A DNA stretch of 64,000 nt from Acidobacteriaceae bacterium (GTDB lineage Bacteria > Acidobacteriota > Terriglobia > Terriglobales > Acidobacteriaceae), in the NCBI GenBank assembly GCA_003131585.1, contig PKVW01000051.1:10506-74505 (forward strand). The letters run 5' to 3'. Positions 1 to 64,000 of the stretch are shown one piece after another (within the stretch, counting starts at the first letter, position 1; each line of letters starts with the position of its first letter). The position numbers were made by a program, and so were the translations under genes. The notes below the pieces were generated by a model. The model had not been told where the DNA came from and searched no databases. It worked only from the letters and a program-made list of their open reading frames with translations.

Positions 1-1085
1 TTGCCCACGCCCGGAGGTCCGACAAAGCACAGGATCGAGCCCTTGGGATTCTTCACTAACTGGCGCACGGCGAGGAATTCGAGGATGCGCTCCTTGATTT
101 TCTCCAGGCCGTAATGATCTTCGTTGAGAATCTTTTCGGCGCGCGAGATATTACGGATTTCCTTGGAACGCTTCTTCCACGGTACTGCCAGCAGCCAATC
201 GAGGTAGTTGCGCGAAACCGTGGATTCGGCCGACATGGGCGGCATCGCTTCCAGTTTCTTCAGTTCCTGCAGGGCCTTGTCTTTGACGTCTTTGGGCATG
301 CCGGCGGCTTCGACCTTTTTCTTTAGTTCGTCGAACTCGCTTTTCTCGCCGCGGCCGAGTTCCTTCTGAATGGCCTTGATCTTCTCGTTGAGGTAGTACT
401 CTTTCTGCGCTTTCTCCATCTGCCGCTTTACCCGCGATTGGATGGTGCGGTCCACATTAAGTTTTTCGATTTCGACGTCGAGCACATCGGCGATCCGGTT
501 CAAGCGTTCCGAAGGATCGAAGATTTCCAGCAGCTCCTGTTTCTCCTCGATGGAAAGCTGCAGGTTGGCGGCGATGATGTCGGTGAGCTTGGCCGGATCT
601 TCCATGCGCACCGCCGAGATCATGGTCTCGTAGTTCAGCGCCTGGCAAAGCTTCACATACTGCTCAAACAGCGTGGTCACGCGCTGCATGCCGGCTTCGA
701 TCTGCTGGTTCATCTCGACCGGATAGCGAGCCACCCGCACCGAAGCCTGCATGTAGCCATCCGCGTCGGTGGCCTGGAGAAGCCGGCCGCGCTCAATGCC
801 TTCCACCAGAACCTTAATGTTGCCATCGGGCAGCTTGAGGCTCTGCACGATGTTGACGATGGTGCCGACCTGATAGATTTCGTTGGACTTGGGTTCGTCG
901 ATGGAGGCATCGTGCTGGGTGGCCAGGAAGATTTTCTTGTCCGCGGCCAGCGCCTCTTCCAGGGCGCGCACGCTGGACTCGCGGCCCACCACGAACGGCG
1001 TCATCATGAAAGGAAAGATGACCACGTCCCGGATGGGCATCATGGGCAGCTTCTTGGTCTCGAATTTTTCCTTGGATGTGGTCAC
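1..1085 (-). CDS. lon: ATP-dependent protease Lon, 3' part missing (runs off window start)
   Basis: Reverse-strand translation from GTG at 1085 gives VTTSKEKFETKKLPMMPIRDVVIFPFMMTPFVVGRESSVRALEEAL...; ends at the Walker A region (CFVGPPGVG) at the window edge; adjacent to clpX/clpP/tig. Confidence 0.93.
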   Translation of the reverse strand, partial: MTTSKEKFETKKLPMMPIRDVVIFPFMMTPFVVGRESSVRALEEALAADKKIFLATQHDASIDEPKSNEIYQVGTIVNIVQSLKLPDGNIKVLVEGIERGRLLQATDADGYMQASVRVARYPVEMNQQIEAGMQRVTTLFEQYVKLCQALNYETMISAVRMEDPAKLTDIIAANLQLSIEEKQELLEIFDPSERLNRIADVLDVEIEKLNVDRTIQSRVKRQMEKAQKEYYLNEKIKAIQKELGRGEKSEFDELKKKVEAAGMPKDVKDKALQELKKLEAMPPMSAESTVSRNYLDWLLAVPWKKRSKEIRNISRAEKILNEDHYGLEKIKERILEFLAVRQLVKNPKGSILCFVGPPGVG

Positions 1086-1197
1086 TCAATCTCCCCGGAT
1101 TTCTGCCGAATGATTCGCGCCGAATGATTCCTGCCGAATGACAGTCGCAGTGCGCTTCCACCGCCTATCGGTCCACTACCAGTTTACTCCTCTTTTA

Positions 1198-2475
1198 CTA
1201 CCCGGCCTTCTCCAGCGTGGCCACGGAAGCGCTGCGTTTTTCCACCATCTCCCGCGTGACCTCAAACTCCTTCAATTTCTTCTGGCTGGGCAGGTGGAAC
1301 ATCAGGTCGAGCATAAGCTCTTCCAGAATCATGCGGAGCCCGCGAGCGCCCACTTTGCGGGCCATGGCCTGGCGGGCGATGGCGCGCAGCGCGTCATCGC
1401 TGAACTTCAAGCGCACATTCTCGAACTCGAACAGGCGCTGGTACTGCTTGACGATGGCATTCTTGGGGCGGGTGAGGATCTCGATCAGCGCAAATTCGTC
1501 CAGATCTTCGAGCATGCCGATGACGGGCAGGCGTCCGACGAATTCGGGAATCAGGCCAAACTTGATCAGGTCTTCCGGCTGGATTTCGCTCAGCAGTTCG
1601 AAGTTGCGCTTGCGCGAGGCGGAAATGTCTTCCTTTTCCGCTTCTTCGCCGCTGCGGAAGCCGAGCGACTTTTTCCCGACACGCCTTCCGACGATCTTTT
1701 CCAGGCCCACGAACGCTCCTCCGCAGATGAAGAGGATGTTGGTGGTGTCGACGGGAGTGAATTCCTGATGGGGATGCTTGCGTCCGCCCTGCGGCGGAAC
1801 GTTGGCAATGGTTCCTTCCAGAATCTTCAGCAGGGCCTGCTGCACGCCTTCGCCGGAGACGTCGCGCGTGATGGACGGATTCTCGTCCTTGCGGCCGATC
1901 TTGTCGATCTCATCGATGTAGATGATGCCGGTCTGGGCGCGGCTCACATCGCCCTCGGCCGCCTGCAGCAGTTTGAGGATGATGTTCTCGACATCCTCGC
2001 CCACGTAGCCGGCTTCGGTGAGGGTGGTGGCATCGACGATGGCGAAGGGCACGTCGAGCATGCGGGCCAGGGTCTGCGCCAGCAGCGTCTTGCCGGTGCC
2101 GGTGGGACCGATGAGCATGATGTTCGACTTGCTCAGCTCGATGCCGTCGCCGGTCTTCTGCCGGTTCATGAAGATGCGCTTGTAGTGGTTGTAAACCGCG
2201 ACCGCCAGCTTCTTTTTGGTCTGCTCCTGCCCGATGACATATTCGTCGAGGAAGGTCTTGACCTCCTGCGGCTTGGGCAGTTGATTGGGCGCGGCGGTTT
2301 GGGGAGTGGCCGTGCGGTCGTCTTCCAGGATGGAGTTGCATACCGCCACGCACTCATCGCAAATATAGGCGCGGGGATAGTCGCTGGGCGACGAAATGAG
2401 TTTGGCTACGGCATCCTGCGACTTGTGGCAGAACGAACAGCGCAGAATCTCGTCGGAGCCCGACTTGGTTTTCAC
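1198..2475 (-). CDS. clpX: ATP-dependent Clp protease ATP-binding subunit ClpX
   Basis: 425 aa; N-terminal zinc-binding [18 protein letters not shown], Walker A GPTGTGKT, conserved ClpX C-terminus. Confidence 0.98.
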
Positions 2476-2523
2476 TCGGCTCTACTCCTTTTCTACTCGA
2501 TACTATTCAAGCGCGAAGGCAGA

Positions 2524-3141
2524 TCATACCGCTTTTCCGGTCTTGTAGATGATATCGTCTATGATTCCATACTCCTTCGCCTGCTGCGCATTCATGATGA
2601 AATCGCGCTCTACGTCCTTTTCCACCTTGTCGAGCTTCTGTCCGGTGTGCTTGGAGAGCAACTGATTGGTAATCTCCCGCATGCGCAGGATTTCGCGCGC
2701 GTGGATGTCAATGTCGGTCGCTTGACCCGACAATCCTCCCATCGAGGGCTGATGGATGAGGATGCGCGAATTGGGCAATGCCAGCCGCTTCTTGGGCTCC
2801 CCGGCCGCCAACAGCAATGCCGCCATCGAGGCCGCCTGGCCCACGCACAGCGTCATGACATCGTTCTTCACGTACTGCATGGTGTCGTAGATGGCCATGC
2901 CGGCCGTGATCGAGCCGCCCGGAGAGTTGACGTAAAGCTGAATGTCTTTCTCGGGATCTTCCTGCGCCAGAAACAGCATCTGGGCAATCACCAGATTGGC
3001 GATGTTGTCGTCAATCGGCGTGCCGATGAAAATAATGTTATCGCGGAGCAGCCGGGAATAAATATCGTAGGCGCGTTCGCCCCGCCCGGTCTGCTCAATG
3101 ACCATCGGTACCAGCATCATTTGCGGATCGTTTTGCTTCAT
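2524..3141 (-). CDS. clpP: ATP-dependent Clp protease proteolytic subunit ClpP
   Basis: 205 aa; catalytic-Ser region [15 protein letters not shown] and His region [15 protein letters not shown]. Confidence 0.98.
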
Positions 3142-3243
3142 TGTCTACCGGACCTGTCACCGGACCTGCCACACTCCGCCCCGTAGTAACGTTTTTCGTT
3201 TCTCGGGGAGGGTTGAAAGTGGTCCGCGGCTTTATCTAAATAA

Positions 3244-4686
3244 CTACGCGGACTGGTGATACAGAAAGTCGAGGGTCTTCTCGCTGCGGATTCTAATTCG
3301 GATTCTATCGAGGCCCCCATCCTCTGTCAAACGCGCCCGCACCGCTTCGGACGTCTGTTTCGACTGTCGAGCCAGAGCTTCCACCTCCCGGTTCACTTCC
3401 TCGCCGCTGACCTCGATTTTCTCCAGGTCCGCGATGCGCTCCAGCAGCAGGGAAGACTTCACATCGTGTACCGCCTGTTCCCGTTGGCCGGCCCGAAGGC
3501 GGGGCAGATCCATCTTCTTCAGGTCTTCCATCTTCATGCCTTGCGCTGCCAGAGCTCGTAGGCCGCGCTCCAGGCGCAGATCAATCTGCCGGTCCACTAA
3601 AGACTCCGGCACTTCGAAATCGTTGCGCTTCACCAGTTCGGCCACCAGCTTGTCTTTCGCCGCATGTTCCGCCGTATGCCGCTTTTCGGCATCCATGTTC
3701 TCGCGAATCTGTTTGCGAACCTGGTCCAGGCTGGTGAACTCGCCCAACTCCTTGGCGAAGTCATCGTTGAGCTCGGGCAGGCTTTTTTGCTTGATGCCAT
3801 TCACCTTCACCGTGTAGACAAAAGTCTTGCCCGCCAGCCGCTTGTCGGAAATGTCTTCGGCATAGCTCACGTCGAAAGTACGCTCGTCGCCAGCGGAAGC
3901 GCCGGTGAGGTGCTCGGTAAACTCCGGCACGGTGTTCTTGCCGCCAATCTCGATCAGCACGTCGTCCATGTGTACGGGATTGGCCTTGGCGTCCGCGACA
4001 TCCTTGCCGTCTTTGGGCTTTCCATCCATCGACGCCTGGGCAAAGTCGCCCTCGGCGAGGGTACGTCCTTCCACGGTGGTGTAGGTGGCGTGCTGCTCAC
4101 GCAGGCTGGTAAGCGCCTGCCCGACTTCCTCGTCGGTGACGGCAATCTCCGGCTTGTCGGCGCGCAGATCTTTGTAGCCTTCCACCTGAATCTCAGGCAG
4201 CACTTCAAAACTGGCCTTGAAGCGCAACGGCTCTCCGGCTTCCATCTGCAGATCGGTGACGCGGGGCTGCGAAATCGGAATCAGACCTTGTTTCTCAGCT
4301 TCCTTGCGGAAGTATTTTGGGACCAGAGCCTCGACCACATCGTTCTTGAGCCCATCCCCAAAACGCTGCCGGATGATGGAAGCCGGCACATGCCCCGCCC
4401 GAAACCCCGGCAGCCGCGCACTCTTCTGATAGCGCTGAATCTGCAACTCGGTTTCGCGGGTAACTTCGGCGGCTGGGATCTCGACGGAGATCTCCCGCTT
4501 AATGTCTTTCTTAGTCGCTTCCGTCTTCGTCGCGTCGATCTTCTTCGTCGCGTCGGTTTTCGTCCCGTCGATCTTCGTTGCCTCGACCTTGGCCGCGTCG
4601 CTAGTCTCTGTGGGGCTCACATTCCGCCTTTCACTCGCCGCCGAATCCCGAGGCTCCGTGGAGCAAACGGACCCGCCCGAATTCAT
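3244..4686 (-). CDS. tig: Trigger factor with Lys/Thr-rich N-terminal extension (start codon uncertain)
   Basis: 480-aa ORF; trigger-factor core DIKREISVEIPAAEVTRETELQIQRYQKSARLPGFRAGHVPASIIRQRFG; first ~60 aa are low-complexity repeats; upstream of clpP-clpX-lon. Confidence 0.93.
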   Translation of the reverse strand: MNSGGSVCSTEPRDSAASERRNVSPTETSDAAKVEATKIDGTKTDATKKIDATKTEATKKDIKREISVEIPAAEVTRETELQIQRYQKSARLPGFRAGHVPASIIRQRFGDGLKNDVVEALVPKYFRKEAEKQGLIPISQPRVTDLQMEAGEPLRFKASFEVLPEIQVEGYKDLRADKPEIAVTDEEVGQALTSLREQHATYTTVEGRTLAEGDFAQASMDGKPKDGKDVADAKANPVHMDDVLIEIGGKNTVPEFTEHLTGASAGDERTFDVSYAEDISDKRLAGKTFVYTVKVNGIKQKSLPELNDDFAKELGEFTSLDQVRKQIRENMDAEKRHTAEHAAKDKLVAELVKRNDFEVPESLVDRQIDLRLERGLRALAAQGMKMEDLKKMDLPRLRAGQREQAVHDVKSSLLLERIADLEKIEVSGEEVNREVEALARQSKQTSEAVRARLTEDGGLDRIRIRIRSEKTLDFLYHQSA

Positions 4687-4737
4687 ACGGCGTTAACTTG
4701 AGTGTAAAGACAGAAGGAGAGCAGCGTCAAACGGCGG
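4577..4737. repeat. Direct repeat copy 1 (tig 5' end plus upstream region)
   Basis: gttgcctcgaccttggccgcgtcgctagtctctgtggggctcacattccgcctttcac...attcatacggcgttaacttgagtgtaaagacag... matches 7794-7960 with scattered differences. Confidence 0.85.
4701..4730 (-). promoter_or_regulatory. Putative sigma70-type promoter of tig
   Basis: Minus strand TTGACG (4730-4725), 18-bp spacer, TACACT (4706-4701), just upstream of the tig ORF; both hexamers conserved in the duplicate at 7918-7948. Confidence 0.5.
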
Positions 4738-4835
4738 GGGGATCCAGATTCAGTCACTACCCAGAGCCGCCATTCGTTGACTGGCCGCTGCCGCGCCCGT
4801 AAGATGAAGCGACCCGAAAGCCTGGCTTTTGCAGA

Positions 4836-7718
4836 ATGATTGACCAGACCATCTCGCACTACCGCATTGTCGAGAAGCTTGGTGGCGGCGGGATGGGTGT
4901 GGTCTACAAGGCCGAGGACACCTCGCTCGGCCGATCTGTGGCGCTCAAATTCCTGCCCGAGGAAACCTCGCGAGACCCGCAAGCACTGGAACGCTTTCGC
5001 CGGGAGGCGCGCGCGGCGTCCGCGCTCAATCATCCCAATATTTGCACCATCTACGAAATCGGCAAACACGTTGAGCAATCTTTTATTGCCATGGAGTTTC
5101 TGGAGGGTGTGACGCTGAAGCATCTCATTGCGGGAAAGCCGATGGATCACGAAACGGTGCTCTCGCTGGCCATTGAGATTGCCGACGGGTTGGACGCCGC
5201 CCATGCCCAGGGGATCGTCCACCGCGACATCAAGCCAGCCAACATCTTTGTCACTAAGCGGGGGCACGCCAAGATACTTGACTTCGGGTTGGCCAAAGTC
5301 ACCCCCGCAGCCGGTTCCTCCAGCCAGATGGCTGCGGCCAACACCCAGACAGCGGTTGACGAACACCTCACCAGCCCGGGTATGGCTGTGGGCACGGTCG
5401 CCTATATGTCTCCCGAACAGGTGCGGGCCAAGGAGTTGGACGCGCGCACGGATTTATTCTCCTTCGGCGCGGTGCTGTATGAAATGGCGACCGGGGCCTT
5501 GCCGTTTCGGGGAGAAAGTTCGGGAGTCATCTTTAGCGCGATTCTGGAACGAGAACCAGTTCCTCCGGTGCGCATCAACCCTGACCTGCCGGCGGAATTG
5601 CAGCGGATCATCGGCGGAGCGCTGGAGAAGGATTGCAATCTTCGCTATCAGAGCGCGGCGGAGATGCGGGCGGAACTGCAACGGCTGAAACGAGACACCG
5701 ATTCGCGCAGGTCGGCGGCTGTGGTCGAGATGTCGGTCTCCGTTTCTGGCTCACGCTCTGGCTCACACGCACGACCGGGGCCAGCTCGCCGCTCCTCGGT
5801 GTGGAAAGTTGCGGCGCCGATCCTGGTTGTGGCTGCCGTGTTTGTCGGCGGACTTTATTACCATTTCCGCCCGTCCCCCAGGCTCACCGACAAAGACACG
5901 GTGGTGCTCGCCGACTTCACCAATACCACTGCCGATCCCGTCTTTGATGGCACCTTGCGGCAAGCACTTTCGGCGCAACTGGAGCAGTCGCCGTTTCTCA
6001 ACCTGCTTTCCGACGAGCGCATCGCGCAGACACTTTCGCTCATGGCCCAGCCCAAAGAAGCGCGGCTGACGCATGAGTTGGCTCGCGACGTCTGCCAGCG
6101 CACGGCGAGCGCGGCGGTGCTGAATGGCTCGATCGCACAGGTTGGCACACAGTATCTTCTGACCGTGAAGGCGGTTAACTGCTCGAACGCAGATTTGCTG
6201 GCCAGCACCACAGCCCAGGCCCGCGACAAGAACCATGTTCTCGATGCCGTAGGAGAGATGGCTGCGAAACTGCGCAGCAAACTGGGAGAATCGCTGGCCT
6301 CGGTGCAAAAGTATGACGCGCCGGCGGAGAACGTGACCACACCATCGTTGGAGGCGCTGCAAGCCTACGGCCTGGGCTATCAGGCGCAAGTCCTGCGAAA
6401 CGATTACGCGGCAGCCATCCCGTTATTCCAGCGGGCCATCAGCCTCGATCCGAATTTCGCCATGGCTTATGCGCGGCTGGGAGCAAACTATTTCAACCTG
6501 AATGAGACGGTCCGCGCTTCCGATAATATCCGTAAAGCGTTTGAACTGCGTGAGCGGGTGAGCGAACGGGAGAAGTTCTACATTGTTTCGCATTACGGGC
6601 ATTTCGTCACGGGAAACTTGGAGGACGCCCGCAAGTCCTATGAATTGTGGGCGCAGACCTACCCGCGCGATCACGTTCCCTCCAACAATCTGGCCGTGAT
6701 CTACAACAATCTGGGCGACTACGCCAGGGGCCTGGCCAAGGCTCAACAAACCCTGAAAATGAATCCCGGAAGTGGCATCAGCTACAGCAACCTGGTCAGC
6801 GCTTACGTGAGCCTCAATCGCTTGGACGAAGCCCGGGCCACGGCGGAGGAGGCAAAAGCTCGCAATCTTGATTCACCCTTGAATCACGCCACCCTTTACA
6901 TGGTGGATTTCCTGCAGCATGACGCAGCCGGCATGGAGCAGGAGGCGGCTCGGTTGATGGGCAAGCCGGGATATGAAGACATCATGCTCTATTACCAATC
7001 GGAAACCGCCGCCTGTGCCGGTCAGTTTGCCAAGGCGCAGGAACTGTCGCGGCGTGCCGCCGAGTCCGCCCAGCGTGCCGATGAAAAAGAGACGGCTGCC
7101 GGCTACCAGGCGGAAGCTTCGCTGCGCGCGGCGCTGGTGGGTGACATGGCTTTTGCGAAACAACGAGCGCAAGCCGCGCTCGCGCTTTCGGATGGAGGCG
7201 ACGTCAAGGCGATGTCGGCCATTGCGCTGGGACTGGCCGGCGATTCCGCCTCGGCCATGCGTGTGGCCGACGATTTGAACAAACGCCTGCCGGAAGACAC
7301 CATTGTCCAGTTCGATTACTTGCCGATGATCCGCGCCGCCGTTGCCCTTCATAATGGCGATGCGGAGAGAGCGACAGCGGCGCTGGCGCCGGCTGCGCCC
7401 TACGAACTAGGCGCTGCGTCTCAGAACCTGAATTTTCTTCTCTACCCGGTCTACTTGCGCGGCGAGGCGAATCTAGCTGCGAAACAGGGTACGGCTGCTG
7501 CCGCCGAGTTCCGCAAGATTCTCGACCACTCCGGCGTCGTCCTGAATGAACCGATCGGTGCGCTGGCCCAGTTGGGACTGGGTAGGGCGTACGCTCTGGC
7601 GGGAGACTCGGGCAAAGCCAGGACCGCGTATCAGGACTTCCTCGCGCTTTGGAAAAACGCCGACCCCGATGTTCCTATCCTGAAGCAAGCGAAGGCGGAG
7701 TACGCGAAGCTGCGGTAG
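4836..7718 (+). CDS. Serine/threonine protein kinase (PknB-like) with TM segment and TPR-rich C-terminus
   Basis: 960 aa; [32 protein letters not shown]-like [26 protein letters not shown]; tetratricopeptide-like C-terminal half. Confidence 0.95.
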
Positions 7719-7793
7719 CGAGAAACGGTCCTGCCTGCTGGTTCACTGTTTAGCGATAGTTGCGGTAATCAGTGCGATTAGGCCGTCGTTCTT

Positions 7794-7960
7794 GGTTGCC
7801 TCGTTCTTGGCCGCGTCGCCAGTCTCTGTGGGGCTCACATTCCGCCTTTCACGACCGCTGCATTCGGAGGCTCCGTCAGCAAAGGGAACCACCCCAAATT
7901 CATACGGCGTTCACTTGAGTGTAAAGACAGTAAGGAGAGCAGCGTCAAACGGGGGAGAGA
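7794..7960. repeat. Direct repeat copy 2 (degenerate duplicate of the tig 5'/promoter region)
   Basis: ggttgcctcgttcttggccgcgtcgccagtctctgtggggctcacattccgcctttcac...aaattcatacggcgttcacttgagtgtaaagacagtaaggagagcagcgtcaaacg. Confidence 0.85.
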
Positions 7961-8027
7961 GGTTACCACAGAGGCCGCGCGGGGAGAAGGCGGATATCCC
8001 TTCTGCGTGGCCGATCCCGGTTAGCTC

Positions 8028-11000
8028 CTAATTTGCGCCCGCAGCCACCGACAGCGGATAAAACACGAAACTGCAGCCAGTATAAGAGGAGCAGGAAATA
8101 ATCCCTTTTCTGAGCAGATGCGCCGTCGATTTTGGCGGCAACGGCTCTTCGAACTGGGCTTTCTTCAGGCTCTCTGTCGCATCATGAAGCAGCGCAGACC
8201 CCCGCAGGAAATTCGCTTTTTCGATCTTTCCGCTGGCCCCGAGCAGGACGTAGAAGTCCGCACTCGCAGTTTCCTTAGTGAGCCTAGGAAGTTTCAAGCT
8301 CCGCATCTGGCTCAGTTCTTCCCCAGCGCCCATTCGATTCTTGGGAAGATGAATGTTGGCCAGGTTGCGCATGCGCGCGGGTGTCTCATCCAACCGTGGA
8401 TTCGCTTCCAGCGCAAGGTTATATATGTGAAGCGCTGCCGGCAGCTTTTGCTCTTTTTCGTATACCTGGCCAAGGTGGTCGCCCACTGTCCCATCCTGCG
8501 AGAGCTGCCAAGCCGAGTTCAGATAACTCTCTGCCTGCGCCAGATCGCCCATCTTGAAGTAGATCCAGCCGAGTGTGTCCCAGTACGCGCTGATCATCAA
8601 CGGAAGCTCTAGATCCGCCTTCTGTATGTTCTCAAGATCCACTTTTTGGGATTTCTCTTCCACTTCTTTCACGGACCGCTGCGAGTATGCAAGAGCGTCG
8701 GGGATGTTCGTGTCTGCCTCCGCCATCTCATAAGCCACATCGTTGAGCATCTCAGCCCCGGAGTCGATTTGCAGGGCTTTGCGCACGGCGTCAAGCCCTT
8801 GATCTGCGTTGTGGGAACGCAGGCGGACCATCCCCAGCCTCAACTGCGCGTACGCGTCAGAAGGGTTCGCCTTGGCTGCCGACTCAAAAAGTAACGCCGC
8901 CTCCGGGTAACGCTTCTGCGCCATGTAAAGGCCGCCGAGGTTTAGCGTGAGGTCGGGATCGTCGGGAGCGATGCTTTGCAATTTCTGCCAGGTGGCAATC
9001 GCATCGTCCCGCTTGGCGATGCCCATGTACACGAAGGCCAGGATCTTGTAGGGAACAACCTGCCTCGGGTCGGCTTCGGCAGCTTTCCGAAAAGCATTGA
9101 GAGATGAACTTTGATCTCTGGCTCCAGCATACGTCGCACCCAACTCAATCCAAGCGCGGGAGAAAGTCGGGTCAAGCGAAACCGCATGCTCCAGAGCTGT
9201 GGTCGCAGACGTGAAATCCTTCGCCTGCATCGACTTCCGGGCGGCTTGTTCTGCCTGCAGTGCTTCCGAATTAGAACTCCCCGGAAGTTGAGCGATGCTC
9301 TGGCGTAGCAGCTCTCCCACGCGGCCAGTTGCCTGTGCGCGCATGGCAGCAGGGCTGCTTGCAGCAACATCCGCAGCTACGTGTAGAAAAGTGTAAGTGT
9401 TGTAGTCGTCTGAAATTGCTTTCTGGAACGCTTTGTAATTCGTCAACTGCTCAGGCGTGACCGCGTTCGCTTTGAGCATCAGTTGCCGCCTGGTTATTAG
9501 CGCACCCTCGCGCACTTCCGAACTTCCCTGGAACTCCGCAAAACTCTCCTTTAAGTCTACTGGAGCTGGCGGTGTGGCGGACCATCCCTTGGGGAACTCG
9601 ATTCGCGACTCGTATTGCAACTCGCCCACATAGCCGAGCCAGAGGGGCGTCTTCCGCTTCAAGTCTTCGTCCTTCACCTCCGGAATGCCGAAGGGTGGAA
9701 GCGGAATTATGAATCGGTGCTTGTCGCCTCCGTCGAAATCTTTCAGGGTGTAGTCGTACGTTTGGGTAAAAGGTTCTTCCGTATTCTCTGGCGGGCTGGC
9801 TCGGACGTTGCTGACGGTTCCACCCAGACGCGCTCCGTAAGACATCTGCTGGCCCAGATCTTTCCACTGCGACTCCGGCCATCGGCGAAAGGCGTACCGA
9901 AAATAGAGTTCATTGTCGCCGCGATAAACCGCCTCCACATGGGCGTGCAGCGTGCCATCGGCGTCGAGCTTCGCGGTAATCGTGTCAGTTTGTTTATCGG
10001 CGAACGGAGAATTGGCTGGCGTGGTCTGGAACCCAACCTTGTCCGGCGTGATGACTAGCGCGGGTTTCCCGCGGAGCGGATAAACCAGATACCCGATTGC
10101 CGTCACTTCTGGCGTTGTATCCATCCAGGACAGTGTGCTTCCTTTAGCTATCACGCTGATGACGTGGTCGAACTGTCCGGGCGAAGGTACGTCGGCATCC
10201 ACTGCCACCCGGGTGCTGATCAAAGCCGGGTAAGCTCGGATTCCGACGGCGCTTAGCAATGCTGCCAGTAGTGTGTGCTTGTCTTTGCAGTCGCCATATT
10301 GGTTTCCGAGAATTTCCGCTGCGGCATGGGGTTGGTAGCGTCCGATGCCAAAGGAAATCGCCACATAGCGGTAGCGCAGGCTCACGTAGTTGTAAATGGC
10401 GCGTACTTTCGCATCGTCACCCGAAAGGCCTTTGGTCAGTTCCTCCGCCTTGGCGTTTACCTCCGGAGACGGCTGGATCTTTTCTTGCTGTAGACCTTCG
10501 TACCATCGGCCCACTTCCTCCCAGCTGCGAAAACTGCTGATCAGCACATCCGGCGGCGAGAGCAATCCGCGGATCGCGTCGTAACTCTGGGCCTTTTTTT
10601 GCTCCTCCGCGCTCACGCTTTCGAGATTCGATGTTTTCCACAAGTAAATGCGGCGGCCTTCCTCCTCTCGCGTAGTCGGCTGGACAGTCTGACTCTTAAC
10701 TTTCACCTCGCGTTCATGCGGAACACTGATCTCCAGCTGCTCGTCGAGAACAACTAGGTTTTTCGTAAACTGATAGCTGGTCCAGAATTGTCCCGCGGCG
10801 AGCGGTTTCTCTAGCAGCCACCGGACGGAGTATTCCAGCGTGTCGCCGGGTTCGAGTCCCTTAACCGCGACATGCTTTTCGCGCAAGTCACTGTACAAGG
10901 GAGCGTCACGATAGATTTCCGAAGTCACGTCCTGGATTGAGTCCAGAGGGGTTGTGACTACCGACCCGTTCGGTTTGGTGACCCGGACATCTTGTACTTC

Positions 11001-11270
11001 GATCCGTCCGACCGATGCCTGGTAGGGGAAGGGTAGCACTCCGTACTGTCGCACGCCGGCGTCGGACTGTACCCGTACCCGGGCGTGTTGATCGTACGTG
11101 TAGGTGCCATCGGATTGGAATACAACCTTGGTCGTCATTTGCTCGATGACCGCACCTTCCTTTGAGAAATCCTGACTACCTGCGTTCTTCGCGGCGGATT
11201 TCTGCGCGAAGGCGGGCACACAAAGAAGAGTCACAGCGAAGTAAACTTTGAGGAAAGCGGCGCTAGACAT
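8028..11270 (-). CDS. DUF3857/transglutaminase-like domain protein with TPR repeats
   Basis: 1080 aa; signal-like N-terminus; transglutaminase-like core (YRYVAISFGIGRYQPHAAAEILGNQYGDCKDKHTLLAALLSAVGI); C-terminal TPR region. Confidence 0.85.
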   Translation of the reverse strand: MSSAAFLKVYFAVTLLCVPAFAQKSAAKNAGSQDFSKEGAVIEQMTTKVVFQSDGTYTYDQHARVRVQSDAGVRQYGVLPFPYQASVGRIEVQDVRVTKPNGSVVTTPLDSIQDVTSEIYRDAPLYSDLREKHVAVKGLEPGDTLEYSVRWLLEKPLAAGQFWTSYQFTKNLVVLDEQLEISVPHEREVKVKSQTVQPTTREEEGRRIYLWKTSNLESVSAEEQKKAQSYDAIRGLLSPPDVLISSFRSWEEVGRWYEGLQQEKIQPSPEVNAKAEELTKGLSGDDAKVRAIYNYVSLRYRYVAISFGIGRYQPHAAAEILGNQYGDCKDKHTLLAALLSAVGIRAYPALISTRVAVDADVPSPGQFDHVISVIAKGSTLSWMDTTPEVTAIGYLVYPLRGKPALVITPDKVGFQTTPANSPFADKQTDTITAKLDADGTLHAHVEAVYRGDNELYFRYAFRRWPESQWKDLGQQMSYGARLGGTVSNVRASPPENTEEPFTQTYDYTLKDFDGGDKHRFIIPLPPFGIPEVKDEDLKRKTPLWLGYVGELQYESRIEFPKGWSATPPAPVDLKESFAEFQGSSEVREGALITRRQLMLKANAVTPEQLTNYKAFQKAISDDYNTYTFLHVAADVAASSPAAMRAQATGRVGELLRQSIAQLPGSSNSEALQAEQAARKSMQAKDFTSATTALEHAVSLDPTFSRAWIELGATYAGARDQSSSLNAFRKAAEADPRQVVPYKILAFVYMGIAKRDDAIATWQKLQSIAPDDPDLTLNLGGLYMAQKRYPEAALLFESAAKANPSDAYAQLRLGMVRLRSHNADQGLDAVRKALQIDSGAEMLNDVAYEMAEADTNIPDALAYSQRSVKEVEEKSQKVDLENIQKADLELPLMISAYWDTLGWIYFKMGDLAQAESYLNSAWQLSQDGTVGDHLGQVYEKEQKLPAALHIYNLALEANPRLDETPARMRNLANIHLPKNRMGAGEELSQMRSLKLPRLTKETASADFYVLLGASGKIEKANFLRGSALLHDATESLKKAQFEEPLPPKSTAHLLRKGIISCSSYTGCSFVFYPLSVAAGAN

Positions 11271-11325
11271 AAGGGCTCTGCCATCTTACCCCTCCAGCAA
11301 GGCACCAACAACAGATATGGCGGGT

Positions 11326-11358
11326 GCCCACTTCTCGCCGTCTTTGCGAGAAGTGGGC
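11326..11358. repeat. Perfect 13-bp inverted repeat (hairpin)
   Basis: gcccacttctcgc-cgtcttt-gcgagaagtgggc. Confidence 0.85.
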
Positions 11359-11726
11359 TTTGCGCGGAATCCACAACCCCTATGTGACATCTGACCTTGT
11401 GCCGACCACAAAATTGCGCGATCATGGTCGAGGCCGTGACGGTCGGGTGAACCCGCATCATCGCGCCCCTAAGTCCTTTGTTTCACGGATTTTAGTATCT
11501 AAGTTCTTTGTCATCCGGATTTTACGGGGAATTTCCTGCTAACCTGATGATCCTACTAGACCCCAGGGGGGAGGGGGCTATCGAGAGCAAACTCCGAAGC
11601 CCATGGCAGAGACATGAGTCCCAACCAGCCCAGGTAAATTTATTTTCGACGAGGGATTCACAGGATGCTGGCTCGCCTTTGAGTCGCGTGCTATCTCACG
11701 ATGGGTCAAGAACGTAAAGTAAGTAT

Positions 11727-12425
11727 ATGAACACCCACCATCCTCACTGGCTCACCGTTCTCAACCGCGAAGTCATCGCCTGCACGCGCTGTCCTCGCCT
11801 CGTCGTCTATCGCGAGCAAGTCGCCCGCGAGAAACGCCGGGCTTATCGCGACTGCGAGTACTGGGGCAAGCCCGTGCCTGGGTTCGGCGATCCCGAAGCG
11901 CGAGTGCTGGTGATGGGACTGGCTCCGGGCGCGCACGGCTCTAACCGCACTGGACGCCCCTTCACCGGCGACTCTTCGGGCAAGTTCATGTTCCCCGTGT
12001 TGCATGAAACCGGATTCGCCAGCCAGCCCAACGCCACCGATCGCAACGATGGGCTCAAGCTGAAAGATCTGTACATCACTGCCGCGGTCCGCTGCGCCCC
12101 GCCCGCCAACAAGCCCGCGCCGCAGGAACTCGCCGAATGTTCGCATTTTCTCGATCGGGAGATCGCGGGATTAGAAAAAGTAAAGATCGTGGTCGCGCTG
12201 GGCAAGATCGGATTTGATGCGTATCTGAACTACCTCAAACGCAGCGGCCTCATTGTCAACAAACTAGGTTATCTCTTCAAACACGGCGCCAGTTACCGGT
12301 TACCCGACGGTAAGGTGTTACTGGCCTCTTACCATCCGTCGAACCAGAATACCCAGACTGGCAAGCTCACGCGAGAAATGTTTGTGAAGATATTTAAGGA
12401 GGCGGCAAGACTTGCCGATGAGTAA
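11727..12425 (+). CDS. Uracil-DNA glycosylase, UdgB-like (family 5)
   Basis: CTRCPRLVVYREQVAREKRRAYRDCEYWGKPVPGFGDPEARVLVMGLAPGAHGSNRTGRPFTGDSSGKFM; Cys pattern of Fe-S UDGs. Confidence 0.88.
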   Translation: MNTHHPHWLTVLNREVIACTRCPRLVVYREQVAREKRRAYRDCEYWGKPVPGFGDPEARVLVMGLAPGAHGSNRTGRPFTGDSSGKFMFPVLHETGFASQPNATDRNDGLKLKDLYITAAVRCAPPANKPAPQELAECSHFLDREIAGLEKVKIVVALGKIGFDAYLNYLKRSGLIVNKLGYLFKHGASYRLPDGKVLLASYHPSNQNTQTGKLTREMFVKIFKEAARLADE

Positions 12426-12430
12426 GTTGA

Positions 12431-12513
12431 GGCGCCGCCGGGCGGATCGTTGCACCTTCCCCATCGAATGGGGTCACAATGGAGAAGCGGGGGTCACGAG
12501 CCGGGGCGGCGCC
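12431..12513. terminator. Possible bidirectional terminator/structured element between convergent genes
   Basis: Outer 9-bp inverted repeat ggcgccgcc (12431-12439)/ggcggcgcc (12505-12513) enclosing a smaller cccca-tcgaa-tgggg hairpin. Confidence 0.4.
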
Positions 12514-12549
12514 GCTGATTGTGTGATCTTGGCTTGAAAGAGGAACGAA

Positions 12550-13605
12550 CTAGAAGCCCACCATGACTGGTTCGGGTTCGAGGCGGACGCCCCAGATTTC
12601 TTCCACGCGATGCTGGATCTGTTCTTTCAGGGCGAGGACGTCGGCGGCAGTGGCGCCGCCGCGATTGACGATGGCCAGAGCGTGCCTGGTGGAGATGCCA
12701 ACGCGCCCAAAGCCGAATCCTTTGGCGAATCCTGAGCGCTCGACCAGCCAGGCCGCCGATACTTTTTTGCGGGTTTCGAGTGCCGGATAGCTGGGCACGG
12801 TTAAGCCTCGCGCGGCAGCCCGCTTCTTCAGATCTTCGTGCTGTTCTTCGGAAAGCACAGGGTTCTTGAAGAAGGACCCCGCGCTCTGGCAGTCCGGGTC
12901 GCCGGGGACGATGAGCATGCCCTTGATGGCGCGGATATGGCGCACGGCCTCGCGCGTTTCGGCGAGATTCGGCGGAGTCTCGCGACCCTCGAAGTGCCGC
13001 TTGAGGTCGGCATAGCTGATGCGCGGGTTGCCCTCGGGCGTGAGCGCGTAGGTGACGCGGAGGACGATGAATCGTCCGCGCTCGCTAGTATTGAATATGC
13101 TGGCGCGGTAGCTGAACCCGCAGGTCTCTGGGCAGAGTTCGCGCACCTGATTATCGTTCAGGTCCAAAACCTGCACCGACGCTATGGTCTCGGCCACTTC
13201 CTGCCCGTAGGCGCCAACGTTCTGCACCGGCGTGCCGCCCACGCTGCCCGGAATGCCGCTCAGGCACTCGACGCCCGCGCAGCGAGCCATCACCGCGCGG
13301 GAGACGAACTTGTCCCAGGATTCGCCGGCGCCCACGTCGAAAACAACCTTGCCGTCTTCATCGTACCCGCTGCGTTGGTCGATGCCTGGAATCGCAATTT
13401 TCAACGCGAGCCCGGGCCAACCGGCATCGGCCACCACCAGGTTGCTTCCGCCTCCCAGAACGAACAGAGGCAAATCGCGCGCGCGCGCGAATGTAACCGA
13501 CTCCTGCACTTCACCGATATTTTTGGCCTCGACGAAATACCTTGCCGGGCCTCCGATTTTGAGGGTGGTGAGCGGCGCGAGCGGAATGTTTTCGAGCGGA
13601 AGCAC
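12550..13605 (-). CDS. murB: UDP-N-acetylenolpyruvoylglucosamine reductase MurB
   Basis: 351 aa; PLTTLKIGGPARYFVEA, LGGGSNLVVADAGWPGLAL, SGIPGSVGGTPVQNVGAYGQEV, QSAGSFFKNP. Confidence 0.97.
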   Translation of the reverse strand: MLPLENIPLAPLTTLKIGGPARYFVEAKNIGEVQESVTFARARDLPLFVLGGGSNLVVADAGWPGLALKIAIPGIDQRSGYDEDGKVVFDVGAGESWDKFVSRAVMARCAGVECLSGIPGSVGGTPVQNVGAYGQEVAETIASVQVLDLNDNQVRELCPETCGFSYRASIFNTSERGRFIVLRVTYALTPEGNPRISYADLKRHFEGRETPPNLAETREAVRHIRAIKGMLIVPGDPDCQSAGSFFKNPVLSEEQHEDLKKRAAARGLTVPSYPALETRKKVSAAWLVERSGFAKGFGFGRVGISTRHALAIVNRGGATAADVLALKEQIQHRVEEIWGVRLEPEPVMVGF

Positions 13606-13738
13606 GAATTATTTCAAATATACACTTGAGGACGCCAAGGGTAACATCATGACTGACAGCGGTCGTTTTGAATCTGAAGTGCCTGCGGCAAGCGATGTTC
13701 ATTAAGCCATTTCTAATTATGTTAGATTGAATGAGAGC

Positions 13739-13814
13739 GGGCGCGTAGCTCAGTTGGCAGAGCAATGCCCTTTTAAGGCATGGGTCGCAGGTTCGAATCC
13801 TGCCGCGCTCACCA
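13739..13814 (+). tRNA. tRNA-Lys (anticodon TTT), CCA encoded
   Basis: gggcgcg TA gctcagttggcagagc a atgcc CTTTTAA ggcat gggtc gcagg ttcgaat cctgc cgcgctc a cca; cloverleaf pairing checked by hand. Confidence 0.95.
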
Positions 13815-13888
13815 CAAAAATCAATCAGTTACAGACAGCGATTTTCCAAACTGCCATCCAGCTTTGTCCAACTCTACTGGGGATAATT
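13769..13888. repeat. 120-bp direct repeat, left copy (att-like; overlaps 3' part of tRNA-Lys)
   Basis: ccttttaaggcatgggtcgcaggttcgaatcctgccgcgctcaccacaaaaatcaatcagtt (62 bp identical to 15391-15452), then near-identical to ...ctactggggataatt. Confidence 0.92.
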
Positions 13889-13957
13889 GTTTTTGGGGAT
13901 TTCCGTGTGCCGTTTTCTGCCTCCCAAGCCGGGCGAAATATGGGATGGTAGGACACC

Positions 13958-14221
13958 TTGCCATCGGCGGCAGGATTGGCACAAGCGATGACAGATTTGA
14001 TGAGATTGGTCATAACTGTAGTGGAAATAAAAAGAGGGGACACGCTGCTACTTCCGAATGGGCGACGCGCCACAATATTCTGCGTATCCGAGGGTGTTGT
14101 CGATATCAGCCCAGACCGATGGGACCCGCCGATTGAGATTGAGCATCTTGCATCAGTGCCCGGCGAAAATGGTGTCTGGCAGTTGTGTTGTTCTTTCAGC
14201 ACGGCTGCCGGTAAGCACTAG
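13958..14221 (+). CDS. Small hypothetical protein inside tRNA-bounded insert
   Basis: 87-aa ORF (...VVEIKRGDTLLLPNGRRATIFCVSEGVVDISPDRWDPPIEIEHL...); domain-like composition, start uncertain. Confidence 0.4.
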   Translation: MPSAAGLAQAMTDLMRLVITVVEIKRGDTLLLPNGRRATIFCVSEGVVDISPDRWDPPIEIEHLASVPGENGVWQLCCSFSTAAGKH

Positions 14222-14304
14222 CCGGTAGTCGTCCGAATTTTTGGTTTCAAATCGCCGGACACTCGAAGTGTGTCCTTGTGGTCAAGGCAGGCGAGTAGCT
14301 TTGT

Positions 14305-14889
14305 TTACAGATTGCGCAGTGCGAAAGCGATAAGAAAACCAAACCCTAAGAGCATCGCAATTCCCGCAACCCATTCTGAGCCAATGACGATTTTCCAGCT
14401 ACGTGTCTCTATACGTTGATGCTTTTCGAGTGCCTTCTTCCAAATCTCACGGTTTGACCTATTCATCGTTGCTTCGCGATTCTGGTCGTATGGTTCCGAT
14501 GAATCGCTGTACATAACGTTTCCTGTAGCAATAACTTCATGCCCCACATCGATGTAGGCGACCTCTGATTCCGCCATGTCGGTCATCACGTCTGCTATCT
14601 GATAATGCTGATGTGACAGATTGCGTAACAAGCAAGCGCCCGCAGCGAGCAACAGAAAACCCCACGCACAGAAGAGGGTCTTTGGAAAATGCACGTTGGT
14701 TCCTAAGCGCCCGGCCAGCGTTACGCTGAACGTCAACGCGCCGACATTCATAAGTGCAAGCCTGTCGAAAAAAGCCTCGCGCCGGGCCACTATTTGCTTG
14801 GATGTTTTGTTGGCGACTTGCCTACGGCGGTCTAGTTTGGCCGCCGTGTTCTTTACTTTTTCGGCAAGCGGGTTGTGAGGAGTTGCCAT
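14305..14889 (-). CDS. Hypothetical membrane protein inside tRNA-bounded insert
   Basis: 194 aa; hydrophobic segments ALTFSVTLAG, FCAWGFLLLAAGACLL and C-terminal VAGIAMLLGFGFLIAFAL. Confidence 0.65.
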   Translation of the reverse strand: MATPHNPLAEKVKNTAAKLDRRRQVANKTSKQIVARREAFFDRLALMNVGALTFSVTLAGRLGTNVHFPKTLFCAWGFLLLAAGACLLRNLSHQHYQIADVMTDMAESEVAYIDVGHEVIATGNVMYSDSSEPYDQNREATMNRSNREIWKKALEKHQRIETRSWKIVIGSEWVAGIAMLLGFGFLIAFALRNL

Positions 14890-14927
14890 TTGCGTGGCCC
14901 ATTCTACTCCGGTGGTAGAATCTTAAA

Positions 14928-15218
14928 ATGAAGAATGTTGAATCAGTTCCTTCAGGGATGGGAGGTTGGCGTATTCCGATTCAGGCTATGCCGGCGCTGA
15001 AAGGCTGGGCTGTGCAATACGTATCTGGCATGGGGCCGGACGTGGAACAGGGTAGCTGGTTATCGTACTGGCGTACCAACGCAGCGCGAAACGAAGCGAC
15101 TTTTCTTTTCGAGCCGGGCTTACCCCATATGTGCTACAACGAAGAAGAGGAAGCGAATGCGGTCGCGCGTGCTTTTCGGCAGGTCGCTGAGATAGAAACC
15201 CGAGTGGTGAAAATCTAA
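14928..15218 (+). CDS. Small hypothetical protein inside tRNA-bounded insert
   Basis: 96-aa ORF divergent from the 194-aa gene; MKNVESVPSGMGGWRIPIQAMPALKGWAVQYVSGMG. Confidence 0.5.
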   Translation: MKNVESVPSGMGGWRIPIQAMPALKGWAVQYVSGMGPDVEQGSWLSYWRTNAARNEATFLFEPGLPHMCYNEEEEANAVARAFRQVAEIETRVVKI

Positions 15219-15390
15219 AAGGCAGAGGGGCCGGGGCGCTGTGCCCAATTTTGTGCCTACCGGCAAACCCTACGTCCTACCACGAATTGCGATGGAAGCG
15301 GGCGCAAGTGGATGCAGCGTAGCTGGTTATCGCAATTTACTACTACGTCGTGGCAATTCCGGTAAGTCCTTTGTTTGTGAAGTATCAGCG

Positions 15391-15510
15391 CCTTTTAAGG
15401 CATGGGTCGCAGGTTCGAATCCTGCCGCGCTCACCACAAAAATCAATCAGTTGCAGACAGTCGATTTCCAAACTGCCATCCCGCTCCGTCCAACTCTACT
15501 GGGGATAATT
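15391..15510. repeat. 120-bp direct repeat, right copy (truncated tRNA-Lys 3' part, att-like)
   Basis: Duplicate of 13769-13888; starts in the anticodon loop, lacks the 5' half of the tRNA. Confidence 0.92.
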
Positions 15511-15633
15511 CCTTGTGCAATCGGAGAGACCCGCAGCCGGCCTACATCGGCCAACCTCGCTCCGCTCGGAGGACAGGATGGACAGACAACCTTACGGGCC
15601 AAGTTCGTCCACGCGGCGGCAGAAAAGAAATAA

Positions 15634-17331
15634 CTACTGGAGGCTTAGGTTCATCTCGCTGTGTTTATCGAAGTTGATGTGCAGCACGTTTTCCTGCCCG
15701 CTGGCAAAATCGCCCGTTACCGTCGCGGACTGGTCATAGCTGGCAACCTCAGAGGTCACCTGCACCCGGAGACGATGGTTCCCGGGTGAGATCTGCATGG
15801 CGTGGAATTCATGGCCCTGGACATGGTGGAACACGACCAGATGTTTCTTGTCGGTGCCTTCCAACAGGTGAGTATAGGTCAGGCGATCATCCACCCAGAT
15901 CGACAGATGGGCCTCCGCGAATTTGTGGTCCACCTCGATTTCCAACGTGGCGGGAGAAACTGCTGGAGAAACTGTTGGTGAGCTGGCACGAGCCACTTTC
16001 ACAAGAGCGGGATAAATTCTGACTGCTGGAACCGGCTTCGGAGTCTTCTTCACGACTGGCGTCGGCGTTGTAGCAACCGAAGCGACAGCTTTCGCGGCCG
16101 GCGCCGTTGGCGGCGCCATAGTTGTTTTAAGCGGGACAACCTCTCCTCCGAACGGCAGTGGGGTTCTCTTTCGGGCCAGATTCTGGGGTGGCGCTCCCTG
16201 GGGCCGAACGAAATGAGCCATCCGAAGGCCAAAAACGAGGAGTCCGACCAACAGCAAGGCGCCGGCGAAAGACTTCTTACGCATCTGCTCCAGCAGGTTG
16301 TGCGCTGCTCCGTGCTCTAGCGGCAGGGCGAGCGCGCTCGACGGCAGTTTAGCCGCGGCCTCGAGTGGGCCCGGAACTGACGAGGCGGCCTTTTCATCCG
16401 CGGTTTGGGATGGGCCTGCGTCCGCGGTCGCACTTGCCGGGTTTGTCTTGCTCGGGTTTGTCTTGCTCGGGTTTGTCTTGCTCCAGGGCTCCCGCCCTTC
16501 TCGCAGTGCTTGAATGTCCTGCACTATTTCCATACCGCGCTGATAGCGCTGGGCGGGATCTTTGGCCATCGCTCGCGCGATGATGTAACCGAGTCCATCC
16601 GGCAGCTCAGTATTGAGAATGGTGGCCGGTATCGGGTCGCGGTTGACCACCTTGAACGACACTGTGAGGGCGCTGTTGCCTTGAAACGGCCTGTAACCCG
16701 TCAGGACCGTGTACAGAACCACACCCAGAGAAAACAAATCCGACCGGCCATCCACTGCTTCGCCATTTAATTGTTCGGGGGACATGTAGGCGGGCGTGCC
16801 TAACGCGCGTCCGGCCAGAGTGTGGTTGGCGAGGTTCAGTTTAGCCACGCCGAAGTCGGCGATCTTGAAATGACCGTCTTCGGTGACCAGGATGTTCGCA
16901 GGTTTCAGGTCGCGGTGAACCACGCCTTGACTGTGCGCGCAGTCCAGCGCTTCCGCCAGTTCGAGCGTTAGCTGCAACGCGGTCTCCGGCGGTAACTTAT
17001 GGTCGTCCCGCGACAGTAACTTGTCGAGGGACTGCCCGCCAACAAATTCCATTACGATGTAAGGAGCGCGCGTCTCCGGTTCCTCGCCCACATCGAAGAT
17101 GGTTACGATTCCAGGGTGGGAGAGCCGGCCCGCAGCTTCCGCTTCGCGGAAGAAACGATCGCGAAACTCGCGTTCGTCTTCCGGCGGTTGGCCGGCCAAC
17201 GAAACGGTCTTTACCGCGACCACCCGGTTGATCTTGGGGTCGCGCGCCTTATAGACAACCCCGATGGCTCCCCGTCCGAGCTCGGTGAGGATCTCGTATC
17301 GCCCAAAACGTTCGCTCCTGCGATCATTCAT
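15634..17331 (-). CDS. Serine/threonine protein kinase (PknB-like) with TM and extracytoplasmic domain
   Basis: 565 aa; GRGAIGVVYKARD, HRDLKPANILV, DFGVAKLN, MSPEQL; TM FAGALLLVGLLVFGLRM. Confidence 0.95.
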   Translation of the reverse strand: MNDRRSERFGRYEILTELGRGAIGVVYKARDPKINRVVAVKTVSLAGQPPEDEREFRDRFFREAEAAGRLSHPGIVTIFDVGEEPETRAPYIVMEFVGGQSLDKLLSRDDHKLPPETALQLTLELAEALDCAHSQGVVHRDLKPANILVTEDGHFKIADFGVAKLNLANHTLAGRALGTPAYMSPEQLNGEAVDGRSDLFSLGVVLYTVLTGYRPFQGNSALTVSFKVVNRDPIPATILNTELPDGLGYIIARAMAKDPAQRYQRGMEIVQDIQALREGREPWSKTNPSKTNPSKTNPASATADAGPSQTADEKAASSVPGPLEAAAKLPSSALALPLEHGAAHNLLEQMRKKSFAGALLLVGLLVFGLRMAHFVRPQGAPPQNLARKRTPLPFGGEVVPLKTTMAPPTAPAAKAVASVATTPTPVVKKTPKPVPAVRIYPALVKVARASSPTVSPAVSPATLEIEVDHKFAEAHLSIWVDDRLTYTHLLEGTDKKHLVVFHHVQGHEFHAMQISPGNHRLRVQVTSEVASYDQSATVTGDFASGQENVLHINFDKHSEMNLSLQ

Positions 17332-17369
17332 AGTGCCATCTGCGGTTGCGGTGCTTCGTGGTGACCTGA

Positions 17370-17621
17370 TCAGCCTGCTGCCGCTTCCGTCTTGTTATCC
17401 GACGCGGTAGCGACAAGCATGCCGATTACGTTCTCGTTCAGCACGTCCAGGATTTTCGTCGCCTGTTCAAGGGTGATTCCGTTCAGCAGTTCGAAGCTAA
17501 CTTGAACGCCCCGAAGTGCGGAAATGGTGTCATGGTGGGGCCGCGCTTCGACTATGATCGCTGCGCCCTGCCGGACAATGCCAAAACAAACACCTGCTTT
17601 TTCGATCTTCGTTGTCGCCAT
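17370..17621 (-). CDS. Small conserved-looking hypothetical protein immediately upstream of the kinase
   Basis: 83 aa; same strand, 38-bp gap to the kinase gene. Confidence 0.55.
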   Translation of the reverse strand: MATTKIEKAGVCFGIVRQGAAIIVEARPHHDTISALRGVQVSFELLNGITLEQATKILDVLNENVIGMLVATASDNKTEAAAG

Positions 17622-18049
17622 GAGTCACACCCTCTATGCGCCGCCCTCCCTAACGGTCACGAAAGAAGAGGTGCGGCGTCTATCTATTTCTATTCTGTAC
17701 TCGGAGGTCGCATCGTTCCAAGGTTACTGAAGTTTTCGGCGCTGGGGATCATCGGGGACGGGGACATGCGGGGAAGAGGTTCAAACCTGATCCGGTGATA
17801 GCGGCCGCAGGGTGAGCTGGAGGTGTACGGGTTGCGAAAATAGTGCGCATGACGGCGGACTTTTTGAGATGCTGTTGGCCATCACCACTGCGCCTGATTC
17901 GCCACTTCCGGAAATCCACGGTCTATGACTTTGGCCGTCTTCGAGTGCTAAGGTAGTTTACTGAGAATGCGGAGGCTTTGCCGGAGTCTTCTTCAGAATT
18001 TGAGTTACTGTATTGACGGTGACGGCCGGTACCTTGGTTTAATGTCGAA

Positions 18050-19699
18050 GTGGCGATTATGCAAATTCCTCCCCAACCAACTCCGAAGGAACCCGGCCGA
18101 GCGCGGCTGTGGAAATGGATCGGCATAGTCTCCCTTATCTTCTTAGTCGGCGCAGCAGTGGCGGTGCGATTGGTGATCGCTCGCGCCGAACCCATCCTGA
18201 GGACTCGGGTGATTGAGACTTTGTCGAACCGGTTTGAGAGCAAAGTGGAGCTGGCGAGCTTTCATGTTTCCGTGGTTAACGGAATTGAAGTTTCCGGAGG
18301 GGGCTTGAAGATCTTTGGCACGACAGATCCCAATCCTTACGAGCCGGGAGTCCAAGCCCTGATCGGCATCCAGAAATTCCGATTTCGAACGGCACTGCGC
18401 AGCCTGTTTCGTTCCCCGATGCGCGTAGACACCGTATATGTGAAAGGCCTGGAGTTGAATATCCCGCCCAAGGAAGATCGGCGGGAAATGACGAACATGA
18501 GTTCACGAACTGGGAAAATCGCCATCTACGTCGACAAGTTTGTTTGCGAGGACGCAAAGCTGGTGATCAACACTTCAAAACCCGGAAAGCGGCCGTTGGA
18601 ATTTGCCATAGGGGACTTGAAGATGAAGGATATTGGGCCTGGGCAGCCGTTCCAGTTCGATGCCACCTTGGTCAATCCGAAGCCGGTGGGAAACATTCAG
18701 TCGAGCGGTCTGTTCGGGCCGTGGCGGCGAGACAGTCCCCGGGACACGCCGGTGCAAGGGAACTATTCGTTCAGCAACGCCGATCTGAGCACGATCAAGG
18801 GCATCGGAGGAATCCTCTCGTCCACCGGCCAATACGCGGGAACTCTAAGCAATATCGTCGTGGACGGAAGAACCGATACGCCAGACTTCCGAATTGCGAC
18901 AAGCGGGCATCCGATACCGCTGCACACGGAATTCCATGCCATCGTTGACGGCACCAGCGGGGATACATATCTCCGGCCGGTGCATGCCACGTTCCTTCAT
19001 TCTTCCTTTAGCGCAACAGGCTCCGTGGTCCGCGTGAGCGCGCCGAACGGCCACGATATAGAACTCGATGTCGTCCTAGATCAGGGGCAGATTGAAGACT
19101 TGCTCGAACTTGGCGTGCGCACCGACCCGCCCATAATGACCGGCGCGGTGCAGATGAAGACGCGACTGAGCCTTGCTCCCGGCGACGCGAATGTGGCCGA
19201 TCGGATGAAGCTGGCGGGCGCCTTTCACGTGCTCCGCGCGCACTTCACGAACGAGAAAGTGCAGGGCACGCTCGACTCGTTGAGTCTGCGCAGCCGGGGA
19301 AAGCCCAAGCAGGCGCGGAACCGCATCGAGGAAAATGTGCCGGTTGATTTGCGGGGCGTGTATAGCCTGGAGAACGGATTGCTGTCCTTTTCTTTTCTTC
19401 ATTTTCAAATCCCGGGCACGCATGTGGATATGACGGGCGATTACAGTTTAGACGGACGAAATTTCGACTTTCATGGCAACGCCAAGCTGGATGCGAAGCT
19501 CTCGCAAATGACTTCCGGGTGGAAATCAATCCTCTTGAAGCCCGTCGACCCGTTCTTCAGCAAGGACGGAGCGGGGACGGAAGTTCCTATTAGAATCACG
19601 GGCACGGAATCGGCGCCGCACTTTGGTCTGGACTTCGGCCACAAAGACGGGGGCGGAAACATTGGAAAGCAAACTGATACAGGATCGAACCGCGAATAG
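18050..19699 (+). CDS. AsmA-like/DUF748-like membrane-anchored protein
   Basis: 549 aa; N-terminal TM IGIVSLIFLVGAAVAVRLVIA; RVIETLSNRFESKVELASFHVSVVNGIEVSGGGLKI and repetitive beta-rich body. Confidence 0.65.
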   Translation: MAIMQIPPQPTPKEPGRARLWKWIGIVSLIFLVGAAVAVRLVIARAEPILRTRVIETLSNRFESKVELASFHVSVVNGIEVSGGGLKIFGTTDPNPYEPGVQALIGIQKFRFRTALRSLFRSPMRVDTVYVKGLELNIPPKEDRREMTNMSSRTGKIAIYVDKFVCEDAKLVINTSKPGKRPLEFAIGDLKMKDIGPGQPFQFDATLVNPKPVGNIQSSGLFGPWRRDSPRDTPVQGNYSFSNADLSTIKGIGGILSSTGQYAGTLSNIVVDGRTDTPDFRIATSGHPIPLHTEFHAIVDGTSGDTYLRPVHATFLHSSFSATGSVVRVSAPNGHDIELDVVLDQGQIEDLLELGVRTDPPIMTGAVQMKTRLSLAPGDANVADRMKLAGAFHVLRAHFTNEKVQGTLDSLSLRSRGKPKQARNRIEENVPVDLRGVYSLENGLLSFSFLHFQIPGTHVDMTGDYSLDGRNFDFHGNAKLDAKLSQMTSGWKSILLKPVDPFFSKDGAGTEVPIRITGTESAPHFGLDFGHKDGGGNIGKQTDTGSNRE

Positions 19700-20014
19700 G
19701 CCTGGACGATTTTGAGGTCCACCTGAGACGCGAGGGCGGCTCCGCCCTGCGGACTTTGACACGCCGACAGCTCGATCGGGAAAAGCTTTCGGGCGCTGAC
19801 CTCGCTTGAAGTAAGCCTCTTAAACCCTGTTCTTGTCAGTAGTTGGGAACCAATCGCGCCGATAACCAACCCAATACCCGCCATTGAAGAACGATTGTTT
19901 AGGGTGGAAGTTGTGCGTAGTCTCAATTTGAACATGTGTAAAGCCCGTCTTTAGTAAGGCTCGTCTTTTCACGAGTGGCGAATGTTACGAAAACCGAACA
20001 ACGGAGATTGCGAC

Positions 20015-20407
20015 ATGCCCGTAGGCCAAGAAGAACACGTCTTCGTGCGTTCGCGGACGGTTGTTTCCCGGGTCGTTGCCGGGGAAACCCTTATCGTGCC
20101 GGTGCGAGGCAAGGTTGGAGATCTGGCGTCGATCTACAGTTTCAACGGAACCGGCTCTTTGATTTGGCATTTGTTGGACACGGCCCGAGCGCGCGCGGAG
20201 TTGATTGGAGCGGTGGAGCGGGAATACGAGGTAGGGCAAGAGCAGGCGCAGAAAGATGTCGCGCAATTTCTGGAGGAGATGCTCGCGGTGGGACTGGTCG
20301 AGGTCTGCCCGAGAGGGGCGATCATTGCGACAGAGAGGACTGCGACAGAGATGACGGCGACGGTGTCAAAGCAGCAAGTGGAACTGGAGACGGCAGGCTG
20401 GCGTTGA
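20015..20407 (+). CDS. PqqD-like peptide recognition (RRE) protein
   Basis: MPVGQEEHVFVRSRTVVSRVVAGETLIVPVRGKVGDLASIYSFNGTGSLIWHLLDTARARAELIGAVEREY...; SD-like ggag upstream of ATG 20015; ORF track starts at 19982. Confidence 0.85.
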   Translation: MPVGQEEHVFVRSRTVVSRVVAGETLIVPVRGKVGDLASIYSFNGTGSLIWHLLDTARARAELIGAVEREYEVGQEQAQKDVAQFLEEMLAVGLVEVCPRGAIIATERTATEMTATVSKQQVELETAGWR

Positions 20408-20445
20408 TCGCGGTCACGCCGCAGCCGGCCAGATCAGAGGAATAA

Positions 20446-21705
20446 TTGGATCAACTAAGCTACGGAGCGTTCAGCGCAGATCTGCACCAGCGGCAAGCCG
20501 GTGAGCGGATGCCGTTGCAGGTTTCCATTGAAGTGACGCGGCGCTGTCCTCTGGAATGCCAGCATTGCTACAACAACCTGCCCATGGGCGACCAGGACGC
20601 CCGCAACCGCGAAATGACTACCGAGGAACACTTCCGCATGCTCGACGAGTTGGTCGAGATGGGCTGCTTCTGGCTGCTCTATACCGGCGGCGAGATTTTC
20701 GCCCGCAAGGATTTTCTCGAGATTTACACCTACGCCAAGAAGAAAGGGTTTCTGATTACCCTCTTCACCAACGGCACGCTCATCACAGAAAAAATCGCCG
20801 ACTACCTGGTGGAGTGGCCGCCCTTCGCCATCGAGATCACCCTGTACGGGCGAACTAAAGAGACGTATGAAGAGTTGACGCAGATATCCGGCTCCTACGA
20901 GAGATGCCTGCGCGGAATCAAGTTGCTGCGCGAGCGGGGTTTGCCGCTCAAGCTGAAGACCGTCGCTACCAGCATCAACAAGCATGAAATCTCCGCCATG
21001 AGGCGTTTTGCCGAAGACGAGTTGGGCGTTGAATTCAAGATGGACGGCCTGATCAATCCAAGGATTGACTGCTCGCAGAGCCCGCTGGCGGTCCGGCTTA
21101 CGCCGGAGGAAGTGGTCGCGCTCGATATGAATGCGCCGAAAGGTGTGAGTGAGTACCGCAGGTTGGCGAAGCACGACCTTGAGAATCCACCCAATTTGTC
21201 GCACAACGACACTGTGTACTTCTGTGGCGGAGGGATGAGTACCTTTGCCATTAATGCCTATGGAGAAATGGGCATCTGTGTGATCTCGCAGCAGGAGACA
21301 TTCGATATACGGCACTCCGGCCTCAAGCCAGCATGGGAACACTCTCTTTACGACTTGCGAAAGCGCAAGCGTACGCGCGTGACGAAGTGCATCGAATGCC
21401 GGATTCAATCGCTCTGCGGAATGTGCCCGGCCAACGGTGAAATGGAGAATGGCGACCGCGAAAGTCCGGTTGCGTTTCTCTGTCATGTCGCACATCTGCG
21501 GGCAGCGGCGATCGGAGTTGAGGTTCCTGCGCATGGGGAATGCGAATTCTGTGCCGGTGGAAGTGAACACGACGCGTTGATGGAGTCGGCGCGTCGCATC
21601 GCGAACAAGGAAATCGACGTGGAAAGTTGGACGGGGCCTCAGCAAGTATTTCAGATTCTGAACAATGCGAGCGTTTCCGGGGGCTGCGGAAGTTGCGGCC
21701 ATTGA
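20446..21705 (+). CDS. Radical SAM/SPASM peptide maturase
   Basis: 419 aa; RRCPLECQHCYN (CX3CX2C), LYTGGEIFARKD, C-terminal Cys cluster CIECRIQSLCGMCPAN...LCHVAHLR; adjacent to PqqD-like gene. Confidence 0.93.
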   Translation: MDQLSYGAFSADLHQRQAGERMPLQVSIEVTRRCPLECQHCYNNLPMGDQDARNREMTTEEHFRMLDELVEMGCFWLLYTGGEIFARKDFLEIYTYAKKKGFLITLFTNGTLITEKIADYLVEWPPFAIEITLYGRTKETYEELTQISGSYERCLRGIKLLRERGLPLKLKTVATSINKHEISAMRRFAEDELGVEFKMDGLINPRIDCSQSPLAVRLTPEEVVALDMNAPKGVSEYRRLAKHDLENPPNLSHNDTVYFCGGGMSTFAINAYGEMGICVISQQETFDIRHSGLKPAWEHSLYDLRKRKRTRVTKCIECRIQSLCGMCPANGEMENGDRESPVAFLCHVAHLRAAAIGVEVPAHGECEFCAGGSEHDALMESARRIANKEIDVESWTGPQQVFQILNNASVSGGCGSCGH

Positions 21706-21725
21706 TGGCAACGACTGGAGGCTGA

Positions 21726-21905
21726 ATGAACTACGACAACCAAGCGGACAGTAAGAAACCGTACGAGCCGCCGCAGCTTACGACGATCAGCCTGCGCCCG
21801 GAGGAAGCGGTCTTGGGGCACTGCAAGATATCCGGTGCGGCTGGCTCCTTTAGCGGCTCCTCATGCACTGCGCTGGGCGCGCCCTGCAACAGTCTAGGGT
21901 CATAG
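21726..21905 (+). CDS. Candidate RiPP precursor peptide (59 aa), absent from the supplied ORF track
   Basis: Direct translation: MNYDNQADSKKPYEPPQLTTISLRPEEAVLGHCKISGAAGSFSGSSCTALGAPCNSLGS*; 20 bp after the maturase stop; acidic/Leu leader and Cys/Ser/Gly-rich C-terminus. Confidence 0.8.
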   Translation: MNYDNQADSKKPYEPPQLTTISLRPEEAVLGHCKISGAAGSFSGSSCTALGAPCNSLGS

Positions 21906-21946
21906 GCGGTGACGGAACTCGGGGACGGATCGAAGACGCTTCAGCT

Positions 21947-22873
21947 ATGACACTACCCGTGAGGTTCGATGAGTCGGACGCTGCATTGTCCAGTAGATTT
22001 CGCGTCGGAGGAGTGTCGGTGAAAGTTGTGGGCGTATCGAGTTTCGATACCGCGTTGGTTGCTTCCTTGGAGCCATTTCGAATCGAAACGGGCGCCCCCG
22101 ACATTGATCTGCGCGTCGAGTGGACAGGAAGCCTTTGTCCGGCTCCGGGGCGTGAGCTTTTCGACTCTGGTGCCAGTTGGCGGTTGTTTGAGAACGCCGC
22201 AGGATTTCAGTTCGACTTCAACGACACGATGTTCGGCGGACGACCTTACAAGAGACTGCTAGTAGACAGCGGTTTTTGCCGGGCGACCCTTCAGATGAGC
22301 GAACAGTTCTTCGCGGGTTTTCCGCTCGAACCCGCCCCCCTGTGCTACCCCCTCGACGAACTCCTGATCATGCACCGCCTCACGCAAGAGCGGGCGATCG
22401 AGCTGCACGGGGTCGGCATCGTGGGGCCCGACGGCGCCAGCAACTTGTTTGTCGGCCATTCTGGAGCAGGGAAGAGCACAACGGCGCGTCTGTGGGCCTC
22501 GCTCCACGAGGTAGAGATTCTGAGCGACGATCGCATCATTGTTCGTGAAGATAAGGTGCGCGAGGATGCGACCGAAATCTTCATGTACGGAACACCGTGG
22601 CATGGCGAAGCCGCTTTCGCTTTGCCGCAGAGCGCTCCGCTGCAGCGAATCTTCGTTCTGGAACATGGGCATGGCAACGTGCTGACGCGGCTGACCAGGA
22701 GCCAGATGGTCGCGGAGTTGTTTGCCCGCAGCTTTGTGCCGTTTCACAGCCACGAGTATGTGGACTCCGCGTTGAGCTTTCTGGAGCGAGTTGCGGATTC
22801 AGTCCCTTGCTATCTCTACTCTTTCGAGCCGGACGAACGCGCCGTGGAGAGGATACTCAAATTCCGTGACTGA
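21947..22873 (+). CDS. HPr kinase/phosphorylase-like ATPase
   Basis: Walker A VGHSGAGKSTTARLWA, downstream LSDDRIIVRED; preceding IELHGVGIVGPDGASNLF; start chosen after the precursor stop (ORF track starts 21863). Confidence 0.82.
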   Translation: MTLPVRFDESDAALSSRFRVGGVSVKVVGVSSFDTALVASLEPFRIETGAPDIDLRVEWTGSLCPAPGRELFDSGASWRLFENAAGFQFDFNDTMFGGRPYKRLLVDSGFCRATLQMSEQFFAGFPLEPAPLCYPLDELLIMHRLTQERAIELHGVGIVGPDGASNLFVGHSGAGKSTTARLWASLHEVEILSDDRIIVREDKVREDATEIFMYGTPWHGEAAFALPQSAPLQRIFVLEHGHGNVLTRLTRSQMVAELFARSFVPFHSHEYVDSALSFLERVADSVPCYLYSFEPDERAVERILKFRD

Positions 22874-25800
22874 TTGTACGAGTGCTGACTGTGCGAAGAC
22901 CGATTGTGCGAAGACCGATTGTGCGAAGGAAGACCGTCCGCATTCCGCGCAGTTCGAATCCTTCAGCCTGGAATGCCTGCAGGCCGGACTCCGGGTCCGC
23001 TTTCAAGCGCGCGGCGCCAGTATGTCTCCCGCCATTCGCGATGGAGAAATAGTTTATGTGAAACCCGCTTCTGGGGCAGCCTTGCGCAGAGGAGACATTG
23101 TTCTGGTCAAGGGTGATCGCGGATTCCGCCTGCACCGCCTGGTCCGAGCGGATGGTTGCCGGGACTTGTTCATCACGCGCGGGGACTGCGGAATGGAAGA
23201 CGACCCTGCGGTGCGGAGCGAACAGATTCTTGGCGTTGCCATAGCCAAAGAAGTGCGAGTTGGAAGAAGGGTCGTTCGCGCGAAGTTCCGAGGAATGGGC
23301 GGCCGATTTCTGCGAGGCGTGGCGCGGGCGCAGGTTGTTCTCAAGACTCTTCGAGGGATGGCCGGCGGCGTCTTGCCGGTGCGGGCGATTTCACACGCCG
23401 CAGTGCGCGACCGCGTGCGCTCCTCGCTTGCATTGCTGGGTCTACTGGCCATGCTTCTGGTCACGCCGTATTCCCGCGGGCAGGTGGCCATAGACTCCAC
23501 GAGTTCGAAGGCGAACGAGCGCACCGGCGCAGGCACTGTTACCGTTAACTTCAACCATACGACGACCGCGGCCGCGAACAGGTTGCTGCTGGTCGGCGTT
23601 TCGATGAACATCACGAACGCACCTACGACCGGGGTTTTGGGTGTGACGTACAACGGAACTGCTCTTAGTTTCGTGGGCGCCCACAACGATGCCGGGAATA
23701 CCCGCCGGGTAGAGATGTGGTATTTGCTAAATCCTGTCAATGGTACGAATGCAATTGTAGTGTCCGTAAATATTCCGGTCGCGCAAACCGTGGGCATTGT
23801 TGCGGGCGCTACGACGTTTACAGGGGTTGACCAAACCGTGCCACTGGGACCGTTCGTGGCCGCCGATGGTGCCAACGGCGCTAACTCGCAACTCGATGTG
23901 CCCAGCGTGGTCAACGGAATGGTGATCGATACGCTGGCCACTGGGGGCGATCAGGTCATCGCTATTCCCGGTCCACAGGCTTTGCAGTGGAGCGCGAGAA
24001 CTGGGTTTGCAGTTCCTCCCGATGTCCACGGGACGGGCAGCACGCGTGCGGGCGCTCCGAGCATTCCAATTTCAGAGATTTTCAATGGTACCTCCAACTG
24101 GTCGCTAGGAGCGGTGTCAATTAATCCGAGCGCGGCCGATATCGGAGTAACCACGAGCGTCGCCAGCGCGGTTTTTCTGGGGCAGAACACTGTCTACAAC
24201 ATTACCGTCACCAACAATGGGCCTTCGCCGGCCAACAACGTGGTTCTAACCGACACGTGGGCAGCCCCGGGATTGACACTGGTGTCGGCAAATCCGAGCG
24301 CGGGAACGACCTGCGTAGGCACGGCCCCAATCACTTGCACGCTCCCGACTCCGTTGAACAGCGGAGCGACCGCGACTGTCGCGGTCACGGTTACGGCCAG
24401 TGCCGCGGGGTCGTATGCCAACACCGCGGCCGTGACCGATTCCGGAACGCCCCCTGATCCGAACACGGGCAACAATTCCTACACCGCGGTGGCGACAGTG
24501 CAGGCGATTGCTTGCGCGGCCGTTTCACAGGCCACGGCTGGAAACAATCTGACGGGTATCTTAAACACCTACTATGCGGGAGCGGCGAGCGTGCTCCCGG
24601 GCGCGACTTCCATCACCGTGAAGGCAGGCACCGGTGGTCCCGGGGGAGCTCCGACGCCGATTGTGGCAGGGAACCTTCTGCTGGTGATCCAGATGCAGGA
24701 TGCCAGCATTAATGACTCGAACAACGTTGCTTACGGCAACGGCAGCACGGGCCAAGGGTTCACCGCGCTGAACAGCGCGGGAGATTACGAGTTTGTTACG
24801 GCAACCGGAGCAGTGGGTGTAGGTGGTGGCTCGCTTTCGATTTCCGGAGCCGGTTCGGGCGGGGGATTGGTTTTTGCCTATCACTCCGCTGCAGCCTCCG
24901 CCACGGCGGGACAGAGCACCTATCAGGTGATTGTGGTGCCGCAGTACACCACCGCGTCGTTCAATTCGATCACGCCACCGACGGCGCTCGCCTGGAACGG
25001 CTCCACGGGTGGAGTGCTCGCCTTGGATACTTCGAGCACGTTGACTCTTAACGGCGCAACCGTGTCGGTAAGCGGCCCAGGTTTCCGCGGCGGCGCGGGC
25101 CTGCAACTGGGGGGCGGAGGCGGCAGCAACACTGATTTTCTCCAAACCGCTCCGGCTACCTACACGCCGGCGGGGAACCCTCCGCCTCCCCCGGTGCAAG
25201 CCGGCGACGATGCGCCGAAGGGAGAAGGAATCGCAGGCACGCCGTTCTGGATCGAATCCGGCGGGACCTTCCTGAGCTCAGGCAGCAGTTATCCGAGCGG
25301 CGTGGCTGGAACGGATGGCAGCATGGGGCGCGGAGCTCCGGGCAACGCAGGCGGCGGCGGCACCGACGGCGATCCCGCGGCCAACGATCAGAATGCGGGC
25401 GGCGGTGGTGGGGGTAACGGGGGCAATGGAGGCTTCGGCGGCGACTCCTGGAGTTCAAACCTCAGCGTAGGCGGCGAGGGTGGAGCGGCCTTTCCCGCCA
25501 CCGTGAATCGAATCGCGCTGGGCGGCGGTGGCGGCGCAGGCACTCGCAATAACTCCAACGGTGACACTCAGGCCAGCGGCGGAGCGGCGGGCGGCGGCAT
25601 CATCGTCATTCGCGCCAATGCGCTCAGCGGCACGGCCACCCTCACCGCCAACGGTGTTTCGGCGTACAACGGTACGGCCAACGATGCGGGCGGCGGCGGC
25701 GGAGCCGGCGGAAGCATCGTTGTCCTTTCGGCAAACGGCGGCGAAGGCGGCCTGACGCTGCAAGCTAACGGCGGAAATGGCGGCAACGCGTGGCAATCTC

Positions 25801-28800
25801 AAGCCTACAGTCTGGCGAATCGCCACGGTCCTGGCGGTGGCGGTGGCGGCGGCGTCGTGCTCGTTTCCGGAGCACCGGCCAGCATCGGCGTCAGCGGCGG
25901 CGCGAGTGGAACTACGTTGAACCCCGGCGTGACCTATGGAGCGACGGCGGGCACCACCGGCGCCAGCGTGACAAACGCGTCCATCTCGCAGACTTCGGGC
26001 ACGCAGTCCGGCGCGCAATGCACTCCCGACGTAACACTGGGCAAGAGCCATGTGGGGAATTTCACTCGCGGCTCGACCGCCAGCTATACCGTTCCAGTTT
26101 CCAACTTGAGCCCGTATGGTTCTACGAACGGCACGGTGACCGTCAACGATACTTTGCCGGTAGGGCTGACTCCGACGAGCGCCAGCGGCGCCGGATGGGC
26201 GTGCTCGATTGCGTCCCAGACTGTGAGTTGCGTCGATTCGACTGTCCTGGCGGCGAGTAGCAGCTATCCGTCGATCACCATCAGCGCCAATGTGGCTTCT
26301 ACCGCTCCCTCCACCGTAACCAATACCGCAGTGGTGAGCGGCGGAGGCGAGATCAACCTCGCGAACGACACCGCCACCGATGTGGCCAGCGTCGTCTCCA
26401 CCGCCGATTTGAGCATTACCAATATGGCAACGCCGAACCCGGTCGCTGCCGGCAGCAATATCACTTACACGCAGATCGTTACGAATAGCGGGCCGAGTGC
26501 GGCCGACAATGCCACTTTGGTGGAAGCCGTTCCGGCCAACACTACGTTCGTGTCCATCGCGGCCCCGGCGGGCTGGAGTTGTGTCACGCCGGGTGGCGGC
26601 GGCACAGGCAACGTGGTGTGTACTAACCTGGGCATGGCCGGAAGTACCGCGGCTACCTTCTCGCTGATAGTAAAGGTCAATGGGGCCACTGCGAACGGCA
26701 CCGTGATCGCGGATACTGCCACGGTGAGTTCATCCGTTATTGATCCAAATTTGAGCAACAACACCGCCGCCACGGCAACGGTCGTCGGGACCACCGCTGG
26801 GGCGGAGCTGACCGTGACCAACTCTGTCTCACCGAATCCGGTTGTGATCGGCAATAACGTCACCTACACGCAGGTGGTCAGCAATACAGGAACGGCGGCG
26901 GCAACGAGCGCGACGCTCAACGAAGCTCCCACCGGGAGTACGACTTTTGTGTCGATCACGCCCCCGCCGGGCTGGAATTGCGCCGCTTTCCCGCCCCAGT
27001 GTACGAACCCAAGCGTGGCCGCGGGAGCCACAGGAACGTTCACCGTCGTTTACAAAGTTAACGCGGGCCCCTCTGTCAGCGACACGGCCACAGTGAATGC
27101 GGGGAACCAGGCTTTCGGCCCCAACTCCGCCACGGCAACGGATGTGGTGACCACCGCAGGCCAGGCTGACCTTGGCCTGAGTACTGCAGGCACGCCCCTT
27201 TCGGTGTTTGCAGGCAATGACATCACCTATACGGAGACGGTGACGAATAGCGGCCCTTCGGCAGCCTCCGCAGTCAGCTTCACCGAGTCGATTCCCAACA
27301 CAACCATCGTTTCCGCCTCCGCCCCGGCCGGCTGGTCCTGCACGATTACTACTACAGTGACCTGCACTGACCCGAGCGTGGCCTCGGGCGCTTCGGTCGA
27401 CATCATCGTCGTGGTGAACGTAGCATCCACCGCGATCGTCCCATCGATAACGGCGACCTCTGCGGTTTCGGCAGCCAACTCCGCCACCAGCAGCAATAAC
27501 TTGGTGACGCCAGTCAGCGCTGCCTGCGACCTCGTCGTGACCAACCTAGGCAGCCCCACTCCGGTTCTCGCGGGCGGCACGATCACCTACACCCAGGTCG
27601 TCACCAACACCGGTCCCAGCAATTGCGGCACGGCGACCTTCACCGAAGCTACGCCGTTAAACACGACATTTGTGTCGGTGTCAGTGGTGACCGCCGGGGG
27701 TGGGGCTTGGGCTTGTCCGAACACCGCGCCCATAGCCTGCACCAACCCAAGCGTTTCTCCGGCGTCGACGGGAACCATCACGGCTGTATACAAGGTGCCC
27801 TTGGGGACGGCGGCAGGCACGATCATTACCGACATCGCAACCGTTGCCACCACGACTCGCGATACCAACAAGAACAACAACTCCGTCACGGTTACGATTG
27901 CGGTGGCGGGAGCCACGCAAGCCGACCTGAGCGTCACCAACACAGGAAGTCCGAATCCGGTGAACGCCGGGCAGAACATCACTTACTCGCAGACTGTAAC
28001 CAATGGCGGGCCCGCCGCGGCGAGCGTCGTCATCCTGACGGAAACGGTTCCCTTGAATACATCTGCTCAGTCGCTGACCGGTCCAGCGGGCTGGACTTGC
28101 ACGGTTGGAACGCTCACCTGCACCATCGCCAGCCTGCCCCCCAACACCACCGCGAACTTCACTTTCGTGCTGAAGGTGAACGCGATCGCAGGTTTAGGTT
28201 CGACCATTGCCCAAACCGCCTCAGTCGCCTCCACCACCATCGATCCGAATCTCGGCAACAACAGCGCGACGGCCAACGTTCAGGTAGCGGACTCGGCTGA
28301 CTTATCGGTTACGAACTTAGCCGTTCCTGTGCCCGTGCTGGTCAGCAACAACATTGCCTATACCCAATTGATGACCAACGCCGGGCCGAGTACAGCAACG
28401 AACGCCAGTTTCACCGAGAACACGCCGCCCAACACGACGTTCGTGTCCCTGATTCCGATCCCTGTTGGATGGTCTTGCACCCTTCCGGCGGCGGGCAGCG
28501 CAGGCACGATCACCTGCACCAATCCCAGCTTCGCGGCTGGAATAGCCGCCTTCCCCGTGATCGTGAAGGTCACGGCGGGTACGGCTGCTGGAACGGCAAT
28601 CAACGACCTAGTCACAGTAGGTTCGTCGACCACCGATCCAAACCTGGCCAACAATACCGCGACCGCGGCGGACGTAGTGGCTTTAGCGACGCAGGCCGAT
28701 CTAATAGCGGCTAACTTGGTCTCCCCGGCATCTGTGGCGCCGGGAAGCAACCTAACCTACACCCAAAGCGTCACGAATCTGGGACCGGTCGCAGCTACCT

Positions 28801-31800
28801 CCCCAGTGACTTTCACGCAAACGACTCCGCCGAACACCAACTTCCAATCGATGGCTTTCCCCCCAGGTTGGACCTGCGTCACGCCTGCTGCTGGAGCGGC
28901 TGGCACGATCACCTGCACGGATGGGAGCACTCTAGGTCTGAATATCCCAGCGATCTTCACTTTAGTGCTGCAAGTGATTCCGGGCACCCCGTCGGGAACG
29001 AATATCGCAGATACCGTCACCTCCAGCGCCGGCAACATAGTGCCGAACCTTACCACCAACAGCGCCACGGCCTCGGCCTTCGTGGCTGACCCCAACAGCG
29101 CCGATATGGCCATCGTGAAGACCGCCGCTCCGAGTCCCACCGTGGCGGAAGGCGATCCCCTTACCTATACTCTGACGGTGACGAACGACGGGCCGGCGTC
29201 GGCGACCAACGTGATCGTGACCGATCCCTTGCCCTCCGCGGTGACCTATCTGTCGGCAACTTCGACAGCCGGTACGTGCTCGGAAGCCGGCGGCACCGTC
29301 ACCTGTCAGCTGGGGACCATGGCCAACGCGGCCACGGCCACGGTCACGATTGTTACGCTTGCGGCAGCCCCGGGCATGGCTTCGAATACTGCCACCGTAA
29401 GCGCCGATCAGACCGATCCCAATCAGGCCAACAACACTTCCACGCAGACCGAAACCATCACCTCTGCGACCAAGATTCGGTTGCAGGCCTTCGCCGCTCA
29501 AATGGGCAAGGACCCAACCGGTGCCAGCCGGGTGCTGCTGTTCTGGAAGACGGGGGGGGAAGCGCACAATCTCGGATTCAACGTTTACCGCGAACAGAAT
29601 GGCGAGCGTGTCCGGTTGAACCCTTCTTTGATTGCGGGCTCGGCCCTGCTGATGAGTGGAGCGCTGCCCAAGCATTCCGGCAAGACCTACGCCTGGATCG
29701 ATTCGTCCACAGGCTCCGGCGCTGGTGCTTACTGGCTCGAGGATGTGGATGTCAACGGCACTCGCGCTCTGCACGGGCCGGTGACGGCCGAAGCCGCCAC
29801 CAGTTTGCAGGCGGGTCCTGAAACGCTGCCCACGGCGGCCTTAATGTTGAACCAGCTTAACCAGGCGCTGCCTGCGGCAGCTTTCAACGAGGGGAGCCAT
29901 CCAGTCGAGAACGTATTGCAGGAGTTTGAGTCCACATCGACCCAAAGGCAGAAGCAATTCGAGCTGGCGGCTCATCCCGCGGTGAAGATCTTCGTGAAGC
30001 ACGAAGGCTGGCATCGGGTAACGCAGCCGGAACTGATCAAGGCTGGACTCGACCCGAATGTGGATCCGGCCCTCCTCCATCTCTATGCGGAAGCGGTGGA
30101 GCAGCCGATCGAGATCGCCGGCGCATCGGCCGGGCCCGGAGGTTTCGGACCCCAGGCCGCGCTCCAGTTCTACGGGACGGGAATCGACACGCAGTATTCC
30201 GGCACGAGAGTGTACTGGCTGGTTGCCGGTGAAGCGCCAGGCCAGCGGATTCACCGCTTGCAGCCCTCCACCGGCTCGAACCAGCCTCCGGCGAGCTTCC
30301 CCTTTACAGCGGAAATAACCCCTCATACGACCTACTTCGCCGCGCTGATTACGTCGAACGGAAACAATTTCTTCGGGCCGCTGGTCTCTTCCACGCTCGT
30401 AGATCAGACCGTGCGTGTTCCGCATCTCGACAAAAGCTCGACGAACCCGGCGAGGCTGGAAATCATTTTGCAAGGCGTGATCCTGGGTGTCCCGCACGAC
30501 GTCACGATCGCTCTGAACGGATCTCCGCTCGGCGCCTTGACCTTCACCGGTCAAGACAAAGGCAGATTCCACGCGAATTTGCCGCCCGGCGTCTTGCAAG
30601 AAGGAGACAACACCGTCACGCTCACGGCCCAAGGCGGGGAATACGATACCAGCTTGGTGCAGTCTATCCGGATCACGTATCCCCACTCCTACATGGCGGA
30701 CTCCGACGGGCTGAAGTTTACAGGCCGGGCCGGGGACGAGCTTAAGGTCGCCGGTTTCACCAGTGCTCCGGTGATTGTGCTGGATATCACGAACCCGGCT
30801 CAGCCAGTAGAACTCACTCCCCAGATCTCATCGGATAAGATCGCGTCGGATACTACTTCAAACCCAGCCCAGTATGCACTGGAAATGCAGGTGCCGTGGT
30901 CAACCACCAATCCAGCGTCCACCGCCAGGCATACGCTGCTGGCCCTGGCGGCCGGCCGGATTGCCTCCTCGTCCGGGATTCGCCAGAATCACCCGTCCCA
31001 CTGGCACCGCGCCCAGCCCGGCATCGAAATCGTCATGGTTTCGCATGAGGCCTTCGCCGACGCTCTGAGTCCTCTGGTTCGCGCCCATGAGGCGGAAGGC
31101 AAATCGGCGGCCGTGGTGTCGATCGACGACCTCTACGACGAGTTTAGTTTTGGCGAGCATAATCCCACCGCGATCCGGGATTTTCTGCGCACAGCCAGCA
31201 AGGTCTGGCGCACGGCGCCGCGTTATTTATTGCTTAACGGCAGGGCGTCGATTGATCCGCGAAATTATCTCGGCTTCGGTCATCTGGATTTCGTGCCGAC
31301 GAAGATTGTGCCTACCACCAGCCTGATGACAGCCTCCGACGACTGGTTCTCGGACTTCAGCGATAGTGGTCTGCCCACCATCGCTACCGGGCGTCTCCCT
31401 GTGAGCACGGTCGACGAAGCCAGGTTAGTGGCCGGCAAGGTGTCCGCATATGAGGGCCAGTCCACGAACGGCGCCTGGACCTCCCAGGCTCTGATGGTCG
31501 CTGATGTGAACGACACCGAGAACTTTACCCAGGACAGCGAGCTCGTGCAGGCGCAATTGCCCGCCGCGCTGCAGGTGACGGACGTCTTCGCCAGTACGAT
31601 GAGCATTGCGGCAGCCCAGCAGGAAATCCTTGCAGCCATCAACTCAGGACAATTGTTGGTGAATTATGCGGGACACGGCTCCGAAGACCAATGGTCAGGC
31701 GACAATCTTTTCAACAGCACGGTCGCGAACTCATTGACCAACGCCTCGTCCTTGCCGGTGTTTCTCATCATGAACTGCCTGAATGGTTTGTTCCAGGACG

Positions 31801-32075
31801 TTTACGAACAACCGCTGGCCGTTACGCTAATGCTCGCTCCCAACGGGGGCGCGGTCGCGGTCCTGGCTTCCAGCGGGCTAAATCAGGCGGCGCCTCAGAC
31901 AACTCTCGACGAGCTGATCGTGCAGAGTGCCCTGAACCCGCCGTACCTGGCTCTGGGAGACGCGATTCTCAAGGCCAAGTCCGGCATCACCGACCTCGGC
32001 GTGCGCAAAACCTATAACCTGCTTGGCGATCCCGCGATGCAGATCAAGCCTCCAGGCAAGAATCCGTCGCACTAA
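22866..32075 (+). CDS. Giant fused protein: S26-type signal peptidase domain + TM + Gly-rich region + ~10 DUF11 repeats + C25 (gingipain-like) peptidase domain
   Basis: S26 motifs ARGASMSPAIRDGE, FRLHRLV, TRGDCGMEDD; TM SSLALLGLLAMLLVTPY; repeated ADLSVTN...NPV...NITYTQ.VTN.GPS; C-terminal NYAGHGSEDQW and VFLIMNCLNGLF; GTG 22866 overlaps HPrK-like stop (GTGACTGA). Confidence 0.88.
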   Translation: MTDCTSADCAKTDCAKTDCAKEDRPHSAQFESFSLECLQAGLRVRFQARGASMSPAIRDGEIVYVKPASGAALRRGDIVLVKGDRGFRLHRLVRADGCRDLFITRGDCGMEDDPAVRSEQILGVAIAKEVRVGRRVVRAKFRGMGGRFLRGVARAQVVLKTLRGMAGGVLPVRAISHAAVRDRVRSSLALLGLLAMLLVTPYSRGQVAIDSTSSKANERTGAGTVTVNFNHTTTAAANRLLLVGVSMNITNAPTTGVLGVTYNGTALSFVGAHNDAGNTRRVEMWYLLNPVNGTNAIVVSVNIPVAQTVGIVAGATTFTGVDQTVPLGPFVAADGANGANSQLDVPSVVNGMVIDTLATGGDQVIAIPGPQALQWSARTGFAVPPDVHGTGSTRAGAPSIPISEIFNGTSNWSLGAVSINPSAADIGVTTSVASAVFLGQNTVYNITVTNNGPSPANNVVLTDTWAAPGLTLVSANPSAGTTCVGTAPITCTLPTPLNSGATATVAVTVTASAAGSYANTAAVTDSGTPPDPNTGNNSYTAVATVQAIACAAVSQATAGNNLTGILNTYYAGAASVLPGATSITVKAGTGGPGGAPTPIVAGNLLLVIQMQDASINDSNNVAYGNGSTGQGFTALNSAGDYEFVTATGAVGVGGGSLSISGAGSGGGLVFAYHSAAASATAGQSTYQVIVVPQYTTASFNSITPPTALAWNGSTGGVLALDTSSTLTLNGATVSVSGPGFRGGAGLQLGGGGGSNTDFLQTAPATYTPAGNPPPPPVQAGDDAPKGEGIAGTPFWIESGGTFLSSGSSYPSGVAGTDGSMGRGAPGNAGGGGTDGDPAANDQNAGGGGGGNGGNGGFGGDSWSSNLSVGGEGGAAFPATVNRIALGGGGGAGTRNNSNGDTQASGGAAGGGIIVIRANALSGTATLTANGVSAYNGTANDAGGGGGAGGSIVVLSANGGEGGLTLQANGGNGGNAWQSQAYSLANRHGPGGGGGGGVVLVSGAPASIGVSGGASGTTLNPGVTYGATAGTTGASVTNASISQTSGTQSGAQCTPDVTLGKSHVGNFTRGSTASYTVPVSNLSPYGSTNGTVTVNDTLPVGLTPTSASGAGWACSIASQTVSCVDSTVLAASSSYPSITISANVASTAPSTVTNTAVVSGGGEINLANDTATDVASVVSTADLSITNMATPNPVAAGSNITYTQIVTNSGPSAADNATLVEAVPANTTFVSIAAPAGWSCVTPGGGGTGNVVCTNLGMAGSTAATFSLIVKVNGATANGTVIADTATVSSSVIDPNLSNNTAATATVVGTTAGAELTVTNSVSPNPVVIGNNVTYTQVVSNTGTAAATSATLNEAPTGSTTFVSITPPPGWNCAAFPPQCTNPSVAAGATGTFTVVYKVNAGPSVSDTATVNAGNQAFGPNSATATDVVTTAGQADLGLSTAGTPLSVFAGNDITYTETVTNSGPSAASAVSFTESIPNTTIVSASAPAGWSCTITTTVTCTDPSVASGASVDIIVVVNVASTAIVPSITATSAVSAANSATSSNNLVTPVSAACDLVVTNLGSPTPVLAGGTITYTQVVTNTGPSNCGTATFTEATPLNTTFVSVSVVTAGGGAWACPNTAPIACTNPSVSPASTGTITAVYKVPLGTAAGTIITDIATVATTTRDTNKNNNSVTVTIAVAGATQADLSVTNTGSPNPVNAGQNITYSQTVTNGGPAAASVVILTETVPLNTSAQSLTGPAGWTCTVGTLTCTIASLPPNTTANFTFVLKVNAIAGLGSTIAQTASVASTTIDPNLGNNSATANVQVADSADLSVTNLAVPVPVLVSNNIAYTQLMTNAGPSTATNASFTENTPPNTTFVSLIPIPVGWSCTLPAAGSAGTITCTNPSFAAGIAAFPVIVKVTAGTAAGTAINDLVTVGSSTTDPNLANNTATAADVVALATQADLIAANLVSPASVAPGSNLTYTQSVTNLGPVAATSPVTFTQTTPPNTNFQSMAFPPGWTCVTPAAGAAGTITCTDGSTLGLNIPAIFTLVLQVIPGTPSGTNIADTVTSSAGNIVPNLTTNSATASAFVADPNSADMAIVKTAAPSPTVAEGDPLTYTLTVTNDGPASATNVIVTDPLPSAVTYLSATSTAGTCSEAGGTVTCQLGTMANAATATVTIVTLAAAPGMASNTATVSADQTDPNQANNTSTQTETITSATKIRLQAFAAQMGKDPTGASRVLLFWKTGGEAHNLGFNVYREQNGERVRLNPSLIAGSALLMSGALPKHSGKTYAWIDSSTGSGAGAYWLEDVDVNGTRALHGPVTAEAATSLQAGPETLPTAALMLNQLNQALPAAAFNEGSHPVENVLQEFESTSTQRQKQFELAAHPAVKIFVKHEGWHRVTQPELIKAGLDPNVDPALLHLYAEAVEQPIEIAGASAGPGGFGPQAALQFYGTGIDTQYSGTRVYWLVAGEAPGQRIHRLQPSTGSNQPPASFPFTAEITPHTTYFAALITSNGNNFFGPLVSSTLVDQTVRVPHLDKSSTNPARLEIILQGVILGVPHDVTIALNGSPLGALTFTGQDKGRFHANLPPGVLQEGDNTVTLTAQGGEYDTSLVQSIRITYPHSYMADSDGLKFTGRAGDELKVAGFTSAPVIVLDITNPAQPVELTPQISSDKIASDTTSNPAQYALEMQVPWSTTNPASTARHTLLALAAGRIASSSGIRQNHPSHWHRAQPGIEIVMVSHEAFADALSPLVRAHEAEGKSAAVVSIDDLYDEFSFGEHNPTAIRDFLRTASKVWRTAPRYLLLNGRASIDPRNYLGFGHLDFVPTKIVPTTSLMTASDDWFSDFSDSGLPTIATGRLPVSTVDEARLVAGKVSAYEGQSTNGAWTSQALMVADVNDTENFTQDSELVQAQLPAALQVTDVFASTMSIAAAQQEILAAINSGQLLVNYAGHGSEDQWSGDNLFNSTVANSLTNASSLPVFLIMNCLNGLFQDVYEQPLAVTLMLAPNGGAVAVLASSGLNQAAPQTTLDELIVQSALNPPYLALGDAILKAKSGITDLGVRKTYNLLGDPAMQIKPPGKNPSH

Positions 32076-32082
32076 AGCAAAA

Positions 32083-32103
32083 GCCGCGATCCGGCATCGC
32101 GGC
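32083..32103. terminator. Rho-independent-like hairpin after the giant gene
   Basis: aaa-gccgcgat-ccggc-atcgcggc-cttt, between converging genes. Confidence 0.7.
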
Positions 32104-32172
32104 CTTTGGCTGAAACCTTACTGGAATTGAAGCGAAAATTCCGAACCGCGGCGCCTGTGCCACCCGATCCCG

Positions 32173-32337
32173 CTACTGTATCGAACTGGCTGTATTGGAG
32201 AACACGCTATTCGCGTTGGATCCAATCAGGCGTATCGTGCCCACCACCAGAACCAGGATCACAGCCAGCATTACCGCGTATTCGGCGATATCTTGCCCCG
32301 CATCTTCCGCCCAAATCCTGCGAATAAGTTCGGACAT
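32173..32337 (-). CDS. Flp/Fap-type pilin
   Basis: MSELIRRIWAEDAGQDIAEYAVMLAVILVLVVGTIRLIGSNANSVFSNTASSIQ; class IVb pilin pattern with SD gaggaggg. Confidence 0.88.
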   Translation of the reverse strand: MSELIRRIWAEDAGQDIAEYAVMLAVILVLVVGTIRLIGSNANSVFSNTASSIQ

Positions 32338-32467
32338 GCCCTCCTCCAATCCGCACATCTGTTCCCTGTGAGAGGGAACAACTGCAATCGACGCACCATA
32401 ATGAGGCACGGTGCGGTGCTTGTCAAATGCGATGCTTGGGGTGAGCCGAACGCTTTGTCGCGGCCTG

Positions 32468-33280
32468 TTAAGCCCCCGGTTTTAGCAGAGACCGTCCCGA
32501 ATAATCCAGTCGCTTCAAAGGCAAGTTGGTCCCCCTCCGCGCAAGGAATTCATCGACTGCTTTGCGAGCGCCCTTCCAGTATCCATAGTCGTCAAACTGA
32601 ATGATGCCCCCTGGAACCACTTTGTCATATAGAGTTTCCAGGCAGACTCTCACGCTTTCATACCAGTCCCCGTCAATGTGGAGCAGGGCAATGCGATCGA
32701 GTCGACTGAGCGGAAGTGTGTCCTGAAACAAACCCTTCACGAATTGGACTCCGTCCGCCACCTCGTACCGTCCAAAGAGTTCCCGCACTTCGTCGAGCTG
32801 GCCCCGGCAGCTTCCGGTGAAAAGTTCGGCGATTTCGTAGTCTGGATCGTCGGCCGTGGGAGCAGGTAAGCCTTCAAACGTATCGAAGAGCCACAAATCA
32901 CGCCGCTGTCCCAGTCGCCTGAGCGTCAGCGCCATCAGCGCCGCGCTTCCGCCACGCGCGCATCCGCACTCCACCAGATCTCCGTCGAGACGGTTTTGCA
33001 CGACATACTTCACGCCTTGATGCAGCGCCCGCAGGCGCGCAGGGCTGCACATGGTATGGCGGCGAACCCGGCGGTATAAGCTCGAAAACTCAGACGGAGA
33101 GATAAGGTGCCAGGCCTCCGCGGCCGACCGTATCGCCGTATCGGCCACGACCTCGGGATCGCGCAATCTGTACAGGATCTCTTTGACGGGATGGTTTTGC
33201 CGGGAGCCTGCCCCACCCCGCTGCTTTTCCGCCGCCGGATTGGGCTGGATGCAAGGCTCGCTCATGGAAGGGTCGAACAT
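32468..33280 (-). CDS. TylF/macrocin O-methyltransferase-like protein
   Basis: GDLVECGCARGGSAALMALTLRRLG...LWLFDTFEGLPAP...LLHIDGDWYESVRVCLETLYDKVVPGGIIQFDDYGYWKGARKAVDEF. Confidence 0.88.
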   Translation of the reverse strand: MFDPSMSEPCIQPNPAAEKQRGGAGSRQNHPVKEILYRLRDPEVVADTAIRSAAEAWHLISPSEFSSLYRRVRRHTMCSPARLRALHQGVKYVVQNRLDGDLVECGCARGGSAALMALTLRRLGQRRDLWLFDTFEGLPAPTADDPDYEIAELFTGSCRGQLDEVRELFGRYEVADGVQFVKGLFQDTLPLSRLDRIALLHIDGDWYESVRVCLETLYDKVVPGGIIQFDDYGYWKGARKAVDEFLARRGTNLPLKRLDYSGRSLLKPGA

Positions 33281-33294
33281 TGCAGGGTCGATCG

Positions 33295-34461
33295 CTATCG
33301 CCGACGCAAGCCCAGCACGCTCAAGAAGAAACTCGCAAAAATGGTTTGCACTCCGAGCGTAAGGGACAACGCTGCCGGGATCACAACGCGCATGGTGCGG
33401 GAATAATCCAGTAATCCGAAGTGCTGCGCTCCCCAACCGCTGACCGCATAAACCGAAGCGGCTAGTCCCGCCATGGTCAGCAGAGCCCCCACGCCCAGGC
33501 CAACCTCAAGCGTGATATAGCCGAACAGCTTGTCCAGCGCTGGGTCTGGAGGAAGCAGTCCCTCCGAGATCGCAAACAGCTTGGTGAATACGGCGAACGC
33601 GATCGCATGAAATCCCAGCATCACGAAGGCGGCGGCATAAACCAGCGTGTGAACGTCGAACGTGACATTTCCAACAGCCCTCGGCGCGGGCAACAACCAC
33701 AAGCCCAACCCAGAGCCCGCCAGCATCAGCGCCATCCCGGGATAAAGGAACAACCAGCGCGGGCTGTAGAGCAAAAAGAAGCGCAGGGTGCGCCAGCCGT
33801 CACGCCAGGTCCGCAAATGAGGGGGACGATTGCGCCCGTCCGGCGAAAGCGTGGTGGGAACTTCGGCGATTCGCAACTGCAGCAGAGTGGCCTTCACCAC
33901 CATCTCTGTCGCAAACTCCATGCCGGTCGTGCGCAGCGCCATGCGCTCGTAGGCGTCTTTGCGGAATCCCCGCAGACCGCAATAGAAATCCCCCACTGGA
34001 CTGTGGAAGAACAAACGGCCAATCCGTGTCAGCAGCGGGTTTCCGAAGTAGCGATGCAACGCAGGCATGGCATCCTTCTGAATGCCCCCGCGGAAACGGT
34101 TCCCCATCACCACGTCGGCGCCCTGGCGCAACTGCTCCACGAACCGCGGGATGTGTCCAAAATCGTAGCTGTCGTCGGCGTCCCCCATCACGACGTATTT
34201 GCCGGCCGCGACGGCGATTCCTCCCATCAGGGCGTTGCCGTATCCCCTCGCCCGCACATTCACAACCCTGGCCCCCATCCGCTCCGCGATCTCCACCGAG
34301 CCGTCGCTGCTCCCGTTATCCGCCACGACGATCTCTCCCGCGATATTGGCCTCGCGAAGGGCGCGCTGCGCCTTGCCGATACAGGTCTCCAGCGTTTCCG
34401 CCTCGTTCAGGCAAGGCATGACCACCGAGACTTCAATCGTCTCCGATTCTTTCGCCGGCAT
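33295..34461 (-). CDS. Family 2 glycosyltransferase with C-terminal TM helices (DPM1/DPG-synthase-like)
   Basis: EVSVVMPCLNEAETLETCIGKAQRAL...VVADNGSSDGS...MGDADDSYDF; C-terminal TM segments. Confidence 0.9.
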   Translation of the reverse strand: MPAKESETIEVSVVMPCLNEAETLETCIGKAQRALREANIAGEIVVADNGSSDGSVEIAERMGARVVNVRARGYGNALMGGIAVAAGKYVVMGDADDSYDFGHIPRFVEQLRQGADVVMGNRFRGGIQKDAMPALHRYFGNPLLTRIGRLFFHSPVGDFYCGLRGFRKDAYERMALRTTGMEFATEMVVKATLLQLRIAEVPTTLSPDGRNRPPHLRTWRDGWRTLRFFLLYSPRWLFLYPGMALMLAGSGLGLWLLPAPRAVGNVTFDVHTLVYAAAFVMLGFHAIAFAVFTKLFAISEGLLPPDPALDKLFGYITLEVGLGVGALLTMAGLAASVYAVSGWGAQHFGLLDYSRTMRVVIPAALSLTLGVQTIFASFFLSVLGLRRR

Positions 34462-34679
34462 GGCAACTGGCTGATAATCCGATTCCGCTCTGAGCGCTAC
34501 ACCCACGATCCAACTCCTTCCGCAGAGATCTGAGCTTCCGCCCACTTCAGAAGCACCGAAATCATAGCAGGAACACGGAGGCTGCGGAATCTCGAGTGAT
34601 ATCGCGAGTGCGCTCGCCCATCCCCACCCCACCGGGAAAGGCGAGGGCTTGCGAAGGTCATGCGCGCTTCAGTACAACA

Positions 34680-36353
34680 ATGGCACTGACACGTGAGGGA
34701 AATCTGTCACATCTCAACGAACTGGTTCTGATTGCGCTTCTGGTGGCGGCGGTCGTCGCGCCGCGGCTCGGGGACCGCTGGCTGAGAGCTGCGGAAAGGC
34801 TCGCTGCGCGCCTGGCGGCCCGAAACCGGGCGGCCATCGTTGCGGTCGCCGTTGTGGCGATACTCGCACGCCTCGCAATGCTGGGGCTCTTTCCGGTGCC
34901 GGTGCCGGCGGTCCATGACGAATTCAGCTACTTGCTCGCAGCCGACACGTTTGCCCACGGAAAGCTGACGAACCCACCGCATCCGATGTCGATTTTCTTC
35001 GAGACGTTCCATGTGCTCCAGCACCCAACCTACGCATCCCAGTACCCGCCAGCGCAAGGCTCTGCGTTGGCCGTCGGGCAAGTGCTGGGCCAGCCGTGGA
35101 TTGGGGTGTTGTTGAGCGTGGCATTCATGTGCGCAGCTGTCACCTGGATGCTGCAGGGGTGGTTCCCGGCCGAATGGGCTCTCCTTGGCGGAGTGCTCGT
35201 GCTGTTGCGTTTTGGCCTGTTCACCTACTGGGTGAATAGCTACTGGGGCGGGGCGGTGGCCGCCGCCGGTGGGGCGATGGTTTTGGGGGCTTTACCTCGC
35301 ATCCTTCACCACCAGCGTCCGCGAGATTCGGTCTTGTTGGGTATTGGTGCCGCGCTGCTGGCAAATAGCCGCCCGCTCGAAGGCTTTGTATTCTGCCTTC
35401 CCGTAGCCCTCGCGCTCGCGGTCTGGCTGTTTTCTAGAACTAGCCCCGCTCTCCGGATCACCGGGCCGCGCGTGTTACTGCCTGCGCTTTGTGTTCTGGC
35501 GCTCACGCTGCTGTTCATCGGCTACTACGACTGGCGGGTCACGGGAAACGCTTTCCTCCTTCCTGAGGCGCTCGGCCTGCGACAATATGAGAATACCCAC
35601 CCGTTCCCCTGGCAGGCGCAGAACCCTCCGCTTCACTATCCCAACCCGCAATTCGACGATTTTTACAACGTTCACATGCACGCTCGTTACATCCCCTCCT
35701 GGGCCGGCTGGAAAGATAGGTCATGGGAGGGAGTAAAAGCGTGGTGGTATTTGTTCTTGGGCGGCGCACTTTCGATTCCGTTCGTAACCCTGCCCTGGTG
35801 GTGGCGAGACCGCCGGACGCGTTTGCTGTTGGCGCAGTTTTGCCTCAGCGCCGCAGGCCTGCTGACGGTGATTTATTTTAAACCGCACTATGCGGCCCCC
35901 CTCGTTGCGACAGTCTTCGCCCTTTTGGTACAGGCGATGAGACATCTGCGACGCTGGAAGCTCTTTGGCCGGCCTCTGGGCGTTGGCCTGTCGCGGGTGA
36001 TCGTGCTCGCCACTTTGGCGCACGCACCGTTCGCCGTTGTCCAAACAATCCGAAACGCTCGAGCGGCTCATGCGGAGGATCAGCCTTGGAGTATTTCTCG
36101 CGCCCACATTGTCAGGCAACTGGACGCGGCTCCCGGCCTTCATCTGGTGATTGTGCGCTATGCGCCCGATCACCCTGCCCAGAATGAATGGGTATACAAC
36201 GCCGCAGACATCGATCATTCCAAGGTCGTCTGGGCGCGCGAGATCCCCGGCCAGGATCTGCGGCCCTTGTTGGCCTACTTCCGCAACAGAAGCGTCTGGC
36301 TGGTTGAAGCGGATACTTCTCCTCCGCGCCTCCAGCCGCAGCCTGGCGGATGA
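34680..36353 (+). CDS. Polytopic membrane glycosyltransferase-like protein (GT39/GT83 style)
   Basis: [50 protein letters not shown]; many TM helices; ATG at 34680. Confidence 0.65.
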
Positions 36354-36485
36354 TCCAGCGCCAGGCTTGGCGGTCCCTTTAAGAGCAATTTAGCGGCTCG
36401 CGATGCCGGGCGCCAATCATGCGGACCATTGCCCAACCGATGCCCCAGAACCGACTGCAAAAGTAGTGGCAGGGATGACAGGAAC

Positions 36486-37685
36486 TCATCCCCATTCCGC
36501 CGCTTCAGGGCATATCGCTTGCGTGCCCCTCAACCGCTCTGCCGCCGCTGCTGCACACACTCCCATCGAAAGGTAAAACAGTCCGAAATAGCGTTCCTCC
36601 CAACTTGGCAGGATGAGGAAATGCAGGCAGACGTAGGCCACGGCCACCGCAAACAACACTCGTATCCGCCCCGAAATCGCGCCGATCGTCCCCAGCAGTA
36701 GGAAAGGCAGGAAAAAGCTGTTTGCCACCAGGGTTATGCCTGCCCTGAACGCGGAAACATAGTCCCTGAATGAAAACCGCGCCACCATCTCTCCCGGTGC
36801 GATGGGAGTGGTCACAAACGCGCGGTAATATAGCATCCGGATGCCGTAATCCCCCGCGAAGTGGTTAATGCACAGTACGGACGCGACCGCAACCACTGCC
36901 AGCACGCCGGCCTTCCACAGGTCGATCCGCCGCTCCCACCAGCACGCCAAAATAGTTGGCCCCGCCAGCACCACGAAGTCAGTGCGGAAAAAGATGGATG
37001 CCAGCAGCAAGGCCACGCCGGGAGCAAATCGCCGCTTTTCAAAAATCAGGTACAGCGCGGCGAACGCAATCAGCGTAGCCAGCGCATCGGGTGTGGTCTC
37101 CCGTCCCAATATGACAAGTGGAGGACTGATCATCAGCAGAATTGAAACCGCAAACGTAAACACCCGGCTTGTATGCTGGCCAATCCAGAAGAAAAGCAGA
37201 ATTCCAATCAGAAAATACGAGCCAACGGAGATCAAAATTCCCGACCGCACCAGTCCCAACCCGCTCTTGCTCGCCAGCCACAGCGTCTGATTGTAGAGAG
37301 GACGAATCGCGAACAGCGGCAGGAACTCCGCGAACCGCGAAGCACTCGCCGCCCGTCCCTGGCGCGATTTGGTCTGGTCCCCAGGCGCGCCCGGCGACTC
37401 CCCGAGCAGGCCCTCCCGTTCTACTTTCGGCACCCATCGTCGAACCTCGGCATACACGCGCCGATGGATTTGAACCATGTCCGTCTCTTCCATGAGCAGC
37501 GCGTTGCCCATGTATTGAATCGAATCCATGCTGTAGACCGGCTTGCGATAGAGACGAATCGAAACTCCACCGAGCATCAGGACGTACAAAAAGAAAATCG
37601 CTCCGGTTGCGACGCTTCTCCGGCCCTCCCACCGCGACAATCGGCGACGGTAAGCCGGCGGTGCATTGCGAACTTCCTGCATCAA
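36486..37685 (-). CDS. Polytopic membrane protein, putative glycosyltransferase-like
   Basis: 399 aa, many TM segments; YSMDSIQYMGNALLMEETD. Confidence 0.6.
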   Translation of the reverse strand: MMQEVRNAPPAYRRRLSRWEGRRSVATGAIFFLYVLMLGGVSIRLYRKPVYSMDSIQYMGNALLMEETDMVQIHRRVYAEVRRWVPKVEREGLLGESPGAPGDQTKSRQGRAASASRFAEFLPLFAIRPLYNQTLWLASKSGLGLVRSGILISVGSYFLIGILLFFWIGQHTSRVFTFAVSILLMISPPLVILGRETTPDALATLIAFAALYLIFEKRRFAPGVALLLASIFFRTDFVVLAGPTILACWWERRIDLWKAGVLAVVAVASVLCINHFAGDYGIRMLYYRAFVTTPIAPGEMVARFSFRDYVSAFRAGITLVANSFFLPFLLLGTIGAISGRIRVLFAVAVAYVCLHFLILPSWEERYFGLFYLSMGVCAAAAAERLRGTQAICPEAAEWG

Positions 37686-37790
37686 AACCTCATCTTCGGA
37701 GTGCTGGCTAGTTTCTCACAAACGAAGACGTGGCGGGAACGAAGATCTGGCCTCGCCCGCTATTACCGCCCCATGCCGACCGAGAGCCGG

Positions 37791-37839
37791 GAACTGAAGA
37801 CTGAGAACTGAGAACTGAGGACTGAGAACCGAGAACTGA
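37791..37839. repeat. Heptamer tandem repeat (GAACTGA)n, 7 units, degenerate
   Basis: gaactga agactga gaactga gaactga ggactga gaaccga gaactga. Confidence 0.9.
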
Positions 37840-37865
37840 ACGAAGAACTGCTTTACAATCTTTTC

Positions 37866-38729
37866 GTGCCCGTCCTTCACAACCTTCGCATCACCCTCGA
37901 AATGATCAAGTGGGAGCACTCCATCTTCGCGCTCCCCTTCGCGCTTTGCGGAGCCATGCTCGCCGCCTCCGGCCTTCCCGCCGCCCATCAACTTTTCTGG
38001 ATCGTCATCGCCATGCTCGCCGCCCGCTCCGCCGCCATGGCCTTCAATCGCCTCGCCGACTCCGCCCTCGACGCCGCCAATCCCCGCACTCGCGCCCGCG
38101 CGCTTCCCGCGGGCCATCTCTCGTCCGCCTTCGTCACCACTTTCGTCGTTGTCTCCAGCGCCATCTTCATTTTCGCCGCAGCCCAACTGAATCGCCTCAC
38201 GCTCTGGCTCTCCCCCGTCGCCCTTGCCGTGCTGCTCCTCTACTCCTACACCAAACGCTTCACGCGCTGGTCGCACCTCGTGCTCGGATTCGCTCTCGGC
38301 ATAGCGCCCTCCGCCGCCTGGATCGCCGTTCGCGGCTCCCTCGACCCTCGCATCCTTCTTCTTACCGCCGCCGTCACCTTCTGGGTCGCCGGCTTCGACA
38401 TTATCTACGCCTGCCAGGATTTCGACTTCGACCGCGACGCCGGACTCCACTCCATCCCACGCCACGTCGGCATCCGCCGCGCCCTCTGGATCGCCCGCGC
38501 CTTCCACCTGATCATGCTGCTGCTGTTGATCGCCCTGCTCCCAGCCTTCGCGCTCGGCAAACTCGCGCTCGCCGGCGTCGTCGCCGTCATGCTCCTCCTG
38601 CTCTACGAACATTCCCTGCTCAAGCCCGGCGATCTTTCCCGTCTCAATGCCGCCTTCTTCACCATGAACGGCGTCATCTCCGTAGTCTTTGCGCTCTTCG
38701 TGGCAGCGGACCTGCTCCTGCGAAAGTAG
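37866..38729 (+). CDS. UbiA-family prenyltransferase (MqnP/4-hydroxybenzoate polyprenyltransferase-like)
   Basis: [30 protein letters not shown] and second Asp-rich motif [14 protein letters not shown]. Confidence 0.92.
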
Positions 38730-39019
38730 AGAATCACGCTGACCAAAACAAAACCGGCGTCCCCACCCCCTGCGGCGGGAACGCCCGTCTCCCCATTCCC
38801 TCACGGTGACGGAGGGCGTGAAGATCTCTGATCGGAACTCTGCCGTCCCTGATCTCGCCCTCATCGTGCCTCACCCCCGGGCCCTCATTTGTCAGACCCG
38901 TGTCTACAATTTGTAAAAACTTTGTCGTGAGGTCCGCCCATCCCCTGCTACCCATTCCCTTCGTAACTCAATTCCGCATCCTGAAACTGGTAGCATAAAG
39001 ATTCCTCCACCCAACACAC

Positions 39020-41380
39020 GTGCGCTCATTGCTCCACCTCGGTATTCTCTGTGTCGCTCTTCCGCTCCTGGCGCAGAGCAACGCCGGAGAACTCCGCCTC
39101 AAAGTCACCGGCCCCGACGATCTCCCCCTCAAAGCCTCCGCCGAACTTTCTAGTGACGCCCTCCAGTTCCACCGCTCTTTCTCTACCGACGATTCCGGCC
39201 AGTTCATCGCCCGCAATCTTCCTTTCGGCCGCTACCGCCTCCAGGTCCAGCGCGAATCCTTCTCCCCGTTTGACAGCCTCATTGAAATCCATTCCGCGCT
39301 TCCCACCGAGTATGTCGTCAAGCTCAGCATCGCCGCTCTGAGCACCGCCGTAAACGTCACCGCCGGCGCCACACTCCTCGATCCCGAGCGCACCACCACC
39401 ATCAACCACCTCGACTCCAAAGCTATAGCGGATCGCCCCGCTTCGCTCCCCGGGCGTTCGCTCCCCGATCTCATCGACACCCAGCCCGGCTGGCTCTACG
39501 AAGGCAGCGCCGTCCTCCATCCCCGCGGCTCCGAATATCAAACTCAATTCGTCGTCGACGGCATCCCGCTCACCGACACGCGTTCGCCAGGCTTCGGCGG
39601 CGAAGTCGAAGCCGACGAAGTCGAGTCCCTGACCATTTATACCGCCGGCATTCCCGCCGAATATGGACGCAAGATGGGCGGCGTCGTCGAAGTCAACACT
39701 CTGCGCGACGCGCAGCCCGGTCTGCACGGCGAAGCCGTTTTTTCCGGCGGCAGCTTCGACACGGCCGGTGCCTTCGCCAGCGTCCAGGATTCCTGGGGAC
39801 GCAACACTCTCGGCGCCAGCGTATCCGGGAACATGACCGCCCGCTACCTTAATCCTGTCGTCCCCCAGAACTACACCAACCGCGGCACCACCGGTGACTT
39901 TTCCCTAAGCTATGAGCGCGACATCACCCCCGCGGACCGCCTGACGCTCAGCGTCCGCCACGAACTCTCGCGCTATGAAATTCCCAATCAGCAGCTTCAG
40001 CAGTTTCCGGAGCTTCGTAATCCTCCAACCGCCGCGCCTCAACTCCAGACCGCCGGCAACTTTGAGACTATGGGCATCGCTTCCTACCAGCACATCTTTT
40101 CGCCCAACGTTCTCGCCAATGTTCGCGGCATGGTGCGCGACAACTCCAACGATCTCAACTCCAACGACGGCTCCTGGCCCATCGCTGTGTTTTTGCACAA
40201 CGACTTCAAAGAGGAATACTTCAACGCCGCCATCTCCATCCATCACGGCCGCCACGAGTGGAAGGCCGGTCTCGAATCCGACAATCTCTTCCTTCACGAA
40301 AACTTCAGCGATATCATCACCGCCAATCCGAACGATCCCACAAATTATCCATTCGATCCCGGCACTCCCACCACCTTTGCCTTCACCGGGCGCCGCCCCG
40401 ATCTCGAACAATCGGCCTTCGTTCAGGATCTCATCCACCTCGGCAAATGGACCGTCAACGCCGGCCTGCGCTGGGACCACTACCAGCTCATCGTGAATCA
40501 AAACGCCGCCAGCCCGCGCTTTTCCGTCGCGCGTTATTGTCCCGCGGCGAATTTGATTATCCACGCCTCTTACGACCGCGTTTTTCAGACGCCGTCGTTC
40601 GAAAACATTCTTCTGGCCAGTTCACCCAACGTTATCGCGCTCAACTCCAACGTCCTCCGCCTGCCCGTCCAGCCTTCTCATGGCAATTACTTTGAAGTTG
40701 GCGCCACCAAGAGCTTTGTCAGTCAGTTCCGCTTCGACGCGAACTATTTTCGCCGCTACGTAAATAACTTCGCCGACGACGACCAAATCCTCAATACCGC
40801 CGTCAGCTTCCCCATAGCGTTCCGCAAAGCGATCATCTACGGCGCGGAAGGCAAGCTCGACCTTCCACATTGGAACCGCTTCTCCGGCTTTCTCAGCTAC
40901 TCCTACATCGTCGGAAATGCCTGGTTCCCGGTGACCGGAGGCCTTTTTGTCGGCGACGACGCCGTGAGCGCCACTACCCAACTCACTGGGCATTTCCCCG
41001 ACTCGCAGGATCAGCGTCATACCGCTCGCGCTCGCATTCGCTATCAGCTAACCTCGCGCCTATGGTTCGCCGCCGGCTCCGAATACGGCAGCGGCCTGCC
41101 TTTCGAGTTCACCGGAACCTACGATCAGGCTCTCGCCGAATACGGCCAGCAGGTAGTGGGCCGCATTAACTTCGCCGATGGACGCATCAAGCCCACTCTC
41201 TCTCTCGATGCCTCGGGCGGTGCCGAACTCTACAAGAAAGAAAAGCGTTCGCTGCGCCTGCAAGCCGACGCCGAAAACCTCAACAACCGCCTCGACGTCC
41301 TCGATTTCGCCGGCCTCTTCTCCGGCAGTGCCATCGCCCCTCCCAGAAGCTATTTCCTCCGCCTCGCCGCAACGTTTTAG
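39020..41380 (+). CDS. TonB-dependent receptor with N-terminal carboxypeptidase-regulatory-like domain
   Basis: 786 aa; signal peptide; LPDLIDTQPGWLYEGSAVLHPRGSEYQTQFVVDGIPLTDTRSPGFGGEVEADEVESLTIYTAGIPAEYGRKMGGVVEVNT; C-terminal aromatic residue F. Confidence 0.9.
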   Translation: MRSLLHLGILCVALPLLAQSNAGELRLKVTGPDDLPLKASAELSSDALQFHRSFSTDDSGQFIARNLPFGRYRLQVQRESFSPFDSLIEIHSALPTEYVVKLSIAALSTAVNVTAGATLLDPERTTTINHLDSKAIADRPASLPGRSLPDLIDTQPGWLYEGSAVLHPRGSEYQTQFVVDGIPLTDTRSPGFGGEVEADEVESLTIYTAGIPAEYGRKMGGVVEVNTLRDAQPGLHGEAVFSGGSFDTAGAFASVQDSWGRNTLGASVSGNMTARYLNPVVPQNYTNRGTTGDFSLSYERDITPADRLTLSVRHELSRYEIPNQQLQQFPELRNPPTAAPQLQTAGNFETMGIASYQHIFSPNVLANVRGMVRDNSNDLNSNDGSWPIAVFLHNDFKEEYFNAAISIHHGRHEWKAGLESDNLFLHENFSDIITANPNDPTNYPFDPGTPTTFAFTGRRPDLEQSAFVQDLIHLGKWTVNAGLRWDHYQLIVNQNAASPRFSVARYCPAANLIIHASYDRVFQTPSFENILLASSPNVIALNSNVLRLPVQPSHGNYFEVGATKSFVSQFRFDANYFRRYVNNFADDDQILNTAVSFPIAFRKAIIYGAEGKLDLPHWNRFSGFLSYSYIVGNAWFPVTGGLFVGDDAVSATTQLTGHFPDSQDQRHTARARIRYQLTSRLWFAAGSEYGSGLPFEFTGTYDQALAEYGQQVVGRINFADGRIKPTLSLDASGGAELYKKEKRSLRLQADAENLNNRLDVLDFAGLFSGSAIAPPRSYFLRLAATF

Positions 41381-41390
41381 AGGGGTTCAT

Positions 41391-41438
41391 GTGGGGACAG
41401 CCGCCCTCGGCTGTCCAGCCGGGCGCAGCCCGGCGCCG
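41391..41438. repeat. Double-hairpin REP-like repeat, intergenic copy
   Basis: tggggacagccg-ccct-cggctgtcc-a-gccgggc-gca-gcccggc; two perfect stems. Confidence 0.85.
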
Positions 41439-41528
41439 CTTATTCCGCGCCCAAAACAAAAGCGGAGCGCAAAACACGCTCCGCCTCGGCATACCGCGTT
41501 CATCCGTGCAAATCAGTGGCCAAGAAGT

Positions 41529-44500
41529 TCACACCACGAAATACTTCGCTCCCGGATGATGCACCACCAGCGCCGATGTACTCTGCTCCGGCTCCAGCAG
41601 AAATCCCGACGTCAGGCGCACGCCCACGTTCTCTTCCGGCTTCAACAGCACAAACAACTTCGTCTGATCCTCCAGATTCGGGCATGCCGGGTACCCAAAC
41701 GAATACCTCGACCCGCGGTATTTCTGATGAAACAAATCGCGAATCGCCGCTGCGTCCTCGCCCCCAATTCCCAACTCCTCCCGCATCTTCTTGTGATGCA
41801 GCTCCGCCAGCGCCTCCGCCGTCTCCACGCTCAGCCCGTGTAAATACAAATACTTCGTGTACTCTCCGCCCTCAAACAACTTCTGCGTTTCCACCGAAGC
41901 CTTTGCCCCAATCGTCACCAGCGAAAAGCCAATCACATCCATCTTTCCAGACGATTGTCCCGCAAAAAAGTCCGCAATACACAATCGGCGTCCTTCCCGC
42001 TGCCGCGGAAATGTGAACCGCAGCAATTCACGTCTGGGGACAGCCGCCCCCGCCTGTCCGGCCGAGCGCAAGCTTGGCTGCTCCACCTTTGGCTCGTATA
42101 CCACCACATCATTTCCATCGCTCTGGCATGGAAAATATCCCCAAACCACCTTCGCCTCAAACAAATCCGACTCCGCCACTTCCTCTTCCAGCTTCTTCTT
42201 GATCGGACGGAACTTCTCCTCCACCAGCCGGATATAGTCCGCCTGCGATGCCGTCTTCAATTGCCACTGATTCTTGAACAGCGCGGTCTCGTTGATATAC
42301 GGAAACACTTCCCGCACATCGTACCGCTTCGTTCGCACTCCCCAAAACGCGGGCTCCGGAATATTTGGCGCATCGCTCACCACCGCGCTCCGCTCCGCGA
42401 ACACCGGACCCGTCTCTTCATCCACCGCTGCCGCCTTGGCGTATTCCTTCACCGTCCGTCCATCGCGCAATCGCGTCTCCCGCGCTCCATCTTCCGTAAT
42501 CAAATCTTCCATCACGTGCAGCCCGGCAAACGCATCCTCCGCGTAGAACACCGCGTTCGCATATTCCCGCCGCAAGTCGTCTTCCACATACTTCCGCGTC
42601 AAAGCCGCTCCCCCGCAAATCACCGGAAACTCCAGCTTCTGCCGCTGCAGGTCCTGGATCACATACTTCATCTCCAGCGTCGACTTCACCAGCAACCCGC
42701 TCAGCCCAATCGCATCCGCCCCGTGCTCCTGCGCCGCGCTGATAATCTTGTCTCCCGGTTGCTTGATCCCCAGATTCACCACCTTGAATCCGTTATTCGA
42801 CAGAATGATGTCCACCAGATTCTTTCCAATGTCGTGTACGTCACCCTTCACCGTCGCCAGTACAATCGTGCCTTTCTGCGACCCGCCTTCCTTCTTCTCC
42901 ATCTTCGGCTCAAGATAAGCCACCGCCTGCTTCATGACCCCCGCCGAATCCAGCACCGAAGGCAGTTGCATCTTGCGCGCGCCAAACAAATCGCCGACCG
43001 TCTTCATTCCATCCAGCAGCACCGTATTGATCAGTTCCAGCGCCGAGTAAGTCCCCAGCGCCTCTTCCAGTAACTCTTCCAAAGACTTCTTATGCGCGCC
43101 CTCGCCCACCGATTTCTCGCCGTTGATGATGGCAAACTTCAGCTTGTCCTCGACCGACAGCGTATCCACATGCGCGGTCGTGGACGCGGCCGGCTTGCCC
43201 TTCAGCCCGGCGAAGTGGTTCATGTATTTCTGCAGCGGATCGCCGTCGGATTCGTCGCGGAAAATCAGCTTCCGCGCCAGATCCACTTCTTCCTGCGGAA
43301 TCTTGTATAGCGGATAGATCTTCGTATAGTTCACGATGGCCATATCCAGCCCATGGTCCACCGCCTCGTGCATGAACACCGAGTTCAACACCCGCCTCGG
43401 GTACGCATCCAGCCCAAACGAAATATTGCTCACCCCCAGAATCGTCTTCACGTTGGGCAGTTCTTTCTTGATTCGCTTCACCGCATTCAGCGTCTCTATC
43501 CCCGCACTCCGGTACTCATCCTGCCCGGTCGAAATCGGCAACGTGAGCGCGTCAAAAATCAGATCCGTCCCATCGAGCCCGTACTTCTTCGTCGCCAGAT
43601 CGAAAATCCGATGCGCGATCGCCGCCTTCTTCTCCGCCGTTAGCGCCATTCCGTCTTCGTCAATCGTCAGCGCAATCACCGCAGCCCCGTAACGCTTTGC
43701 CATCGGCAGCACCAGCGACGTGCGCTTCTCTCCGTCCTCCAGATTGATCGAGTTGATGATCGCCCGCCCTGGAATTCTCTTCAGCGCCTCTTCCACCACA
43801 TCGGCCTCGGTCGAATCTACCAGGATCGGCGCCGGAACCCGGGTTGCGATCCTTTCCAGAATCGTCGAGATGTACCCCTTCTCATCCTCGCCCACAATCG
43901 CGCAGCACAGGTCGAGCATGTGCGATCCGTCGTTCACCAGTTTCTTAGCCAGCGCCAGAATGTCGTCGTATTTCTTCCCTTGCACCAGATTTCGGAAGTG
44001 CTCCACCCTCGTCGTCGTATTCATTTCTTCGGCGACGATCAGAGGTTTTGGCTCCAGATCGAGTGGAACGGAGGTATAGGCGCTCGATGCCGCGCCGACT
44101 CTCTTCGCTTCGCGCTTCGCCGGCTCCACTCCCCAAACCGCATCTACCACCGCTTTCAAATGCGCGGGGGTTGTTCCGCAGCATCCGCCCACAATCCGCA
44201 CGCCATAATCCACGACGAAATGCTTGTGATACTCCGCCAGTTCCTGCGGCGTCAGCTTGTAGACCGCGTGCCCGCCTTCGTTGTGCGGCAGCCCCGCGTT
44301 GGGTAGAACCGATACTTCCTTCGTCGAATTCAGCGCCAGATAGCGGACCGCATCGTTCATCTCCTTCGGCCCGGTAGCGCAGTTCAGTCCCAGGATCTCC
44401 ACCTCAAACGGCTCCAGCGCCGTCAGCGCCGCGCCAATCTCCGTGCCCAGCAGCATCAAGCCGGTTTCCTGCAACGTCACCTGCACCGTGACTGGCAGGC

Positions 44501-45044
44501 GCTTGCCTGCCTTCCGCATCGCCTCCAGCACCCCCACCGTAGCGACCTTCGCCTGCAATAGATCCTGGCAGGTCTCGATCAGCAGAACGTCCACCCCGCC
44601 CTCGATCAGCGCCGCTGCCTGCTCCTCGTATGCCGCCGCCATCGCGTCAAAGCTGATGTGTCCCAGCGACGGCAACTTCGTAGTCGGCCCCATCGACCCT
44701 GCCACAAACCGTGGACGATCCTTGGTTGAGAACTGCGCCGCTACTTCCTTCGCGAGCCGCGCAGCCGCGACGTTGATCTCGTGCACCCGGTCCGGCAGCT
44801 CAAACTCCGTCAGCACAATACGCGATCCGCCAAACGTGTTCGTCTCCACGATGTCGCAGCCCACCCGAAAGAAATCAGCGTGGATATCCCGAATGATGTC
44901 GGGACGGCTCAGCACCAGCACTTCGCTGCAATTCTCCTTACCCCAGTAATCGTCCAAAGTAGGGTTTCGCGCCTGAATGTTCGTCCCCATCGCGCCGTCA
45001 TAAACAACCACGCGCTCTTTCACGGTTTGTAAGAAATCACTCAT
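41529..45044 (-). CDS. metH: Cobalamin-dependent methionine synthase MetH
   Basis: MSDFLQTVKERVVVYDGAMGTNIQARNPTLDDYWGKENCSEVLVLSRPDIIRDIHADFF; VGGCCGTTPAHL; B12 motif VKGDVHDIGKNLV; activation domain GYPACPNLEDQTKLF. Confidence 0.97.
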   Translation of the reverse strand: MSDFLQTVKERVVVYDGAMGTNIQARNPTLDDYWGKENCSEVLVLSRPDIIRDIHADFFRVGCDIVETNTFGGSRIVLTEFELPDRVHEINVAAARLAKEVAAQFSTKDRPRFVAGSMGPTTKLPSLGHISFDAMAAAYEEQAAALIEGGVDVLLIETCQDLLQAKVATVGVLEAMRKAGKRLPVTVQVTLQETGLMLLGTEIGAALTALEPFEVEILGLNCATGPKEMNDAVRYLALNSTKEVSVLPNAGLPHNEGGHAVYKLTPQELAEYHKHFVVDYGVRIVGGCCGTTPAHLKAVVDAVWGVEPAKREAKRVGAASSAYTSVPLDLEPKPLIVAEEMNTTTRVEHFRNLVQGKKYDDILALAKKLVNDGSHMLDLCCAIVGEDEKGYISTILERIATRVPAPILVDSTEADVVEEALKRIPGRAIINSINLEDGEKRTSLVLPMAKRYGAAVIALTIDEDGMALTAEKKAAIAHRIFDLATKKYGLDGTDLIFDALTLPISTGQDEYRSAGIETLNAVKRIKKELPNVKTILGVSNISFGLDAYPRRVLNSVFMHEAVDHGLDMAIVNYTKIYPLYKIPQEEVDLARKLIFRDESDGDPLQKYMNHFAGLKGKPAASTTAHVDTLSVEDKLKFAIINGEKSVGEGAHKKSLEELLEEALGTYSALELINTVLLDGMKTVGDLFGARKMQLPSVLDSAGVMKQAVAYLEPKMEKKEGGSQKGTIVLATVKGDVHDIGKNLVDIILSNNGFKVVNLGIKQPGDKIISAAQEHGADAIGLSGLLVKSTLEMKYVIQDLQRQKLEFPVICGGAALTRKYVEDDLRREYANAVFYAEDAFAGLHVMEDLITEDGARETRLRDGRTVKEYAKAAAVDEETGPVFAERSAVVSDAPNIPEPAFWGVRTKRYDVREVFPYINETALFKNQWQLKTASQADYIRLVEEKFRPIKKKLEEEVAESDLFEAKVVWGYFPCQSDGNDVVVYEPKVEQPSLRSAGQAGAAVPRRELLRFTFPRQREGRRLCIADFFAGQSSGKMDVIGFSLVTIGAKASVETQKLFEGGEYTKYLYLHGLSVETAEALAELHHKKMREELGIGGEDAAAIRDLFHQKYRGSRYSFGYPACPNLEDQTKLFVLLKPEENVGVRLTSGFLLEPEQSTSALVVHHPGAKYFVV
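42032..42079. repeat. Double-hairpin REP-like repeat copy inside metH coding sequence
   Basis: tggggacagccgcccccgcctgtccggccgagcgcaagcttggctg matches 41391-41438; encodes PSLRSAGQAGAAVPRR in frame. Confidence 0.85.
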
Positions 45045-45158
45045 TGCTGAATTCTTAGCTCCTAAGCCCTTAGCTCGATCCCTGCGCATCCCCGCAAATC
45101 CGTGGTTAAGAAGTTCTTTGCCTTTCGGTACTCGCAACTCCGTACTCGCCATGCACAA

Positions 45159-45182
45159 ACGCCGGCCCTCGAGGACCGGCGT
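45159..45182 (-). terminator. Likely terminator hairpin downstream of nuoI
   Basis: Minus strand acgccgg-tcctcgaggg-ccggcgt followed by ttgtg. Confidence 0.5.
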
Positions 45183-45230
45183 GTCATCTGCTCGAACTCA
45201 CGACTGCATGAACTCAAGATGTTTCGAACT

Positions 45231-45761
45231 TTAACTCCCCGCCACCATCTGCGCCGGAGCGCCGCCATCCACGTCGGCCTGGTTAAATACGACGCCGTCT
45301 CCCATGTGCGCCGGCCGGGGAGCCAGCATCTGCTCTTTGCGGTAAACCAGATTGCTCGCGTTGAACGTCGCCAGCTCAAACCCATGCCCATGCGTAATCG
45401 CGTCGGTCGGGCAAGCCTCCACGCAATACCCGCAAAAGATACATCGATTGTAGTCGATGTTGTAGACTTTGGCGTAGCGCTCTGCGCCGCTTACGCGCCG
45501 TTCGGCGGTGTTGTCGGCGGCTTCGATGTAGATGCAATTCGAGGGGCAGTTGGCGGCGCAGAGGAAGCAGGCGACGCATTTTTCCAGTCCGTTTTCGTCG
45601 CGCTGCAGCACATGGGCGCCGCGGAAGCGGGCTTCGAAGCGCGCTCCTTTCAGCGGACCTTCGCCATCGGGATAATTTTCCACCGTGGTGGGCTGGAACA
45701 TCTCCATGAAGGTGATGCTCATGCCCTTGGCGATGGCGGCGATGTTTTTCAGGACCGGCAT
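45231..45761 (-). CDS. nuoI: NADH-quinone oxidoreductase subunit I
   Basis: Two 4Fe-4S motifs CVACFLCAANCPSNCIYI and CIFCGYCVEACPTDAI; NuoI spacing. Confidence 0.93.
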   Translation of the reverse strand: MPVLKNIAAIAKGMSITFMEMFQPTTVENYPDGEGPLKGARFEARFRGAHVLQRDENGLEKCVACFLCAANCPSNCIYIEAADNTAERRVSGAERYAKVYNIDYNRCIFCGYCVEACPTDAITHGHGFELATFNASNLVYRKEQMLAPRPAHMGDGVVFNQADVDGGAPAQMVAGS

Positions 45762-45893
45762 ACTTTCTTAGTATACCAATGTGGGAGAGCCTCAGCGCGG
45801 GATCTGCCAGCGAAAGCGAGCGCGGAGGGATGGGCCCCCCCGAACCATAAAATTCTGGGGAGCAATCTACTCCGCGCTCGCTTGGCCCTTCAA

Positions 45894-46445
45894 CTACGCG
45901 ACACGCCTTGCCGTCTTCCGATCCGGTCTGGATTGGTCATGCTTTTTCTGGTGGCTTTCTTGGTTGGCTTGCGTATTGATCTGTTTTGCGAGTTCGGTTA
46001 ATTTTTCGTCGGTGTCCTTTTCTTCTTCAAGAGTCTCTTCCAGCAGAGAGGCGTGTTCCGTTTCGCCGAGAACTCTGGCGAACTCGCAGACCGCCCCGTA
46101 CGCCGCAATCTCGTAATGTTCCACTCGCCGTGCTGCGCCGATCAGGGCCGCGTCCAATACCGCGTCGGTAAAGTCTTCTTCCATGACCTCGGACCCTTCC
46201 TTAACCAAACCCTCCATGCCCACACACTTCTTGCCCTTTGGGCCCTCATCCAGGGATCGGAAGATCCTTTCAAGGCGTTGAACGTGACCTTTGGTTTGTT
46301 CCAAGTGCAGTTCGAAGCCTTTTCGCAGCTCCCGGGCAGAGGCGGCTTTGGCCATCTTCGGAAGTGCTTTGACCAATTGATTCTCGGCGCTATACAAGTC
46401 TTTCAATGCGCCGACATAGAGTTTTTTCAAGTTATCGTTTGGCAT
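45894..46445 (-). CDS. DUF892/YciF-like ferritin-like protein
   Basis: LYVGALKDLYSAENQLVKALPKMAKAASARELRKGFELHLEQTKGHVQRLERIF. Confidence 0.92.
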   Translation of the reverse strand: MPNDNLKKLYVGALKDLYSAENQLVKALPKMAKAASARELRKGFELHLEQTKGHVQRLERIFRSLDEGPKGKKCVGMEGLVKEGSEVMEEDFTDAVLDAALIGAARRVEHYEIAAYGAVCEFARVLGETEHASLLEETLEEEKDTDEKLTELAKQINTQANQESHQKKHDQSRPDRKTARRVA

Positions 46446-46551
46446 GTTTCCTCCATAAAATGAATTGAGTTCCGTTTAGTTCCGCACAAAATGAAAGATC
46501 CTGACCCCTCGGCACGCTCTTAAATTCTTCTTGGCGAGAATCTCTTCCAGC

Positions 46552-46800
46552 TCATGTTCGACCGGCGGCCTTCTTTCGCACCTTGGTTCCGGACGTTTTT
46601 CTCGTCCTCTTTTTTCCTTTCAACCGCTTTTTCGGTCGAGGAGCACTTTTTTTCTTTGCTTGACGACTGCTGCGCTGTACCCCTTCCGGGGCGGTGGGTA
46701 TCATTCCTTGAGCGGTCTTCACAACGGAGCCTACAGCGGAGCCAACACCTTTGGCGATAGTGGTGATCAAGCTGTCGTTGTTCGAACGTTTTCTTGGCAT
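46552..46800 (-). CDS. Small Lys/Arg-rich (histone H1 tail-like) protein
   Basis: 82 aa; ...RQAKKKSAPRPKKRLKGKKRTRKTSGTKVRKKAAGRT. Confidence 0.6.
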   Translation of the reverse strand: MPRKRSNNDSLITTIAKGVGSAVGSVVKTAQGMIPTAPEGVQRSSRQAKKKSAPRPKKRLKGKKRTRKTSGTKVRKKAAGRT

Positions 46801-46855
46801 GAGTTCTCCTTAGCTTGCGAGCGACCTCTCACAAAGGAACCGGTTTGAGAGTCTC

Positions 46856-47110
46856 TTAACCTGAGGCTTCGGACGTTCGGTAGGCCTCTTTGCCTGCGTC
46901 GATGGCTTCCGCGACGTTTTCTTTCCCTCTGTTAGCCAAATCCTTGACCTGAGCGCGAACTTTCTTACCGGCGGATGTGACCTGGTCCAGTCCACCCCTG
47001 GGTTTGCCGGCGACTAGTTCCTGAGTGTCTTTGCCCGACTGCGGGGCAACCATTAAAGCAGCAACTGCGCCAACACCCAATCCAGCTAGAAATGCCCATT
47101 CTGTTCTCAT
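46856..47110 (-). CDS. YtxH-domain-like protein
   Basis: MRTEWAFLAGLGVGAVAALMVAPQSGKDTQEL... followed by amphipathic Lys-rich helix. Confidence 0.75.
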   Translation of the reverse strand: MRTEWAFLAGLGVGAVAALMVAPQSGKDTQELVAGKPRGGLDQVTSAGKKVRAQVKDLANRGKENVAEAIDAGKEAYRTSEASG

Positions 47111-47289
47111 TGTCAAACCCTCCTTAGATTCGTAAAGGGCGGAGCCTCAGCCCAGCCTCGGCAGCGCAACCCGAGCCACATTTCAGACGCGCGGCCCGGC
47201 AGCACCAATTGTGAGAAAGACAACTCCCCAGGATCGCCGGCGGCGGTTGCCACCGGCGACAAAGTTCGGAATCATTACTTGCACCCAGC

Positions 47290-48372
47290 CTAGGCAGCTT
47301 TGCGTGTTTCTTCCTCGTTACTCTTGCTTTGGTCGGAGCTCGCATCACGGGTAAAAGAAAGATTTGGGGCGTCCGCCCGCTCCAAATTCTTGCGTTTTCT
47401 CCACCTGCTGAGAAAAGGGAACATTGTGCCAATGACGAGTACCAGCACGCCAAACGCAATCAAGAGCCACAAGGACCAGCCCCTGGAAGTCGCAGTGGGT
47501 GTAGTGGCGACTGCAGCAGGTGTGGTGGCAGCCTCCGAGGATGTGCTGGCAATCGTAGCGGGTGTGGTGGAGGCTGCAACGGGTGTGCTGACAGGCTCCG
47601 AGGACGGACTGGCACTCACAACGGGTGTAGTGCTGGCTGTGGCGGGTGTTTCTGACCGTCTCCGAGGACGTGCCGCAGGTGTGCCGGGAGTCTCCGCGGG
47701 CATGCTGACCATCGCGGCGGGGGCAGTTGCCTCCGCGGCGGGTATGGCAGCAGTCTCCGCAGGTGAAGTAGCGGCCGCAGCGGGTGTGACGACAGTCTCT
47801 ACGGGCGGAGCAACCTCTGCAGCGGGTGTGACAACAGTCTCTGCAGGGGGGGTGACAATCGCAGCGGGTGCAGCGGCGGCCGCAGCGGGTGTGCCGGCGG
47901 TTTCAGCAGGTGCCGGGACAATCGCAGCGGGTGCGGCGGCAGTTTCCGCTGGCGTGGTGACAATCGCAGCCGGTGCAGCAGCGGCCGCAATAGGTATGCT
48001 GGCAGTTTCCAGAGGCGTGCTGACTGTCGCAGTAGACGCAGCGGCGGCCGCGGCGCAGTGTTCGGAGATCATGTTCAGTTCGGTGACGGCAAAGCTGTTA
48101 TCGGCAGCGGCGGAACTCACTCCGCTTGCTCTGTGCCCGATGAGGGTTACCTCATGGCTGAGATGTTGCTTGAGATCGACACTGCTGGTAGTGATCTTGA
48201 AAATGTGGCCGGTGTTGTCTTCCACAACTGTGTAGTTACCGTCAGAACCACCCAGGCAACCCTTAATGTTGGTCTGGTCTGTATTCATATTGCTGCTCGC
48301 CGCGGGAGTCTGTGCAAACCCCAGCGCGACCAGCACGGCCGGTAGAACGATCAAAAGGAATGCTCTCTTCAT
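47290..48372 (-). CDS. Secreted/anchored protein: signal peptide, small Cys-containing domain, long Ala/Pro/Thr-rich repeat stalk, C-terminal TM and basic tail
   Basis: MKRAFLLIVLPAVLVALGFAQTPAAS; GCLGGSDGNYTVVEDNTGHIFKIT; repeats TPAETxxxPAAxVxxPA; TM WLLIAFGVLVLVIGTMF-PFLSRWRKRK. Confidence 0.75.
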   Translation of the reverse strand: MKRAFLLIVLPAVLVALGFAQTPAASSNMNTDQTNIKGCLGGSDGNYTVVEDNTGHIFKITTSSVDLKQHLSHEVTLIGHRASGVSSAAADNSFAVTELNMISEHCAAAAAASTATVSTPLETASIPIAAAAAPAAIVTTPAETAAAPAAIVPAPAETAGTPAAAAAAPAAIVTPPAETVVTPAAEVAPPVETVVTPAAAATSPAETAAIPAAEATAPAAMVSMPAETPGTPAARPRRRSETPATASTTPVVSASPSSEPVSTPVAASTTPATIASTSSEAATTPAAVATTPTATSRGWSLWLLIAFGVLVLVIGTMFPFLSRWRKRKNLERADAPNLSFTRDASSDQSKSNEEETRKAA

Positions 48373-48726
48373 GGAATCCTCCGAAGATTCTCGCCTTGCG
48401 GCGATGTGACATTTCGCTTGGGATTTAAATTCTGCTTCCGATTCTGATGTCGAACCCTCGGGGCTTTCGGGCTCCGGCCTGAGAACTTGGAGCATCCAGG
48501 TGAAACCACCCAATCCTATTCGGTAAAAATCTGACCGTCTGTTCCAAACCGCTCACATTCAGGTCTGCTCACATTTAAATATAAAGGGAGCCGAACCAGA
48601 CCTCGATTAGAATCTGCCCGATGAGTCTGAGACTCGCGGAGCATCTCTCGTTGGGGCCCGATCCCCTCGACTAAGCTCGGGGCAGGCTCTTTGCAAAACG
48701 CGCAAAAGATGGGCACCCTCTTTTAA

Positions 48727-48818
48727 GATGGAATGTAAGTTTTAAGTTAAGCGATGGAATGTAAGTTAGTGATGGAATGTAACTTTAAGATGGAATGTAA
48801 GCTAAGATGGAATTTAAG
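48727..48818. repeat. Five direct copies of 13-bp motif GATGGAATGTAAG
   Basis: Copies at 48727, 48753, 48771, 48789 and 48806; spacing 26, 18, 18, 17 bp. Confidence 0.9.
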
Positions 48819-49000
48819 TGCGCCCCTCCGCAGTTATGCCTCGCGGCGAGACATGGGCCACCGGCAGCTTGACAATGGTGGCGCGTGAGCCTAGCCTTGT
48901 AATTGAGCAAGTATCTCTTCTTACTCTTTCAGGTCCTCTGAACTAAGTCAGCCCATCTGAAGCTTTCTCCTCTTAGAGTTCTCCAAGGAGGAACTGCGTT

Positions 49001-49501
49001 ATGACCCTATTGACCCGTTGGGAGCCTTTCCGTGAATTTTCCACCATGCAAGACCGCCTGAACCGCATGAACCGTCTTTTCCGTGAGTCCTATAGCCCCG
49101 AAGGCCCGGAAGAGGCGTTGACCACCACCAGCTTCGCGCCGCCGGTGGATATCTACGAAGACGAGCACAGCATTACTTTGAAGCTTGAAGTCCCGGGCAT
49201 CGACGAAAAAGACATTGATGTCCGCATCGAGAACACCACCCTCACCGTCCACGGCGAGCGCAAGATCGAGAAGGACGAGAAAGAGGAGAACTTCCGTCGG
49301 GTCGAGCGGCAATACGGAGGCTTCACCCGGTCGTTCACGCTGCCCAGCTCGGTAGATCCGGGGCAAGTGAGCGCCGACTATGAAAAAGGCGTGCTGAAGA
49401 TTAAGCTCGCCAAGAAGGCGGAAGCCAAGCCCAAGCAGATCAAGGTGAATGTTGGCAGTGAGAAGACCCTCGAAGCCAAGGTTCACGGCAAAGCCGCATA
49501 G
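49001..49501 (+). CDS. Small heat shock protein Hsp20/alpha-crystallin family
   Basis: 166 aa; PPVDIYEDEHSITLKLEVPGIDEKDIDVRIENTTLTVHGERK; SD aaggagg. Confidence 0.96.
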   Translation: MTLLTRWEPFREFSTMQDRLNRMNRLFRESYSPEGPEEALTTTSFAPPVDIYEDEHSITLKLEVPGIDEKDIDVRIENTTLTVHGERKIEKDEKEENFRRVERQYGGFTRSFTLPSSVDPGQVSADYEKGVLKIKLAKKAEAKPKQIKVNVGSEKTLEAKVHGKAA

Positions 49502-49669
49502 AGGCCAGCGCCTGATCGCCAGTGGCGAACGGTGAGAGAGAGAAATGGGAGGCGGCTAACAAACGCGCCTCCCAATTTGTTTGTGCTCCCGCCCAAAATC
49601 TTGTCAAGACCCGCGCCGCACTTCGTCCGCCATGCTAAGTTGCGGACGGGACGTATGGAGCCGCTTGGT

Positions 49670-49969
49670 CTAGTGATTATCCCGATGATCTCGATCGTCG
49701 GGATGGGCATGTCGCCAGTTCCAGTATTGCGACTGCTCGCGTCTGTTGGCCTTCGAGTATTCGCGAGCATCCCTGTGGTTTTCGGTAAGGTACTGGTTCC
49801 AGGCGCGATTCTCGTTGTCGTCCCAGTTGTGATAATCCTTGTGCTGTCGATCATAGACTCGGACCTGAACGCTGGCCTCTTGCGGTACCGGCGCGGCCAT
49901 GATTGACATTGGCGCGGCAATAGCGGCGGTTAGGAATAGCGAAGCGAGGTAATGATGCGGTCGGTGCAT
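49670..49969 (-). CDS. Small secreted hypothetical protein, His/Asp/Asn/Arg-rich
   Basis: 99 aa; signal-like N-terminus HYLASLFLTAAIAAPMSIMAAP. Confidence 0.55.
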   Translation of the reverse strand: MHRPHHYLASLFLTAAIAAPMSIMAAPVPQEASVQVRVYDRQHKDYHNWDDNENRAWNQYLTENHRDAREYSKANRREQSQYWNWRHAHPDDRDHRDNH

Positions 49970-50109
49970 GTGGTCTCCAAATTCAGAATGTCCGCGGTTG
50001 GAATTGCGGCAGGCCTCAGTGTGCGCCGGGAGGTGGTGGATTAATGTCTCATATAGCTCATGTTTAGTTAGTTCTAATCGAGAGTGGATCCTAGCAGTAA
50101 CGTGGAAGA

Positions 50110-50160
50110 GCGGCGCTTCAGCGCCGCGTAAAACGTCACAATCAGTGCGGGCTTCAGCCC
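50110..50160. repeat. Pair of short hairpins (REP-like)
   Basis: gcggcgct-tc-agcgccgc (50110-50127) and gggct-tc-agccc (50149-50160). Confidence 0.75.
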
Positions 50161-50243
50161 CAGTTGTCGGCGGATGTGAAGTCTCGTGAAAATGTCGTCA
50201 GCGAAAACTCCACCCGCGTTGCGACGAACGCACGGCCAACTCT

Positions 50244-51275
50244 CTAGCCCGAGACGACCTGTTGGCGGGGCAGCGAAAGTGGAACGATGCCATTCTTAAT
50301 GAGGACGCTGCGGTCGCTGCCTTCGAGGATACCGCGAAATAGATTGTAGACGCCGGTCTCGGCGGGGTTGAAATATTCCCCATGGACAGCGATGCCGTTG
50401 ACGGCAGGGTTAATCAGGTCCGAGCAGTCGACATCCCAGACATTGTCCGGCACGGGGTATGTATCGTCGAGCCCAGCGCGACCGAGGCGGCGTTTGCCAA
50501 AATGTTTGAGGCCAGCGGAAGCCCCGAGCACATTATCGCGCCCGGTGTAGAGAGCGGTAATTCGGTAGCAGAGATTTGCCAGGCCCTCGCCGTCGCCTTG
50601 AGAGACAGTTTCGCCGCTGCGAAAAATGTCGTTATCCACGTCAGCGGCGACCATGATCACCTCCTGCATGAGGCTCACCAGCAGAGGCCGGTTTTTTCGG
50701 GTCCATAAGGCGTTCATCGCGTATTCCAGCGCATAGTTGCCCATGCTGTGGGCGATGATGGAGGTCTTGGCGCGGCACGCATTGTCGAGACTGACGGTAG
50801 CGGCGATCTGCTGCGCTGACATCCAGTCGTAAAGTTCCGATAAAACGTTGGTAAGATCATCGCCCGTCTTGCGAGCTTCCACGCGGTCTGGCAGATAGCC
50901 AAGAAGAGATCCCTTCGAGGGCCAATCGAATGAGATAAGCTCGCCCAGCGAGTTGGGCCCGTCGAAAAGCTGCGTGGCGATGGCATTGTAGCGCGCGACC
51001 GCCTGAAGCCAGTCGTCGTCGTAGCCGTGAATAAAAAGAGTGAGGTGTTTCTGGCTTTCTGTTGGCGTCTTAATGGGATCGGGAAAGTTTCCCGCGACTG
51101 CAATCAGCGCGGCTCGGAACTCATCCATACTGCGCTGCGTCCAAGAGGAGCGGAGTGCGATATCAGCGCCGGACTTCGCCGCGGGATCGAATGTCCAGAA
51201 CGTCAAAGTGTCGAATTTGCAGCCGAAAATATCCTTGTCTGCATCCTGGTTGCGATTTGTAATAAGCCAGCGCAT
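50244..51275 (-). CDS. Alpha/beta hydrolase (DUF900-like)
   Basis: LTLFIHGYDDDWLQAVARYN, ELISFDWPSKGSLLGYLPDR, SIIAHSMGNYALEYAM. Confidence 0.85.
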   Translation of the reverse strand: MRWLITNRNQDADKDIFGCKFDTLTFWTFDPAAKSGADIALRSSWTQRSMDEFRAALIAVAGNFPDPIKTPTESQKHLTLFIHGYDDDWLQAVARYNAIATQLFDGPNSLGELISFDWPSKGSLLGYLPDRVEARKTGDDLTNVLSELYDWMSAQQIAATVSLDNACRAKTSIIAHSMGNYALEYAMNALWTRKNRPLLVSLMQEVIMVAADVDNDIFRSGETVSQGDGEGLANLCYRITALYTGRDNVLGASAGLKHFGKRRLGRAGLDDTYPVPDNVWDVDCSDLINPAVNGIAVHGEYFNPAETGVYNLFRGILEGSDRSVLIKNGIVPLSLPRQQVVSG

Positions 51276-51359
51276 ACATTCCTCTCACCTAATACATGCA
51301 TATAAGGGCATGTATATAACATGAATCTCCTAGTCCGGTCCACTGTTGTAAAGGACGAT

Positions 51360-52916
51360 TTAGTCTATTCCTAACTCCTTCGTTAGTGCCTTCCACTTTC
51401 CGTCGACTAGCGCCTTCGTCTTCGCATCCATAACAATCTCATCAGGCCACGGACGGGTAAAGCCTTCGGTCGGCCATTTGCGGGTAGCGTCGACGCCCAT
51501 CTTGGAGCCGTAGTTGGCGAGGCGGGAGGCGTGGTCGAGCGAGTCGACGGGGCCGAGAGTGAATTGGATGTCGCGCTCGGGATCGATGTGGTTGAGGACT
51601 TTGAGGGTAACGTCGGCGATGTCCTGCACGTCCACGTCTTCGTCGACCACGATGATGCACTTGGTGAACATGGCCTGGCCGAGCGACCAGATGGCGTTCA
51701 TCACTTTGCGGGCCTGTCCGGGATAGGACTTACGGATGGAGACAATCATTAGGTTGTGGAAGACGCCTTCGATGGGCAGATTGATGTCGATCAATTCAGG
51801 AATTGTCAGACGCATCAGCGGGAGAAAAACTCGCTCGACCGCTTTGCCCATGTAGGCGTCCTCCTGGGGAGGTTTGCCGACGATGGTGGTCGCGTAGATG
51901 GGATCTTTTCTGTGAGTGATGCACGTGACATGGAAGACGGGGTAGAGATCTTCGAGTGAGTAGAAGCCGGTGTGGTCGCCGAAAGGACCTTCGGTGCGGA
52001 GTTCGTCGAGGTTGACGTAGCCTTCGAGAACGATTTCGCTGGAGGCCGGGACTTCCAGGTCGACGGTCTCGCACTTGACGAGTTCGACGGGCGCGGCGCG
52101 GAGGAATCCGGCGATCAGATATTCCTCGACGTCCGGCGGCGCCGGGACGATGGCGGAGAAAGTGACGGCCGGGTCGGTCCCAATGACGACCGCAACTTCC
52201 ATTTTGCTGGAGAGGCGATCGCCCTCGGCGAGGACGGACCCGCCGCCGGTGCGGGCCATGATATCGACGGCGGCCGACTTGCCTTCAACCGCAGCCCGCA
52301 TGCGCTGCCGCGCATGTTCGGCTGCGACCTTTTGTTTTTGCCAATGCGCGGCGGTGGTGCGGGCGTCGAAGACCTGGAGGCGGTACATGCCTAAATTGCG
52401 TTTGCCGGAATTGGGGTCGCGGGTGGTGACGCAGGGAAGAGTGATGAAGCGTCCGGCATCCTGGGGCCAGCACTGCAGGATGGGGAAGTCGAGGAGCGAG
52501 AAGTTGTCGCGTTCGATCACTTCCTTGCAAGGGCCGGTGGACACGGTTTTTGGGAAAAACTTGCCCGCTTCGGTGAGGAGCGGGAGCATTTTGAGTTTGT
52601 CGAGGAAGCCTTGCGGAGATTTGAGATCCATGAAGACGCGGATGCGATCGGCGAACTCGTCGAAGGAGTTGACGCCGAGGGCGAGCTTCATGCGGGCTTC
52701 GGAGCCGAACTGGTTGATGAGGACTCGAGAGCCGGGATGACCTTTGACGTTTTGGAAGAGGAGAGCGGAGCCGCCGGGCTTCCCAGTCTTCGACTTGCTG
52801 ACGCGGTCGGTTATCTCGGCGATTTCGAGGATGGGATCGACTTCGGTTTGGATGCGCCGGAGTTCGCCGGCGCGGTCGAGGGCGGCGATCCATTGGCGGA
52901 GGTCGTCGAAAGGCAA
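51360..52916 (-). CDS. UbiD-family decarboxylase
   Basis: 518 aa; MPFDDLRQWIAALDRAGELRRIQTEVDPILEIAEITDRV; EGPFGDHTGFYSLEDLYPVFHVTCITHRKDPIY. Confidence 0.95.
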   Translation of the reverse strand: MPFDDLRQWIAALDRAGELRRIQTEVDPILEIAEITDRVSKSKTGKPGGSALLFQNVKGHPGSRVLINQFGSEARMKLALGVNSFDEFADRIRVFMDLKSPQGFLDKLKMLPLLTEAGKFFPKTVSTGPCKEVIERDNFSLLDFPILQCWPQDAGRFITLPCVTTRDPNSGKRNLGMYRLQVFDARTTAAHWQKQKVAAEHARQRMRAAVEGKSAAVDIMARTGGGSVLAEGDRLSSKMEVAVVIGTDPAVTFSAIVPAPPDVEEYLIAGFLRAAPVELVKCETVDLEVPASSEIVLEGYVNLDELRTEGPFGDHTGFYSLEDLYPVFHVTCITHRKDPIYATTIVGKPPQEDAYMGKAVERVFLPLMRLTIPELIDINLPIEGVFHNLMIVSIRKSYPGQARKVMNAIWSLGQAMFTKCIIVVDEDVDVQDIADVTLKVLNHIDPERDIQFTLGPVDSLDHASRLANYGSKMGVDATRKWPTEGFTRPWPDEIVMDAKTKALVDGKWKALTKELGID

Positions 52917-53071
52917 AGGGTCTCTCTCCTGAGAACGAATAATTATACCGAGTTAGCAGCGACGGCGAAGAAACGTCTTGGCCGCGGATTTGCACGGATT
53001 CACGCGGATAGGACCTACGACTTAACCACGGAGGGCACAAGGGGGTCACAGAGGACTTCAGGAACTATACC

Positions 53072-54325
53072 TTACAGTTTGGAGCGGAGCATGGTGATTA
53101 CGTCGTCGGAGGTGATGACTCCGACAAGTTTGTTGTGTTGGTCGACCACGGGGAGAGTGATGAGATTGTATTTGTCAAAGAGTTCGGCGACCTCGTTGTC
53201 ACCGGTATTTTTGCGGGTGAGGACGAGAGGTTCCTGAGTCAAGGAAAGGAGCGGAGTGCCGGGCTGGGCGAGGACAAGTTTGATCAGCGGCACGGCGCCG
53301 GCGAGAGTGCCGCGGGAGTCGACGAGATAGATGGTGCTGACGGATTCGACGCCGCCCTCGAACTCGCGCATGACGCCGATGGCATTCTCGACGGTGGCGG
53401 AGACGGGGAGGGCGAGGAACTCGGTGGTCATGCGGCCAGCGGCGGTTTTTTCGCGGTGTTCGAGGAGTTCGACGACTTCCTGGCTGGCCCCGGGCTCCAT
53501 CTCGACGAGGATTTGTTCGGTGTGATCCTGAGAGAGGTCCGCGAGAAGGTCAGCGGCGGCGTCGGGATCCATTTCCTCGAGGATGTCGGCGGCGCGTCCG
53601 GAGTCGAGGGATTCGACGATGGACTTCTGGACCTTGGGCTCAACTTCTTCGAGAGTCTCGGCGGCGACATCTTCGTCGAGGGTGCGGAAGACGGCTTCGC
53701 GCTCGTTGGGGGCGAGGTCTTCGACGATGTCGGCGATATCGGCGGGATGGAGCTTGGCGATACCGTCATGAGAAATCTTGAGTTTGATGCGGCGCGCGGG
53801 ATCGGTTTCGATGAGGTCGACAAAACTCCAGGGGATGGTGCGCGGAGGAATTCTTTGCAGCAGGGTATGGAGAGCGGCGCGGGGCGCGAGCCCTTGCAGG
53901 AGGCGGCGGACCGCGCCGCGGACGCCGATATCGACGGATTGGATGCGCAGGACGGCATGAGGGTGTCCGGCTTCTATCGTGGCGTCGATTTGGAGTTCGA
54001 CGTCGTTGACGCGAACGACCTTGCGTCCGTTAATGTCGATGACCTGCTGATCGAGGAGATCGCGTTCGAGGAGGAACAGGCCCTCGGCGCCGTTGGCGGC
54101 GGGCCAGTTCGCGGGATTGGTGGAGGCGTGAATATTGGCGTCAATGGTGGAGACGGCGGAGAAGGGAAGGACCCGGTTGCCGGATTTGGTCTTAACAATG
54201 AACGAGGCGATGCGGTTACGGTCTTCCTGGGGGGCGAGAGTGACTTCGCGAACTCTTCCTGTGACTGCGCCCGATGGGTCATAGACGGTGGCGCCGAGAA
54301 GCTCGGAAAGAGGCAGCGTAGTCAT
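53072..54325 (-). CDS. PRC-barrel + MgtE N-domain-like + CBS-domain protein
   Basis: PRC-like N-terminus; LHPADIADIVEDLAPNEREAVFRTLDEDVAAETLEEVEPKVQKSIVESLDSGRAADILEEMDPDAAADLLADL; C-terminal CBS pair. Confidence 0.88.
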   Translation of the reverse strand: MTTLPLSELLGATVYDPSGAVTGRVREVTLAPQEDRNRIASFIVKTKSGNRVLPFSAVSTIDANIHASTNPANWPAANGAEGLFLLERDLLDQQVIDINGRKVVRVNDVELQIDATIEAGHPHAVLRIQSVDIGVRGAVRRLLQGLAPRAALHTLLQRIPPRTIPWSFVDLIETDPARRIKLKISHDGIAKLHPADIADIVEDLAPNEREAVFRTLDEDVAAETLEEVEPKVQKSIVESLDSGRAADILEEMDPDAAADLLADLSQDHTEQILVEMEPGASQEVVELLEHREKTAAGRMTTEFLALPVSATVENAIGVMREFEGGVESVSTIYLVDSRGTLAGAVPLIKLVLAQPGTPLLSLTQEPLVLTRKNTGDNEVAELFDKYNLITLPVVDQHNKLVGVITSDDVITMLRSKL

Positions 54326-54479
54326 CCCGGCTAGAGAATAGCGGAGTTTCGCTGGGGAGAGAAATGATTTGTGAGAGATTTAAAAAAAACCATTCGGGGT
54401 ATGTGAAAGATACAGGACCGATTGGGAGTGGGTCTGCCGCGGAGACCGTGGGATAATTGAAAACGACTGGGGGCGGGGT

Positions 54480-55250
54480 ATGGCACTAGAGGATGACATT
54501 TTGAGTTTGGCGCCGCCGAAGGCGGATGTGCGCGTAGCGTATGGCAGCGACCAGAATCAGTTTGTGGATTTGTGTCCGCCGGGGGCGAAGGGACCGCATG
54601 CCCTGGCGATCGTCATTCACGGAGGGTATTGGCGGGCGAAGTACGATCTGGGGTATATGGGGCATCTGTGCGCGGCTTTGACGGCGAAGGGGGTGGCGAC
54701 CGCGAATCTGGAGTACCGGCGGGTGGGGAATGCAGGCGGAGGATGGCCGGGGACGTTTGCGGATGTGCGGGCGGCGTACCAGTTTCTGTTGCAGAATGCG
54801 CCGCAGTATGGGTTCGATGCGCGGCGAGTGGTGGCGATCGGTCACTCGGCTGGAGGTCAGCTGGCGCTGTGTTTGGCGGCGCATGAGACGGGCGTGAAGA
54901 CGGTGATTTCGCTTGCGGGCGTGGTGGATTTGCGGCGGGCGTATGAGCTGCATTTAAGTAACGATGCGGTGGTGGAGTTTCTGGGCGGGACGCCGGCGGA
55001 AGTTGCGGATCATTATCGGGAAGCGGACCCGATGAAGCTGGCGGTTGGGGCCCGGCAATGGCTGGTGCACGGAGCGGCGGACGATGTTGTGCCGCCGGCG
55101 TTGAGCATAGACTATGTGAGCGCGAAGCAGAAGACGAAAGAAGATGCGCGGCTGGTGGAGATTGCGGGCGCGGGACACTTTGACGTGGTCGATCCACGGT
55201 CGGAAGCGTGGAAGAAAATCGACCGGGTGGTAATGGATTCGGTGGGGTAA
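54480..55250 (+). CDS. Alpha/beta hydrolase (esterase/kynurenine-formamidase-like)
   Basis: ALAIVIHGGYWRAKYDLGYMGHL; GHSAGGQLALCLAAHE. Confidence 0.88.
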   Translation: MALEDDILSLAPPKADVRVAYGSDQNQFVDLCPPGAKGPHALAIVIHGGYWRAKYDLGYMGHLCAALTAKGVATANLEYRRVGNAGGGWPGTFADVRAAYQFLLQNAPQYGFDARRVVAIGHSAGGQLALCLAAHETGVKTVISLAGVVDLRRAYELHLSNDAVVEFLGGTPAEVADHYREADPMKLAVGARQWLVHGAADDVVPPALSIDYVSAKQKTKEDARLVEIAGAGHFDVVDPRSEAWKKIDRVVMDSVG

Positions 55251-55407
55251 AGGCGGCGAGCCACCGGGGCACAGAGAACGCAGGGGATCCATTGCGGCGA
55301 TGAGCCGTGCGGAGCGGCAGGTCCTTCCACTCCGCTTCCCCTTCGGGGAACGGGAAGCCCCGGTCGGGATAACAGTTCGTAACGGGGTCGGAAACTGTGA
55401 AAATGCT

Positions 55408-56283
55408 CTAGGAGCCGGATCTTTTGCGGATCGCCTGCTCGGTTTCTACCGCTTGCTGGCGCAGGTGATCGGGAATGTCGGGCAGGTCGCGCTCATAGGG
55501 GCGAATGGCGGAGAGGTCGTCGGGCTGTCCGACGAGGTAAAGGGCGCGTAAAGCTTCCCACACCTGGCCGGTTTCGGGATCCACCACCGCTACTTCCGCT
55601 CCTGCGGCGACATTTGCTCCGGTCCCGGCCACCGAGCGAATCCGTCCTGGAATCGGGGAACGAATTTCCGCAACCTGCTCGTGACCGTATCCCAGCTTTG
55701 CGATCAATCCGCGCAGGTGGATGGCGGTGCCGGGGCGGTCCGCATCGACGATGCGGCCGGATTCCGGAGAGGTAATTTGCGCCGGCTGCAGCAGTGCCAG
55801 AATCTGCGGACGGCCCGTTGCATCGCCGAAGCGCACCAGCGACAGCGCGGCATTGCCCCGAACCATCTGCGACGGGTCGGCCAACATCTTCAGCAGGGTT
55901 TCGTGAAAACCCGTGCCGGATGTGTCCTGCCCCATGACCCAGGCGTCGGTATTGCGCACTTCTTCCACCGGATCGGCCGCCAGTTGCACCAGTTGCGGAT
56001 ACCATTGCTTCACTGCTGCATCCTGGCGCGTGATGCGCTCGCCCACCTGGACCAGCGCCTGCTGAATGTGGCGCGGCTTCTTCGCATCGTGCAGGTATTC
56101 CGTCAACTGCCGGTCGGAAAGCTTCCGTCCAAACCATGTATTCCACCAGAACAGGAAAGGCATCAGGCAGATCAGCCACGCGATCAGGAAGAAGAGGAGC
56201 TTTTGGGCGCGGGACATGCCACGCCTTCGCGCTTGGGCATCGGCGGGGGGCTGCGGTGGATTTGGATTGGCAGACAATCTATT
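55408..56283 (-). CDS. HEAT-repeat protein with N-terminal TM and hairpin (biotinyl/lipoyl-like) region
   Basis: LLFFLIAWLICLMPFLFWW; VQLAADPVEEVRNTDAWVMGQ...ADPSQMVRGNAALSLVRFGD; IRSPIPGRIRSVAGTGANVAAGAEVAVVDP; start approximate. Confidence 0.65.
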   Translation of the reverse strand, partial: NRLSANPNPPQPPADAQARRRGMSRAQKLLFFLIAWLICLMPFLFWWNTWFGRKLSDRQLTEYLHDAKKPRHIQQALVQVGERITRQDAAVKQWYPQLVQLAADPVEEVRNTDAWVMGQDTSGTGFHETLLKMLADPSQMVRGNAALSLVRFGDATGRPQILALLQPAQITSPESGRIVDADRPGTAIHLRGLIAKLGYGHEQVAEIRSPIPGRIRSVAGTGANVAAGAEVAVVDPETGQVWEALRALYLVGQPDDLSAIRPYERDLPDIPDHLRQQAVETEQAIRKRSGS

Positions 56284-56285
56284 CA

Positions 56286-56555
56286 CTACTCCACGACATC
56301 GGCGTCGAGCACGCGCTCCTGCTCCAAATAATACGAGACGGCATACTGGGCCAGAAGCGGCGTCTGGAGCCGGATTTCGGCTCCGATCCATTCGCCCTTG
56401 GCGTGGAGCGCTTCGACTGCGTGATGGCAGCGCCCGCCGCTGCCGAATTGGGGTCCGAAGTCGGCGCTTTGGATCTCGTCAAACTGCTTGATCTGGCGCC
56501 AGGCTTCGTCGCCGACAGTGCCGGCAACGTCAATTTTTAATCTCACGACCAGCAT
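56286..56555 (-). CDS. Small hypothetical protein in respiratory/export operon
   Basis: 89 aa; same strand, immediately upstream of the HEAT-repeat gene. Confidence 0.6.
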   Translation of the reverse strand: MLVVRLKIDVAGTVGDEAWRQIKQFDEIQSADFGPQFGSGGRCHHAVEALHAKGEWIGAEIRLQTPLLAQYAVSYYLEQERVLDADVVE

Positions 56556-56567
56556 AAATCAGAATCT

Positions 56568-56645
56568 ACCACGGAGACACAGAGACGCGGAGAAAACTAA
56601 AAATACTTAGGAATGTCTTTCTCCGTGGCTCTGTGCCTCCGTGGT
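56568..56645. repeat. Long imperfect inverted repeat (28-bp arms, 22-nt loop)
   Basis: accacggagacacagagacgcggagaaa ... tttctccgtggctctgtgcctccgtggt; 3 mismatches in 28. Confidence 0.92.
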
Positions 56646-56664
56646 GGACGTTTTCAATTTCTAA

Positions 56665-57099
56665 TCAGCTGTGCGGGAACCATCGATAGAGCATGAAGTA
56701 TACAATCACGCCGGTGACGCTGACGTACATCCACAGCGGCCAGGTCCAGCGCGCAATGGCCCGATGACGATCATAGCGGGCCCGCAAGCCGCGACTCAAC
56801 GTGACGATCACCATGGGGACAATCACGATGGCGAGCGTGACATGGGGAATCAGAACCGCGAAGTAAACCGCACGCCACACACCCTGACCCAGAAAAACAA
56901 TGTTGCCCACATGTGCATGAAAGTAAAGGTAGCAGAGCAGAAACAACGTCGACGCGATGACGGCGGCGATCATGCAGGCGCGATGCGCGGCTACGCGCCC
57001 TCGCGCGATCATGTAGCGGCCGGCAAGCAGAAGCGCCGCGCTGGTTCCATTCAAACTTGCGTTCAGGGCAGGGAAGTAAGCGTATTGCTCGGGGATCAC
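56665..57099 (-). CDS. DUF420-like membrane protein
   Basis: VIPEQYAYFPALNASLNGTSAALLLAGRYMIARGRVAAHRACMIAAVIASTLFLLCYLYFH. Confidence 0.85.
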   Translation of the reverse strand: MIPEQYAYFPALNASLNGTSAALLLAGRYMIARGRVAAHRACMIAAVIASTLFLLCYLYFHAHVGNIVFLGQGVWRAVYFAVLIPHVTLAIVIVPMVIVTLSRGLRARYDRHRAIARWTWPLWMYVSVTGVIVYFMLYRWFPHS

Positions 57100-57923
57100 G
57101 CGGCTGGCCTCGTGGTGCGGCGGTTTGCCATCAGGAATGCGAGGCCGAACATCGCCAGCGAAAACAGAAGCAACGTCGCCATCGAATGAGCCAGGTCGAA
57201 CGAGGTTTCCATCCCAGGATAAAGCAGGTCGCGCAAGGCCTCGACGCCGTAGGTGAGCGGGTTCATGTACATCAGGGCGCGAATCCAAACCGAGGCGCCG
57301 GACAGCCGGAACAGCGCGCCGGACAGAAGCCATAGAGGGATTAGAAACAGATTGATGATGCCGTGGAATGCGGAAGTGGAATCCATGGGCCAGGCGATGG
57401 CAAAGCCCAGAGCCGTGAGCGCGAACGAAACCAGGAAGACCACAACAGCCACCAGCAACACTTGCAGCGGATGGAGTTGCACTCCGGCGAAGGGCGCGAA
57501 GATCAGGAAGATCATCCCTTGCATTGCGGCGAGCATGGTTCCGCCGAGAACTTTGCCCAGCACGATGGCCGAGCGCGGAACCGGGGCGACCATCACAGAG
57601 AGCAGGAAGCCCTCTTTACGATCTTCGATGAGCGACATCATGGCGAAGATCGAAGTGAAGAGGACAATCAGGATCAGAGTGCCGGGATAGAAGTAGTCCA
57701 GGAAGTTCTGCTGGCCCTGCCCGCCGCCGGAGCGGAAGGAATTGCCAAAACCCGAGCCAAGTACCACCCAGAATACGAGCGGGGAGGCCAGCACGCCGAT
57801 CACCCGCGATTTCTGCCGGTAGAAGCGCACAATCTCCCGCCACCACAGGGTGAATGCGGGCAGCCACAGGCCGGCGGAAGCGGGCGCAATGGGTCGAGAT
57901 AAGGCGGCGGTTTGAGTGGCCAC
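57096..57923 (-). CDS. ABC-2 type transporter permease
   Basis: VLASPLVFWVVLGSGFGNSF...FTSIFAMMSLIEDRKEGFLLSVMVAPVPRSAIVLGKVLGG. Confidence 0.92.
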   Translation of the reverse strand: MATQTAALSRPIAPASAGLWLPAFTLWWREIVRFYRQKSRVIGVLASPLVFWVVLGSGFGNSFRSGGGQGQQNFLDYFYPGTLILIVLFTSIFAMMSLIEDRKEGFLLSVMVAPVPRSAIVLGKVLGGTMLAAMQGMIFLIFAPFAGVQLHPLQVLLVAVVVFLVSFALTALGFAIAWPMDSTSAFHGIINLFLIPLWLLSGALFRLSGASVWIRALMYMNPLTYGVEALRDLLYPGMETSFDLAHSMATLLLFSLAMFGLAFLMANRRTTRPAA

Positions 57924-57927
57924 GAAG

Positions 57928-58185
57928 TTAACCCGCTTTCGCTGCTGGAGACTTGGTTGCCGGAGCCGCGCCAGTTTTCTTGCCGGACGTTTTCTTGCCG
58001 AGCATGCCCAGGTCACGCATTTCCCAGTACGCGTTCAGCAAAAAGACTCCGGAAAGTGTGAGCAGGATCAGGCTCATGAACAGGCCGTCCACGGTGGTAA
58101 TCATCCCGTTGATCAGCGTCCACACCACCCCCAGCAAGGGGAGAATGCCAAGCACAAGAGAAAGAACAAGCATCATGGGAAGCAC
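57928..58185 (-). CDS. Small membrane protein with Lys/Ala-rich tail
   Basis: 85 aa; two TM-like segments; sits between ABC permease and ATPase genes. Confidence 0.6.
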   Translation of the reverse strand: MLPMMLVLSLVLGILPLLGVVWTLINGMITTVDGLFMSLILLTLSGVFLLNAYWEMRDLGMLGKKTSGKKTGAAPATKSPAAKAG

Positions 58186-58186
58186 A

Positions 58187-59248
58187 TTACCTCCTGCTGT
58201 GATCTGCCGAAATGGACTGCGCGTCTTCGCTGTTGCTGTTTGTGTCGCTCCAAAATTTGTGTCCGGTGCGGCGAATGAAGACGTCTTCGAGCGCTGGCTT
58301 GCTCACCGAGATCGCCTCGATCTCTCCGGGAAAGGCCTCGACGACTTCGGTCACAAAGCGGTGCGCGCCTTCGCGTTCCATGCGCACCTGGTTTTCGAGA
58401 ACCGTGGTTTGCACGTGGAAACGCGCCCGGATGCGCTCGGCCAGCAATCCCGCATCGTGCGCCGCATCGAGCAACACCACGTCGCCGCCGATTTCGCTCT
58501 TCAACTCTGCGGGCGTGCCCAGAGCCACCAGATTGCCTTCATTCATGATCGCGAGGCGGTCGCAGCGCTCGGCTTCTTCCATGAGATGCGTGGTGACCAG
58601 CACGGAAACATGCTCTTCGTCGCGCAACGTTTGCAGGTATTGCCAAAGATCGCGCCGCGCCCCGGGATCGAGGCCGGTGGTCGGTTCGTCCAGTAACAGC
58701 ACTCCGGGATGATGCAACAATCCCTTGGCCAACTCGATGCGCCGCTGCATCCCGCCGGAAAAGGTTTCGACGAGTTCCCTGGCTCGATCGGCCAGGCCGA
58801 CGCGCGAGAGAATTTCGTGAATTCGCTTTTTCAGCGCTGCCCCGCGCAGACCATAAAGATGTCCCTGATGCCAGAGATTCTCGTAGGCGGTAAGTTTCAA
58901 GTCGACACTCTGGGCCTGAAAGACCACGCCGATTTGCCGCCGCAAGCGCGCCGGCTCTTGCGCCGCGTCGCAGCCCATGATGGTCGCGCGTCCGGCGGTC
59001 GGAATCATCAAGGTGGAAAGAATCCGAAAGAGCGTGGTCTTGCCGCTGCCGTTGGGACCAAGCAGGCCGAACAATTCCGCCGGGCGCACGTCGAAGGAAA
59101 CGCCGTTCAGGGCGGTGCGGTTCTCATAGCGATGGACCAGGTTCTCTACGGAAATGACGGGCATGGCGGAAGCAGGGGCTACTTCCGGGGCGATGTCGGC
59201 GAATGCGGAAACCTTCGATACCAAGGGGCGTCCTGAGGATGAATCCAC
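58187..59248 (-). CDS. ABC transporter ATP-binding protein
   Basis: GLLGPNGSGKTTLFRIL, signature ETFSGGMQRRIELAKGLLHHPGVLLLDEPTTGLDP. Confidence 0.95.
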   Translation of the reverse strand: MDSSSGRPLVSKVSAFADIAPEVAPASAMPVISVENLVHRYENRTALNGVSFDVRPAELFGLLGPNGSGKTTLFRILSTLMIPTAGRATIMGCDAAQEPARLRRQIGVVFQAQSVDLKLTAYENLWHQGHLYGLRGAALKKRIHEILSRVGLADRARELVETFSGGMQRRIELAKGLLHHPGVLLLDEPTTGLDPGARRDLWQYLQTLRDEEHVSVLVTTHLMEEAERCDRLAIMNEGNLVALGTPAELKSEIGGDVVLLDAAHDAGLLAERIRARFHVQTTVLENQVRMEREGAHRFVTEVVEAFPGEIEAISVSKPALEDVFIRRTGHKFWSDTNSNSEDAQSISADHSRR

Positions 59249-59292
59249 TACCAGTTTACGACGTTATCATGTCGAACATCATCTGGCGACGC

Positions 59293-60261
59293 TCATGCCG
59301 CCGAAACATCCCGCTCGGCCTGGGGTATGCGCTCTTCCAGAGCGATTGGGACATGCCGCCACACTTGAATCGCCAGAACCACCGTAGTCGCCAGCAGAAG
59401 CGCTCCCACGGCCACATGCGCCACGGTCGATGCGACCATGGGCAGTTCCGGTTGCGCCATGTTTCGGCCCCAAGCCACGCGGGTCAAGAACGCCGTGAAT
59501 CCCAGGCAAAGCTGTGTGATCAGAAGCGAAAGCATCACGATCGCCGGCCGGCGCACCGCTCCAATGTGCGAATACACGGAAAGCGCCCGCACTGCCGTCC
59601 ATGCCAGGACGAAGGATACAATCACAGCGTTCGCCACGTGCGGCCACCAACTCATGCCGTGATGCCGGAACATTCCGCCCAGAATGAGTTGCACGTAAAG
59701 CGCGAAGATGGAGAGCAAAGTCAACAAGAACAGGCTGGGACGCCGCGAGTCGACTTCCACCCGCGGCCGCTCCTCGACCCACTTGCGACCGGTGAAGAGC
59801 GCGATGGCAACGGCAATGCAGAAAAACGTTTGCGCCACGGTGGCATGCGCCGTCGAAACCGCTGGCGGCTGGAACAACAAAACTGTTAGGCCGCCGAGAA
59901 TAGCCTGTGCGATGACGGTGCAGAACGCGCCCACCGCCAGCCAGCGCAACCAGCGCCGCCGCTCCACCAGCAGCGTCCAGATCGCGATTGCCAGGGTCAG
60001 CGACACGAGCGTGCCCGCCACCATGCGATGGCTCCACTCATAGCGCACGCCACCCACGAAATGCGGTACTTTCACGAGGTAGCCAAACGAAGTTGGCCAG
60101 TCGGGAACCGACAGCCCTGCGTCATTGCTGGTGACCAACGCCCCGGCGGTGATCACGACGAACGTCGCGCACGCGGTAAACACGGCGAAGGCGTGGTGGG
60201 CGCGGTTGTAAGTTGCCGGGATGGCTTTCAGAGTGTTTTCCCCTTGGTTGAGGAGGAGCAC
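59293..60261 (-). CDS. ctaA: COX15/CtaA family haem A synthase
   Basis: 322 aa; GALVTSNDAGLSVPDWPTSFG, EWSHRMVAGTLVSLTLAI, LGGLTVLL, LGGMFRHHGMSWWPHVANA. Confidence 0.93.
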   Translation of the reverse strand: MLLLNQGENTLKAIPATYNRAHHAFAVFTACATFVVITAGALVTSNDAGLSVPDWPTSFGYLVKVPHFVGGVRYEWSHRMVAGTLVSLTLAIAIWTLLVERRRWLRWLAVGAFCTVIAQAILGGLTVLLFQPPAVSTAHATVAQTFFCIAVAIALFTGRKWVEERPRVEVDSRRPSLFLLTLLSIFALYVQLILGGMFRHHGMSWWPHVANAVIVSFVLAWTAVRALSVYSHIGAVRRPAIVMLSLLITQLCLGFTAFLTRVAWGRNMAQPELPMVASTVAHVAVGALLLATTVVLAIQVWRHVPIALEERIPQAERDVSAA

Positions 60262-60282
60262 AGCCGTTTCTGCTTAGAACAC

Positions 60283-60312
60283 TGCGGGCTGAGCCTGGTG
60301 ACCCAGCCCGCA
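60283..60312. terminator. Hairpin between the lipoprotein gene and ctaA
   Basis: tgcgggctg ... cagcccgca perfect 9-bp stem. Confidence 0.45.
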
Positions 60313-60354
60313 ATCAGACGATTTTATCGGACAGCCTCTCCGCGAACAGTGACT

Positions 60355-61143
60355 TTAGTCTCCCGCCTTGAAGGTCTGGTCGACCGTCTTCGAGTCCTTG
60401 GGAGCGACGGTTATCTTCTGGTCTTGCTCGCCCAGCTTCTCGTGCACGAACGCGATGGTGTAGTCGCCCGGGGGCAGACCTTTGATTTCATATTTCCCAC
60501 TCTTATCGGTGACCGCATAGAACGGGCTCTTCACCACGTTGACGTACATCTTCATCCACGGGTGCTGATTGCACTTCACGGGAAGCATAATTTCTTCGCG
60601 GGCGAAGTTTTTCTCGAGGGGAGCGGACTGCGGTGGTTGCGACTCGTTCCACTCGCGGTTGTCCTTCGGCGTGGGGTGAATGTTGTGCGTGGTCTGATCG
60701 TCATTTTTGATCTGGACGGTTTGGCCCGCCATCACGCCCAGAACGTGGGGATGATATTTGCAGCCGCTCTGGTCGAGGACGACCGGGTCTTTGGGGACGT
60801 CGAAGGTGCGGCTGCCGAGCCCGTCTTTGATATAGACGAATACGTTGGCCAGATTGCCGTTATCGACGACAACGGCCTCGGCTTCGTTCATGCCTTTGCA
60901 GGCCGGATCCTGGCTCATGTCGATCTTCGCCGGTTTGGGCGCAATGCCCCCCATTTTCGCTTGGCCGCTTACCGTGGCGACCGTCGCCGGATCAATAGGA
61001 GCTGACATGGGAGCAGGCGCGGCCTGTTTCTCGGCTGTGGTATTGCTCGATTGCTCTGTATTCTTGTTGCAAGCCACCGTCAGCAGCAGAGCGCACAACC
61101 CCAGCATGCCGATGGAAACCATCCAGCTGTTTTTCTTATTCAT
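60355..61143 (-). CDS. Lipoprotein with cupredoxin-like/carboxypeptidase-regulatory domain
   Basis: Lipobox-like LLLTVACNKN; YHPHVLGVMAGQTVQIKNDDQTTHNIHPTPKDNREWNESQ; MLPVKCNQHPWMKMYVNV; GKYEIKGLPPGDYTIAFVHEKLG. Confidence 0.82.
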   Translation of the reverse strand: MNKKNSWMVSIGMLGLCALLLTVACNKNTEQSSNTTAEKQAAPAPMSAPIDPATVATVSGQAKMGGIAPKPAKIDMSQDPACKGMNEAEAVVVDNGNLANVFVYIKDGLGSRTFDVPKDPVVLDQSGCKYHPHVLGVMAGQTVQIKNDDQTTHNIHPTPKDNREWNESQPPQSAPLEKNFAREEIMLPVKCNQHPWMKMYVNVVKSPFYAVTDKSGKYEIKGLPPGDYTIAFVHEKLGEQDQKITVAPKDSKTVDQTFKAGD

Positions 61144-61201
61144 GATGTCCTTCTTTCTGTAGTAGAAGCGTCTAAATTTCGTCGCCACCAAACCAGCTAT
61201 T

Positions 61202-64000
61202 TTACCGCGAACCGCCGCTGGCTGCTTTGGTGCGACTTCCGGCGGCGGCCTGCGTGCGATTGCTCTTCGGCTGCACCGCTGCTTTCGCATGCGGCATGGA
61301 CGATGCTACTCTCCGCTGTTCTTCGGCCGTCAACTGGAAGATGTAATCCGTCAGAAGCTTCCGGTGATCTCCCTCATAGCCCTGGAACGATGGCGGTGTT
61401 GGACCGGCGAATACCCACTGATTATTCTGCTGCTTGAACAAGCCAGACGGCATCGATGTTCCCGGGCTGACTGCCTGGGGGTCGGTGATCCAGCGCTCCA
61501 CCCAATCCGGCTTCAGCCGCTCTTTTGCCAGCAGGAAATTCGGCGCGGTGGCGATCTTGTCGTGCGCGGGATCGCCCGTGGCGTGGCACTTCAGGCAGGG
61601 AGCCGCGGAGCTGGAGAACAGGCTGCGCGCCATGTCCGTTTCCCTCGCGGTGAGCGCCGGCGCCTGCTCCGGAATGTAGGGCAGCGGTTGCTGCGACAGC
61701 GCCTGGAAGAAGCGCACCAGCTTCCGCAGTTCGTTGTCGGAGAAGGAGAACGTAGGCATGCGCACCTTCAAGTAGGGTCGCACCCCGTTGCGATTCGTGT
61801 CGGTGGTGCTCAGCGCTGGATTCGACAGGAACTTGCGCAGCCACTCGGGGTCGACGCGCGCACCTTCGGTCAGAAGCTTGGGAGGCAACTGCTCCTGGAT
61901 GTCCTGATACTGCTGCAATCCCATCAGAATGGTTCGCTGGCCTGGGATGAACTGGTGGCAGCCCATGCAGTTATATTTCTTGACGATCCACCAGCCTTCC
62001 TGAATATCGTGCCGCGCATCACCCGGCTTGTACTGATAACTCGCGGGCAGGGAAGTCTCTGCGCTTCCCATCAGAAAAGTGGTGAGATCGAGCACCTGTT
62101 CCCTGGTGAGGTGCAGGTTGGGCATGCGCGAAGCCTCCAGTTCGCCCTTGATCTTGCCCTGGTCATAAATGTTAGGCTCCGCCAGCTTGTGCTCGAAGAA
62201 TCCCTTTTGGTTGTACCAAGGCGCCGTCGCCGGACCATCCGGCAGACGAGCGAGATCGTCCTGGTCCTTGATTGGCTCGGCGTCCTTGCCGCCGCGCTGG
62301 GCAATCTCGGTGAACAAGGCGAAGTCGAGACGCTCGATCGGCTTACTGCCTTCGTAGGTGAGCTCCGTGCCGATGCGGCCTTCGTCCTCCATGCCCGCAA
62401 TCTCATGGCAGCCGGAGCAGCCAAAGTGCCGGACCCACTTCTTGCCCTCGGCCTTCAGCGCCGGATCGTCCATGAACGACGCATCCGCATACGACGACGG
62501 CTCCCGCTTTTTCTGCGTCATCAGATAGGTTGCGATGTCTTCCGCATCCTCTGGAGCCAGCCGCAAGCTGGGCATCACCGTCATGTTCTGCACCTGCAGC
62601 TCGTGCCCGTCGTTGGGACACTGGCTGTGATCGAGGTCAAACTGATAGGGAAGGCCCTTCTTGGCGTAGTCTTCGGGACCGATATCTTTCTTTTCGTACG
62701 GGCAGTACGGGCGGGTGCGCTCGCGCGCGTTGTGAATCCAGCGCACCAGGTAGTCGTAGTTCGCTTTTTCGCCGACGCGCGTCAGATTCGCGGCAAAGGC
62801 GCCGCCCTGCATCTGATCGCCTTCGCCGATCGAGTGGCAGGCCAGGCATCCGCGCGTCTCAAATAATTCCTTGCCGTGCGCGGCGTTTCCCGGCTTGTGC
62901 TGGGGAATCGCATCGGTGAATCCCGACTGCCAGATATACGCCGAAATGGCCTGAATCTGGTGATCGGTCAGCCGGAAGTTCGGCATCTTGGTGGTGGGGC
63001 GGAAGTCCGAGGGCTTCTTCAGCCAGACTGGAATCCAGTTCTTGTTCAGCTTCAGCCGAACGTCTTTCAAGTTCGGCCCAACCTTTTTCTGGTCTTGCAT
63101 CAGGCTATGAGACTGGTAATCAAGCTGCTGCAAACGCCCGTCCAGCTTGCTGTTCGCCACTCTTAAATCGACCGCCTGCCCATTCAACCGGTTCGCTTCC
63201 TCGTTCGATTGCGCCGCGTCCGCCTCCTTCATCAGATACGCGGTTTGCTTCCCATTGTTTTTCTTCTGCGTCTCGATCTGCTTGATCTGCTGGCCGATCG
63301 AGTTCAGGTCTTCGGGCTCCTTGTCATATCCCTCGTAGCGGTGGCAGCCCATGCAACCTCTCTGGCGGAAGAGGTCTTTGCCGTCGTTGATGGTGTGCCA
63401 CTGCACGTCGCCGCTGGCCAGTACCATGTCGGCGGAGTGGCAATTCTGGCAACCCGCTTCCGCGTTTTCCTTGGGAAACAACGGCCACAGCCAGTGCTCG
63501 TAGTTTCCGTGCGCCTTTTCCATGCTCGTGGTCGCACGGCCGTTTCCCTGATGACAGGGCGAGCAGCCGAACTTGTCGGGATCGTGAATGCCCAACAGCT
63601 CCGGCTCGGGATGGCTCACGAACGCATCGGCATACTCATCCGGCTTCTTCCCGCCTTTTTGCGTCATCGCGGCCGCGGTGATTTTCAGCGGTTCGCGCGC
63701 GTTCAGGTGGCAGGACTCGCAGCGGTCCACGATGTTGGCCTCGGCCACGTTGATCTGGACGATCTTCGGATCCCAGTCCGCCGTCTTCTTCTTCAAACCA
63801 TCAATCTGCTGCGGCGTCAGGTCTACCATGTGGTCGGAGATGTATTCATCCATCTTCGCCCGAGCCGCCGTCACGGGCTTCAGCACATCGCCCAGTTCTA
63901 AACTTTTTCTGGTGCGCTCGTCGCGGATTTCGTTGTAGGTCTCCTCCAGTTGCTGGAAGGTATATTTTTTCTTGCTCCCGTCCGGGAACTCGACCGTCGC
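61202..64000 (-). CDS. Multihaem cytochrome c (5' end beyond the window)
   Basis: Eight CXXCH motifs (CESCH, CSPCH, CQNCH, CMGCH, CLACH, CSGCH, CMGCH, CLKCH); frame open to 64000 (ATVEFPDGSKKKYTFQQLEETYNEIRDERTRKSLELGDVLKPV...). Confidence 0.93.
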   Translation of the reverse strand, partial: ATVEFPDGSKKKYTFQQLEETYNEIRDERTRKSLELGDVLKPVTAARAKMDEYISDHMVDLTPQQIDGLKKKTADWDPKIVQINVAEANIVDRCESCHLNAREPLKITAAAMTQKGGKKPDEYADAFVSHPEPELLGIHDPDKFGCSPCHQGNGRATTSMEKAHGNYEHWLWPLFPKENAEAGCQNCHSADMVLASGDVQWHTINDGKDLFRQRGCMGCHRYEGYDKEPEDLNSIGQQIKQIETQKKNNGKQTAYLMKEADAAQSNEEANRLNGQAVDLRVANSKLDGRLQQLDYQSHSLMQDQKKVGPNLKDVRLKLNKNWIPVWLKKPSDFRPTTKMPNFRLTDHQIQAISAYIWQSGFTDAIPQHKPGNAAHGKELFETRGCLACHSIGEGDQMQGGAFAANLTRVGEKANYDYLVRWIHNARERTRPYCPYEKKDIGPEDYAKKGLPYQFDLDHSQCPNDGHELQVQNMTVMPSLRLAPEDAEDIATYLMTQKKREPSSYADASFMDDPALKAEGKKWVRHFGCSGCHEIAGMEDEGRIGTELTYEGSKPIERLDFALFTEIAQRGGKDAEPIKDQDDLARLPDGPATAPWYNQKGFFEHKLAEPNIYDQGKIKGELEASRMPNLHLTREQVLDLTTFLMGSAETSLPASYQYKPGDARHDIQEGWWIVKKYNCMGCHQFIPGQRTILMGLQQYQDIQEQLPPKLLTEGARVDPEWLRKFLSNPALSTTDTNRNGVRPYLKVRMPTFSFSDNELRKLVRFFQALSQQPLPYIPEQAPALTARETDMARSLFSSSAAPCLKCHATGDPAHDKIATAPNFLLAKERLKPDWVERWITDPQAVSPGTSMPSGLFKQQNNQWVFAGPTPPSFQGYEGDHRKLLTDYIFQLTAEEQRRVASSMPHAKAAVQPKSNRTQAAAGSRTKAASGGSR

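Follow-up and report, generated by a model that had tools for sequence, protein, structure and literature searches.

The locus raises the question of whether five adjacent genes, encoding a PqqD-like protein, a radical SAM (rSAM)/SPASM enzyme, a 59-aa Cys-containing peptide, an HprK-like kinase and a giant S26-DUF11-C25 protein, form one RiPP-type system, and of what the giant protein does in it. The genes occupy positions 20015-32075 on the plus strand of the window, i.e. the whole 64,000-nucleotide stretch analyzed. The source genome is that of a soil Acidobacteriota (3.9-Mb assembly, 96% complete); among named genomes, those of Candidatus Sulfotelmatobacter and of other Acidobacteriota MAGs come closest to it. 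Open reading frame calls and Pfam searches bore out the original prediction of five consecutive same-strand genes with tight spacing and a final overlap, the gaps being, in order, 38, 20, about 41 and -8 bases. The PqqD gene starts at ATG 20015, preceded by GGAG, and further in-frame starts lie upstream. For the HprK-like gene the longest frame begins at 21863, inside the peptide gene, and the alternative ATG at 21947 is the likelier start because homologues start past the peptide stop. The giant gene starts at a GTG (22866) that overlaps the end of the HprK-like gene (..CGTGACTGA..) and ends at 32075; its longest frame, from TTG 22791, is 3094 aa. Of the domains predicted, PqqD, Radical_SAM, S24/S26, DUF11 and C25 were all matched by Pfam, whereas SPASM and HprK matched weakly and were supported instead by a sequence pattern and an AlphaFold2 (AF2) fold, respectively. 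Promoter and terminator sites were no more frequent in the window than in shuffles. Just 3' of the cassette, on the minus strand (32160-32340), lies a small frame that by eye resembles a Flp-type pilin.

We scanned species genomes once, obtained 33 loci, and then matched every window protein to them. The order PqqD-rSAM-peptide-HprK-S26-C25 was kept wherever the contig was long enough, with few exceptions: locus L052 has S26 and no C25, locus L055 has neither HprK nor S26 and carries two C25 genes, and at L092 HprK and S26 were not found. The two C25 proteins of L055 (11660-21251) stand in tandem, in a record labelled Actinomycetota that is possibly a misnamed bin. A precursor profile (A1, 29 sequences) run on 396 genomes sampled across the phylum matched 49 of them at E<=0.01, the weakest matches being near noise. 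In forty neighbourhoods that were fetched, the rSAM gene adjoined the peptide gene in most and the whole set was present in many. Five of the six window genes that flank the cassette went unmatched around it in all fetched loci, and the sixth, a protein-kinase gene, gave scattered paralogue-like matches; two of the flanking genes occur widely in the genus, located elsewhere in sister genomes. Since the flanking genes are not conserved beside it, the cassette is bounded by PqqD and C25, and it occupies different places in different genomes. Thus, the neighbourhood comparison, which could have told against the original prediction had the genes not travelled together, found them conserved together: the cassette is not a chance neighbourhood, and it recurs across Acidobacteriota. 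One genome holds a second rSAM copy (L056; G023:C26:41786-42502), which ends at a contig edge (239/419 residues matched).

The precursor gene (21726-21905, plus strand) was assigned from the homologue alignment, profile matches and motif counts. In its product, a leader containing YEPPQL and LRPEEAVLG is followed by (H)CK and by a core of ~25 aa, which has two further Cys and a C-terminal Gly-Ser. Its conservation in 29 homologues rules out a chance reading frame, and their alignment gives the consensus KKPYEPPxLxTISLRPEEAVLGHCK, followed by the core. The motif [Y/W]xxPx(hydrophobic) was present in 72/72 precursors, and the last residue was Ser in 70 and Thr in 2 of these 72, with a Gly-Ser end in 52. 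The core is variable, 21-29 aa long in nearly all loci and usually endowed with two more Cys (exactly two after CK in 61/71 precursors). Discrete lasso-type RREs recognize the YxxPx leader motif (PMC13381572), and a C-terminal Ser is the site phosphorylated by the HprK-like kinases of paeninodin-type lasso peptides (PMC9266682). NCBIfam holds no named family for the precursors. A short precursor with a conserved leader and a variable core, encoded beside maturation enzymes, is what marks a RiPP cluster; together with the conserved gene set, it strongly supports the RiPP-type reading originally proposed.

The PqqD-like protein (20015-20407, plus strand), a candidate discrete RiPP recognition element (RRE), precedes the rSAM gene in most loci and matched Pfam PF05402 at 1.1e-15. 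Its best NCBIfam models were lasso-peptide PqqD chaperones (6.4e-9, below cutoff), in agreement with the lasso-type RRE motif in the precursors. The predicted maturase (20446-21705, plus strand, TTG start) matched Radical_SAM PF04055 at 1.5e-20, with its CxxxCxxC at CPLECQHC. Pfam SPASM itself was weak (0.098), but the pattern C-x12-G-x4-C ... CxxC-x5-CxxC ... C can be read in the sequence, so that the rSAM motif and the auxiliary-cluster Cys of sactipeptide and ranthipeptide enzymes are both present. PDB matches were to PqqE, the best relative, and to SkfB; identity within the genus was 76-88%. No RiPP enzyme of the cassette scored above a curated NCBIfam cutoff. In the window's lineage, a Gly/Cys tail closes most of the rSAM proteins (GGCGSCGH; window 21660-21705).

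For the HprK-like kinase (21947-22873, plus strand), Pfam HprK matched weakly, and we relied on a structure model because a sequence-only PDB search returned mostly ABC P-loops. The AF2 model (pLDDT 95) has the PEPCK/HPr-kinase fold, and Foldseek matched it to PEPCK (2e-7) and to the HPr kinases 1knx (9e-6) and 1kkl (5e-5). In the kinase profile (A2), H137, K159 and D177 are invariant and D178 nearly so, and a P-loop and GTPWHGE are present; this set corresponds to the His-Lys-Asp-Asp motif reported for lasso kinases (PMC9266682). Its predicted target is the peptide's C-terminal Ser, which it would phosphorylate.

The giant protein begins with an S26/SEC11-type serine peptidase domain (22866-23260, plus strand) that matched Pfam S24/S26 PF00717 at 24.8 bits (cutoff 23.3). 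Its profile found human SEC11C (4.5e-11) and SEC11A as best matches, with LexA/UmuD weaker. The triad Ser52/His90/Asp107 (numbered from GTG 22866) is invariant in 31 homologues and consists of the residue types that LppS requires (Ser, His and Asp), LppS having been demonstrated by experiment to be the RRE-dependent leader peptidase of LPPs (PMC13381572). The domain is predicted to be a cytoplasmic leader peptidase. Behind it, at approximately 23405-23489 (plus strand), an internal signal peptide consists of a charged stretch and then RSSLALLGLLAMLLVTPYSRG, with QVAIDS following the putative cleavage site. All 33 fused forms scanned have a hydrophobic segment after S26, and in 29/33 a [small]-x-[A/G]-Q site comes next. 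Because a signal peptide with an (A/G)|Q site lies between S26 and the secreted part, S26 should stay cytoplasmic while the C25 part should be cleaved off and exported. Distant lineages encode S26 on its own, as a soluble protein. The suggestion that leader-peptidase and surface-protease functions are supplied in one polypeptide was therefore not upheld, given this signal peptide and the separate S26 proteins; the two parts probably work apart, and their fusion is lineage-specific. A frameshift or assembly artefact behind the fusion was ruled out, as the frame is open in many independent genomes and standalone S26 occurs elsewhere.

A further fusion was observed at L112 (7822-9219), where a signal-peptide-like segment connects S26 with a Wza-like protein (Poly_export/SLBB) and a Wzz-like gene lies alongside. 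The same fusion is found in L105, L106, L108, L111, L113 and L116; together with L112 these are seven genomes of family f27, with no C25 near the cassette. The f27 fusion is an independent joining of S26 to an envelope protein, and we infer that a cytoplasmic leader peptidase has been placed ahead of, and in frame with, two distinct envelope proteins that are exported.

The exported part of the giant protein comprises a stalk (23490-29465, plus strand), made of a Gly-rich/AgmC-like segment (NCBIfam AgmC N-terminal, 2.3e-27) and ten DUF11 repeats (Pfam DUF11, 2.4e-139, 10 stretches), and a C25 cysteine peptidase with beta-rich N-terminal domains (29469-32075, plus strand; Pfam PF01364, 7.5e-78). 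The catalytic His and Cys are 100% conserved. A PDB profile search with the C25 part favored PorU (6za2, 5.9e-46) over gingipain R (6.1e-33), and Foldseek aligned the AF2 model (pLDDT 82) to PorU at 1.3e-27 over 822 columns, compared to ~370 columns for gingipain. As judged from this model, PorU is the closest structure to the C25 protease. PorU, the type IX secretion (T9SS) sortase, cuts off a C-terminal domain (CTD) and attaches A-LPS in Porphyromonas (PMC8545088). The cassette protease shares its C25 His/Cys and beta-rich N-terminal domains, but has a DUF11 stalk and lacks the CTD of PorU, the chain ending 1-41 residues after C25. Without a CTD it is not counted among the T9SS sortases, and likeness to PorU alone does not prove transpeptidation. 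A search for the T9SS protein SprA gave no match in the source genome, and no control genome matched either.

We also compared the occurrence of C25 with that of the cassette. Within the genus, 17 genomes had both rSAM and C25, 2 rSAM only, 1 C25 only and 17 neither (Fisher p=1.9e-7); the two rSAM-only cases (G020, G024) are both on short contigs, and the C25-only genome is 82% complete. Each genus genome with C25 has one copy. In distant cassette genomes C25 lay <=13 kb from the peptide gene in 15/20, against 0.2 expected, a proximity whose P value is not literal because the 20 genomes are related. The gene stands downstream or directly upstream of the cassette and is fused in the window's own lineage. 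The distances of rSAM and C25 correlate at r=0.90, a figure that takes no account of shared descent and that co-inheritance explains. No C25 lies close to the f27 loci, the f55 loci or L052, so that C25 is not obligatory.

Altogether, comparison at the sequence level shows a conserved set of a precursor with a lasso-type RRE-binding leader motif, a discrete RRE, an rSAM/SPASM enzyme, an HprK-fold kinase with the lasso-kinase catalytic residues and a peptidase domain with a SEC11/SipW-type triad, with a PorU-like C25 inherited alongside. We consider it probable that these genes form a cassette for RiPP maturation that has a partner in the envelope: RRE, rSAM, kinase and S26 would act on one peptide, and a PorU-like C25 would be exported to act on it or on its target. 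The PqqD protein would bind the YxxPxL leader and present the precursor. The rSAM/SPASM enzyme would modify the Cys-containing core, most likely by thioether cross-links. The kinase would (poly)phosphorylate the C-terminal Ser, and S26 would cut the leader away inside the cytoplasm, perhaps between V-L-G and (H)CK; this site is a guess, and in distant precursors the residue proposed for -1 is not small in every case. In the window's lineage S26 is encoded upstream of, and in frame with, the C25 signal peptide, and export would separate the two. Beyond the inner membrane, the DUF11-C25 protein may act on the exported peptide or on its target, either as the protease of the last processing step or, if PorU is a guide, as a transpeptidase attaching something. 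The cassette has no dedicated exporter, and only a minority of loci have an MsbA-like ABC gene nearby. More tentatively, and with a rather low likelihood, the PorU-like protein could be a sortase that joins a mature, rSAM-cross-linked phospho-RiPP to an envelope glycan or surface protein. If so, RiPP chemistry would be building a cell-surface structure, and the S26 fusions to the C25 protein and to the Wza-like exporter would mark the peptide's destination.

Other readings place the giant protein differently. C25 could be a passenger, linked to the cassette by descent in Acidobacteriota and not working with the peptide; cassettes without it (f27, f55, L052) and a distance correlation obtainable from vertical descent alone are consistent with this. 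However, C25 is nearly all-or-none with rSAM in one genus though the cassette's location differs, and it is linked in some ten family-level groups, in three arrangements and in two deep rSAM clades, so that we regard mere co-descent as improbable. Even less credit is due to the S26-DUF11-C25 protein as one bifunctional surface enzyme with S26 acting outside the cell. A single uninterrupted frame in most loci of the lineage suggests it, but S26 lies before the signal peptide with none of its own, its stand-alone homologues are devoid of a hydrophobic segment, and the [small]-x-[A/G]-Q site follows the hydrophobic core in all but four of the 33 fusions.

The fate of the peptide could also differ. 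An ordinary secreted antimicrobial of sactipeptide or ranthipeptide kind, with C25 as an accessory for immunity, activation on export or simple release, would account for the variable Cys-containing core, the SPASM rSAM enzyme and the patchy presence within the genus. We think this unlikely, since the core's C-terminus is nearly invariant, clustering of the neighbourhoods revealed no consistent exporter or immunity gene, and the combination of kinase and S26 agrees with the LPP/paeninodin group, the roles of which are called unknown (PMC13381572). Conversion of the peptide into a redox cofactor like PQQ or mycofactocin is invoked by PqqD with a SPASM rSAM enzyme and by PqqE as its best PDB relative. 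Such a product would derive from a conserved core, whereas the core here varies in sequence and length, and the clustering gave no linked dehydrogenase family. Kinase and S26, moreover, are not known as parts of the PQQ or mycofactocin pathways, and a cofactor is highly unlikely.

The preferred reading, a phosphorylated RiPP with an envelope partner, overlaps in part with known systems. Sactipeptide and ranthipeptide systems (SkfB, PapB type) share the SPASM rSAM enzyme, presumably acting on a Cys-containing core, but the cassette adds kinase, S26 and C25, and no NCBIfam model for either class scored above cutoff. The SynChlorMet, GeoRSP and HPr-rel-A cassettes of NCBIfam share PqqD plus rSAM/SPASM and/or an HprK-related kinase, all far below curated cutoffs. 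Paeninodin-type lasso peptides (PadeK/ThcoK; PMC9266682) share the His-Lys-Asp-Asp HprK-like kinase, the C-terminal Ser and the lasso-type RRE with its leader motif. For the lasso B2 transglutaminase-like leader peptidase, no PF13471 was found in the source genome, and between the cassette genes there is no macrolactam cyclase gene, with rSAM standing there instead.

The closest parallel in logic is provided by the LPP peptides of Bacillota, for which RRE, HprK kinase and an archaeal-type signal-peptidase leader protease were published in 2026 (PMC13381572), part of this logic having been published for paeninodin lasso peptides (PMC9266682). The novelty claimed for the system thus stands for the rSAM/SPASM enzyme and the PorU-like C25 partner, and not for the RRE/HprK/S26 logic. 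The open-access literature searched contained no description of the cassette and nothing specific on the precursor motif or on C25/DUF11 with RiPPs. With the lpp cluster of Paenibacillus alginolyticus the cassette shares a discrete lasso-type RRE with the YxxPx leader, an HprK-like kinase and a leader peptidase that resembles archaeal-type signal peptidases and has Ser-His-Asp. LPP clusters are found within capsule loci (PMC13381572), and in the f27 cassettes S26 is joined to a Wza-like exporter. The full LPP leader motif, YxxPxVLxHQxIxFETxxS (PMC13381572), is absent, the cassette leader being YxxPxLxxIxLRPEEAVLGxCK, and the conserved LPP Ser is core residue 3 whereas that of the cassette is C-terminal. 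Unlike LPP, the cassette has a radical SAM/SPASM enzyme, conserved core Cys and a linked PorU-like C25. As it lacks two LPP features, the full leader motif and the NTase plus MsbA set, and the lasso B2 peptidase as well, we classify it as a phosphorylated RRE-dependent RiPP variant with rSAM chemistry, neither LPP nor lasso.

The biological role of HprK-phosphorylated RiPPs, both paeninodins and LPPs, is stated to be unknown (PMC13381572). The cassette is predicted to make a small modified, probably phosphorylated peptide, and would link this enigmatic class to the cell envelope: the kinase/RRE/S26 logic appears in another phylum with radical SAM chemistry, tied to a specific exported PorU-like protease, and a second lineage ties it to a polysaccharide exporter, which makes an envelope role directly testable. 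The NTP transferase and MsbA-like transporter of LPP are absent from the window cassette, NTase-like and ABC genes lying near some relatives only. A relative of the putative NTase-like protein of L115, recalling the LPP NTP transferase, is found near the cassette at L106, L108, L110-L112, L115, L116 and L118.
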